Shown here in pieces: positions 1 to 40,850 of a stretch of 40,850 bases of DNA. The stretch comes from Candidatus Schekmanbacteria bacterium. GTDB lineage: Bacteria; CSSED10-310; JACPHN01. Numbering within the stretch: the first letter of the stretch is position 1; the number at the start of each line of letters is the position of its first letter. Where the stretch lies: positions 1 through 40,850 of the forward strand of contig JACPHN010000134.1 in assembly GCA_016188575.1 (NCBI GenBank), read 5' to 3'. The notes beneath the pieces were generated by a model. That model did not search any database and had not been told where the DNA came from. It was given only the letters and a program-made list of their open reading frames with translations. A program made the translations under genes and the position numbers.

Positions 1-488
1 AGCGCGGGGTCGTCAAGGTCAGCGACGAAGTCGAGATCGTCGGTATTCGCGAGACCAAGAAGACGGTGTGCACTGGCGTGGAAATGTTCCGCAAGCTGCT
101 CGACCAGGGCGAGGCCGGGGACAACGTGGGCTGCCTGCTGCGCGGTATCAAGCGCGAAGAAGTCGATCGCGGACAGGTGTTGGCCAAGCCCGGATCGATC
201 ACGCCCCATACCAAGTTCAAGGCGGAAATCTACGTGCTGTCGAAAGAAGAAGGCGGGCGGCACACGCCATTCTTCAATGGCTATCGACCGCAGTTTTACT
301 TTAGAACGACCGACGTTACCGGCGCGGTGACTCTCCCCGACGGCGTCGACATGGTCATGCCCGGTGACAACGTGGCCGTTACCGTGCAACTCATCACGCC
401 GATCGCCATGGAGGATGGCTTGCGATTCGCCGTCCGCGAAGGCGGCAGAACTGTAGGCGCCGGGGTGGTTGCGACAATACTGGAATAG
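1..488 (+). CDS. tuf: Elongation factor Tu, 3' portion (partial)
   Basis: The frame is open from the first bases of the window and ends at TAG 486-488. It covers the last ~160 residues of EF-Tu, the GTPase that delivers aminoacyl-tRNA to the ribosome. Visible family blocks belong to beta-barrel domains 2 and 3: [40 protein letters not shown], the [15 protein letters not shown] block and the C-terminal [16 protein letters not shown]. The GTPase domain lies outside the window. Placement directly before rpsJ is the common str-to-S10 junction, so rpsL, rpsG and fusA are expected upstream. Identification is secure; only the 5' end is missing. Confidence 0.97.
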
Positions 489-494
489 GCTCCA

Positions 495-520
495 GCGGCG
501 CCACCATGCGGTGGCGCCGC
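495..520 (+). other. Perfect 11-bp hairpin between tuf and rpsJ
   Basis: The arms 495-505 (GCGGCGCCACC) and 510-520 are exact reverse complements around the 4-base loop ATGC. There is no following T-run, so it is not a canonical intrinsic terminator. It starts 6 bases after the tuf stop and ends 25 bases before the rpsJ start. It could be an attenuator, an mRNA processing or stability element, or a protein-binding leader of the S10 operon. The structure is seen directly; the role is inference. Confidence 0.6.
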
Positions 521-545
521 CAGCCGCGTGAAAATGAGGACCGAC

Positions 546-851
546 ATGGAGCAGAGAATTCGCATCAAACTAAAAGCCTATGACCACAGGCTTCTCGATA
601 AGTCTGCCCGCGAAATTGCTAACGAAGTTGAACGAACAGGTGCTCGAGTTGTTGGCCCTGTCCCGCTTCCCACTAAGATTAGCCGCTACACAGTGCTGCG
701 GTCTCCGCACGTTGACAAGAAGTCACGGGAGCAGTTTGAGATTCGCACGCACAAGCGGCTGGTGGATATTGTGAGCTGCACGCCGGAAACCATAGATGCG
801 CTAACTCGGCTGGATCTTCCGGCTGGCGTGGACGTAGAGATCAAGCAGTAG
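546..851 (+). CDS. rpsJ: 30S ribosomal protein S10
   Basis: Encodes 101 residues, the usual S10 length, starting [19 protein letters not shown]10 sits in the 30S head and also forms a transcription antitermination complex with NusB in bacteria. The conserved GPVPLPTK and [13 protein letters not shown] blocks are present. An in-frame ATG lies 18 bases upstream at 528, but 546 is preferred because TGAGGA (535-540) is correctly spaced and the protein then begins at the family-typical position. First gene of the S10 cluster, 10 bases before rplC. Confidence 0.97.
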
Positions 852-861
852 GGGAAACGAA

Positions 862-1497
862 ATGACAGCTTCACGCATGGGCTTATTAGGCCGGAAGGTA
901 GGAATGACCCGTATCTTCCTCGAGGACGGTACGGTCGTTCCCGTTACCGTCATCAAGGCCGGCCCTTGCCCAGTAGTGAGAACCAAATTGGCAAGCGGGA
1001 AAGACCGGTACAATGCGGTGGTGGTGGCCTTCGAGCCAGTTCGACCCAAAGTCGTGCGGCGGCCCGAGCTTAGCTACTTCCAGCAGCACCAGTTGCCGCC
1101 ACACCGCTACCTGCGGGAGTTTCGCACACAAGATGCGCCTGAGGCAACGGCCGGTGACGTACTGAAGGTGACGATGTTCGGGGCGAACGAGATCGTCGAC
1201 GTAACGGGAAAGAGAAAGGGTCGGGGTTTCCAGGGAGTCATGAAGCGACACGGTTTCCACGGACTGCCAGGGTCTCATGGTACCAAGCTGAAGGACCGGC
1301 ATCCTGGCTCCATCGGCGCTTGTGCATACCCGGCACGCGTGTTTCCAGGCAAACGAATGGCCGGCCGCATGGGCGCGGACGTGGTGACCACGAGAGGGCT
1401 GCGGGTCGTCGGTGTCAAGGAGGAGGAGAACCTCCTGCTCATCAGAGGCGCGGTGCCCGGACCCAGTGGCGGACTGGTCATCGTTCGCAAACGGTAG
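862..1497 (+). CDS. rplC: 50S ribosomal protein L3
   Basis: A protein of 211 residues that begins [19 protein letters not shown], the standard L3 N-terminus that binds 23S rRNA near the peptidyl transferase centre. The glycine-rich loop region is intact ([20 protein letters not shown] followed by a [19 protein letters not shown]-like stretch). A second ATG at 877 (MGLLGRK) is possible, but 862 has AGGGGA upstream with good spacing. The methylatable Gln region used by PrmB is present as GFQGV. Lies between rpsJ and rplD in the S10 order. Confidence 0.97.
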
Positions 1498-1520
1498 CGG
1501 TAGACAGGGAGGTTGGAGAT

Positions 1521-2213
1521 ATGGCAGAAGTGACACTCTACGGACGGCAGGGCGAGCAAGTCGGCACTGCTACGCTGGCTGACAGCGTCTTCGCCCGTGA
1601 GCCCAACCTGCACTTGGTGCATGAGGTCATGGTTGCCCAGCTCAGCAATAAGCGACGAGGAACGGCAGCTACCAAAACCAAAGGCGAGGTTGAGGGCGGC
1701 GCGCGCAAACCTTGGCGGCAGAAGAAAACGGGGCGCGCACGCGCGGGCTCGACGAGATCTCCTCTTTGGAGAGGAGGCGGTACCGTCTTTGGCCCGTCGC
1801 CCAGAGGGTACGCAAAGAATCCCACCAAGAAGGTGCGCAAGGCCGCTCTGGCCTCTGCACTAAGTGTCCGCCTGCGCGAATCCCGCGTGCGCGTAGTTGA
1901 TGATTTTGCAATGGCCGCGCCGAAGACCCGGGAGTTTCAGGCGCTCCTGCATGGACTCGGAGTCCAGGCCGAACGCGTCTTGGTTGTGCTCGGGCAGGAG
2001 AACCAGAACGTATACCTCTCAGCCCGAAACATTCCCGGTGTCAGTGTGGTCCGGGAATGGGCGTACGACCAGGGCGAAAACGAGGACCCGATCCAACCGA
2101 ATCGGGGCGGAACGTATAGCTCGCAGGGTGTAACTCTTTATCACGTGGTCTCGAACGACTGGATTGTAATCCTTCGATCAGCTCTTCCTAGCCTTCAGCA
2201 GCGCCTAAAGTAG
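1521..2213 (+). CDS. rplD: 50S ribosomal protein L4 with internal insertion
   Basis: Encodes 230 residues. L4 lines the polypeptide exit tunnel and in some bacteria represses its own operon. The tunnel-loop region is recognisable: RRGTAATKTKGEVEGGARKP, then KKTGRARAGSTRSPLWRGGG and GPSPRGYAKNPTKKVRKAAL. The start at ATG 1521 follows GGAGAT; a much longer upstream opening (from 1320) is a shadow inside rplC. The C-terminal part is unusual: between IPGVSVV and the final helix LPSLQQRLK there are about 20 extra residues (roughly residues 178-204, containing EWAYDQGENEDPIQPNRGG) compared with ordinary L4, where this linker is short. Frame and base use do not change, so it reads as a genuine lineage insertion. 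Confidence 0.95.
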   Translation: MAEVTLYGRQGEQVGTATLADSVFAREPNLHLVHEVMVAQLSNKRRGTAATKTKGEVEGGARKPWRQKKTGRARAGSTRSPLWRGGGTVFGPSPRGYAKNPTKKVRKAALASALSVRLRESRVRVVDDFAMAAPKTREFQALLHGLGVQAERVLVVLGQENQNVYLSARNIPGVSVVREWAYDQGENEDPIQPNRGGTYSSQGVTLYHVVSNDWIVILRSALPSLQQRLK

Positions 2214-2221
2214 AGGTACCA

Positions 2222-2509
2222 ATGAACACCCGCGAGATCATAGTGAAACCGTTGTGGACGGAGAAAACTACGGCGCTGAAGGACAAGGCGAACCAGGTCG
2301 GCTTTGTAGTGGACGGGAAGGCTAACAAAATAGAGATTGCCAAAGCTGTAGAGAGCATTTTCTCGGTAAAGGTCGAAAAGGTCCGTGTTATCCGGCTGAG
2401 AGGTAAGGTAAAGCGCATGGGACGGCACCTTGGCCGGAGATCCGACTGGAAAAAGGCGTACGTCACGCTCCAAAAAGGCGCGAAGATCGAAGTGTTTGAA
2501 GGCGTATAG
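2222..2509 (+). CDS. rplW: 50S ribosomal protein L23
   Basis: A 95-residue protein that starts [20 protein letters not shown], matching the L23 pattern of a KP-(L/V)-xTEK block near the N-terminus. L23 sits at the tunnel exit and docks trigger factor and SRP. The motif [20 protein letters not shown] is the typical central basic loop, and [19 protein letters not shown] is the conserved C-terminal strand. It begins 8 bases after rplD with GAGGTACC upstream. Confidence 0.97.
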
Positions 2510-2520
2510 GAACCCAAGCG

Positions 2521-3345
2521 ATGGCTATCAAAAAGTGCAAGCCGACTAGCCCGGGACGGCGATTTCAGACCTCGCTAAGCACCGAAGGGCTATCCAAGGA
2601 GGACCCGGAGCGGAGTCTCCTGCAACCGTTGCGAGAGCGCGCCGGTCGCAACTCATACGGAAGAGTGACGGCCAGACGCCGTGGCGGAGGTCACAAGCGG
2701 CAGTACCGGGTTGTTGACTTCAGGCGATGGCAGAAAGAAGGCGTGCCCGCAGAAGTTGTGCGGCTCGAATACGACCCGAATCGCTCGGCTACTATAGCAC
2801 TGCTGCAGTACGCGGACGGAGAAAAACGGTACATTATTGCTCCGCTCGGCCTGAATACCGGCGATACCGTAAGCTGTGGTGGTGGGGCAGAGATACGCGT
2901 GGGAAATTGCCTGCGCCTGGGCGACATCCCGCTAGGAACAGTTGTCCATTCCATCGAGCTCCGCCCCAAGACCAAAGCGCAGCTAGTGCGAAGCGCGGGG
3001 GCTGGTGCCCAGCTCCGGGCGAAAGAAGGGAATCGCGCCCTGTTGCGCATGCCCTCGGGTGAGGTTCGATACGTGAACATCAACTGCCTCGCGACCATCG
3101 GCCAGGTCGGCAATGTTGAGCATGGAAACGTGAGTATCGGAAAGGCAGGTCGCTCGCGCTGGCTCGGCCGGAGGCCAAAAGTGCGAGGTGTTGCAATGAA
3201 CCCAATTGATCACCCCCACGGCGGCGGCGAAGGGCGCACGTCCGGCGGGCGGCATCCCGTGTCACCATGGGGCGTCCCCACGAAGGGTAAGAAGACACGT
3301 CGCCGAAAACCTTCCGATCGGGATATTGTGAGTCGACGGAAATAA
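2521..3345 (+). CDS. rplB: 50S ribosomal protein L2
   Basis: Encodes 274 residues, normal for L2, a primary 23S rRNA binder needed for subunit association and peptidyl transfer. It starts [19 protein letters not shown]. Diagnostic blocks are [20 protein letters not shown], the [20 protein letters not shown] region and [20 protein letters not shown], which includes the conserved HPHGGGEGR loop. No truncation or unusual extension is seen. Confidence 0.98.
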
Positions 3346-3367
3346 GTGAGGAAAGGTACCCCCGAGC

Positions 3368-3655
3368 ATGTCCAGATCTGTTAAGAAGGGGCCATTCATC
3401 GAGCCTAAGCTGTTGGGGCACATTCGCGAGATGAACGAGACTCTAGATAAGAAAGTCCTGAAGACGTGGTCCAGAGCCTCAACGATCGTCCCGGATTTTG
3501 TAGGCCACACATTCGCAGTACACAACGGAAAGAAGTTTGTCCCAGTATACGTGAGCGAAGCAATGGTTGGCCACAAGCTAGGCGAGTTTTCGCCGACAAG
3601 GACATTTCGGGGCCATGCCGGATCTAAGGCCGAGCGTAAGGCAAAGAAGCGATAG
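3368..3655 (+). CDS. rpsS: 30S ribosomal protein S19
   Basis: Encodes 95 residues starting [16 protein letters not shown], the signature S19 N-terminus. It contacts 16S rRNA in the 30S head next to S13. Conserved segments [30 protein letters not shown] and [13 protein letters not shown] can be read in order. AGGAAAGG upstream supports ATG 3368. It is followed by rplV after a 19-base gap. Confidence 0.97.
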
Positions 3656-3674
3656 ATCCAGGAGCATTGAAGAA

Positions 3675-4058
3675 ATGGTAACCGTGAACAAGTCCCGTAG
3701 TCTTGGACTCAGTGCCTCACCAATCAGGGCGTCGGCGCGCGACCAACGGATTTCGGCGTACAAGGCGCGGCTGGTCATTGACATGATTCGAAACCGGCCT
3801 GTGGAGAACGCTCTGGACATCTTGCGAAACTCGCCAAAGAAAGCAGCGCGATTGATCGAACGTGTCGTGCGCTCCGCAGTCGCCAACGCACAGCAAACGC
3901 ACGGAGTCATGGACGTTGAAGACCTGGTCGTGTCACGCGCCTTCGTGGACGAGGGACGTTCCGTCAAGAAATGGAGACCACGGGCGCAAGGCCGTGCCAA
4001 CCGCATTCTGAAGAGATCAAGTCACATTACAGTCGAGCTGGTTCAGCCTGGCTCGTAA
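3675..4058 (+). CDS. rplV: 50S ribosomal protein L22
   Basis: A 127-residue protein using ATG 3675, with AGGAG at 3660-3664. L22 forms part of the exit-tunnel constriction. Typical residues are ISAYKARLVIDMIRNRPVEN, the helix SPKKAARLIERVVRSAVANA and the loop tip KKWRPRAQGRANRILKRSSH, which is the macrolide-associated beta hairpin. The upstream opening to 3615 overlaps rpsS and lacks a ribosome-binding site at that position. The N-terminus is about 10-15 residues longer than in E. coli L22; a GTG at 3684 would remove three of these. Confidence 0.95.
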   Translation: MVTVNKSRSLGLSASPIRASARDQRISAYKARLVIDMIRNRPVENALDILRNSPKKAARLIERVVRSAVANAQQTHGVMDVEDLVVSRAFVDEGRSVKKWRPRAQGRANRILKRSSHITVELVQPGS

Positions 4059-4082
4059 AAGCTCGTATCAGGAGGTGCCCAG

Positions 4083-4907
4083 TTGGGTCAGAAAGTTCAT
4101 CCGCTCGGCTTTCGCCTGGGTATTACGAAGACCTGGGACTCGAAATGGTATGCCGAGCCGCGGCAGTACGCTGCGCTATTCCATGAGGACCTCGAGATCC
4201 GCAGATTCGTCAAGCGCGAGTTCGGGGGAGCAGGAGTCTCCAAGGTGGAGATCGAACGGGCAGGCGATGAGGCGCGCGTGGTCATCCACACCGCCCGCCC
4301 CGGTCTGGTCATCGGCAGGAAGGGTGAGAAGGTCGAGCGACTGAAAAAGGACCTCCAGGCCCTCACCAAGAAGAACATGTATATCGATATCCAGGAAGTC
4401 AAACCCGCCGAGCTGGACGCGCAACTCGTTGCTGAAAGCATTGCCGGCCAACTAGAGCGTCGGGTTGCCTTCCGCCGCGCGATGAAAAAGGCTATTGCAT
4501 CCGCCAGGCGATTGGGCGCCAAGGGCGTGCGCGTGGCTGTGGGCGGCCGCCTCGGCGGAGCTGAAATGGCGCGCAGGGAGCAATACCTGGAAGGCCAAGT
4601 GCCGTTGCACACGCTGCGCGCCGATATCAATTTCGGCTTCTCGGTTGCGCGCACAACCTACGGCGCTATTGGCGTGAAGTGCTGGATTTATCGCGGGACA
4701 ATTGCAGGTACCGAAGCCCTGCCGCCGGAGCGTGAAATCCTGGGTGCCTGGCGAGAGCCCGTTCCGCGCCCCCGAGGCGAAAAGGTCACCGAAGGAGTCC
4801 GAGTGCGCAAGCGCACGCGAGGGTCAGGTGGCGCTGAGACTCCCGGGCGGCGCGACTCTCATGGCGCCCGGCCAGCGAGACGCTCAGGCAGCGACCAAGA
4901 CGACTAA
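4083..4907 (+). CDS. rpsC: 30S ribosomal protein S3 with long C-terminal tail
   Basis: Starts at TTG 4083 behind a strong AGGAGGTG (4070-4077), giving 274 residues beginning [21 protein letters not shown]3 lines the mRNA entry channel and contributes to helicase activity. The KH domain is visible ([20 protein letters not shown]), as are the C-terminal domain blocks [17 protein letters not shown] and [19 protein letters not shown]. After about residue 212 comes a tail of roughly 60 residues rich in Pro, Arg, Gly and Ser ending GSDQDD, longer than the short tail of typical S3. The tail lacks a recognised domain. Confidence 0.96.
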
Positions 4908-4925
4908 CGAGTAGGAGTCTGTGCC

Positions 4926-5342
4926 ATGTTGATGCCGCGTAAGGTGAAGTTTCGCAAGCAGCAACGCGGGCGGATGAGAGGAACCGCAACGCGAGGAAAC
5001 GAGGTAAGTTTCGGCGATTACGCTATGCAGGCACTTGAGCCGGGCTGGGTATCGTCAAAGCAAATAGAAGCCGCCCGCGTCGCGATGACCAGGAAGGTTA
5101 AACGCGGAGGGCGCATTTGGATTCGTATTTTCCCGGACAAGCCATTCACGAAGAAGCCGGCGGAGACTCGCATGGGCAAGGGGAAGGGCGCCCCAGAGGG
5201 CTGGGTAGCCGTTATCAAGCCAGGCAGAATCCTCTACGAGATGGAAGGGATCGAGGAAGAGCTCGCCAAGGAGGCAATGCGAGTCGCTGCCCACAAACTT
5301 CCGATCAAGGTGCGATTCGCGAAGAGAATCGGAATCTCCTAG
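4926..5342 (+). CDS. rplP: 50S ribosomal protein L16
   Basis: Encodes 138 residues starting [20 protein letters not shown]16 helps position tRNA in the A site. The central [20 protein letters not shown] and the loop [20 protein letters not shown] are diagnostic; the latter contains the Arg region hydroxylated by YcfD-type enzymes in some bacteria. TAGGAG sits 8 bases before ATG 4926. Confidence 0.97.
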
Positions 5343-5363
5343 GAAAGCAGATCAGGGCATACC

Positions 5364-5582
5364 ATGGCTAATGAAGATAAGACAAGGGCGCGTGACTTGC
5401 GAGAGCGCACGCAAGAGGAGCTTGCCCTGACGCTGGAAGACCTCGTGGAAGAGCACTTTAACCTCCGCGTCAAGGCATCGACGGGTCAAATTGAGAGTCC
5501 GAGCCGCTTACGCACGGTGCGGCGGGCGATTGCGCGCGTGAAGACCGTTCAACGAATGCGCGAGCTTGAGCGGAGGTCCTGA
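5364..5582 (+). CDS. rpmC: 50S ribosomal protein L29
   Basis: A small all-helical protein of 72 residues found at the tunnel exit next to L23. The sequence reads as two helices: [20 protein letters not shown], then [19 protein letters not shown] and [18 protein letters not shown], which fits the L29 coiled hairpin. Its TGA stop (5580-5582) shares its last base with the rpsQ ATG, so the two are probably translationally coupled. The upstream ribosome-binding site is weak. Confidence 0.95.
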
Positions 5583-5869
5583 TGGGAACGGAAAGGTCTG
5601 GTCAGAGAAAGAAACGCACTGGCGTGGTGGTGTCCAACGGCATGAACAAGTCCGTAGTCGTAGCTGTTGAACGACTGTTCCGTCACCCGATCTACAAGAA
5701 GGTTGTCCGCAGCACCAGGAAGTTCATGGCGCATGACGAAGAAAATGCGTGCGGGATCGGGGACAAGGTTGTTCTGGAGGAAACCCGTCCCCTCAGCAAG
5801 TGCAAGCGCTGGCGCGTCGTGAGCATAGTGGAGCGGGCGACACTCGTTGAAGGTTCCGGGAAGCCATAG
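5582..5869 (+). CDS. rpsQ: 30S ribosomal protein S17
   Basis: Encodes 95 residues of the OB-fold protein S17, which binds helix 11 of 16S rRNA. The motif [20 protein letters not shown] followed by [19 protein letters not shown] and [20 protein letters not shown] is the family pattern. It overlaps the rpmC stop by one base. Confidence 0.96.
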
Positions 5870-5896
5870 AGCTTGGACCGGCCTTGGAGGTGAAGA

Positions 5897-6265
5897 ATGA
5901 TCCAGCTGCGGACAATGCTTCAGGCAGCCGATAACTCGGGTGCCAAGAAGCTACAATGCATCAAGGTGCTTGGCGGCACGAGGCGGCGAGTTGCGGAGCT
6001 CGGTGATACTATCGTAGTCTCGGTCAAGGAAGCCACACCCCGAGGGAACGTGAAGAAGGGCGAAGTGGTGAAGGCAGTCGTTGTTCGAACTACAAAGGAG
6101 TATGGCAGAAAGGACGGCAGCTACATCAAGTTCGACTCGAACGCTGTCGTGTTGGTGAACAACCAGAACGAGCCAATAGGGACTCGCGTCTTTGGACCTG
6201 TTGCGCGCGAGCTGCGAGATCGGAACTTCATGAAAATAATCTCGCTGGCGCCGGAGGTCATCTGA
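5897..6265 (+). CDS. rplN: 50S ribosomal protein L14
   Basis: Has 122 residues, exactly the usual L14 length. It begins [20 protein letters not shown], a near-invariant bacterial start, and contains [20 protein letters not shown] and [20 protein letters not shown], ending [13 protein letters not shown]14 lies at the subunit interface. GGAGG precedes ATG 5897 with good spacing. Confidence 0.98.
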
Positions 6266-6588
6266 TGGCAGCGCGTCTTGGAATCAAGAAAGGTGACGTC
6301 GTGCAGGTCCTGGCGGGTAAGGACAAGGGAAAGCGCGGGAAAATACTCAGGGTCGACCTTGGCAAGCGCGCAGTGACCGTAGAACGGGCCAACTTCGTGC
6401 AGCGACATAGGAAACCCACTAGCGCGCAGCGGCAAGGAGGCATCTTGGAGATCGAAGCCGGGATTGACGTCTCGAATGTCGGTATCGTCTGCAAGTCCTG
6501 TGACCGACCAGTGCGCGCGCGGGCTAAGATTCTTGAAAACGGTAGCAAAGTCCGCGTCTGTCATCGGTGCGCGGAGGTACTGGACTAA
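6265..6588 (+). CDS. rplX: 50S ribosomal protein L24 (four-cysteine form)
   Basis: Encodes 107 residues and shares one base with the rplN stop. The KOW domain is clear: [21 protein letters not shown]24 initiates 50S assembly by binding the 5' part of 23S rRNA. The C-terminal half contains paired cysteines, VCKSC and VCHRC, which form a likely zinc ribbon; such cysteines are present in many but not all bacterial L24 proteins. The stop TAA overlaps the rplE ATG. Confidence 0.96.
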
Positions 6589-7157
6589 TGGCAGAGAAAG
6601 TTGAAAAGATAATACCCCGGCTCCAGGCAAGGTACCGGGAGGAAGTAGTTCCTGCAATGCGTGAGGAATTTGGATACAAGAACATCCTCCAGGTTCCTAA
6701 ATTGCAGAAGATCGTCGTGAATATGGGCTTGGGTGAGGCGATCCAGGATAACAAGCTGGTCGAGCATGCAATGAATGAGCTAACCCTGATAGTGGGGCAG
6801 AAACCTGTTGTCAGGCGCGCCCGAAAGTCCATCGCGGGATTCAAGCTGCGAGCAGGGATGCCGATCGGAGTGTGCGCGACGCTGCGCCGACAACGCATGT
6901 ACGAGTTCTTCGACCGACTGACAAGCGTTGCCCTGCCCCGTATTCGCGATTTCCAAGGTGTTACGGACAAGGCCTTCGACGGCCGGGGAAATTTCACGCT
7001 GGGAGTCACGGAACAGATTATTTTTCCTGAAATCCCTTACGAAAAGGTGGACAAGATTCGCGGGCTCGGCATTACGATCGTGACATCCGCTCGAACGGAC
7101 GAGGAAGGTCAGGCGTTGTTGCGACGCCTCGGAATGCCGTTCAAGAAAAAGGCATAG
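6588..7157 (+). CDS. rplE: 50S ribosomal protein L5
   Basis: Encodes 189 residues starting [20 protein letters not shown] at ATG 6588 inside the rplX stop (TAATG), with GGAGG at about 6572. L5 is a 5S rRNA binder of the central protuberance. Conserved stretches are [56 protein letters not shown] and the [20 protein letters not shown] block. An upstream in-frame ATG at 6567 is inside rplX and not needed. Confidence 0.97.
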
Positions 7158-7166
7158 AAGGCTGCT

Positions 7167-7355
7167 ATGGCAAAGAAGGCACTTGTCGAACAGTGGAAAC
7201 ACCATCGCGTAAAGTTCGAGGTACGATTCCACAACCGGTGTTCTCAGTGTGGGCGTCCCAGAGGGTACTTGCGAAGGTTTGGCCTTTGCCGGATATGCTT
7301 CCGAAAGTTGGCGCTCGAAGGACAGATCCCAGGCGTGGCCAAGGCTAGCTGGTAA
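7167..7355 (+). CDS. rpsN: 30S ribosomal protein S14, zinc-binding type
   Basis: A short S14 of 62 residues with the zinc knuckle CSQC-x-CRIC (motifs RCSQCGRP and [10 protein letters not shown]), ending IPGVAKASW. This is the zinc-dependent (type Z) S14 and lacks the ~40 extra residues of the zinc-free E. coli form. It stands between rplE and rpsH as in most bacteria. The preceding ribosome-binding site is weak. Confidence 0.97.
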
Positions 7356-7371
7356 CAGAGGAGTAGCGCCG

Positions 7372-7764
7372 GTGGTCGTGAATGATCCAATTTCAGATTT
7401 CCTGACGCGGATTCGCAATGCGAATCTGGCCCGAAAAAGATCGGTCGAGGTCCTTCGGTCGAACCTGATACGCAGAATAGCCGACCTCCTTCAGGAAGAG
7501 GGGTACCTGCGAAAAGTCGAGGAGGGGGAAGGACAGTGGCTGCTCAGGCTGCAGTTTCGGCTCGGGACTCGCGGCGAGCGGCCGATTGGAGGGATACGCC
7601 GCGTGTCAAAGCCCGGAAAGCGAGTGTACGTCAAGGCCGACGAAGTCGCCGAGGTGTTGAACGGGCTCGGCATTTCAGTGATCTCCACTTCTCAGGGCAT
7701 CATGACAGACCGCGAGGCGCGCCGGCGAAAGATCGGGGGCGAAATCCTCTGCGAGGTCTGGTAG
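7372..7764 (+). CDS. rpsH: 30S ribosomal protein S8
   Basis: Starting at GTG 7372 (GAGGAG at 7358-7363, 8-base spacing) the product is 130 residues. It opens with VVNDPISDFLTRIRNANLAR, the typical S8 N-terminus. GTG 7378 is an alternative start two codons later. S8 binds central 16S rRNA and represses the spc operon in E. coli by binding its mRNA. The C-terminal STSQGIMTDREARRRKIGGE is diagnostic. The open frame upstream to 7249 overlaps rpsN and is not coding. Confidence 0.96.
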   Translation: MVVNDPISDFLTRIRNANLARKRSVEVLRSNLIRRIADLLQEEGYLRKVEEGEGQWLLRLQFRLGTRGERPIGGIRRVSKPGKRVYVKADEVAEVLNGLGISVISTSQGIMTDREARRRKIGGEILCEVW

Positions 7765-7777
7765 GGGAAAGTTGCTC

Positions 7778-8320
7778 ATGTCGCGGATAGGAAAACAACC
7801 AATCAAGATCCCCACGGGCGTAAAAGTGGCGATTTCCGGGGCCAAGGTCGACGTGACGGGGCCCAAAGGGACGCTCTCGTGGACTGTGCCAGCGGGAGTG
7901 CAGGCCACGGTCAGCGCCAACGAAGTGATTCTGACCCGCGCCAGTGACGATAGTCCGGTGCGGGCATTGCATGGGATGTCCCGGAGTCTCGTGGCCAATC
8001 TGGTGCGCGGAGTATCGGCAGGCTTCGAGAGGAAGCTTTTTATTGATGGAATCGGTTATCGAGCCGCGTTAGCGAGCGGGGGGCGCTCAATCGAGCTGGC
8101 CCTTGGGTTCTCGCATCCTGTAGAGTTCCTGCTTCCCGCGGGAATCACGGCGAAGACCGAGAAGCCTACGGAAGTGGTTGTCAGTGGCATAGACAAGTAC
8201 CTTGTAGGTGAAGTCGCCGCGCGGCTCCGTAGGCTGCGACCGGCCGAGCCGTACAAGGGTAAGGGCATTCGGTACGACGGCGAAGTTATCCGGCGCAAGG
8301 TCGGAAAGGCTGGAAAGTAA
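7778..8320 (+). CDS. rplF: 50S ribosomal protein L6
   Basis: Encodes 180 residues from ATG 7778 with the classic start [21 protein letters not shown] at 7772 would leave only 3 bases to the AGGGGA site, so ATG is chosen. L6 sits near the GTPase-associated centre. The second domain ends with the family signature [20 protein letters not shown]. Confidence 0.97.
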
Positions 8321-8334
8321 TAGGAGTAGCGCTA

Positions 8335-8703
8335 ATGCCAGATACGTCGGTCGCCAGAGTCGCACGGGAGCGGCGCCATCAGCGAGTTCGGAAAAAAGTC
8401 TCGGGAACGCCGGAACGCCCCCGCCTTTCGGTGTTCAAGAGCCTTAGACATATCTATGCGCAGGTCATAGATGACTCTACAGGGCGGACGATCGCTTCAG
8501 CATCAACGCACTGCGAGGAAATCAGGCCGCAGCACAAGGGTTCCGCCAACGTGGATGTGGCGCGGCTCGTTGGAAAGCTCATCGCCGAGCGGGCAAGGGA
8601 AAAGGGGGTAACGACCGTCGTATTCGATCGCGGTGGTTATGTCTACCATGGCAAGATCAAGCAGCTTGCAGATGCTGCTCGGGAAGGAAAGCTGGAGTTC
8701 TGA
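8335..8703 (+). CDS. rplR: 50S ribosomal protein L18
   Basis: Encodes 122 residues. L18 binds 5S rRNA along with L5. Recognisable parts are [40 protein letters not shown] and [20 protein letters not shown], ending AAREGKLEF, the conserved C-terminus. AGGAG upstream of ATG 8335. The rpsE start follows its stop after one base. Confidence 0.97.
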
Positions 8704-8704
8704 A

Positions 8705-9217
8705 ATGAGGAGAAACGGAGTACGGATAAACCCCGATGAGCTTGATCTTGTCGACAAGGTAATCTTCATCAACCGCGTCGCCAAGGTGGTGAAGGGCGGT
8801 CGCCGATTCTCGTTTAGCGCCCTCGTAGTCGTCGGTGACGGCAACGGATGCGTGGGTGTGGCCTCAGGAAAGGCCAAAGAGGTGCCGGAAGCTATTCGGA
8901 AGGCAGTGGAGCGCGCCAAGAAGAACCTGTTTCGCGTTCCCCTAAGTGGGGCCACACTGCCGCATCAGGTACTTGGTCACTTTGGCTCCGCCCACGTCCT
9001 CCTCAAGCCAGCCTCCGCGGGCACCGGCGTAATCGCCGGGGGGCCTGTCCGGGCGGTCATGGATGCCCTGGGGGTTCACGACGTGCTCACCAAGTCCCTG
9101 GGCACATCGAACCCACACAATGTGGTCAGAGCCACTCTCGACGGGCTGCTGATGGTAAAGAAGCCGGCGGCGGTCGCTCGTCTCCGGGGCAAGGAACTTG
9201 AGGAGCTGCACCCGTAG
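8705..9217 (+). CDS. rpsE: 30S ribosomal protein S5
   Basis: Using ATG 8705, 170 residues starting [21 protein letters not shown]5 is at the mRNA entry site and affects decoding fidelity. Typical blocks are [40 protein letters not shown] and [20 protein letters not shown] with the [16 protein letters not shown] segment. The longer frame to 8633 runs through rplR and is rejected. Confidence 0.96.
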
Positions 9218-9241
9218 CGGGGCGGAAACGGGCGATCCACG

Positions 9242-9448
9242 ATGAAAAAGATGCTGAGGATAACACAAGTAAGGAGTCGCATCGGCCACCCCGACAAGCA
9301 CACGCGCGTTCTCGACGGACTTGGACTGCGCCGGATAGGCCAGACAGTTCTTCGTGAGGACACGCCTGCTGTTCGAGGAATGGTTGCAAAGGTGCAACAC
9401 CTTGTGACCTGGGAATCAATCGAGGGAGCGGAGCATGAAGCCCAATGA
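9242..9448 (+). CDS. rpmD: 50S ribosomal protein L30
   Basis: A 68-residue L30. The pattern [20 protein letters not shown] and [20 protein letters not shown] fits, followed by [12 protein letters not shown], the usual end of L30. The last ~9 residues extend into the rplO start, giving a 14-base overlap. L30 is dispensable and absent from some phyla, so its presence is a mild taxonomic clue. Confidence 0.95.
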
Positions 9449-9884
9449 CCTGACCCCTGCGCCGGGGTCTACGCGAGAACGGAAGCGAGTCGGTCGCGGT
9501 CCCGGATCTGGGCACGGAAAAACCTCTGGCCGTGGCCACAAGGGGCAAAAGGCACGCTCCGGCGGAAAGACGGAGATCCGGGTCGGATTCGAAGGCGGGC
9601 AAATGCCACTGCAGCGCCGCCTGCCAAAGAGGGGCTTCACTAACATCTTCCGGACGAACTGGGCCGAGATCAATCTAACCGATCTGAGCCGATACGCAGC
9701 GGGCACTGACGTGACGCCCGCCGTGCTGGTGCGGGACGGCGTCATCTCATCGGCCCGTGACGGTCTGGTCGTGTTGGGGAAAGGTGAGCTCAACGTGCCG
9801 CTGCGCGTTTCCGGACATCGCTTCTCGAAGCGAGCAAAGGAAGCGATTGAAGCAGCAGGCGGAACCGCAAGTGTGATCTCCTGA
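9435..9884 (+). CDS. rplO: 50S ribosomal protein L15
   Basis: A 149-residue L15 with the N-terminal glycine/arginine-rich rRNA-binding arm ([30 protein letters not shown]) and the [20 protein letters not shown] block. The globular C-terminal half ends [20 protein letters not shown], as usual. GGAGCGGAGC precedes ATG 9435 within rpmD. The stop shares a base with the secY start. Confidence 0.96.
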
Positions 9885-11203
9885 TGCTGGAATCAATAGG
9901 CAATATCTTCAAGATCCCCGAGCTGAAGAAAAGGTTGCTTTTCTCGTTTGGTGCCCTGGGCGTTTACCGTCTAGGCGTCCACGTTCCGACCGCGGGAATA
10001 AATAGCGAGGCGCTGAAATCTTATTTCGAGGGCCAGCAGGGCACGATCTTCAACTTCGTGGACATGTTCTCGGGTGGTGCATTTAGCCAGTTCACAGTGT
10101 TCAGCCTCGGAATCATGCCGTACATTTCGGCATCGATTATCCTTCAGTTGCTGACCGTGGTTTGGCCGACACTGGAGCGGCTAGCCAAGGAAGGGGAGCA
10201 CGGCCGGAAAAAGATTACGCAGTACACGCGACGTGGCACGATCGCGCTCGCGGCGATACAGGCACTTGGGATCTCGCTAGGACTGGAGGCGATGCAAGCT
10301 CCTGGAGGGCAGGCGATCGTGCTCTCGCCGGGCTGGGGATTCCGACTGATGACAACAGTTACCCTGATGACGGGTACTGCTTTCTTGATGTGGTTAGGAG
10401 AGCAGATTTCCGAGCGAGGGATCGGGAACGGAATTTCCCTGCTAATCTTTGCAGGGATCGTAGCAAGCCTTCCTCAGGCCCTGGTAATGACCTACGATCA
10501 GCTCTCCCACGGAGTCATGGCACCTCTAACAGCCGCCCTGATTGCAGTAGTAGCGGTTGTTGTTACTGCTGGAACCGTCCTTATGCAACAGGCCCAGAGA
10601 CGGATTCCCGTGCAGTACGCGAAGAGAGTCGTGGGAAGGCGAATGATGGGTGGACAAAGTACGCACATACCCCTTCGGATTAATACTGCGGGGGTAATCC
10701 CAGTGATCTTTGCGTCTTCCATAATCATGTTGCCCGTTACGGCTGTTAGTTTCCTCAGCGAGACACAGTTTGTGTGGCTGCAGACATTTGTGAATGATAA
10801 CCTAAGACCCGGCGCTCTCCTGTACTCGTCTGTGTATGTTGCTGCCATCGTATTTTTCTGCTATTTTTATACAGCGATCATTTTCAATCCCATGGATTTG
10901 GCCGACAACATGAAAAAATATGGCGGCTTCATTCCGGGAATTCGCGCAGGAAAGAGGACAGCCGAGTATATTGATAAGGTTCTTACGCGGATCACTCTCG
11001 CCGGTGCTATCTTTCTCGCCGCTATTGCTGTGCTGCCCGAAATCTTGATCGTATACGTGAATGTGCCGTTCTATTTCGGTGGGACGGCGCTGCTCATTGT
11101 AGTGGGCGTCGGACTAGATACTGTACAACAGATTGAATCGCACCTTGTCATGAGACATTACGAGACGCTGCTAAAACGCAGAAGGATTGGCTCGAGACGG
11201 TAG
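9884..11203 (+). CDS. secY: Protein translocase subunit SecY
   Basis: Encodes 439 residues, the normal SecY size with ten membrane spans. SecY is the channel of the SecYEG inner-membrane translocon. Markers are LGVYRLGVHVPTAGINSEAL near the N-terminus, MFSGGAFSQFTVFSLGIMPY (plug and TM2 region), QISERGIGNGISLLIFAGIV and the cytosolic loop RRIPVQYAKRVVGRRMMGGQ. NPMDLADNMKKYGGFIPGIR is the conserved C5 loop. The segment around 10,700-10,960 is noticeably AT-richer than the flanks, as in other membrane genes here. It overlaps rplO by one base (TGATG). Confidence 0.98.
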   Translation: MLESIGNIFKIPELKKRLLFSFGALGVYRLGVHVPTAGINSEALKSYFEGQQGTIFNFVDMFSGGAFSQFTVFSLGIMPYISASIILQLLTVVWPTLERLAKEGEHGRKKITQYTRRGTIALAAIQALGISLGLEAMQAPGGQAIVLSPGWGFRLMTTVTLMTGTAFLMWLGEQISERGIGNGISLLIFAGIVASLPQALVMTYDQLSHGVMAPLTAALIAVVAVVVTAGTVLMQQAQRRIPVQYAKRVVGRRMMGGQSTHIPLRINTAGVIPVIFASSIIMLPVTAVSFLSETQFVWLQTFVNDNLRPGALLYSSVYVAAIVFFCYFYTAIIFNPMDLADNMKKYGGFIPGIRAGKRTAEYIDKVLTRITLAGAIFLAAIAVLPEILIVYVNVPFYFGGTALLIVVGVGLDTVQQIESHLVMRHYETLLKRRRIGSRR

Positions 11204-11258
11204 GCTTGCACCACGGTGGTCGGATCGCGGCAGCAGGCCGATTTGGGAGACCGTAGCA

Positions 11259-11912
11259 GTGCGCATTATCTTGTTAGGACCTCCGGGAGTTGGAAAGGGT
11301 ACCCAGGCAATGGAGCTGAGCAAGAAGCTCGGTGTGCCGGCCGTTTCCACAGGTGACATGCTTCGTCAGGCGGTCAAGGAGAGAACCAGTCTTGGCATCG
11401 AGGCGGAGTCTTACATGAACAGCGGATGGCTAGTGCCCGACCAAGTCATCGTAGAAGTAGTCCGCCAACGCCTTCGCATGGCAGACCTGGCGCACGGCTT
11501 CCTCTTGGATGGATTTCCGCGGACCGTGGCGCAGGCAGAGGCATTGACCGCAGATCTCGCTGGGAGGGGTTTGCCGATTCAGGCAGCAATCCTGCTGAGC
11601 GCTCCTGAGGAAGAGCTCGTTTCGCGAATTTCCGGTCGAAGAGCGTGTGGTGGATGCGGAGCCATCTACCACATACACAACTCGCCGCCACGGAAGCCGG
11701 GCGTTTGCGATGTGTGCGGACAGGTGCTGATCCTGCGAAAGGACGACGAGGAGAACACGGTGCGGCGGCGTCTCGAGGTGTATGTGGAGCAAACCGCACC
11801 TCTGGTGGCATACTTCCGGTCGGCTGGTCTGCTGCGAGAGGTAGCCGCGCTGGGGGCTCCTGCCGATGTTCAACAGAGGATCTTGAGTGCTCTTGTGGGT
11901 CTTGCGGCATGA
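11259..11912 (+). CDS. adk: Adenylate kinase (zinc-lid type)
   Basis: Encodes 217 residues from GTG 11259, catalysing ATP + AMP to 2 ADP. The P-loop GPPGVGKGTQA lies at residues 7-17. FLLDGFPRTVAQAEAL is the AMP-binding segment. The LID domain carries four cysteines (CGGC and CDVC) around residues 130-155, so it is the long, zinc-binding Gram-positive-like type. The frame extends upstream to 11187, but GGGAGA before 11259 and the family start MRIILLGPPG decide the start. The gap to secY is 55 bases. Confidence 0.97.
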   Translation: MRIILLGPPGVGKGTQAMELSKKLGVPAVSTGDMLRQAVKERTSLGIEAESYMNSGWLVPDQVIVEVVRQRLRMADLAHGFLLDGFPRTVAQAEALTADLAGRGLPIQAAILLSAPEEELVSRISGRRACGGCGAIYHIHNSPPRKPGVCDVCGQVLILRKDDEENTVRRRLEVYVEQTAPLVAYFRSAGLLREVAALGAPADVQQRILSALVGLAA

Positions 11913-11928
11913 CCACCAGGAAACGATT

Positions 11929-12753
11929 GTGGTTACATTGAAGTCAAAGGCTGAGCTCGAAATAATGTACCGAGCTAATCAGCTTGTCGCCAGGATCCTA
12001 TCCGACCTCCGAGCCATGGCGCGGCCCGGGCTTCGGACCATTGAGCTTGATCAGTTTGCTGAGGCAGAAGTTGTCCGTGAGGGAGCCCGACCGGCATTTA
12101 AAGGGTATCGAGGTTATCCGTCGACGCTTTGTATTAGTGTGAATGAGGAAATCGTCCATGGCATTCCAGGTAAGAGGGTGTTGCAGGACGGCGACCTCGT
12201 AAGTATGGACCTTGGAGTCGTACTGGATGGCTTTATAGGAGATGCAGCTATCACAGTGCCTGTAGGCGCGATCAGCGACAAGGCTAGCAAGCAGCTACGG
12301 GTAACAGAAGAGGCGCTGTTCTTCGGAATCGAGAAGGCGCGTGTCGGGGGACGGCTCTACGACATTTCAAGCGCAATACAATGGCACGCCGAGAAGAACG
12401 GCTATTCGGTCGTCCGAGTCTTTGTAGGGCACGGGGTCGGTCGCCAGCTTCATGAAGAGCCGCAGGTGCCGAACTTCGGCCGGCGAGGGCGCGGCATGCC
12501 TCTCAAGGCCGGCATGGTATTGGCTATCGAGCCCATGGTGAATGAGGGGACCCACGAGGTGCGAATACTAAGCGACAACTGGACTGCTGTTACGCTTGAT
12601 GGAAAGCTTTCGGTGCATTGCGAGCATAGCGTAGCTATTACCGAGGAAGGGCCATGGATCCTGAGTGAGCTGTCGGCTACGGAAGCGAGTGTTTCTCAGG
12701 ACATGCAGCAGCAGACTGCGAGGGGATTACACGTGGGGAATATTCATGCCTAA
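11929..12753 (+). CDS. map: Methionine aminopeptidase, type I
   Basis: Removes the initiator Met from nascent proteins. From GTG 11929 it has 274 residues starting [20 protein letters not shown]. The five metal ligands can be read: two Asp in [17 protein letters not shown], His in [18 protein letters not shown], Glu in [10 protein letters not shown] and Glu in [13 protein letters not shown]. The C-terminus continues about 20 residues beyond the usual end. The start is uncertain: the same frame opens at 11887 inside adk, and the AGG upstream of 11929 is weak. The last 8 bases overlap infA. Confidence 0.95.
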
Positions 12754-12964
12754 GGAGGAAGCGATCGAAGTGGAGGGAGTGGTGATGGAGCCACTGCCAA
12801 ACGCCATGTTCAGAGTCGAGCTGGACAATGGCCATAAAGTGCTAGCTCACATATCAGGTAAGATGAGAAAACATTTCATCAGAATTCTTCCGGGAGACCG
12901 CGTGAAAATAGAGCTATCGCCGTACGATCTTACGCGCGGACGCATTACATACAGGTATAAGTAG
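12746..12964 (+). CDS. infA: Translation initiation factor IF-1
   Basis: Has 72 residues starting [20 protein letters not shown], the IF-1 OB fold that occupies the 30S A site during initiation. [40 protein letters not shown] and the final RYK are near-invariant. The ATG is within the last codons of map, suggesting coupled translation. Longer frame from 12665 is rejected. Confidence 0.97.
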
Positions 12965-13033
12965 GAGAGATAGCCGCGTTGATACTGCTACTAGTAGTAG
13001 TGGTGGTAACGAGCGTGAAGAAGGAGATCGAAA

Positions 13034-13147
13034 GTGAAAGTAAGGGCATCTGTTCGGAGAATTTGTGCAAAGTGCAAGATTGTACGACGCGAGGGCGTCG
13101 TTCGCGTGATCTGCCCAATGCCAAAACACAAACAGCGGCAGGGCTAA
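13034..13147 (+). CDS. rpmJ: 50S ribosomal protein L36 (zinc-binding form)
   Basis: A 37-codon gene found by direct reading: GTG 13034, stop TAA 13145-13147. The product begins [20 protein letters not shown] and ends [10 protein letters not shown]. It has the zinc ligands Cys-x2-Cys, a third Cys and a His ([12 protein letters not shown]), so this is the C+ type. AAGGAG lies at 13021-13026. It stands between infA and rpsM, its usual place. The 69 bases between infA and rpmJ contain a CTACTAGTAG palindrome but nothing else I can support. Confidence 0.96.
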
Positions 13148-13183
13148 GCGCGCTCGACTGCACAGCGAAGAAGGAGGTAATCA

Positions 13184-13555
13184 GTGGCTCGAATTGCCGG
13201 TGTCGACCTGCCAAGAGATAAGCGGGTCGAGTACGCGCTAACGCGCATCTACGGTATAGGCGTCTCATCGTCGAATCAGATACTAGCTGCGGCCGATGTT
13301 AGTCCCGACACTCGCGTGAAGGACCTGACCGACGACGAGGTAAATCGCATCCGGCGGGTCATAGAGCGGCAGTACCACGTGGAAGGTGAGCTACGGCAAG
13401 AGCTGTCCATGAACATGAAGCGGCTCATGGACATAGGATGCTATAGGGGCCTAAGGCATCGGAGGGGCCTACCCTGTCGTGGCCAGCGGACGCATACAAA
13501 CGCGAGAACACGCAAGGGCCGCCGGAAAGCTGTTGGTCGGAAGAAAAAGAAATAG
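13184..13555 (+). CDS. rpsM: 30S ribosomal protein S13
   Basis: Has 123 residues from GTG 13184, behind [28 protein letters not shown] is the S13 start. The helix-two-turn-helix [20 protein letters not shown] and the tail [20 protein letters not shown], ending KAVGRKKKK, are standard. S13 contacts the P-site tRNA and S19. Confidence 0.98.
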
Positions 13556-13572
13556 CACGAAGGGAGACGTCG

Positions 13573-13998
13573 GTGGCAAAGCAGCAAGCGCAACAACAGG
13601 TGCAACCACAGAAGCGCACGCGCACTAGGGCCAAGAAGAAAGAGAGAAAGAGCGTACCCGTGGGTGTGGCCCACGTCAACTGTACCTTTAACAATACGAT
13701 AGTAACAATAGCAGATCTGGATGGCAATGCCGTATCCTGGTCTAGTGGGGGCTCGGTTGGGTACAAGGGTTCGCGAAAGAGCACGCCATTTGCGGCGCAG
13801 CTTGTAGCGAAGGATGCTGCAACAAAAGCGAAGGAACACGGAGTCAAGGAGGTTGAGGTCTTCCTTCAGGGACCAGGCTCCGGCCGCGAATCGGCGATTC
13901 GATCGTTGCAAGCTGCGGGGCTAGAAATCCGAACAATCAAGGACGTCACGCCTATACCGCACAACGGCTGCAGGCCGCGCAAGCGGCGCCGCGTATAG
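13573..13998 (+). CDS. rpsK: 30S ribosomal protein S11
   Basis: Encodes 141 residues from GTG 13573. The first ~25 residues are a Gln/Lys/Arg-rich extension ([20 protein letters not shown]), then the conserved core starts at [20 protein letters not shown]. Core blocks include [20 protein letters not shown] and the [20 protein letters not shown] loop. It ends with [19 protein letters not shown]11 forms the 30S platform near the E site. Confidence 0.97.
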
Positions 13999-14018
13999 GG
14001 CTGAATAGGAGGAATAAA

Positions 14019-14642
14019 TTGGCTCGATATACAGGACCAGTATGCCGATTCTGCCGGCGGGAAGGAGAGCGTCTCTTCTTGAAGGGTGCCCGATGCCATT
14101 CCGAGAAGTGCGGGATCGAAAAGCGAGCATATCCGCCGGGGCAGCACGGGCGCAGACGAAGCAAGCTCTCCGACTACGGTGTTCAGCTACGTGAGAAGCA
14201 GAAGATGCGACGCCTATATGGACTCCTAGAGAAGCAATTTAGGAGTTACTATGAAAGCGCTGATGCGCAAAAGGGAGTGACCGGTGAAAACTTGATCCGG
14301 CTCCTCGAGCGTCGGCTCGACAATATGGTGTACAGGATGAAGCTGGGCGTGTCGCGGTCCGAGGCGCGTCAGCTTGTCCGGCATGGGCACCTCACTGTTA
14401 ACGGGAAAAAAGTGGATATCCCCTCGTACTTGCTTCGTGAGGGCGATGTCGTTGCCGTGGCTGAAAGCAGCAAGAACGTGACCGCCATCAGGAACGCGAT
14501 TGAGTCCTCTGGCCGGCGGCTTCCTGAGTGGATTGAGCTCGATGTGGAGCGGCTGGTGGGGAGAGTGACCCGGTTTCCTGACCGTTCCGAGCTGGATCTG
14601 CCCTTCAAGGAACAGTTGGTCGTCGAGCTTTACTCCAAGTAA
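14019..14642 (+). CDS. rpsD: 30S ribosomal protein S4 (four-cysteine form)
   Basis: Starts at TTG 14019 after TAGGAGGAA, giving 207 residues. S4 is a primary assembly protein and in E. coli represses the alpha operon. The N-terminal zinc site is intact: [13 protein letters not shown] followed by Cys in [13 protein letters not shown]. The [20 protein letters not shown] block is the zinc-type S4 signature. The S4 RNA-binding domain reads [20 protein letters not shown] and [19 protein letters not shown]. Confidence 0.98.
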
Positions 14643-14660
14643 TGTTCTGAGGAGCAGATA

Positions 14661-15476
14661 ATGGAACTGCAACTGACGACACCCAGGAAGATCGAATTTG
14701 ATCCCGAGACGCTGACCCCCGGTTATGGCAAGTTGCTCGCCGAGCCCTTCGAGCGCGGATATGGCGTAACGATGGGGAACGCCTTCCGCAGAGTCCTTCT
14801 GTCGTCACTACCGGGTGCTGCCGTAACGGCCCTAAAGATAGCGGGCGCCAGACACGAGTTTTCGACGATCCCGGGAGTCGTAGAAGACGTCACGGACATT
14901 ATCCTGAACATCAAGAGCCTTCTGGTGAGATTGAAAGTGCCGGGGCCAAAGACTATCTATCTACGAGCCGAGAAGGGGCCCGAGGTAACAGCGGCGGACA
15001 TTACTCCGGATCCTGATGTTGAGATCATGAACCCCGCTCTGCACATCGCAACGCTTGAGGGGGACGCATTGTTGGATGTAGAGCTGACGGTGAAACAAGG
15101 GCGGGGCTATGCAACGGCCGAACAAAACACGGAACGAGATATGCCGATCGGCGTTATTGCGATCGATTCAGTCTTTACACCAGTCCAGAAGGTGAATTTT
15201 TCCGTGGAAAATGCTCGGCTCGGGCAGTGGACGGAATACGATAAGCTAATCTTGGAAGTCTGGACGAACAAGACAGTGGGGCCGGAGGCGGCAGTCGCGC
15301 AAGCAGCCGGAATCCTCCGAGACCATTTTGACATGCTTGAGAGGGCATTTATGGGCGCGGTGTCGTCCGCCGCCGGTGCACGAGAAAGTGCAAGCTCCGT
15401 GGCGGCGGCCGAGAGCGCTAGCTCGACGCCGGATCGTCGAGTAGAGGTCTCGTCCGGCGCTAGTGTGGAGGGATAG
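14661..15476 (+). CDS. rpoA: RNA polymerase alpha subunit lacking the C-terminal domain
   Basis: The product is 271 residues, against about 315-340 in typical bacteria. The N-terminal assembly domain is complete: GYGVTMGNAFRRVLLSSLPG, ALKIAGARHEFSTIPGVVED, RDMPIGVIAIDSVFTPVQKV and EVWTNKTVGPEAAVAQAAG. After about residue 237 the sequence turns into a Ser/Ala/Glu-rich stretch (ARESASSVAAAESASSTPDR) and stops at TAG 15474-15476. The alpha C-terminal domain, with its helix-hairpin-helix for UP-element DNA and activator contacts, is absent. No frame nearby encodes it, and rplQ begins 4 bases later, leaving no room. The N-terminal domain should still dimerise and assemble beta and beta'. A separate CTD elsewhere in the genome cannot be excluded. 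Confidence 0.95.
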   Translation: MELQLTTPRKIEFDPETLTPGYGKLLAEPFERGYGVTMGNAFRRVLLSSLPGAAVTALKIAGARHEFSTIPGVVEDVTDIILNIKSLLVRLKVPGPKTIYLRAEKGPEVTAADITPDPDVEIMNPALHIATLEGDALLDVELTVKQGRGYATAEQNTERDMPIGVIAIDSVFTPVQKVNFSVENARLGQWTEYDKLILEVWTNKTVGPEAAVAQAAGILRDHFDMLERAFMGAVSSAAGARESASSVAAAESASSTPDRRVEVSSGASVEG

Positions 15477-15479
15477 ACA

Positions 15480-16106
15480 ATGAGACATCAGAGGCGCCGG
15501 TCCCGACTGAGCCGGCCGTCGGGGCATCGGGAGGCCATGTTGCAGAATCTGGCCGCCGCCGTACTCGAACACGGAAAGGTGCAGACCACGCTCCCGAAAG
15601 CCAAGGAGGTGCGCTCGCTGGTCGAGAGGATTATCACCCTTGGAAAGCGCGAGGAAAATCGGCTACATGCGCGGCGCCAAGCGCTGAGCTACGTACCGCG
15701 CAGAGAAATCGTAGCGCGGGTTTTCGACGACTTGGCGGTGCGGTTTGCAGATCGTAACGGTGGCTATACTCGTATCTACCACCTGGGATATCGCCGCGGT
15801 GACGGTGCCCCGATGGCATTGATAGAGATTCTTCCCGCTGAGACGAAGGCGGAGCACGTTCCCGAGAGTGCGACAGCGAAGCCTTCCGGATGGCGAGGCG
15901 TAGTTGATCGGTTCAGGGGCCGTCGCACTGAATCTCGGCACGAATCAACCAAGGACCGTCCGGGGCCCGAGCAAGGTGTTACCGGAGCCGAGCCGAGGGC
16001 CGAGGAGGCGTCCGGTGCCGCGGGCGGCAGTGGTGCGCCGGAGGAGCAGGAAAGTGGGCCTCAGGCGCCGCCCGCGTCCAGCGAGGGCGAGAAGGGCGAG
16101 GAGTAG
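15480..16106 (+). CDS. rplQ: 50S ribosomal protein L17 with long acidic tail
   Basis: The L17 core is residues 1-120: MRHQRRRSRLSRPSGHREAM, NLAAAVLEHGKVQTTLPKAK and GGYTRIYHLGYRRGDGAPMA. The usual bacterial length is 115-200 residues; this one is 208. Residues 121-208 form a tail rich in Glu, Gly, Pro, Ala and Ser (ending ASSEGEKGEE), with no domain I recognise. Extended L17 tails occur in several lineages. Last gene of the superoperon, followed by a terminator. Confidence 0.96.
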   Translation: MRHQRRRSRLSRPSGHREAMLQNLAAAVLEHGKVQTTLPKAKEVRSLVERIITLGKREENRLHARRQALSYVPRREIVARVFDDLAVRFADRNGGYTRIYHLGYRRGDGAPMALIEILPAETKAEHVPESATAKPSGWRGVVDRFRGRRTESRHESTKDRPGPEQGVTGAEPRAEEASGAAGGSGAPEEQESGPQAPPASSEGEKGEE

Positions 16107-16129
16107 AACCGCTCGCACAAGAGCTGATT

Positions 16130-16189
16130 GGGCGGGGGTAAGAGGGCACTCGGCAAGCGCCTGCTGAGCTTTCCCCCGCCCGTTCTTTG
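16130..16189 (+). terminator. Probable terminator of the ribosomal superoperon
   Basis: The arms 16130-16138 (GGGCGGGGG) and 16173-16181 are perfectly complementary. Inside the loop, CTCGGC (16150-16155) can pair with GCTGAG with one G-T wobble, giving a long compound hairpin. The downstream GTTCTTTGT is moderately T-rich. It begins 23 bases after the rplQ stop. The next gene starts 18 bases after the hairpin, so some read-through is possible. Confidence 0.65.
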
Positions 16190-16207
16190 TACAGAAGGGG
16201 CGTAGGC

Positions 16208-18724
16208 GTGTTTGTGGGCGAAATACGGGACTCCGATTCGGCATCGCGCGGCTGGATCGCCATGGCGGGCTTGATCATCGTCGTCACCGCGGCGACCAGA
16301 TTCTACGACCTGGGCAGTAGACCCTATCACCACGACGAAAGTCTACATGCCAAGTTCTCGTACCAGCTTTTCCGTGGCGAAGGGTACCGCTACGACCCCG
16401 TGTACCATGGGCCACTACTGTACCACCTGACGGCGCTTACATTCTTCCTGTTTGGAGATTCAGACACAACGGCGAGGCTTTATCCGGCGTTGACGGGATT
16501 GCTTCTGGTGTGTCTCATACTTTATTCCAGAAGGGAGATTGGCGACGCACAGTCGGTTTTTTGTGCCGCACTAGTTGCATTATCTCCGACCTGCATGTAC
16601 TATTCACGTTTCGCAAGAAATGATATCCCGGTAGCGTTATATAGCCTGGGAATTGTGATATTTGGGCATCGCTACTTTTATAAAAAGAGAGCGAATGATC
16701 TAAGACTTGTTGCAGTATGTATGGCACTGTCATTTACAGCGAAAGAGAACACATATATTACTATATTCATATTTGCTACCTTCATTGGCTTGATGTTATC
16801 AAAACAGTTGGTTTTCGGCAGCGTGCGTCCCATGGCTAATACTCGTTCCTTAATTCGTGAGCTATGGCCGGATTTCTTGTCTGCTGGCGCGATTTTTGCA
16901 GTCATATACATTTTGCTTTTCTCTACATTCCTGACTAATCCTTGGGGTGTATGGGAGGGCGTGACAGGCCTAAAATACTGGTTGGGACAACAAAAGCAAC
17001 CGCGCATTCCGGGTCCATGGTGGTACTACGTTCCTCTGCTCGTAGTCTATGAACTGCCCGCTGTATGCCTTACGATTATCGGAAGCATCGTAATGAGGAG
17101 ATTTGACTTACTTCGACTCCTTATGGTTCACTGGACGGTGCTGAGTTTCGCTATGTACAGTTGGGCTAATGAAAAGGTTCCATGGCTCGGCGTTCACATA
17201 GTTGTACCGATGCTTTTGGTAGCGGGGATATTCATCGGCGACTGCTACGAGTTCGGCAAACGACACACCAGACGAGCTGCTATTGTATGTATTGTGGCGT
17301 CTGTTATATTCTGCTCACACGCGGGCGTTCCAGTGAATTTTAGAAGTGGCGCCGATCCTAAAGAAATGATGGTATTCGTGCAAACTACGGACGAAGTAAA
17401 CAGAATAATTAACGAGATAGAGGATTGGTCTTTCAAGCTAAGTACGGGACTGGATACCAAGATTGTTGTGCAAAGTATTGCCAGTTGGCCGCTCAGTTGG
17501 CATTTGCGGCACTATACAAATGTTAGCTATCCTGCAACAGTCGGCTATTCGGATGCTCCGATTCTTGTCTTGGACTATGAGAAACGCTCTCAACTTGATC
17601 CGGCTTTTAACGATGAGTACGTGAAACGGCGCTACCCGCTACGCGCCTGGTGGACGCCGGAGTGGTCAAAGCTGACACTTCACGGCGCCTGGCGGTACGT
17701 AGTGTACCGAGAGACGTTCAGCCCGACGGGTAGCAGCGACATTTACCTGGCGATTCGCAAGGATCTCTTTCCTGTGGCCACCGTCACCTCTGCCCAACGG
17801 GGAGCGACTGCCGCTTCGGCAGGGGAGGCGGCAGGCGTGGACCAGGATGGTCCAGGTGAGGCGGTGAAGGCCGTGGGTATGCTCCGCCTCGGCTGGACAG
17901 CCGATGGCTCCGGTTTCCCTGGGGGTGGATTTTCTGAGCCGCATGATATTGCCGTAGGGCCTGACGGCACGATTGTAGTCGCCGACAGCGGCAAGAATCG
18001 CGTCATCGTGCTCAGCGCAGATGGGACGTGGCGGCGCGCGATTGGTGAGAAGGGCTCGGGTCCTCTGCAGTTCAGCGCCCCACAGGGGGTTGCCGTGGAC
18101 TCGGGGGGAACTATCTTCGTGGCTGACACCTGGAATCACCGGGTGCACGCAATCGGTGCTTCCGGGGACACGAGCTGGATTCATGGTCCGAAGCTGAGGG
18201 ACGAAGGAAACTATTTCGGTCCTCGCGATGTGCTCGTCGCTTCGAACGGGGAGATCCTGGTCAGCGATACGGGCAACCGGCGCATTCATGTTCTCTCGCC
18301 GCATGGCGACCTACTTCGCAGTATGGGGGGGGAAGGGAAATCTCCGGGGCGGCTGATCGAGTCTGTGGGGCTTGCTAGTGACGACGATGGCAGTATCTAC
18401 GTCGCGGATACTGGCAACCAGCGTATCCAAGTGCTTGATCCGAAGGGAACGTTCCTCAGGGAGTTTCCGGCCAGGGGATGGGAGGAGTACTACACAGAAC
18501 CATACCTTGCGTTGGATGAAGAGCGCGGAATTCTTGTGGCGTCTGACAGCAAGAACAACAGGCTCGTTGTGTATTCCTCGGCGGGAAGGTACCTGCGAGA
18601 CATCTCGAAGTTCGAGGGGGGGAGCTTGTTGAATCCCACAGGAGTAGCTGTCGACAATGGTGGTGGGTTGGTTGTTGCTGACTCCAGGCATAACCGCATC
18701 CTGCGTTTCGAGCCGGGTTGGTAG
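16208..18724 (+). CDS. GT-C membrane glycosyltransferase-like protein (TIGR03663/Agl23-like) fused to NHL beta-propeller
   Basis: Starting at GTG 16208 (AAGGGGCG upstream), 838 residues. Residues 1-540 form a polytopic membrane protein with the GT-C hallmark acidic pair in the first loop (YHHDESLHAKFSYQLFRGEG), followed by YDPVYHGPLLYHL, YYSRFARNDIP, FTAKENTYIT and EKVPWLGVHIVVPMLL. This pattern fits the TIGR03663 family, which relates to dolichol-phosphate-sugar transferases and the archaeal Agl23 proteins. From about residue 561 there are six NHL repeats, each with a core like GVAVDSGGTIFVADTWNHRV or LVSDTGNRRIHVL, making a six-bladed propeller presumably on the outside. The substrate is unknown. 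The middle of the gene (about 16,520-17,620) is much richer in A+T than either end. Family assignment is from motif memory; the propeller is clear. Confidence 0.8.
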   Translation: MFVGEIRDSDSASRGWIAMAGLIIVVTAATRFYDLGSRPYHHDESLHAKFSYQLFRGEGYRYDPVYHGPLLYHLTALTFFLFGDSDTTARLYPALTGLLLVCLILYSRREIGDAQSVFCAALVALSPTCMYYSRFARNDIPVALYSLGIVIFGHRYFYKKRANDLRLVAVCMALSFTAKENTYITIFIFATFIGLMLSKQLVFGSVRPMANTRSLIRELWPDFLSAGAIFAVIYILLFSTFLTNPWGVWEGVTGLKYWLGQQKQPRIPGPWWYYVPLLVVYELPAVCLTIIGSIVMRRFDLLRLLMVHWTVLSFAMYSWANEKVPWLGVHIVVPMLLVAGIFIGDCYEFGKRHTRRAAIVCIVASVIFCSHAGVPVNFRSGADPKEMMVFVQTTDEVNRIINEIEDWSFKLSTGLDTKIVVQSIASWPLSWHLRHYTNVSYPATVGYSDAPILVLDYEKRSQLDPAFNDEYVKRRYPLRAWWTPEWSKLTLHGAWRYVVYRETFSPTGSSDIYLAIRKDLFPVATVTSAQRGATAASAGEAAGVDQDGPGEAVKAVGMLRLGWTADGSGFPGGGFSEPHDIAVGPDGTIVVADSGKNRVIVLSADGTWRRAIGEKGSGPLQFSAPQGVAVDSGGTIFVADTWNHRVHAIGASGDTSWIHGPKLRDEGNYFGPRDVLVASNGEILVSDTGNRRIHVLSPHGDLLRSMGGEGKSPGRLIESVGLASDDDGSIYVADTGNQRIQVLDPKGTFLREFPARGWEEYYTEPYLALDEERGILVASDSKNNRLVVYSSAGRYLRDISKFEGGSLLNPTGVAVDNGGGLVVADSRHNRILRFEPGW

Positions 18725-18856
18725 CCGCACCTCAGGACCGCGAACGCATTGTGGCTGAGGCGGGGCGTCTTTGCGCAGAATTGGCTGACGCGAGCTCCCC
18801 TTCGCGGCCCTATGCATTCGCGTGCAGAGTTGTGACTAATTGTTCTTCGGCCATGA

Positions 18857-18888
18857 ACGCGTGAGCGTGCACATTCACGGTCATGCGT
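18857..18888. repeat. Imperfect inverted repeat, possible terminator
   Basis: Left arm ACGCGTGAGCGTG and right arm CACGGTCATGCGT pair at 11 of 13 positions around the loop CACATT. It lies 132 bases after the glycosyltransferase stop. The following GTCATTTATGT is only weakly T-rich, so termination is a guess. Confidence 0.4.
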
Positions 18889-19024
18889 GTCATTTATGTC
18901 CCGAAGACTTGTAGGATAGCCTGTGGGCGCCTGCGGTTCTGATGCCGGAAAGGCGCATGGCTCAGGCACCTGACTACGATTGCGCCAGTCGGCAAACATG
19001 GCCCGCTTCTTGCGGGTGAAACTC

Positions 19025-19038
19025 CGGCTAGCTAGCCG
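19025..19038. promoter_or_regulatory. 14-bp perfect palindrome upstream of anchored helical protein gene
   Basis: CGGCTAGCTAGCCG reads the same on both strands. It sits 27 bases upstream of GTG 19066, just before the ribosome-binding site GAGGAGGAGG. Its position and symmetry suit an operator for a dimeric regulator or a leader hairpin. No -35/-10 pair could be assigned with confidence. Confidence 0.35.
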
Positions 19039-19065
19039 TTAGCCAACGAGGAGGAGGAAAGAAGC

Positions 19066-19932
19066 GTGCCGCAACCAGGGACTGAACGGAAGGGTTTCTT
19101 TCTCGTATTTCTGTTGGCCGCTCTTTTCGCAATCGCGGTGGTGTTCGTTCTTTTCTCGCTGCGCCCCCAGCAGGCCATTGTGTCCGAGGAGCAGCCACTC
19201 GGCGCAACACCGGCCTCCCCTATCTTCACTGTGGATCCGGGGGATCGAGGAGAGCCCACAGGGCAAGCGGATGGCGCAAAATCAAGCGCGAGCAGCGCCG
19301 AAAAGGAAGCGGAAGCTGCCGGTGTGCAGCGAGTGGTTGCGGAAAGAAACGCCGCTTCGGCTGCGCAGTTGAGGAAATTCCGGGAGGAAGGGTGGGATGT
19401 CGTTACGGCCGAAGAGCCGAATCCTCAGGTTGGCGCTCTCGAGCCCGGGGCGCTAGCCGAACATGAAGAAGAGGTCCAGCTCCAGTTGCAAACCAATACG
19501 TTTTCTGGGGCCACGCTGGACCGTGTAAGCGAGATCGTCAGGCGCGCGCCGTCGCAGAAGACCCGCTATGTGGCTCTTGAAAACCTGGGCAGAAGCCGTG
19601 ATTTTCGGGCACAGGAACTTCTCGTGGAGTTGTACAGGGAGCTTCCAAGCGGCGAGAGCAGAGAGCAGATCTTACAATATTTCAAGCCTCGCGACGTTGA
19701 CGACGCGGTGGCGACGCTCCTCTTCGAGCAGTTGGCAGATCCGGGGAGCTCTGAGCAGACGAAGCGACAGGCGACCTTTCCGCTTGCGGTGATGGCGATC
19801 GTTGGGCCAGGTGGAGAGCGCGAGGAGCCGCCGACAGAGCTGATGGCGCGAGTTCCAGCAACCTGGCGCGGCGAGTTCAGGAAAATCCATTCGCTACTTG
19901 TTAGCGGGGGCCAGGGGCACCGAGACGAGTAG
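19066..19932 (+). CDS. Membrane-anchored protein with HEAT-like helical domain, function unknown
   Basis: Begins at GTG 19066 after the strong site GAGGAGGAGG; 288 residues. Residues 10-32 (GFFLVFLLAALFAIAVVFVL) form a single membrane anchor. Residues 35-120 are a low-complexity Ala/Glu/Ser linker. Residues 145-280 look all-helical: TLDRVSEIVRRAPSQKTRYV, ALENLGRSRDFRAQELLVEL and DVDDAVATLLFEQLADP, with spacing like HEAT or ARM repeats but too short to assign. The C-terminal part is predicted to face outside, next to a secreted protease encoded 67 bases downstream on the same strand, so the two may act together. I do not recognise a named family. Confidence 0.7.
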   Translation: MPQPGTERKGFFLVFLLAALFAIAVVFVLFSLRPQQAIVSEEQPLGATPASPIFTVDPGDRGEPTGQADGAKSSASSAEKEAEAAGVQRVVAERNAASAAQLRKFREEGWDVVTAEEPNPQVGALEPGALAEHEEEVQLQLQTNTFSGATLDRVSEIVRRAPSQKTRYVALENLGRSRDFRAQELLVELYRELPSGESREQILQYFKPRDVDDAVATLLFEQLADPGSSEQTKRQATFPLAVMAIVGPGGEREEPPTELMARVPATWRGEFRKIHSLLVSGGQGHRDE

Positions 19933-19999
19933 CAACAATCCTGGCAGGGGCGCGATAATCCTTGCGCCTATGGCAGAAGTCGGTAACAGGAGGGACAAC

Positions 20000-21688
20000 G
20001 TGAGCTCAAGAAAATCACTTAGCAACGGTCGCCGTGTTCGGGTTTCTGTTGGCACGTTTCTGTTGGCGATCGGCGCAATCCTGAATGCCGGCAGCGCTGC
20101 TGCTGTGTCACCGTCGCCTGCGAGCACGGAGCTGACCCTGGCTGGCGTAATCAACCCGAGTTTGATCGGCAACTGGTGGCAACTTTATCAGCCCGCGTGG
20201 TGGTGCGTCAAAGGATCGGGAGCCGCCTGCACGAGCGCCGAGCTTGCTGACGCACAGACCTACCGGCAACTGCTCGTACTCCCAACTGGATTCACGACGG
20301 CTGAATACTGGACCTTTCGCAGCGAGTTCACCCGTATGGTTGAGGGGATGAGCGGTGTGAGTAGCGAGCTCTACAGTGCCCACTACAAGGACAAGATCCT
20401 GTATGTCGGCCATTGGGTTGCTGGTGGCGATCTGGGCGCTGCCGACGCTGCCTTTGGGGGAAAGGTCTTTTCCCACCCTATCCGGGGACAGGCACTGACT
20501 TTGCGACAGGACGATGTAATCACAGCCGTGAGCAACTTCAGGGCAAATGTTCTCAGTACGAGCAACCCGTTCGGCGTGATCGTGTTATTCGACAGCCTGG
20601 CTGATGGTGTTACTGCCAATGCGGCTCCTCCAAGCTTTCTTGGGAAGAGCTATGGCATCGCCAAGTGCAACCGCGACGATCTGAACGGCACGTACGTAGC
20701 CGCTCACGAGCTCGCCCACGCGTCGCTAAACTTCCTTGATGAGTATGTAGAAGCCGGTTTTGATGAAATGAGCATTAGCACACTTGACTATCTCACCCCG
20801 CTCGCTGTGCTAGATGGAAGTTGGGGAGGCTGGGTTGATGCCATTGCTGACATTTTTGGTGTCTATGATATCAATGTAAGCGAAATTCTCGCGCATAATG
20901 GCAACGACAACATGGCGACTTCTCGCTACCCGAGCACCGTATCAACAAGCGGCTATTCGGCTAACCCTTATGAATACGAAGGCGGGATGTTCTTCGGCCG
21001 CGGGACATGGCACGATCGCGGAAACAACATTATGAACTCGAATCGCGTAAAGCGCGCTGCGGACGATGGCTTCGCTTACGATCATTCGAGCTCGCAGGAT
21101 CAGGTAGTGGTGCAGGTTTTCGAGCACCCCTGGCAGGCGGGAAGGCCGAATGACCGGCTGCGAAATGCCGGGCCAGTAAGCGACTGGTGGGGCGAGTTCG
21201 GCAGCTCGACGCGAGTCATGATGTTTGACGCGGACAAGAATCACCATTTTCATCCGACGCTTTCATATGTTGTTCAAGTAGGTTGGTATGACCGGCAATG
21301 GAAGACGTGTTGGCAATGGGATGTGATCCCGTACCCGTGCTATGATGATGTATGGACGACGGTCCAAAAGACCGTGTACCCGCAGAAACGGACGCTCGAC
21401 CTCAAGACCAGCAGCCTCTACGGCCTTGCGGGCACCGTGCAGGATGTTCTGTGCTTCCTCGGGGTGGAGGAAGTGAGCACGGGTGGGGGCACCTTCAACC
21501 TTTGCCAGCTCACCGTTGATGAGATGAGCGATGCGTTCTTGCCGACGTTCACCTGGCCAGTTCCCTATCAGGAAGCGTCCGTGCCGGCGACCCAGTGGCT
21601 CACTTCGTACTGGTGGCGGTTCAAGACGACCAATGGTACGGCCACTTCGGGATATACGAGCTGGTCGCGATTTTATCGCTCCCTCTAG
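20000..21688 (+). CDS. Secreted zinc metalloprotease, M64-like
   Basis: Starts at GTG 20000 (AGGAGGG at 19988-19994); 562 residues. The N-terminus MSSRKSLSNGRRVRVSVGTF is followed by LLAIGAILNAGSAAA, a Sec signal peptide. The zinc motif is HELAHASLNFLDEY at residues 236-249: His236, Glu237, His240 and a third-ligand candidate Asp247, matching HExxHxxxxxxDE of IgA-peptidase-like M64 enzymes. Further down, GRGTWHDRGNNIMNSNRVKR resembles the substrate-binding segment with a conserved IM. The C-terminal ~170 residues, rich in Trp and Tyr (YDRQWKTCWQWDVIPYPCYD), have no family I recognise. The substrate is unknown. The protease call rests on the motif; exact family is less certain. Confidence 0.7.
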   Translation: MSSRKSLSNGRRVRVSVGTFLLAIGAILNAGSAAAVSPSPASTELTLAGVINPSLIGNWWQLYQPAWWCVKGSGAACTSAELADAQTYRQLLVLPTGFTTAEYWTFRSEFTRMVEGMSGVSSELYSAHYKDKILYVGHWVAGGDLGAADAAFGGKVFSHPIRGQALTLRQDDVITAVSNFRANVLSTSNPFGVIVLFDSLADGVTANAAPPSFLGKSYGIAKCNRDDLNGTYVAAHELAHASLNFLDEYVEAGFDEMSISTLDYLTPLAVLDGSWGGWVDAIADIFGVYDINVSEILAHNGNDNMATSRYPSTVSTSGYSANPYEYEGGMFFGRGTWHDRGNNIMNSNRVKRAADDGFAYDHSSSQDQVVVQVFEHPWQAGRPNDRLRNAGPVSDWWGEFGSSTRVMMFDADKNHHFHPTLSYVVQVGWYDRQWKTCWQWDVIPYPCYDDVWTTVQKTVYPQKRTLDLKTSSLYGLAGTVQDVLCFLGVEEVSTGGGTFNLCQLTVDEMSDAFLPTFTWPVPYQEASVPATQWLTSYWWRFKTTNGTATSGYTSWSRFYRSL

Positions 21689-21718
21689 GGTGATCTGATC
21701 CGGAGGTACCGCTGAACG

Positions 21719-21743
21719 GGCCGGCCCCAATAGGGGGCCGGCC
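21719..21743 (+). other. Perfect 10-bp GC hairpin just before methyltransferase start
   Basis: Arms 21719-21728 (GGCCGGCCCC) and 21734-21743 pair perfectly around AATAG. It begins 31 bases after the protease stop and ends 5 bases before ATG 21749. No T-run follows, so it may be a terminator core without tail or a structure hiding the ribosome-binding region of the next gene. Confidence 0.55.
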
Positions 21744-21748
21744 GCGCC

Positions 21749-22939
21749 ATGTCGCCTGGCGAGAGTGAAGGATTGGTCAAGCACGTCCCCTATGCTCCGG
21801 GCGCATCCCCGTTGCTGGCCGAGCAGGCCGCGGCATTGGGGCGCCTCGCGTGCAGGCTTGATGACTGCGCGTACGAGGCCATTCAGCTTGACCTGCGCGG
21901 AGCCGCATACTACTTGCGCCCGTATCTCTTCCCGGCCGAGCAGCCTGAGTACGCGAGGCGTGTCGATCGCCTTCCGTCATTGCAGCGCATCTTCCAGCAA
22001 TTCTTCTATCTGGGCCGGTCCGTTTCGGTTGCTGATCTGGTGGCGGCGCTAGGAGACGATGTCGTAGGGACATTGGCAGGCTTGCGCCTGTGCGCACTGG
22101 CCCATGGACGAGCCCGCCTGTCCCCGTGGTATCTGGGGACCTATGACGGCGCGAAGTTCTTTGCGACCTCGCCGCACGCGGCTGCTGGCGATGACTTGGT
22201 CTACGTGGGGACAGAGACGTACTATCTGGTACGCCAAATGGGCGCTGTGCGGGGAGGCGTTCTCGACCTTGGCTGCGGGACTGGGCTCGTCGGCATACTT
22301 GCCGCTCGGCAGAGCTTATGTCGTGAGGTGTGGGCGACTGATGTCAGCCTGCGCGCGTGCTGGGCCGCGGCAACGAACGCCGCGCTCAATGGCATATCGA
22401 CGCCGCACTGCGTGGACTGTGTGGACCTGTATGGGGAGTTCGCCACGCGGAGGTTTGACACCGTAGTTTTCAACCCGCCGTTTGTGATCGTTCCGGATGG
22501 GCTGGATGTGCACGAGGCCATTGCAGGTGGACCGCTGGGGATAGAGCTGGCGGTGCGTGCACTTCGCGAGCTGCCTGCTACTGTCTCGCGGGTGGTGCTA
22601 GTGGCCTGTTCGCCGGGAGATGCAAGCGGTCCCTACCTGCTTGAGGCCGTGCATGAGCTTGCGGCTCTTCGGCCAGAGCTGTCGGGGACAGTAAAGATTT
22701 CCGGGCGCCGCGCATTTGAACCCAATTACTCGAGAGAGTATGCGCAGCGCGTTGCAAAGGGAGTGGGCGCTGATGGCGGCAGAGATCTGGGTTACTTCTC
22801 CGCCGAATTCCACCAGATGTTTCGCGAGCATCTGGCGCGGAACGGCATTACGCACGAGTATGGAGTGAGCATCGACCTGCGCGTTCCGACGGGCTGGTCG
22901 CCAGCGATCCACATCGTTGACACCACCCGACCTGTGTAG
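21749..22939 (+). CDS. Class I SAM-dependent methyltransferase (MTS/PrmC-like fold)
   Basis: Encodes 396 residues. The C-terminal half is a Rossmann methyltransferase: motif I LDLGCGTGLVGILAAR at residues 172-187, motif II WATDVS, and motif IV NPPF at residues 242-245, which is typical of enzymes methylating planar amide or N6-amino nitrogen (PrmC, rRNA and DNA N6 families). The N-terminal ~130 residues form a helical substrate-recognition region (ALGDDVVGTLAGLRLCALAH). A TTG at 21773 (LVKHVPYAPG), preceded by GAAGG, is an alternative start, because ATG 21749 has no visible ribosome-binding site. The substrate is not determinable from sequence. It converges with the next, minus-strand, gene. 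Confidence 0.75.
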   Translation: MSPGESEGLVKHVPYAPGASPLLAEQAAALGRLACRLDDCAYEAIQLDLRGAAYYLRPYLFPAEQPEYARRVDRLPSLQRIFQQFFYLGRSVSVADLVAALGDDVVGTLAGLRLCALAHGRARLSPWYLGTYDGAKFFATSPHAAAGDDLVYVGTETYYLVRQMGAVRGGVLDLGCGTGLVGILAARQSLCREVWATDVSLRACWAAATNAALNGISTPHCVDCVDLYGEFATRRFDTVVFNPPFVIVPDGLDVHEAIAGGPLGIELAVRALRELPATVSRVVLVACSPGDASGPYLLEAVHELAALRPELSGTVKISGRRAFEPNYSREYAQRVAKGVGADGGRDLGYFSAEFHQMFREHLARNGITHEYGVSIDLRVPTGWSPAIHIVDTTRPV

Positions 22940-22968
22940 CGCGCGACAACGAGCTTGCTCGGCGACAG

Positions 22969-23544
22969 TCAGGCTGAGCAGCGCCCCAGTAGCTCCCTCA
23001 TCGGCGGGCTTGTCGCGGCTGAGACCAGCACCGTGAATGGCGATCGCGATTCTGCCGCGTGCTCGACGACTACCGATGACGTCGCGAGGACCCGCGAAAA
23101 AACTTCCATGAGCGCTGGCCGCGCTGCCGCGAAGGTTTCGTTAGTGTTGGGTGCAACGAGACGGTCAAGGACGCGTACTTGGAAGCGGTCGCCGCGGAAA
23201 TGTAGGCGATTCTTCGTGTCTTCTTCGAGCTTGCAACAGACGTCGAGGGCCAAGCGGAGATTCGCGAGGACCTTGGTGTGAGCGTCAGCCAGCGAATCTC
23301 GCTTGGTCGCAAGGCGCATCCCGAGCTGTTCATCCGCTGCATCCATGGCGATATCTAGCTCGTGAGCAATGAGCACGACTCCAGGACCACCATGAACGTG
23401 TCGGTAGTCGGCGACATCAATGAGTAGCGTTTCCGGAAGCCGTTTCTCCCGAATCCAGCGATGGAAAATGGGTATGAGCTCTTCCTGCGTGAAATTTGTG
23501 TCGTCCGCGGCGAAGATCTTGGTCTCTACACGATGCAGGTTCAC
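22969..23544 (-). CDS. Conserved-looking hypothetical downstream of siroheme reductase
   Basis: Starts at GTG 23544; 191 residues, no signal peptide or membrane span. The sequence begins MNLHRVETKIFAADDTNFTQ, then EELIPIFHRWIREKRLPETL and LLIDVADYRHVHGGPGVVLI with AHELDIAMDAADEQLGMRL. The dense His, Asp and Gly pattern in this block looks functionally constrained. Residues 150-185 fold as strand-helix (FAAARPALMEVFSRVLA). It lies 35 bases after the reductase-associated helical fragment and reads in the same direction, so it is probably in that operon. I do not recognise a family. Confidence 0.65.
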   Translation of the reverse strand: MNLHRVETKIFAADDTNFTQEELIPIFHRWIREKRLPETLLIDVADYRHVHGGPGVVLIAHELDIAMDAADEQLGMRLATKRDSLADAHTKVLANLRLALDVCCKLEEDTKNRLHFRGDRFQVRVLDRLVAPNTNETFAAARPALMEVFSRVLATSSVVVEHAAESRSPFTVLVSAATSPPMRELLGRCSA

Positions 23545-23579
23545 GTATCTGCCTCATGGGTGAGAAGGGTAGACCAGAG

Positions 23580-24032
23580 TCAGGCGCGGGAGCGCTGTTG
23601 CATTCGCTCATAGCAAGCATGCGCTCCTTCAATGAAAACCTGAGCCTCTTCTATGCGTTGGTGGGATTGTACCAGAGAAGTCTCAGTCACACTCCCGTCG
23701 AATGCCTTGAATAGATAGTTCGCGAACTTGGCGCCTACGAACCGATCGAGAAACAACCCGGTCTCGCAGAACCTGGTTCTGAATTCAATGATGATTCGCT
23801 CCGGCGCGTCCGGCGAATCGTAAGCGTCTGCCCGAATGAGCGCTTGTGCCGCACTCAGCATGGCCCTCTTGGCCATTGACTCGGCGCCCCGGGCGTCCTG
23901 CTGGTCGAGCAGGAGCTGAGCCTCGAACACCTCACGCTCAGCGGCCGCGAGGCCGAAGACCGCGGAGGACACAACTTCGCCGGCACATTCCCCAACGCCC
24001 ATGTCGCCAATCGTGTACTCGCGCGGTAAGGG
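23580..24032 (-). pseudogene. Helical C-terminal extension of the siroheme reductase, displaced in frame
   Basis: In frame with stop 23580 but not with the reductase. It reads PREYTIGDMGVGECAGEVVS, then a helical domain FGLAAAEREVFEAQLLLDQQ, MLSAAQALIRADAYDSPDAP and FRTRFCETGLFLDRFVGAKF. As I recall, sulfite reductases of some proteobacteria carry this block as a C-terminal extension after a 40-50 residue linker. Here the linker is missing and the block lies one frame off. An ATG at 24002 (MGVGECAGEV) could still start a separate 140-residue protein. The helical domain resembles HEPN-type bundles, but I cannot confirm that. Confidence 0.55.
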
Positions 24033-25680
24033 TATGGAGGACCTCCGGTACTCGCCGCGACGGAAAGGCACCGATTGCCAGACCAAAGGAACCACCGTTG
24101 TGGGCCCACTGGCCCCCGACCACGAGTTGGAAGTGAGCGACGCGCCTGCCGCCGACATTTCGGCTCACGCCGAGGAAGCCGATGTCAGCTACATGGTGCT
24201 GGCCGCAAGAGTTGAAGCAGCCGCTTGTCTTGATTCGCAGTTTGGCGACTTCAGGGTGAATCGTCGCGGCTTGATGCGCAAGACGACTTTCGAGGACGCG
24301 CGCGAGACCGCGTGAGGAGGAGATTCCTAGCTTACAAGTGTCGGTGCCGGGGCATGCGGTAATGTCAGCAATTGTGCCGGCTCCGGGCTGGTCAAGGCCA
24401 ATCTCTCGCAGTTCCTGATAAAACTCCGGCAATGCAGCCTCGGGCACCCAGCGAAAGACGATGTTCTGCTCGGCCGTTGTGCGGACGGTGTCGCCAGTAA
24501 TAGTCCGGGCCAGGTCGGCGAGCCGGCGAAATTGGTGCGCAGTCGCATCGCCGAGGGGCAGGCGCACGGTGGCGACAGCGTAGCCCTCCTGGCGTTGTGG
24601 CTTGACATTGGAAGTGCGCCAAGCGGTGAAGTCTGCGGCAGAGCATTCCACCGCAAGTCGCGCGCCTGGTCGCTTTGGCCTGTCACTCTGCGCGTCGAGG
24701 TCAGACAGAAAAGTTGTCCAACGTTCATCGTCTGGGATCTTCTCGCGCTCCGCAAAAACCAGTTTGCGAAACTCCTCGATCCCTAGCTTGTCGACGAGAA
24801 ACTTGATTCGTGCGCGCGAGCGGTTTTCCTTTTCGCCAAGTCGCGCGTATACGCGGCAAACGGCCTGCGCAATGGGCAATAGCTCCGCCTCCGGCGCGAA
24901 GTCCGTGAGCACGCGCGCAGCTCTCGGAACGGCGCCCAAACCACCGCCGACGACGATGCGAAATCCATGCTGTGTAGTTCCCTCGACTGCTCGGCTGACG
25001 GCCTGTGCACCCAGGCAGTGAAAGTTGGTCAGCCCACAGGCTTCGTCGGCACAGCCAGAGAAGGCAATCTTGAATTTCCGTCCGAAATCTTGAACGTCGC
25101 GGTGCCCGAGAAGGAAAAAGGCCAGGGCATGGGCGTATGGTGTGACGTCAAAGGCCTCTGTGGCGCAGACGCCCGCACAGGGGCAGGCGGTGACGTTGCG
25201 AACGCTGTTGCCACAGGCCTCCAAAGTCGTGATTCCGACCGCGGCGAGGCGGCGCATGAGATCGGGAGTATCATCGATATGAACGAAATGGAGTTGTACG
25301 TCTTGGCGGGTCGTGACGTGAAGAATTCCGTCAGAATATTCTTCTGCCAGCTCCGCGAGAACCTCCATCTGCGCCACCGTGAGCCGCCCCATGGGGAGTT
25401 TGACGCGCTGCATGCCGGGAGCGTCCCAGATGGTATCGGGTCCTTTCGTCAAACTACCGCACGGATACTGGACATGCTGCGTAGTCTGGCCGTCATGGCG
25501 TTGACCGTTGTCGTATCGCTGGCCGTATACGCCGCGGCGCAGGCGAGTCTCGGAGAAAACTCTCTCTTCCATCTTGCTTTGGCGGCGGAGCTGCATTTGC
25601 GTTTCGAAGACGTCGATTTGCCGTGCCCAATCGGCCGGCATCTGGCTTCCGAGGCGCTCGCTCCAAGTTAGGACGCTCAT
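23938..25680 (-). CDS. Siroheme/[4Fe-4S] nitrite or sulfite reductase, C-terminus disrupted
   Basis: Starts at ATG 25680 with GGAGGT upstream; 580 residues beginning MSVLTWSERLGSQMPADWAR. Two duplicated halves are visible. The N-terminal ferredoxin-like segment has RLTVAQMEVLAELAEEYSDG and HVTTRQDVQLHFVHI. The cluster and siroheme ligands are Cys443 and Cys449 in ACPGTDTCKLG and Cys488 and Cys492 in SGCFNSCGQHH, the standard C-x5-C plus C-x3-C pattern. The N-half has matching CPCAGVC and SGCADEACG. The sequence does not settle nitrite versus sulfite. The last ~30 residues (WRHGRWGMCRRSCVLRGLRP) are a frame-shifted reading of the helical extension, so the natural C-terminus is lost near 24,020-24,032. 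The longer frame to 25917 is not supported. Confidence 0.85.
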   Translation of the reverse strand: MSVLTWSERLGSQMPADWARQIDVFETQMQLRRQSKMEERVFSETRLRRGVYGQRYDNGQRHDGQTTQHVQYPCGSLTKGPDTIWDAPGMQRVKLPMGRLTVAQMEVLAELAEEYSDGILHVTTRQDVQLHFVHIDDTPDLMRRLAAVGITTLEACGNSVRNVTACPCAGVCATEAFDVTPYAHALAFFLLGHRDVQDFGRKFKIAFSGCADEACGLTNFHCLGAQAVSRAVEGTTQHGFRIVVGGGLGAVPRAARVLTDFAPEAELLPIAQAVCRVYARLGEKENRSRARIKFLVDKLGIEEFRKLVFAEREKIPDDERWTTFLSDLDAQSDRPKRPGARLAVECSAADFTAWRTSNVKPQRQEGYAVATVRLPLGDATAHQFRRLADLARTITGDTVRTTAEQNIVFRWVPEAALPEFYQELREIGLDQPGAGTIADITACPGTDTCKLGISSSRGLARVLESRLAHQAATIHPEVAKLRIKTSGCFNSCGQHHVADIGFLGVSRNVGGRRVAHFQLVVGGQWAHNGGSFGLAIGAFPSRRVPEVLHTLTARVHDWRHGRWGMCRRSCVLRGLRPRGR

Positions 25681-25884
25681 GAAGACCTCCGTCGCGGATC
25701 GGCGACGCCTGTTCTTGCCGGCAGCGCCGGTCGCCGCGAACGTCACTGTATAGATAGCGCCCGCGACGACCTTCCAAGAAGGGCTCGTGGCGCGTAGGCT
25801 TGCTCGAAGAAGGTGGGAAGCCGGCGCGCCGCACCAGATGCGATGCGGCACAGCATGCTCCCTCGTCCCGCACCGTACCACCTT

Positions 25885-25901
25885 TTGACGCGCTACGTCA
25901 A
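25885..25901. promoter_or_regulatory. Dyad TTGACG-N5-CGTCAA upstream of siroheme reductase
   Basis: A perfect inverted repeat of 6 + 6 bases with a 5-base centre, 19 bases after the mutase stop and about 205 bases upstream of the reductase start. The same TTGACG read on the minus strand could serve as a -35 box with TACGGT 18 bases on. This fits an operator over a promoter, but the regulator is unknown. Confidence 0.4.
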
Positions 25902-25919
25902 GTAGCGGCCGGGCCATCG

Positions 25920-28900
25920 CTACATGTTGCGGCGGTATTGGCCGCCCACCTCGAACAACGCTTGGGTGATCTGTTCAAGGCTGCAGACTTTGACCGTCTC
26001 CATGAGCTCGGCAAAGATATTCCCGCCGGCAAGTGCCACGGTCTTGAGCGCTGCAAGGGCTGCGGGAGCGAACTCCGCGTGCTGCGCCTTGAATGTTTCG
26101 ACACCGGTCACTTGCTGCATCTTCTCGTCATCGGTCGATCGGCTAAGCGCGACCTCGACCACCCCTTCCGGTTGCGTGCGGGTCAGAAAAGTGTTGACGC
26201 CGACTATTGGCAACTCACCGCTGTGTTTTCTTCGTTCATACAGCAAGGACTCTTCCTGGATTTTCGACCGCTGGTACATCACTTCCATCGCTCCGAGCAC
26301 GCCGCCGCGCTCCGCGATTCTATCAAACTCTTGTAGCACCGCGTGCTCAACGGCATCGGTCAGCGCCTGCAGAAAATAGGATCCTTGCATAGGGTTCTCA
26401 GATCGCGTAAGTCCATATTCTCGGTTAATAATGAGCTGGATAGCAAGCGCACGGCGTACAGAATCTTCCGTTGGCGTAGTTATTGCCTCGTCATACGCAT
26501 TTGTGTGCAGGCTGTTACAATTGTCGCATATTGCGTATAAAGCTTGCAGAGTCGTCCGGATATCGTTGAACGAGATTTCCTGAGCATGGAGCGATCTTCC
26601 AGACGTTTGGATGTGGTACTTGAGCTGCTGGCTTCTTGCGGCTGCGCCGTACACGTCTCGCATGGCGATCGCCCAAATTCTCCGTGCGACGCGGCCAATG
26701 ACGGCATACTCAGGATCAATTCCGTTGCTGAAGAAGAAAGAGAGATTTCTCGCGAAGTCGTCTATTTGCATTCCGCGGGACAGGTAATATTCCACGTAAG
26801 TGAAGGCATTCGAAAGTGTGAATGCGAGCTGTGTAATCGGGTTTGCACCCGCTTCCGCAATGTGGTAGCCCGATATGGATACAGAATAGAAGTTACGAAT
26901 ATTGTTTTCGACAAAATATTCCTGGATGTCGCCCATCATCTTCAGAGCAAATTCCGTGGCGAATATGCACGTGTTTTGGGCCTGGTCTTCCTTGAGAATA
27001 TCGGCCTGCACTGTGCCGCGAACGCACGCCAGCGTATCTGCCTTGATGGCGCGGTATTCTTCAGGTGAGATCACGCGATCACCGCTCAGACTGAGGAGAC
27101 CCAATCCGCTGCCGTCGTGCGTTTCGGGCAAGTCAGGGGCGCGATAGACGGTTTGTTTGGGGCACAGTTCGGCGATGAGCTCAAGTGTTCTTTCCCACCT
27201 GTCCGAAGCGCGAAGCCGACGCTCGACCGCCTGGTCGATCGCCGTGTTCAGGAACATGGCGAGCAGGACAGGAGCGGGACCATTAATGGTCATGGAGACG
27301 CTGGTGCTCGGTGCGCAAAGATCGAAGCCGGAGTAGAGTCGTTTGGCGTCGTCTACCGTTGCAATGCTGACCCCGGAGTTGCCGATTTTCCCAAAAATAT
27401 CGGGACGCCGTTCCGGGTCTCTGCCGTAGAGCGTTACCGAGTCGAAAGCGGTGGACAGCCGGGCGGCCGGCTGCCCGGCCGAAAGGTAGTGAAATCGCTT
27501 GTTGGTGCGCTCGGGGGTGCCTTCTCCCGCGAACATGCGGGTAGGATCCTCGGTGGAGCGTTTGTACGGGAAGATTCCCGCCGTGAATGGGAACTGACCC
27601 GGGGCATTCTCCAGCCGCGCCCACGCGATCAGCTCCTTCCAGTCGTCAGTGGTGGGCAGAGTAACGCGGGGAATCCTGGTGCCAGAGAGTGATTCGGAGT
27701 AGTTCTCGACACTGATTTCGCGCTCGCGCACCCGATAGCGGTTTTGCGGTGCCGAATAGTCGCGACGCAGCTCCGGGAGCGCCTGCAGGAAGTTGCGCGA
27801 GGGCGGGCTGAGCTTCGCGAGCAGCTCGTCATGGCGACGCGCGAGCTCAGTAATCATTGGCTCCAGCGCATCGCCTGGCGACACCAACCGCGGACCGCCT
27901 AGCAGCGATGTGCCTGGTGCCCCGCTCGTGCCACCCAGCTCAGCAATAGTGCGTCGCAGGCCATCCGCCCGACCGGCGATGTCGGCATCGGCCTGCGTTG
28001 TCGCGCGATACGCTCGCACCGCATCCGCAACGTCCGCGAGGTAGCGAGACCGGCGATCCGGGACAACAACGGGAATTTCGGCGATTCGAGGAGGCTGAGC
28101 AGATGGCAACCAGCCGTTCGCTCGACGCTGGTCCACAAGCTGCATGAGGTGCCGAAAGACCGTATCGACGCCAGGATCGCCGTAGCGGCTCGCCATGCAC
28201 GAAACGACCGGCATTGCCTGGAGATCGAAGTCTGCACGCCCGCGATTGCGCCGCATCTGCTTCGCAACGTGGTTGCGCGCGTCCGTGGCACCGCGTTTGT
28301 CGGCCTTATTCACTACAACGAGGTCGGCAAAGTCGAGCATGTCGATTTTCTCGAGCTGAGATGGCGCGCCGAACTCAGGCGTCATGACATAGACCGAGAC
28401 ATCGCTAAGGTCGACGATTTCAGAGCTGCTCTGCCCGCTGCCAGCGGTCTCGATGAGAACAAGGTCGAACCCGGCGCATTGGAGTGCGAAAGTAGCATCA
28501 GCGACGGTCTCCGAGATGACTGAATTGGCTTGCCGGGTGGCCATGGAGCGTAAGTAACTTCGCGATCCTCCGATCGCATTCATCCGGATTCTATCGCCCA
28601 GCAGGGCGCCGCCACTGCGTCTCCTGGTGGGGTCGATGCAGAGCACCGCGACAGTGCGGGTGGGGTGATAGTGCAGCACGCGCCTGAGCAGCTCGTCAGC
28701 GAGCGATGACTTGCCGGAACCGCCGACGCCCGTAATGCCGACAACCGGGGCCAGGCACTTCGGGGCACCGTTCCGAAGCTCGTGCAGGATGGTGTCCCGA
28801 TGAGCGCGTGCGGCGCTGGCGCGGTCGCCGTCGGCGGCCGTGGCGGCCGAGACGTGGAAATGCTCCAGCGCTGTGAGGATCCTGGACACCACGCCGTGCT

Positions 28901-29411
28901 CGCGGCGAAAAAACGCCGCCGGAATCACGGTATGCGGCGCGCGCCGATGCGTACCGCAAATGGTGATCATGTCCTGGATCATGCCGTCGAGCCCGAGACG
29001 GCGGCCGTCTTCGGCAGAGTAGATACTGGCGATTCCGAGGCGGACGAGCTCGCGGCTTTCGCTATCGGTGATGGTGCCGCCTCCGCCGGCAAAGACGCGC
29101 ACGTGCTTCGCCCCCCGCTCGGCGAGCAAAGTGAGCATGAAGGCAAAGAACTCCATGTGCCCCCCTTGATAGGAGGACACGGCAATCGCGTCCGCATCCT
29201 CTTCTATGGCCGCCGTAACGATGTCGACGACGGACCGGTCGTGCCCGAGGTGAACTACCTCGACGCCCCGCGCCTGTAGCAGTCGCCGGATAATGTTGAT
29301 TGAAGCGTCATGCCCGTCAAAGAGGCTGGTCGCGGTGATGAAGCGAAGGGGCACGGCAATGACTTCTGCCTGGGCCGCCGGTGCGGCGGTGGCCGGGGTA
29401 GGTGCGGTCAT
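25920..29411 (-). CDS. icmF: Fused acyl-CoA mutase/G-protein (IcmF type)
   Basis: Starts at ATG 29411 (AGGATT upstream); 1163 residues. The N-terminal cobalamin-binding domain holds DGHDAS (Asp32, His34), SSYQGGHMEFF and FAGGGGT. A MeaB/ArgK-type GTPase follows with P-loop GITGVGGSGKSS near residues 226-236, LIETAGSGQSS and NKAD. The mutase barrel carries FPYKRSTEDPTRMFAG, LSTAFDSVTLYGRDPERRPD, KIGNSGVSIATVDDAKRLYS and TSVSMTINGPAPVLLAMF. The order B12-GTPase-mutase is that of IcmF, which isomerises isobutyryl- and n-butyryl-CoA, using the built-in G domain for cofactor loading. Tyr616 stands where many IcmF have Phe, so the acyl substrate is uncertain. DNA from about 27,060 down to 26,200 is visibly AT-richer than the GTPase part. 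Confidence 0.9.
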   Translation of the reverse strand: MTAPTPATAAPAAQAEVIAVPLRFITATSLFDGHDASINIIRRLLQARGVEVVHLGHDRSVVDIVTAAIEEDADAIAVSSYQGGHMEFFAFMLTLLAERGAKHVRVFAGGGGTITDSESRELVRLGIASIYSAEDGRRLGLDGMIQDMITICGTHRRAPHTVIPAAFFRREHGVVSRILTALEHFHVSAATAADGDRASAARAHRDTILHELRNGAPKCLAPVVGITGVGGSGKSSLADELLRRVLHYHPTRTVAVLCIDPTRRRSGGALLGDRIRMNAIGGSRSYLRSMATRQANSVISETVADATFALQCAGFDLVLIETAGSGQSSSEIVDLSDVSVYVMTPEFGAPSQLEKIDMLDFADLVVVNKADKRGATDARNHVAKQMRRNRGRADFDLQAMPVVSCMASRYGDPGVDTVFRHLMQLVDQRRANGWLPSAQPPRIAEIPVVVPDRRSRYLADVADAVRAYRATTQADADIAGRADGLRRTIAELGGTSGAPGTSLLGGPRLVSPGDALEPMITELARRHDELLAKLSPPSRNFLQALPELRRDYSAPQNRYRVREREISVENYSESLSGTRIPRVTLPTTDDWKELIAWARLENAPGQFPFTAGIFPYKRSTEDPTRMFAGEGTPERTNKRFHYLSAGQPAARLSTAFDSVTLYGRDPERRPDIFGKIGNSGVSIATVDDAKRLYSGFDLCAPSTSVSMTINGPAPVLLAMFLNTAIDQAVERRLRASDRWERTLELIAELCPKQTVYRAPDLPETHDGSGLGLLSLSGDRVISPEEYRAIKADTLACVRGTVQADILKEDQAQNTCIFATEFALKMMGDIQEYFVENNIRNFYSVSISGYHIAEAGANPITQLAFTLSNAFTYVEYYLSRGMQIDDFARNLSFFFSNGIDPEYAVIGRVARRIWAIAMRDVYGAAARSQQLKYHIQTSGRSLHAQEISFNDIRTTLQALYAICDNCNSLHTNAYDEAITTPTEDSVRRALAIQLIINREYGLTRSENPMQGSYFLQALTDAVEHAVLQEFDRIAERGGVLGAMEVMYQRSKIQEESLLYERRKHSGELPIVGVNTFLTRTQPEGVVEVALSRSTDDEKMQQVTGVETFKAQHAEFAPAALAALKTVALAGGNIFAELMETVKVCSLEQITQALFEVGGQYRRNM

Positions 29412-30006
29412 GATGATAATCCTGGGAAGAGAGGCGTCAGTGGACGCGCGCCGCAAGTCAAACGGTAAGCGCGCGCTGCTCCCGCTGTCAAGGGTAGGGG
29501 TAATCGGCAGCAGGGAATGGTGAAGTCGGCGCGCCAAAGCCCTGAGTCTGCCTCGCCCGACTGTTTCCTCGGCGCCAGAGCGAGAGCGGTGCGCTGGGAT
29601 CCGGCGCCGCCTGCACCGGGAAGATCAGAGTTTGGCCTGCGGTTTGCAACAGCGACGAGCAACACGGAGAATGGCCTGTTGGAGGTTGCGGTCTCTGTGA
29701 CGACATCGGCCACAATGACCTGGTTTCAACTCGGGCTTCCGACGGATGTGCGAAATGCACCGGTTTGAGGAGATGGAACGGCAAGTGCAAAGCCGCTACC
29801 GAGCGTCCGCGTTGACGGGCCAGTCCGTGCGTCTTCCGGGCGACATTGTGCTCTGTCCTCTTTCCGATCACCGGTGGTGCATCTTCCTCGTCACTGCGAC
29901 CGCCCCTGATCGGCCACCCGTGTTGCTTTACGTTCGCGACAGTCGATCGCTGGCGATGCAAGCTGCCGCCTATCATGTCGAGGAGCGTGGTAATCACGAG
30001 GCCGAT
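29412..30006. other. Gap between mutase and FHA genes, no secure gene
   Basis: About 600 bases with the mutase promoter near one end. On the plus strand, two overlapping short frames (29517-29768 and 29746-30237) have codon positions that look moderately protein-like. A minus frame at 29488-29997 is Pro/Arg/Ser-rich and shadow-like. No terminator or RNA structure was recognised here. Confidence 0.4.
29462..29491 (-). promoter_or_regulatory. Candidate promoter for icmF-type gene
   Basis: On the minus strand TTGACA (plus 29486-29491) is followed after 18 bases by TACCGT (plus 29462-29467), about 50 bases before the start codon. The -35 is a perfect match to the sigma-70 consensus; the -10 is only 3 of 6. 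Confidence 0.4.
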
Positions 30007-30237
30007 CTACCTGCCTGTCAACGCCACCAGCCAATTGAGCAGCAGACTGGCGGTCATCAACACGGCACCTGCCAGGGCGAAGCGCAACGGATCCAGCCGA
30101 GTGCTGCGGAGCGCGAGAGCGGCGAGGATTGCAGCGGCGACCACGGCCGCGAGGACCGCACGGTGAACAAACGACTCGGCCGTCTGGGAAGACAGGTCGT
30201 TCGCCTTGGACGGATGGCGTCCGGCCGGGAGACCTGA
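29746..30237 (+). CDS. Possible small hypothetical protein
   Basis: 163-residue frame; a start at ATG 29773 is also possible. Residues 10-85 (GQSVRLPGDIVLCPLSDHRW, CIFLVTATAPDRPPVLLYVR) look like a compact alpha/beta protein, but the part from about residue 88 on is antisense to the FHA gene end and reads as low-complexity. No strong ribosome-binding site. An overlapping frame (29517-29768) upstream may be a related or frameshifted piece. Confidence 0.25.
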   Translation: MCEMHRFEEMERQVQSRYRASALTGQSVRLPGDIVLCPLSDHRWCIFLVTATAPDRPPVLLYVRDSRSLAMQAAAYHVEERGNHEADLPACQRHQPIEQQTGGHQHGTCQGEAQRIQPSAAERESGEDCSGDHGREDRTVNKRLGRLGRQVVRLGRMASGRET

Positions 30238-32007
30238 AGGCGGGGCGCCCCAATAGGACGCGGTTTCGCTCGCCACGGCCGAGCCCCACGAGACCTCCAG
30301 TCGCAGCCTGTGCCGTTCCTCATCGGCGCCGTGAGCGACTTGCAGAGTTGCTGCGTAGGTTCCCACCTGGTCTCCGCGTAGCCACTCCATTAGCGCGTGG
30401 ATGTCGGTATCGCGATCCCATTTGAGCAGTCGACCGCCGGAAAGACGAGCCAGTGACTCTACCTGTTCATTTGGAGCGCCGTCGGTCGTCACCGCGCTGA
30501 ACGCGACGCTAACCTGCTGAAGACGACTCGCCGTGGCGCGGACGTCGACCCCGCCAAGCGAGCTGCGGCCGCCGATCAGGATTACGTGCCGGCGTTTTCC
30601 GGGGGCCGCCAGCGCGAGGTTCACGGACTTGACGAGCGCCTGCGCCAGGCTAGGTGAATCGCCTTCCGGGTTGAGCTGGCGGATGGCGTGAAGCATGGCA
30701 TCGCGGTCGCTGCCGAGGTCGCGAACGATCTGCACATCGGCGCCCGCGACCACCAGTGCGGCGAGGTCGGCATCGGCCAGTCGTCCCATCAACGCCGTGG
30801 CGGCCTCCCGAGCGCGAAAGAAGGATCTTCCGCGGGTATCGAGCTGCGCCTCCAGTAGCACCACGACGGCCAGCGGCCCGGCCGGCACGGCCATCACCGA
30901 GCTCTCCAAGGAGCGCAGCAGCAGCGGCGCGTCGTCAAGGTAGAAAGCGATGTCCTCCGCCGCCAGGCCGACCAAGGGCTGCTCGCCTCTGGACAATGCA
31001 AAGCGAACCTCCACGTCCGGCTGGCGGCCAAGGTCGACGCCAAGCAGGGTGAGCCGGACAGGACTTGCGGCCTGAACGGCGCTCGGGGCAATTCCGGAAA
31101 GACATGCCAGGAGCGCAGCGACCGCGGCTGGCGCCGCTCTTGCCGCGTCATAGGCACTCACGGGAGCTCCCGGGGACAGGGTGCGAAACTCAAGCAAGCT
31201 GGTGCCAACGACGATTCGGTCACCGGTGCAAATCTCCGCTTCCTGGACAGCGGCGCCATTGAGTTGCGTGAGGTTTACGCTGGCCTCATTTCGCAATGTG
31301 AACAGACGACGCCGCGGATCGTACTGAATGGTCGCTTGTGTCCGGGACACCGTCGGTTCATCGAGCGAAACGGTGTTTTCCCGAGCGCCGGGGCGCCCGA
31401 TGGTAATCGCCACACCTTTGCACCGAAAGAAGTGGCCCTTGAGGGGACCTTCGAGGACGAGGATCTCGACGTCGGGCGGACGAAAGCCGGTGTACGTCAG
31501 GATGGCGAGCAGGGCGACGGCAGTAGCCAAAAGGATGGCCGTCGAGGCACCATAGACCGTGATCATGGAAATGCCGGTGAGGCGGCGGATTTCATATAGA
31601 GATGGGGCAAGGGCATTCCTGCTGTTCTGCGCCACAATAGCTTCGACGGTGACCTGAGAGCCGAGCGCGGCGCGTCGGGGTGAGCGAACGGAAACAAGAC
31701 CGCCTCCGGCGTCAGTAATCACATAGCGGGAGATTCCATCCGAACGCGGGGCGAGGTCTTCGCGGGAAATGCTTGTAATGGCGCGGTTCTGTTCACCGAG
31801 GAGCATGAGAGGGTCGACAACCTTGCCTTCGACGATGACTATACTGGCCCAGTAGTCCACTGGTTGAGCGAGCAGATCTCGGATCAGCACGCGGCGCGGA
31901 CCGGTGGGGTGCGACCACCAGTGGGACACGAGCGGCACCGCGCCGACGACGAGCACTGCGGCAATCACGGCCGTTAGCAGGCCCGGGAAGCCGCGAAGAG
32001 TCTTCAT
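30007..32007 (-). CDS. Polytopic membrane protein with FHA and VWA-like domains
   Basis: Has 666 residues; its ATG (32007) overlaps the smc stop as ATGA, implying translational coupling. TM at 5-27, an OB-like domain at 40-145, TM at 148-172, FHA at 182-275, TM at 293-314, a VWA-like fold at 378-540, and two C-terminal TM helices. With N-terminus inside, the FHA domain would be cytosolic and the VWA domain external. FHA features are IGRPGARENTVSL, EPTVSRTQATIQYD and TQLNG, but the usual SxxH is SRTQ and NG-T is weak. The VWA part (AVVVLLEAQLDTRGRSFFRA) lacks the DxSxS MIDAS motif, so metal-dependent adhesion is unlikely. It probably reads a phosphothreonine signal in the cytosol. The family is not known to me. 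Confidence 0.75.
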   Translation of the reverse strand: MKTLRGFPGLLTAVIAAVLVVGAVPLVSHWWSHPTGPRRVLIRDLLAQPVDYWASIVIVEGKVVDPLMLLGEQNRAITSISREDLAPRSDGISRYVITDAGGGLVSVRSPRRAALGSQVTVEAIVAQNSRNALAPSLYEIRRLTGISMITVYGASTAILLATAVALLAILTYTGFRPPDVEILVLEGPLKGHFFRCKGVAITIGRPGARENTVSLDEPTVSRTQATIQYDPRRRLFTLRNEASVNLTQLNGAAVQEAEICTGDRIVVGTSLLEFRTLSPGAPVSAYDAARAAPAAVAALLACLSGIAPSAVQAASPVRLTLLGVDLGRQPDVEVRFALSRGEQPLVGLAAEDIAFYLDDAPLLLRSLESSVMAVPAGPLAVVVLLEAQLDTRGRSFFRAREAATALMGRLADADLAALVVAGADVQIVRDLGSDRDAMLHAIRQLNPEGDSPSLAQALVKSVNLALAAPGKRRHVILIGGRSSLGGVDVRATASRLQQVSVAFSAVTTDGAPNEQVESLARLSGGRLLKWDRDTDIHALMEWLRGDQVGTYAATLQVAHGADEERHRLRLEVSWGSAVASETASYWGAPPSGLPAGRHPSKANDLSSQTAESFVHRAVLAAVVAAAILAALALRSTRLDPLRFALAGAVLMTASLLLNWLVALTGR

Positions 32008-35000
32008 GCGCTGAGCCTGGCAGAGACGATTTTCGAGACGCCGGCTTCTTCCATGGTCACTCCGTACAGCGCCGATGCGGCCTGCATGCTGCGTTTCGCG
32101 TGCGTGATCATGAGCACCTGGCAGTGATCGGAAAGTCGGGCCAGAAGTCGTGAAAAACGGAGCGTGTTGTTCTCATCGAGCGGGGCGTCTACTTCGTCGA
32201 GCAAGCAGAATGGCGTAGGCTTGTGCAGGTTCAGAGCGGCCAACAAGGCGATGCCAAGGAGGGCCTTTTCACCGCCCGACAGCAGCTCGAGAGAGCGGAG
32301 CGCCTTGCCAGGCGGTTGCGCGCGGATCTCGATGGTCGCTGGCTGCCCGTCGGCACCGGCCACGCGTTCCAGGTACGCGGTACCCCCGCCGTAGAGCTCC
32401 TGAAAGACCTCGCCAAACCGGGCCGCTACCTCCGCGAACGCCTGAGAGAAGCGTTTGGCCGAGGTAAGCTCGAGGCGTCTGATCGCCCTCTCGATCGCCG
32501 CCACGCTGGCCAGGAGATCCTGTCGTTGGCTGTCGAGAAACGCGGCGCGTTCTGATAGCTCGTCGGCCTCTTGCTCTGCTGTGGCCGAGACGGGGCCCAA
32601 CTTCGCGAGTTTTTCTTCGGCCTCGGCCAGTAGAGCCTCGAGCTCTTCGTCGTTGCCCGCCAGGCGCCCAGACTGGTCGCCCCAGTGAGCGGCGTCCGCG
32701 GCCTGCTGGTCGCGCTCACCCAGAAGGTGCTCCAGGGTCAAGTCGAGCAGCTCGCGCGAGCGCTCATCGAGGTGCGCGCGCTCGGACTCGACCACGGCGA
32801 GCTCGCGTTCGAGTCCGACGACCTCGTCGCGCCAGTTGGTGACGGACGCTAGCAAGGATTGTTCCAGAGCGCGGACTTCGGCCAGCTCTGCGGTCTGTTC
32901 CTGTAGCACGCGATCGGACTCGGCGAGGAGCGCAGTGAGGCGAAGGCCCTGCTCCGAGAGCTCGCGCAGCTCGTCCTGGGCCGCGGCAGTCGCGCGTGCG
33001 ATGCGTTCGAGCTGCTCTGCGGTCAACGCGTGTCGCTGCTCGAGTCGCTGGAGCTGTTGAGCTGTGCTTTCGCGTTGGACGCGGAGGTTCTCTATCTGCC
33101 GTCGGGTGCTGCGGATGGCCTCCTTGACGCGGCTGTGGTTTGCCTGTGCGGCGGCGAATCGCTGGCTCGTATCCTCGCGGCCAATAACATCACGGGCGCG
33201 GCGATCGAGCAGCTCTTGCTCGCTATTCTCCAGAGCGGCGACGGCGAGCTGAGCGGCGGCAAGCTGCGCGGAAGCGCTCCCGATGTCGGTGGCACAGCGG
33301 TCGAGGGACGCTCGCAGCTCGCATTCCTCGGTGGCGAGGACCGCGCTCGCAGTTGCTTCGTGTCGCTGGCGAAACTGCGCACGTTCCAGGCACCCTTGCA
33401 CATCAAGAGCGCCGCGCAGCGCCGCGGCGAGCGACGCCTCGGCATCTCGCCGTTCATCTTCTGCCTCCGCGGCTTCGGCTGCCGCACTGGCGCGTCTCGC
33501 CGAGGCCGCCGCCGACTTGGCGGTCACGTCGGTGAGCTGATCAGCGAGCTCCCGGATCCGCGCCCTGCGCTCGATCAGCCCCTCGCCGCTTCCGGGAAGA
33601 CCGCCGGCAATACGGCCCGTGGCGTCCATGACATCGCCGTCTGGGGTTACCCAGCAACGTATGGCGCCCCGAGATTTCGGTGCACCGCCATTTCCCCAGT
33701 CGTCGATGTTGTCAACGACGGCGACGCCACCCAAGAGGCGATCAACAAGGCCATGGATCGCGGGGTCACAACGCACCACCGCCATTGCCGGTACGGCGCC
33801 GTCGACGGGCGCCATCTCCGGTGGGGCGCCGTCTGGGGAGGCGTGCAGCACGGGGTGTCGGTCAAGCGTGAGCAGCGAGGCGCGCCCGGCACCCTGTTGC
33901 TTGAGATACCGGAGCACGTCAATGGCGGCAGCGACGTCCGCGACGACGAGCGCGCGGAGGTCGTCGCCGAGGGCGGCCTGGATGGCCCGTTCAAAGCCGG
34001 CGGAGACGTCCATCATGTCACCGATGCGGCCGATAATGCCGGCAGACCGAGCTTGCTCGTGCGCGGAGTCGACGAGTCTGCGGAGTGGCTCCGGCAGCTC
34101 TCGGCCATGGGCGTCGAGGTCCTTGAGGGAGCGCAGGAGGATCTCCAGGTGTTGCTTTTCCCCAAGCCGCTCGTCGTCGCGGGCAACGGCGTAGGCAAGG
34201 CGCTCCCGCGCTGCCCTCTCTGCGGCCTTTGACGCCTCGAGGCGGGCCTCGGCGTCGCGAATCTCCCTCCGGGCGTCGGCCAGTGCCACCGCCGCCGCGG
34301 CGACTTCGGAGGCGAGCGCTTGCAGGGCAAGCGCGCATTCCTCGACGCGGTGCCGCAAGCGTTCGAGCGCCGCCGTGGCTTGTGCGGATTCGGTCTCCCG
34401 GCGCTTCAGGTGGTTTTGCTCATTAACTGCGTTGCCATGGGCAGTGAGCAGCTCGCGTCTGAGCTGGGCGAGCTCGCGCTCGCACTCCTCCGCACGTCGC
34501 CGGCTATCCTCCATGGCGAGCTGAAGCTCGTCGACCTTCTCCTCCGCGATCGCGAGGCGGTCTGTCAGCGCCTCCAGCTCATCGCGCTCTCGCTGGTCTT
34601 GATCGCCGATCTGGGACAATGTGGCGAGCAGCCGCTCGCGCTCGCCATCGGCTTCGAAAGCGCTGGATTCGGCCTGATCGCGCTGCGCTTGAAGGCCCAT
34701 GATGCGCTCTTGAAGACCATTCGCCTTGCCCTCGAGGCCAGCGCTCGCCGCGGCGCGTTCCTCACGGACGCGCTGGGTGACTGCGCGTCTGCGGTACGCC
34801 TGCTCCATGGTTGCGGCGGCGGCGTCATGTTCCTCGGTCGTGCGCGCCCAGGCCTGGCGGCACGCGGAAAGCTGGCGGTGAAGGTCGGCGAGGTGGGCGC
34901 GGTTCCGTTCCGCCTTGCGCAGCATCAGCTCGAGCTTGAGCTCGCGCGCGCGCTCACTGAGCTTGCGATGGCGGCGCGCCTTCCGGGCGTGTTCTTGAAG

Positions 35001-35612
35001 TCCTTTGAGCCGGCCCTCGACCTCTGAGATGATGTCCTGGAGGCGCTCGAGGTTGGCTTGCGTTTCTTCGAGCCGCTTTCGGGTTTCGGCAACCTGCAGG
35101 CGGTATTTGCCGACACCGGCCGCTTCTTCGAGGAGGCGAAGGCGCTCGGGCGAGCGCGCCTGCAGGATCGCGTCAACCTCACCCTGCGCCACGAGCGAAT
35201 AGGTTCGCATTCCCAGGCCGGTATCTTGCAACAGGACCGTGATGTCGCGTAGGCGGCTGCGGACGCCGTTGAGATAGTACTCGGACTGCCCGGATCGGTA
35301 CAGGCGTCGCGTGATGGCGATTTCGGCGTAGGGCGACTCAACGGTGCCTTGCGAGTTGTCCAGGACCATCGTAACCTCGGCCATGGAGAGCTGCCGTCGC
35401 TTGTCGGTTCCGGCGAAGAGCACGTCCTCCATGCGCGTCGCGCGCAGGGAACGGACGCTCTGCTCGCCGAGGACCCAGCGCACGGCATCGGCAATATTGG
35501 ACTTGCCGCAGCCATTCGGGCCGACGATAGCGGTGAGCCCTTTTGCGAACGCCAGGGTAGTGCGCTCGGGAAAAGACTTGAACCCGTGCAGTGTCAATTG
35601 TTTGAGGAGCAT
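32004..35612 (-). CDS. smc: Chromosome segregation protein SMC
   Basis: ATG 35612 gives 1202 residues, typical of SMC condensin. Walker A is GPNGCGKSNIADA at residues 31-43. Two long coiled-coil arms, heavy in Glu/Arg/Ala, flank a hinge near residues 500-650 (IGRIGDMMDVSAGFERAIQA). The C-terminal head has LSGGEKALLGIALLAALNLH (ABC signature, from residue 1111) and Walker B FCLLDEVDAPLDENN. The much longer frame to 37892 is antisense to the PBP gene and is an artefact of GC bias. A clear minus-strand promoter lies 65 bases upstream. No scpA or scpB is in the window. Confidence 0.97.
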   Translation of the reverse strand: MLLKQLTLHGFKSFPERTTLAFAKGLTAIVGPNGCGKSNIADAVRWVLGEQSVRSLRATRMEDVLFAGTDKRRQLSMAEVTMVLDNSQGTVESPYAEIAITRRLYRSGQSEYYLNGVRSRLRDITVLLQDTGLGMRTYSLVAQGEVDAILQARSPERLRLLEEAAGVGKYRLQVAETRKRLEETQANLERLQDIISEVEGRLKGLQEHARKARRHRKLSERARELKLELMLRKAERNRAHLADLHRQLSACRQAWARTTEEHDAAAATMEQAYRRRAVTQRVREERAAASAGLEGKANGLQERIMGLQAQRDQAESSAFEADGERERLLATLSQIGDQDQRERDELEALTDRLAIAEEKVDELQLAMEDSRRRAEECERELAQLRRELLTAHGNAVNEQNHLKRRETESAQATAALERLRHRVEECALALQALASEVAAAAVALADARREIRDAEARLEASKAAERAARERLAYAVARDDERLGEKQHLEILLRSLKDLDAHGRELPEPLRRLVDSAHEQARSAGIIGRIGDMMDVSAGFERAIQAALGDDLRALVVADVAAAIDVLRYLKQQGAGRASLLTLDRHPVLHASPDGAPPEMAPVDGAVPAMAVVRCDPAIHGLVDRLLGGVAVVDNIDDWGNGGAPKSRGAIRCWVTPDGDVMDATGRIAGGLPGSGEGLIERRARIRELADQLTDVTAKSAAASARRASAAAEAAEAEDERRDAEASLAAALRGALDVQGCLERAQFRQRHEATASAVLATEECELRASLDRCATDIGSASAQLAAAQLAVAALENSEQELLDRRARDVIGREDTSQRFAAAQANHSRVKEAIRSTRRQIENLRVQRESTAQQLQRLEQRHALTAEQLERIARATAAAQDELRELSEQGLRLTALLAESDRVLQEQTAELAEVRALEQSLLASVTNWRDEVVGLERELAVVESERAHLDERSRELLDLTLEHLLGERDQQAADAAHWGDQSGRLAGNDEELEALLAEAEEKLAKLGPVSATAEQEADELSERAAFLDSQRQDLLASVAAIERAIRRLELTSAKRFSQAFAEVAARFGEVFQELYGGGTAYLERVAGADGQPATIEIRAQPPGKALRSLELLSGGEKALLGIALLAALNLHKPTPFCLLDEVDAPLDENNTLRFSRLLARLSDHCQVLMITHAKRSMQAASALYGVTMEEAGVSKIVSARLSA

Positions 35613-35676
35613 GATCGAGACGAGGGCGAGGACACGAACGAAGGGTGTGTTTGGGCGTAGCCGCCGGGACTGGCAA

Positions 35677-35705
35677 ATTATAGCAGAGTTTGGCAGCGCT
35701 TTCCG
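35677..35705 (-). promoter_or_regulatory. smc promoter
   Basis: On the minus strand a perfect -10 TATAAT (plus 35677-35682) follows 17 bases after CGGAAA (plus 35700-35705), a weak -35. The predicted 5' leader to ATG 35612 is about 58 bases. This is the best sigma-70-like -10 in the window. Confidence 0.6.
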
Positions 35706-35724
35706 CTCTCGTTCGGAGGACCCG

Positions 35725-35752
35725 TTGACGGGGATCGGCGTGCTGCGATAGT
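35725..35752 (+). promoter_or_regulatory. Divergent promoter for the PBP gene
   Basis: TTGACG (35725-35730) is followed after 16 bases by GATAGT (35747-35752), matching 5 and 4 of 6 consensus positions. It sits about 95 bases before ATG 35847 and only 20 bases from the opposing smc -35. Confidence 0.4.
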
Positions 35753-35846
35753 TGTTAACACGAAAGAGAGGCGCGCGCTGTCTCGGTGCAAGGCACGCGC
35801 CGCTCGCTCTCGATACGAGCTGTTTGGTGAACAATCCGGAGAGGCG

Positions 35847-37895
35847 ATGGAGACTATCGCGTACAAGCTCGGGCCCGCGCCAGAGGCCCCCCCCGGCGAT
35901 GGCGGCCGCCGGCGCGGCCTGCTGCCGCGAGGCGGAACGTGGTGGTCGCTGATCGCAATCATTGTGATCGCGGTGGGCATCGCGGGGGGATGGGTGTGCG
36001 CACAGCTCGTCGACTTGCCACGAGTCGAAGCCCTTGAAGAGCATCGTCCGAGCCTGGTGACGTCGATTTTTGCGCGGGACGGCATGCTCATCGGCGAGTT
36101 TTTTATCGAGCGGCGCATTCTCTTGCCGCAGGAGGCGATACCGGAGCGCGTCAAGCAGGCGCTGATCGCGGTGGAGGACGGCCGCTTCTACCAGCACATT
36201 GGCGTCGATCCGGTGGGCATTCTGCGAGCGGTGGTGGCGAACGCCATGTCTGGCCGCGTCGTCGAGGGCGGCAGCACGATCACGCAGCAGCTCGCGAAAG
36301 TGCTGTTTCTGACGCCAGAGCAGAGCATGCGCCGCAAGATCAAAGAAGCGGGACTGGCTCTGGCCATCGAGCGCCGCTACAGCAAAGATCAAATCCTCAC
36401 CCTGTACTGCAATCAGATCTATTTTGGTGAAGGAGCGTACGGCATAGAAGCAGCGGCGAAGACCTACTTCCAGCGCTCGGCCGGCGAGCTTGGGTTGGCC
36501 GAGGTGGCGCTCATTGCCGGATTGCCCAAGGCGCCGAGCAAGTTCAGCCCGTTTCACAGCGCCGACAAGGCGAGAAGAAGGCGCGACCACGTGCTTCGGC
36601 GCATGTTCGAAATGGATTTCGTCAGCCGGAAGGAGCTCGAGGACGCGCTCAGCCTGCCCGTGGAAGCGCAGCGGTTGAGCGAGGAGGAAGAGCTTGCGCC
36701 TTATTTCGTCGAGGAGGTGCGGAGGACGCTTGCGGACATGTTTGGGACCAGGCGGCTGTACTCCGCGGGCATGCGCGTGTACACGACGCTTGATCCCGAG
36801 CTCCAGCGGGCGGCGAATGCCGCGGTCCACGCGGAGCTGGCGTCGCGCCGGGAACAAGCGGTCGCGAGCGGGACGGTGAGCGGTGGAAGGACGGCGCCGG
36901 CGGCGCTTGAAGCCGCGCTGTTGGCGGCCGACCCGGCGGACGGTTCGATTCTCGCGATGGTGGGCGGGTACGACTACCAAGAGAGTCAGTTCAATCGCGC
37001 CTTGCAAGCCCGGCGCCAGGCGGGGTCGGCGTTCAAGCCGCTCGTGTATACGGCCGCCATCGACAACGGTTACACTGCCGGCGACGTTATCGTCGATGCT
37101 CCTATCGAGTTTCGCGACGCTACAGGGAAGGTCTGGCGTCCCGAGAACTACGAGAATCGCTTCTATGGAGCCACAACGCTCAGGGAAGCGCTCGAGCATT
37201 CCCGGAATATTGTCGCCATCAAGCTGATGTCGGCTCTCGGGCCGGCACTGGTCATCGAATACGCCCACCGCATGGGCATTGCCGGCGAGTTTCAGCCCTT
37301 CCTGTCGCTGGCGCTCGGATCCGGGGAGGTGTCGCTCGGAGACCTCGTCACGGCCTACAGTGTGCTGGCGTCCGGCGGAATCCGCTCCCGGCTGCGCCTG
37401 CTTCGGTACATTACCGACCAGCGCGGCCGCATGATTACTGAAAGCACGCCGGAGCGCGAGGAAGTGCTGAGCGCCGAGACGGCGTACGTGGTTACGCAGA
37501 TGCTGACCGGTGTCGTCGAACGCGGAACCGGACAGGTTGCCAAGAAGCTTCGGGGGCCGCTTGCCGCGAAGACAGGGACCACCAACGACTACACGGATGC
37601 GTGGTTCGTCGGCTACTCGGCTTCGTTGGTGACGGGAGTGTGGGTCGGACGCGATCAAAAGGAGTCCCTGGGCCACGGGCAAACGGGGGCGCGCGCCGCC
37701 GGGCCGATTTGGGTGCGCTTCATGGAGGCGGCGCAGGACGCGCGACCGCCGACGCCGTTTGCGGTGCCACCTGGCATCGTTTTCGTGGGCATCGATCCCC
37801 GCACCGGAAAGAAGGCAGGGCCGCGATGCCCGCAGGTATTCACGGAAGCGTTCAAGCGCGGCTCGGAGCCCAAACAATTGTGCGCAGCGCATTGA
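35847..37895 (+). CDS. mrcA: Bifunctional penicillin-binding protein 1A (GT51 and transpeptidase)
   Basis: ATG 35847 with GGAGAGG upstream; 682 residues. A cytosolic Arg-rich start, then TM anchor WWSLIAIIVIAVGIAGGWV at 32-50. The GT51 domain contains catalytic Glu110 in VEDGRFYQHIG and GGSTITQQLAK at 141-151. The transpeptidase domain has Ser394-x-x-Lys397 (RQAGSAFKPLV), Ser452-Arg-Asn (HSRNIVA) and KTGTTN at 575-580. It polymerises and crosslinks lipid II outside the inner membrane. Divergently transcribed from smc. Length is shorter than E. coli PBP1a (about 850) and close to the compact PBP1A of deltaproteobacteria-like groups. Confidence 0.95.
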   Translation: METIAYKLGPAPEAPPGDGGRRRGLLPRGGTWWSLIAIIVIAVGIAGGWVCAQLVDLPRVEALEEHRPSLVTSIFARDGMLIGEFFIERRILLPQEAIPERVKQALIAVEDGRFYQHIGVDPVGILRAVVANAMSGRVVEGGSTITQQLAKVLFLTPEQSMRRKIKEAGLALAIERRYSKDQILTLYCNQIYFGEGAYGIEAAAKTYFQRSAGELGLAEVALIAGLPKAPSKFSPFHSADKARRRRDHVLRRMFEMDFVSRKELEDALSLPVEAQRLSEEEELAPYFVEEVRRTLADMFGTRRLYSAGMRVYTTLDPELQRAANAAVHAELASRREQAVASGTVSGGRTAPAALEAALLAADPADGSILAMVGGYDYQESQFNRALQARRQAGSAFKPLVYTAAIDNGYTAGDVIVDAPIEFRDATGKVWRPENYENRFYGATTLREALEHSRNIVAIKLMSALGPALVIEYAHRMGIAGEFQPFLSLALGSGEVSLGDLVTAYSVLASGGIRSRLRLLRYITDQRGRMITESTPEREEVLSAETAYVVTQMLTGVVERGTGQVAKKLRGPLAAKTGTTNDYTDAWFVGYSASLVTGVWVGRDQKESLGHGQTGARAAGPIWVRFMEAAQDARPPTPFAVPPGIVFVGIDPRTGKKAGPRCPQVFTEAFKRGSEPKQLCAAH

Positions 37896-38025
37896 CGCCC
37901 CGGCAGCGAACGGTCGTCTTCTCGGCTATTGCCGCCCGTAGCCGGAGTTGATACTCTCTTGGCGGAGCCTGTTGCCGGCATCGGCGCGGGCGGTGCGCTG
38001 ATGCTAACACGAGGAATGAGCTGAG

Positions 38026-39141
38026 ATGACGACGGTCGGACTGGTCGGCTGGCGCGGAATGGTCGGCTCGGTGCTTCTCGATCGCATGCGAGCCGAGCGG
38101 GACCTTGCCGAGGCGAGAGTGCTCTATTACTCGGCATCGTCACCCGGAGCCGAGGCGCCGCAGGAGTCTGCGGAGCGATACCTGCTGGACGCGAATGATC
38201 CGCGGGCATTGGCGCGGTGTGACGTCATTCTCACCTGCCAGGGGAGCGGGCACACGCGCGAGCTCTATGGTCGTCTGCGGTCTCTCGGGTGGCGTGGATA
38301 CTGGATCGACGCTTCGTCGGCCTTGCGTCTGGACGATGAGGCCGTAATCGTGCTGGACCCGGTAAACCGGGACGTGATCGACGCGGCGCTGGCGCAGGGA
38401 AAACGGACGTTTGTCGGCGGAAACTGCACGGTGAGCCTGTTGATAATGGCCTTCGCTGGCCTGCTGAGGGCGGGACTGGTGGAGTGGATCCACACGAGTA
38501 CCTACCAGGCCGCATCGGGTGCCGGCGCCGCCAAGATGATCGAGCTCATGCAGCAGATGGAGGCGTTAGGCCGGGAGACGGCAGCCTGGACGCAGTCGCC
38601 GGGCCGCGGGGCACTCGACTTGGAGCGCCGGATCACGGCAGCACAAGCCGGGACGGAGCTCCCCACGGCCGAGTTTGGGGCACCTCTGGCCGGCAGTCTG
38701 CTGCCCTGGATCGATAGTGCGATGCCAGGTGGCCAGACGCGGGAAGAATGGAAGGGCGAGGTCGAGCTCAACAAGATCTTGGGCACGCCGTCCACGATTG
38801 GCGTGGACGGCATTTGCGTGCGCGTCGGCGCGCTGCGCTGCCACAGCCAGTCGGTGCTCGTGAAGATGAAGCGTCCGGTCCCGATCCCTGAGGTCGAACA
38901 GTTGTTGGGCAGCGCGCATCCGTGGGTGCGCGTGGTCGCCAACGACCAGGAACAAACGCTGCGCTTGCTGACGCCCGCGGCGATTTCCGGGAGTCTGGAC
39001 GTCGCGGTGGGGCGGCTGCACGCGATGCGGATGGGGCAAGAGTTTTTGGGAGCGTTTACTGTGGGCGACCAACTGCTGTGGGGAGCGGCTGAGCCGCTGC
39101 GCCGGATGCTGCGGATCGTCCTCGATACTAGTTGGCGATGA
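38026..39141 (+). CDS. asd: Aspartate-semialdehyde dehydrogenase (gamma-type)
   Basis: Has 371 residues, close to E. coli Asd (367). It reduces aspartyl phosphate to aspartate semialdehyde, feeding lysine/diaminopimelate, threonine and methionine synthesis. The NADP-binding loop is VGLVGWRGMVGSVLLDRM. Catalytic Cys134 is in GGNCTVSLLIMA; a conserved STYQAASGAGA lies at 158-168 and catalytic His273 in ALRCHSQSVLVKM. Gamma-type sequence details (GNCTVSL, WRGMVGSVL) separate it from the Gram-positive class. It follows the PBP gene by 130 bases; both support wall formation. Confidence 0.95.
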   Translation: MTTVGLVGWRGMVGSVLLDRMRAERDLAEARVLYYSASSPGAEAPQESAERYLLDANDPRALARCDVILTCQGSGHTRELYGRLRSLGWRGYWIDASSALRLDDEAVIVLDPVNRDVIDAALAQGKRTFVGGNCTVSLLIMAFAGLLRAGLVEWIHTSTYQAASGAGAAKMIELMQQMEALGRETAAWTQSPGRGALDLERRITAAQAGTELPTAEFGAPLAGSLLPWIDSAMPGGQTREEWKGEVELNKILGTPSTIGVDGICVRVGALRCHSQSVLVKMKRPVPIPEVEQLLGSAHPWVRVVANDQEQTLRLLTPAAISGSLDVAVGRLHAMRMGQEFLGAFTVGDQLLWGAAEPLRRMLRIVLDTSWR

Positions 39142-39303
39142 CGGCAAAGGCTACGGCAGACGCCGAGCGCGCTGCACTTCGGACCTGCGGGAGCGAGGGG
39201 TAGCGCGCGAGCGGAGGTGGTCGGTTGCCGGCGTCGCCGTGGGCGAGCACGCGGGTTGTGGCCCGCGTTACCAATGGCCGGCCGACCGGCAGGGGAAAGC
39301 ACC

Positions 39304-40278
39304 ATGACGCCCGACGTCGTAGCGAAGCGCGGCTTCCGATCCCAAATCCTGGTCCGCGTGCTCGTCGCGTTCTGCGCGACGGTGCTGATATGGGCGACAC
39401 CGCCACCGGTGCCAGCAGCGGAGGAGGCCGCCGCCCCCGAGGCGACCACAGAAGTGAAGGACTTGCCGCTGCTCGTCCAGGTTCACACGTTTCCCGCCGA
39501 AGGCACGCTGGGCTATGTCGCCATCGGGATTGCAGTCCCCGCCCGCGACTTGCGGCGTCGCCTGCAGGACGTCGGCGCGGGAGACGAGGCGTGCACGCTC
39601 TTCGGCAGGGCGGAGATTCGCGACGAGGCGGCGCGCGCGGCGATGGGCAAGGACGTCGCCGAGCGGCGGTTTCGGGTCCCTCTGGAGCTCGGAAATCTGC
39701 TACGCCCTGGTATCGTGCAGCGGCATACGGGGCTGTTGCTTCCTCCTGGGGAGTGGCGGCTCGAGGCGGGGCTGCTTCTCGGCGCGAACGCGGCGACGCG
39801 ACTGCACGAGGTGTCCTTTTCGGTTCCCACGTTTGGTGCCGGAGGCCTGGCTATCTCGACACCCGTGTTTGCGAGAAGTGTGGAGCTTGTGGACGCCAAC
39901 GAAGCGCGTGGACAGGGGCGGTCCGAGCGCACGACGGAGCTGCTGGACCTGGGGTTTGCGCGGCTCGCCCCGTTCCCGTCTCCCGTCTTCACCGAGGAGG
40001 ACGCACCGGAGCTATTTTACCTGGTTTCGGGTGCGACACTGAAAGGCGTCCCGGGTGAGGCGGACCTGACGGTCACCTACCTTTTCTACAAGGGGACCGA
40101 CCCGGTCGCCCAGATTCCGCCGCAGAACCTGAAGTCGACGACGATTGGACAGCCGCTGCCAATTGCTCAGCTTGGTTTGCCGGCAGGCGACTATGGGCTT
40201 CGGCTCATTCTTCGCGACAATCCCTCCGGCGCAATCGTCGATCGAACCGAGCCCATGCGCATCGTTGCGAAGGACTGA
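39304..40278 (+). CDS. Secreted hypothetical protein with beta-rich domain
   Basis: ATG 39304 after AGGGGA; 324 residues. The N-terminus FRSQILVRVLVAFCATVLIW and APPVPAAEEAAA-like region form a signal peptide. The body alternates short strands (LLVQVHTFPAEGTLGYVAI, LLPPGEWRLEAGLLLGANAA), and the C-terminal part LTVTYLFYKGTDPVAQIPPQ, then GLPAGDYGLRLILRDNPSGA, reads as an immunoglobulin-like beta sandwich as seen at the end of GWxTD-type secreted proteins. No catalytic motif is visible. The upstream frame to 39217 is not supported. Exported; function unknown. Confidence 0.65.
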   Translation: MTPDVVAKRGFRSQILVRVLVAFCATVLIWATPPPVPAAEEAAAPEATTEVKDLPLLVQVHTFPAEGTLGYVAIGIAVPARDLRRRLQDVGAGDEACTLFGRAEIRDEAARAAMGKDVAERRFRVPLELGNLLRPGIVQRHTGLLLPPGEWRLEAGLLLGANAATRLHEVSFSVPTFGAGGLAISTPVFARSVELVDANEARGQGRSERTTELLDLGFARLAPFPSPVFTEEDAPELFYLVSGATLKGVPGEADLTVTYLFYKGTDPVAQIPPQNLKSTTIGQPLPIAQLGLPAGDYGLRLILRDNPSGAIVDRTEPMRIVAKD

Positions 40279-40394
40279 GGCGGCTGGCGTGCCCGGGGCG
40301 CCACGGTGGCGGAGCCGGCTTGACAGGCGCGACTTGTATGGCTATACGGGGCGAGCGACAGGCGACTGACCCTGACGCGCGGGAGGTCCGAGAC

Positions 40395-40850
40395 ATGGCA
40401 AGGCGAATGACCGGCACGGCGATGGCCGTGGGAGCGATGGTGGCCGCGGGTCTATTCCGATGGCCGTGGGAGCGATGGTGGCCGCGGGTCTATTCCTCTG
40501 GCAGACGCCCCCCCCCCCCCGAATTGGACGCAGGCGCGAGCACCGGAGTCCGCTCGGCGGGCGGTGAACCCGGGCGCGGTCGCAGCCCGCGCGCCGGAGG
40601 GCGAGCCGGCGGACGAGCTCCGGGCGGCGGTGGCGCCGGCAGCCGCACCGCGTGGTGACGAAGCGCCGCGCGTGGCACTGCTACCCGAAGCATCCGGCAT
40701 GGCGATCGCGCTGGCGGGAGCGGACGCAGGAGAGGCGGAGATGGCGCCGGTGCGGTTTTCCAGTCGGGTGACGCGGCTGTCGATTGGCGGCGAGGTGATG
40801 CTGGGAGCCCGGCGCGGCGCGTTGACGTGGCGGCCGGTCGCGGGCGGGCT
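40395..40850 (+). CDS. Partial gene with frame-disrupted 5' end (window edge)
   Basis: ATG 40395 (GGGAGG upstream) reads MARRMTGTAMAVGAMVAAGL, a likely signal sequence or anchor. A 38-bp duplication then throws that frame off. The frame that looks coding downstream (PNWTQARAPESARRAV, then VRFSSRVTRLSIGGEVMLGA) is open from 40411 to the window end with high third-base GC, but connects to neither the ATG frame nor the copy-2 ATG at 40460 because the C13 run (40508-40520) has the wrong length. A 14-C (or 11-C) run would join 40460 to the body. It may be phase-variable, decayed, or wrongly sequenced. Downstream product unknown. Confidence 0.45.
40421..40496 (+). repeat. Perfect 38-bp tandem duplication
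   Basis: 40421-40458 and 40459-40496 are identical copies starting GATGGCCGTGGGAGCG and ending GGTCTATTCC. 38 is not a multiple of three, so the duplication shifts frame. Each copy contains internal ATG codons (MAVGAMVAAGLF), which makes an alternative start possible. Confidence 0.9.
40508..40520 (+). repeat. Homopolymer C13 tract
   Basis: Thirteen consecutive C residues, 11 bases after the 38-bp duplication and within the same frame-disrupted gene. Homopolymers of this length are slippage-prone and also a classic place for sequencing or assembly length errors. Confidence 0.9.

Follow-up and report, generated by a model that had tools for sequence, protein, structure and literature searches.

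An RNA polymerase alpha subunit gene encoding no C-terminal domain in a large draft genome of Candidatus Schekmanbacteria

The window analysed here, a stretch of 40,850 nucleotides from a Candidatus Schekmanbacteria contig, contains the genes rpsM-rpsK-rpsD-rpoA-rplQ in the usual order of the alpha operon. The three upstream genes (positions 13184–14642, + strand) were assigned from ORFs that match ribosomal proteins of relatives and are followed by rpoA (14661–15476, +), which starts with ATG, ends with TAG (15474–15476) and codes for 271 amino acids. Residues 1–227 (14661–15341, +) make up the alpha N-terminal domain (NTD), comprising the dimerisation and insert domains. In Pfam searches, both families scored above cut-off: PF01193 (Rpb3/Rpb11 dimerisation) spans residues 28–223 (E 8.8e-26) and PF01000 (insert domain) residues 59–173 (E 1.9e-32). 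Among solved structures in the PDB, alpha-subunit chains come closest (E 5e-76, alignment spanning residues 21–226), and an AlphaFold2 model based on a 57-row alignment shows pLDDT values of mostly 95–98 across the NTD. Residues that are invariant over 57 RpoA sequences are retained, for example G39, N40, R43, R44, D76, K85, D169 and P174. Since family matches, predicted structure and conserved residues agree, the NTD was judged to be intact. We conclude that the rpoA product is an alpha subunit by its NTD and its locus, though not a full-length one. Judging from conservation and the model, the encoded NTD should be assembly-competent, and a normal core with beta and beta' is expected.

Canonical RpoA, as found in E. 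coli, B. subtilis and the same-phylum genomes, shares its NTD fold, its dimer and core-binding surface and its operon position with the protein described here. It differs in carrying an acidic linker and a C-terminal domain (CTD), neither of which is present in this protein; in their place is a Ser/Ala-rich tail (residues 232–271; 15354–15473, +), defined by its composition and by pLDDT. PF03118, which describes the helix-hairpin-helix alpha CTD, gave no match in RpoA even at E-values up to 10. Serine accounts for 11 and alanine for 10 of the 40 tail residues. Thus, the initial annotation, which had reported an intact NTD, a missing CTD and a Ser/Ala-rich stretch before the stop, is borne out on each of these points. 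In the model, the last NTD helix extends to residue 251 and is followed by disorder, with pLDDT dropping to about 45, suggesting that the tail is probably flexible. The tail has a GC3 of 0.67, close to the operon value, compared with 0.63 for the NTD. The five other frames of positions 15301–15520 are interrupted by stops and contain no CTD remnant; a frameshift concealing the domain was rejected because nothing CTD-like was seen in those frames.

Three bases (15477–15479) separate the rpoA stop codon from the rplQ ATG at 15480, one fewer than the initial annotation had counted. Direct reading of the sequence places a Shine-Dalgarno-like site for rplQ, GGAGGG (15467–15472, +), within the end of rpoA. 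In the same-phylum genomes, a leader of roughly 30 bases lies between rpoA and the next ATG (identified as rplQ by eye), whereas here there are only three, indicating that the truncation left a tighter rpoA-rplQ coupling. The rplQ gene (15480–16106, +; PF01196) encodes an L17 protein with a 91-aa low-complexity C-terminal extension. Extensions of 73–121 aa were found on L17 at no fewer than 12 of 105 other loci, and the idea that this segment is a displaced feature was rejected since such extensions are common in other bacteria.

To our knowledge, the alpha CTD is close to universal in bacteria. It was present in six of seven same-phylum genomes (G001–G004, G006 and G007), and no RpoA was seen in the seventh, which is 60% complete; all of these relatives share the phylum only, and none belongs to its class or to any lower rank down to the genus. 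Among roughly 100 other RpoA loci, every complete gene encodes a CTD, and two (L046 and L085) end at a contig edge before the domain does. Across 319 diverse genomes at completeness of at least 97%, PF03118 was matched in 316, a sample in which this filter probably under-represents reduced genomes, the setting of the reported CTD losses. The three genomes with no match (G126, G130 and G328), as well as three with weak matches (G239, G245 and G308), showed no RpoA NTD either. They were rejected as further natural cases, because genomes with no readable rpoA say nothing on CTD loss. The control genome of Corynebacterium glutamicum gave a match for RpoB but not for PF01000, and rpoA is apparently missing from the data of some genomes; in G074, rpoA is truncated by a contig edge. 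Since the domain is found in every other complete RpoA examined, its absence here is far from chance, and since all readable relatives have it, the loss falls on this lineage's own branch.

Two side observations came from the same comparison. Three loci from other phyla (L127, L130 and L131) encode strongly diverged RpoA CTDs, possibly representing intermediate stages in losing canonical CTD function. In addition, the RpoA sequences of two records titled Acetobacteraceae and Bacteroidales (L061 and L091) group with those of Bacillota and Planctomycetota, and these records are likely mislabelled or contaminated bins.

An assembly or strain-mixture artefact, in which an in-frame CTD-coding segment was lost during contig building, has to be weighed against a real loss. 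The truncated rpoA is known from one draft assembly, with no independent copy among the genomes compared, and every readable relative has the CTD. Moreover, contigs C57 and C59 share 94%-identical stretches, so that the bin may contain strain variants. The initial annotation had held that a normal CTD in relatives would point to an artefact; such relatives do exist, but as they share only the phylum, they date the loss to this branch and do not by themselves show an artefact. The junction speaks against one, for the whole domain would have to be lost in frame, with a stop just before the rplQ start and the Shine-Dalgarno site left intact. An ESASS motif is repeated in the tail, but each copy uses different codons, hence no DNA repeat is evident there that could have driven a collapse. 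The GC3 of the tail is likewise normal. Taken together, we regard an artefact as unlikely.

The genome assembly is a metagenome-type draft of 9.2 Mb in 275 contigs, 93.8% complete. It contains one match to the RpoA NTD (PF01000), that of the gene described here, and one to the RpoB core. A second alpha gene was rejected on the basis of this single PF01000 match, and neither Pfam PF03118 nor a 13-row CTD profile, the latter at E-values up to 10, detected a canonical CTD genome-wide; the absence of a second copy, on which the initial annotation had made its argument conditional, thus holds for the assembly. The only CTD-like matches obtained with the two profiles are helix-hairpin-helix segments on three contigs. 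C62 (about 45.2 kb) encodes a coiled protein of 310 aa (L001 1477–2406, –) that ends in a PF03118-like helix-hairpin-helix (33–36 bits); its neighbouring ORFs look by eye like GvpA and GvpN, as in a gas-vesicle-type cluster. C57 and C59 (L123 and L124) each encode a PglW-like protein kinase with two alpha-CTD-like segments; the kinase copies are 94% identical at the DNA level and are either paralogues or strain variants within the bin.

A CTD might be supplied in trans, whether by these segments or by a gene in the roughly 6% of the genome left unassembled, and the segments do score against PF03118 (36 bits for C62, 28–34 bits for C57 and C59). However, they belong to the gas-vesicle-cluster coiled protein and the PglW-like kinases rather than to anything alpha-like, and in alignment canonical CTDs have in common an asparagine-cysteine pair and a lysine that are missing from the C62 segment. 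A CTD elsewhere in the assembly was rejected because the candidate segments sit in unrelated, non-alpha proteins, and we consider provision in trans very improbable.

The contig is assigned to this genome and phylum by its composition and by the RpoA tree. Its last 10 kb have a GC content of 0.659 and a 4-mer distance of 0.10, compared with a genome mean of 0.12, and are therefore genome-typical. RpoA, L17 and SecY have their best matches in same-phylum genomes, and in an NTD tree RpoA clusters with the same-phylum rows (support 87/77). That the contig stems from a contaminating organism, the genome's own rpoA being unassembled, is suggested by the GC content of the window's ribosomal part (0.56–0.60, below the 0.655 of most of the genome) but is highly improbable given these matches, an rpoBC contig of similarly low GC and the failure to find a second rpoA, and it would merely shift the finding to another host.

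The explanation that we favour, with reasonable confidence, is that the alpha CTD was genuinely lost, specifically in this lineage, leaving an assembly-competent NTD; activation would then proceed through other routes. UP elements and many activators dock on the alpha CTD. In the mechanism proposed, the alpha dimer would bind beta and beta', and the RNA polymerase core would form normally; the resulting holoenzyme would neither bind UP elements nor respond to activators that contact the alpha CTD. Promoter strength and activation would then depend on sigma-70 contacts with the –35 and –10 elements and on activators touching sigma region 4 or the alpha NTD, as well as on alternative sigma factors and on sigma-54 assisted by its AAA+ activators.

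Searches for sigma-70 region 3 gave three matches, and the genome encodes a primary sigma, a FliA-like sigma and an RpoH-like sigma; region 4 of the primary sigma looks normal by eye, with no obvious change. Sigma-54 activators (PF00158) gave 78 strong matches genome-wide, about 8.5 per Mb, and GAFTGA-type motifs were seen in 14 of them in 0.43 Mb of sampled sequence. Sampling of the genome turned up no rpoN gene, which at that coverage is uninformative. One CRP-type HTH scored above cut-off; CRP regulators are few across the whole phylum, CTD-bearing genomes among them, and their scarcity was for this reason rejected as a sign of compensation. Desulfovibrio vulgaris, with a genome of about 3.6 Mb, has a normal alpha. 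Its sigma-54 activators number 37 (PMC4641369). Since activator density here is not above that of D. vulgaris and CRP scarcity is phylum-wide, the evidence for compensation is not specific; we infer both that sigma contacts and sigma-54 activators compensate and that the enzyme functions.

Alpha subunits lacking the CTD have been reported in the endosymbionts Tremblaya and Hodgkinia and in Euglena plastids (PMC8321222 and references therein), which have kept the NTD and lost the CTD as seen here. Parcubacteria are also named in PMC8321222, although the main text of the work cited there (PMC4508563) contains no statement on RNA polymerase. Core assembly and basal transcription require no more of alpha than its NTD, as restated in PMC8321222, which also cites the Pu promoter as a sigma-54 promoter that additionally uses the alpha CTD. 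B. subtilis expressing a CTD-less alpha doubles in 1.9 h compared with 1.0 h, and expression of ribosome and carbon-use genes is reduced in the CTD-truncated strain (PMC4495994). In that engineered strain the truncated alpha assembles into polymerase and sustains growth, as the alpha described here would be expected to do; the B. subtilis truncation is a laboratory construct, whereas here it is the sole natural allele. The genomes of Tremblaya, Hodgkinia and the plastids are highly reduced and have lost most regulators, in contrast to the present 9.2-Mb genome, which encodes several sigma factors and activators by the dozen. Hence CTD loss itself is already known, and the large genome is what is new. 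The initial annotation had argued that activation must work differently in this organism. This stands insofar as UP-element binding and class I contacts with the alpha CTD are lost, but no exotic mechanism is required, because CTD-less alpha subunits are known (PMC8321222) and CTD-less B. subtilis grows, albeit more slowly (PMC4495994).

More tentatively, a deep lineage with a large, regulator-rich genome might have dispensed with the alpha CTD altogether and directed all activation through sigma contacts and sigma-54. If so, complex regulation would not require UP elements or class I activators that contact the CTD, and a natural large-genome bacterium with no alpha CTD would amount to a living deletion strain. 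Its promoters would be expected to lack UP-element signatures and its activators to lack alpha-CTD contacts, predictions that are testable from the genome and transcription-start data.

Two other genes in the window encode fusion proteins. Directly 3' of rplQ, positions 16187–18724 (+) encode an 845-aa protein in which a PMT-type membrane glycosyltransferase is fused to NHL repeats, and positions 25920–29537 (–) encode a 1205-aa protein that joins a B12-binding, a MeaB-type GTPase and a methylmalonyl-CoA mutase domain in an IcmF-like arrangement.
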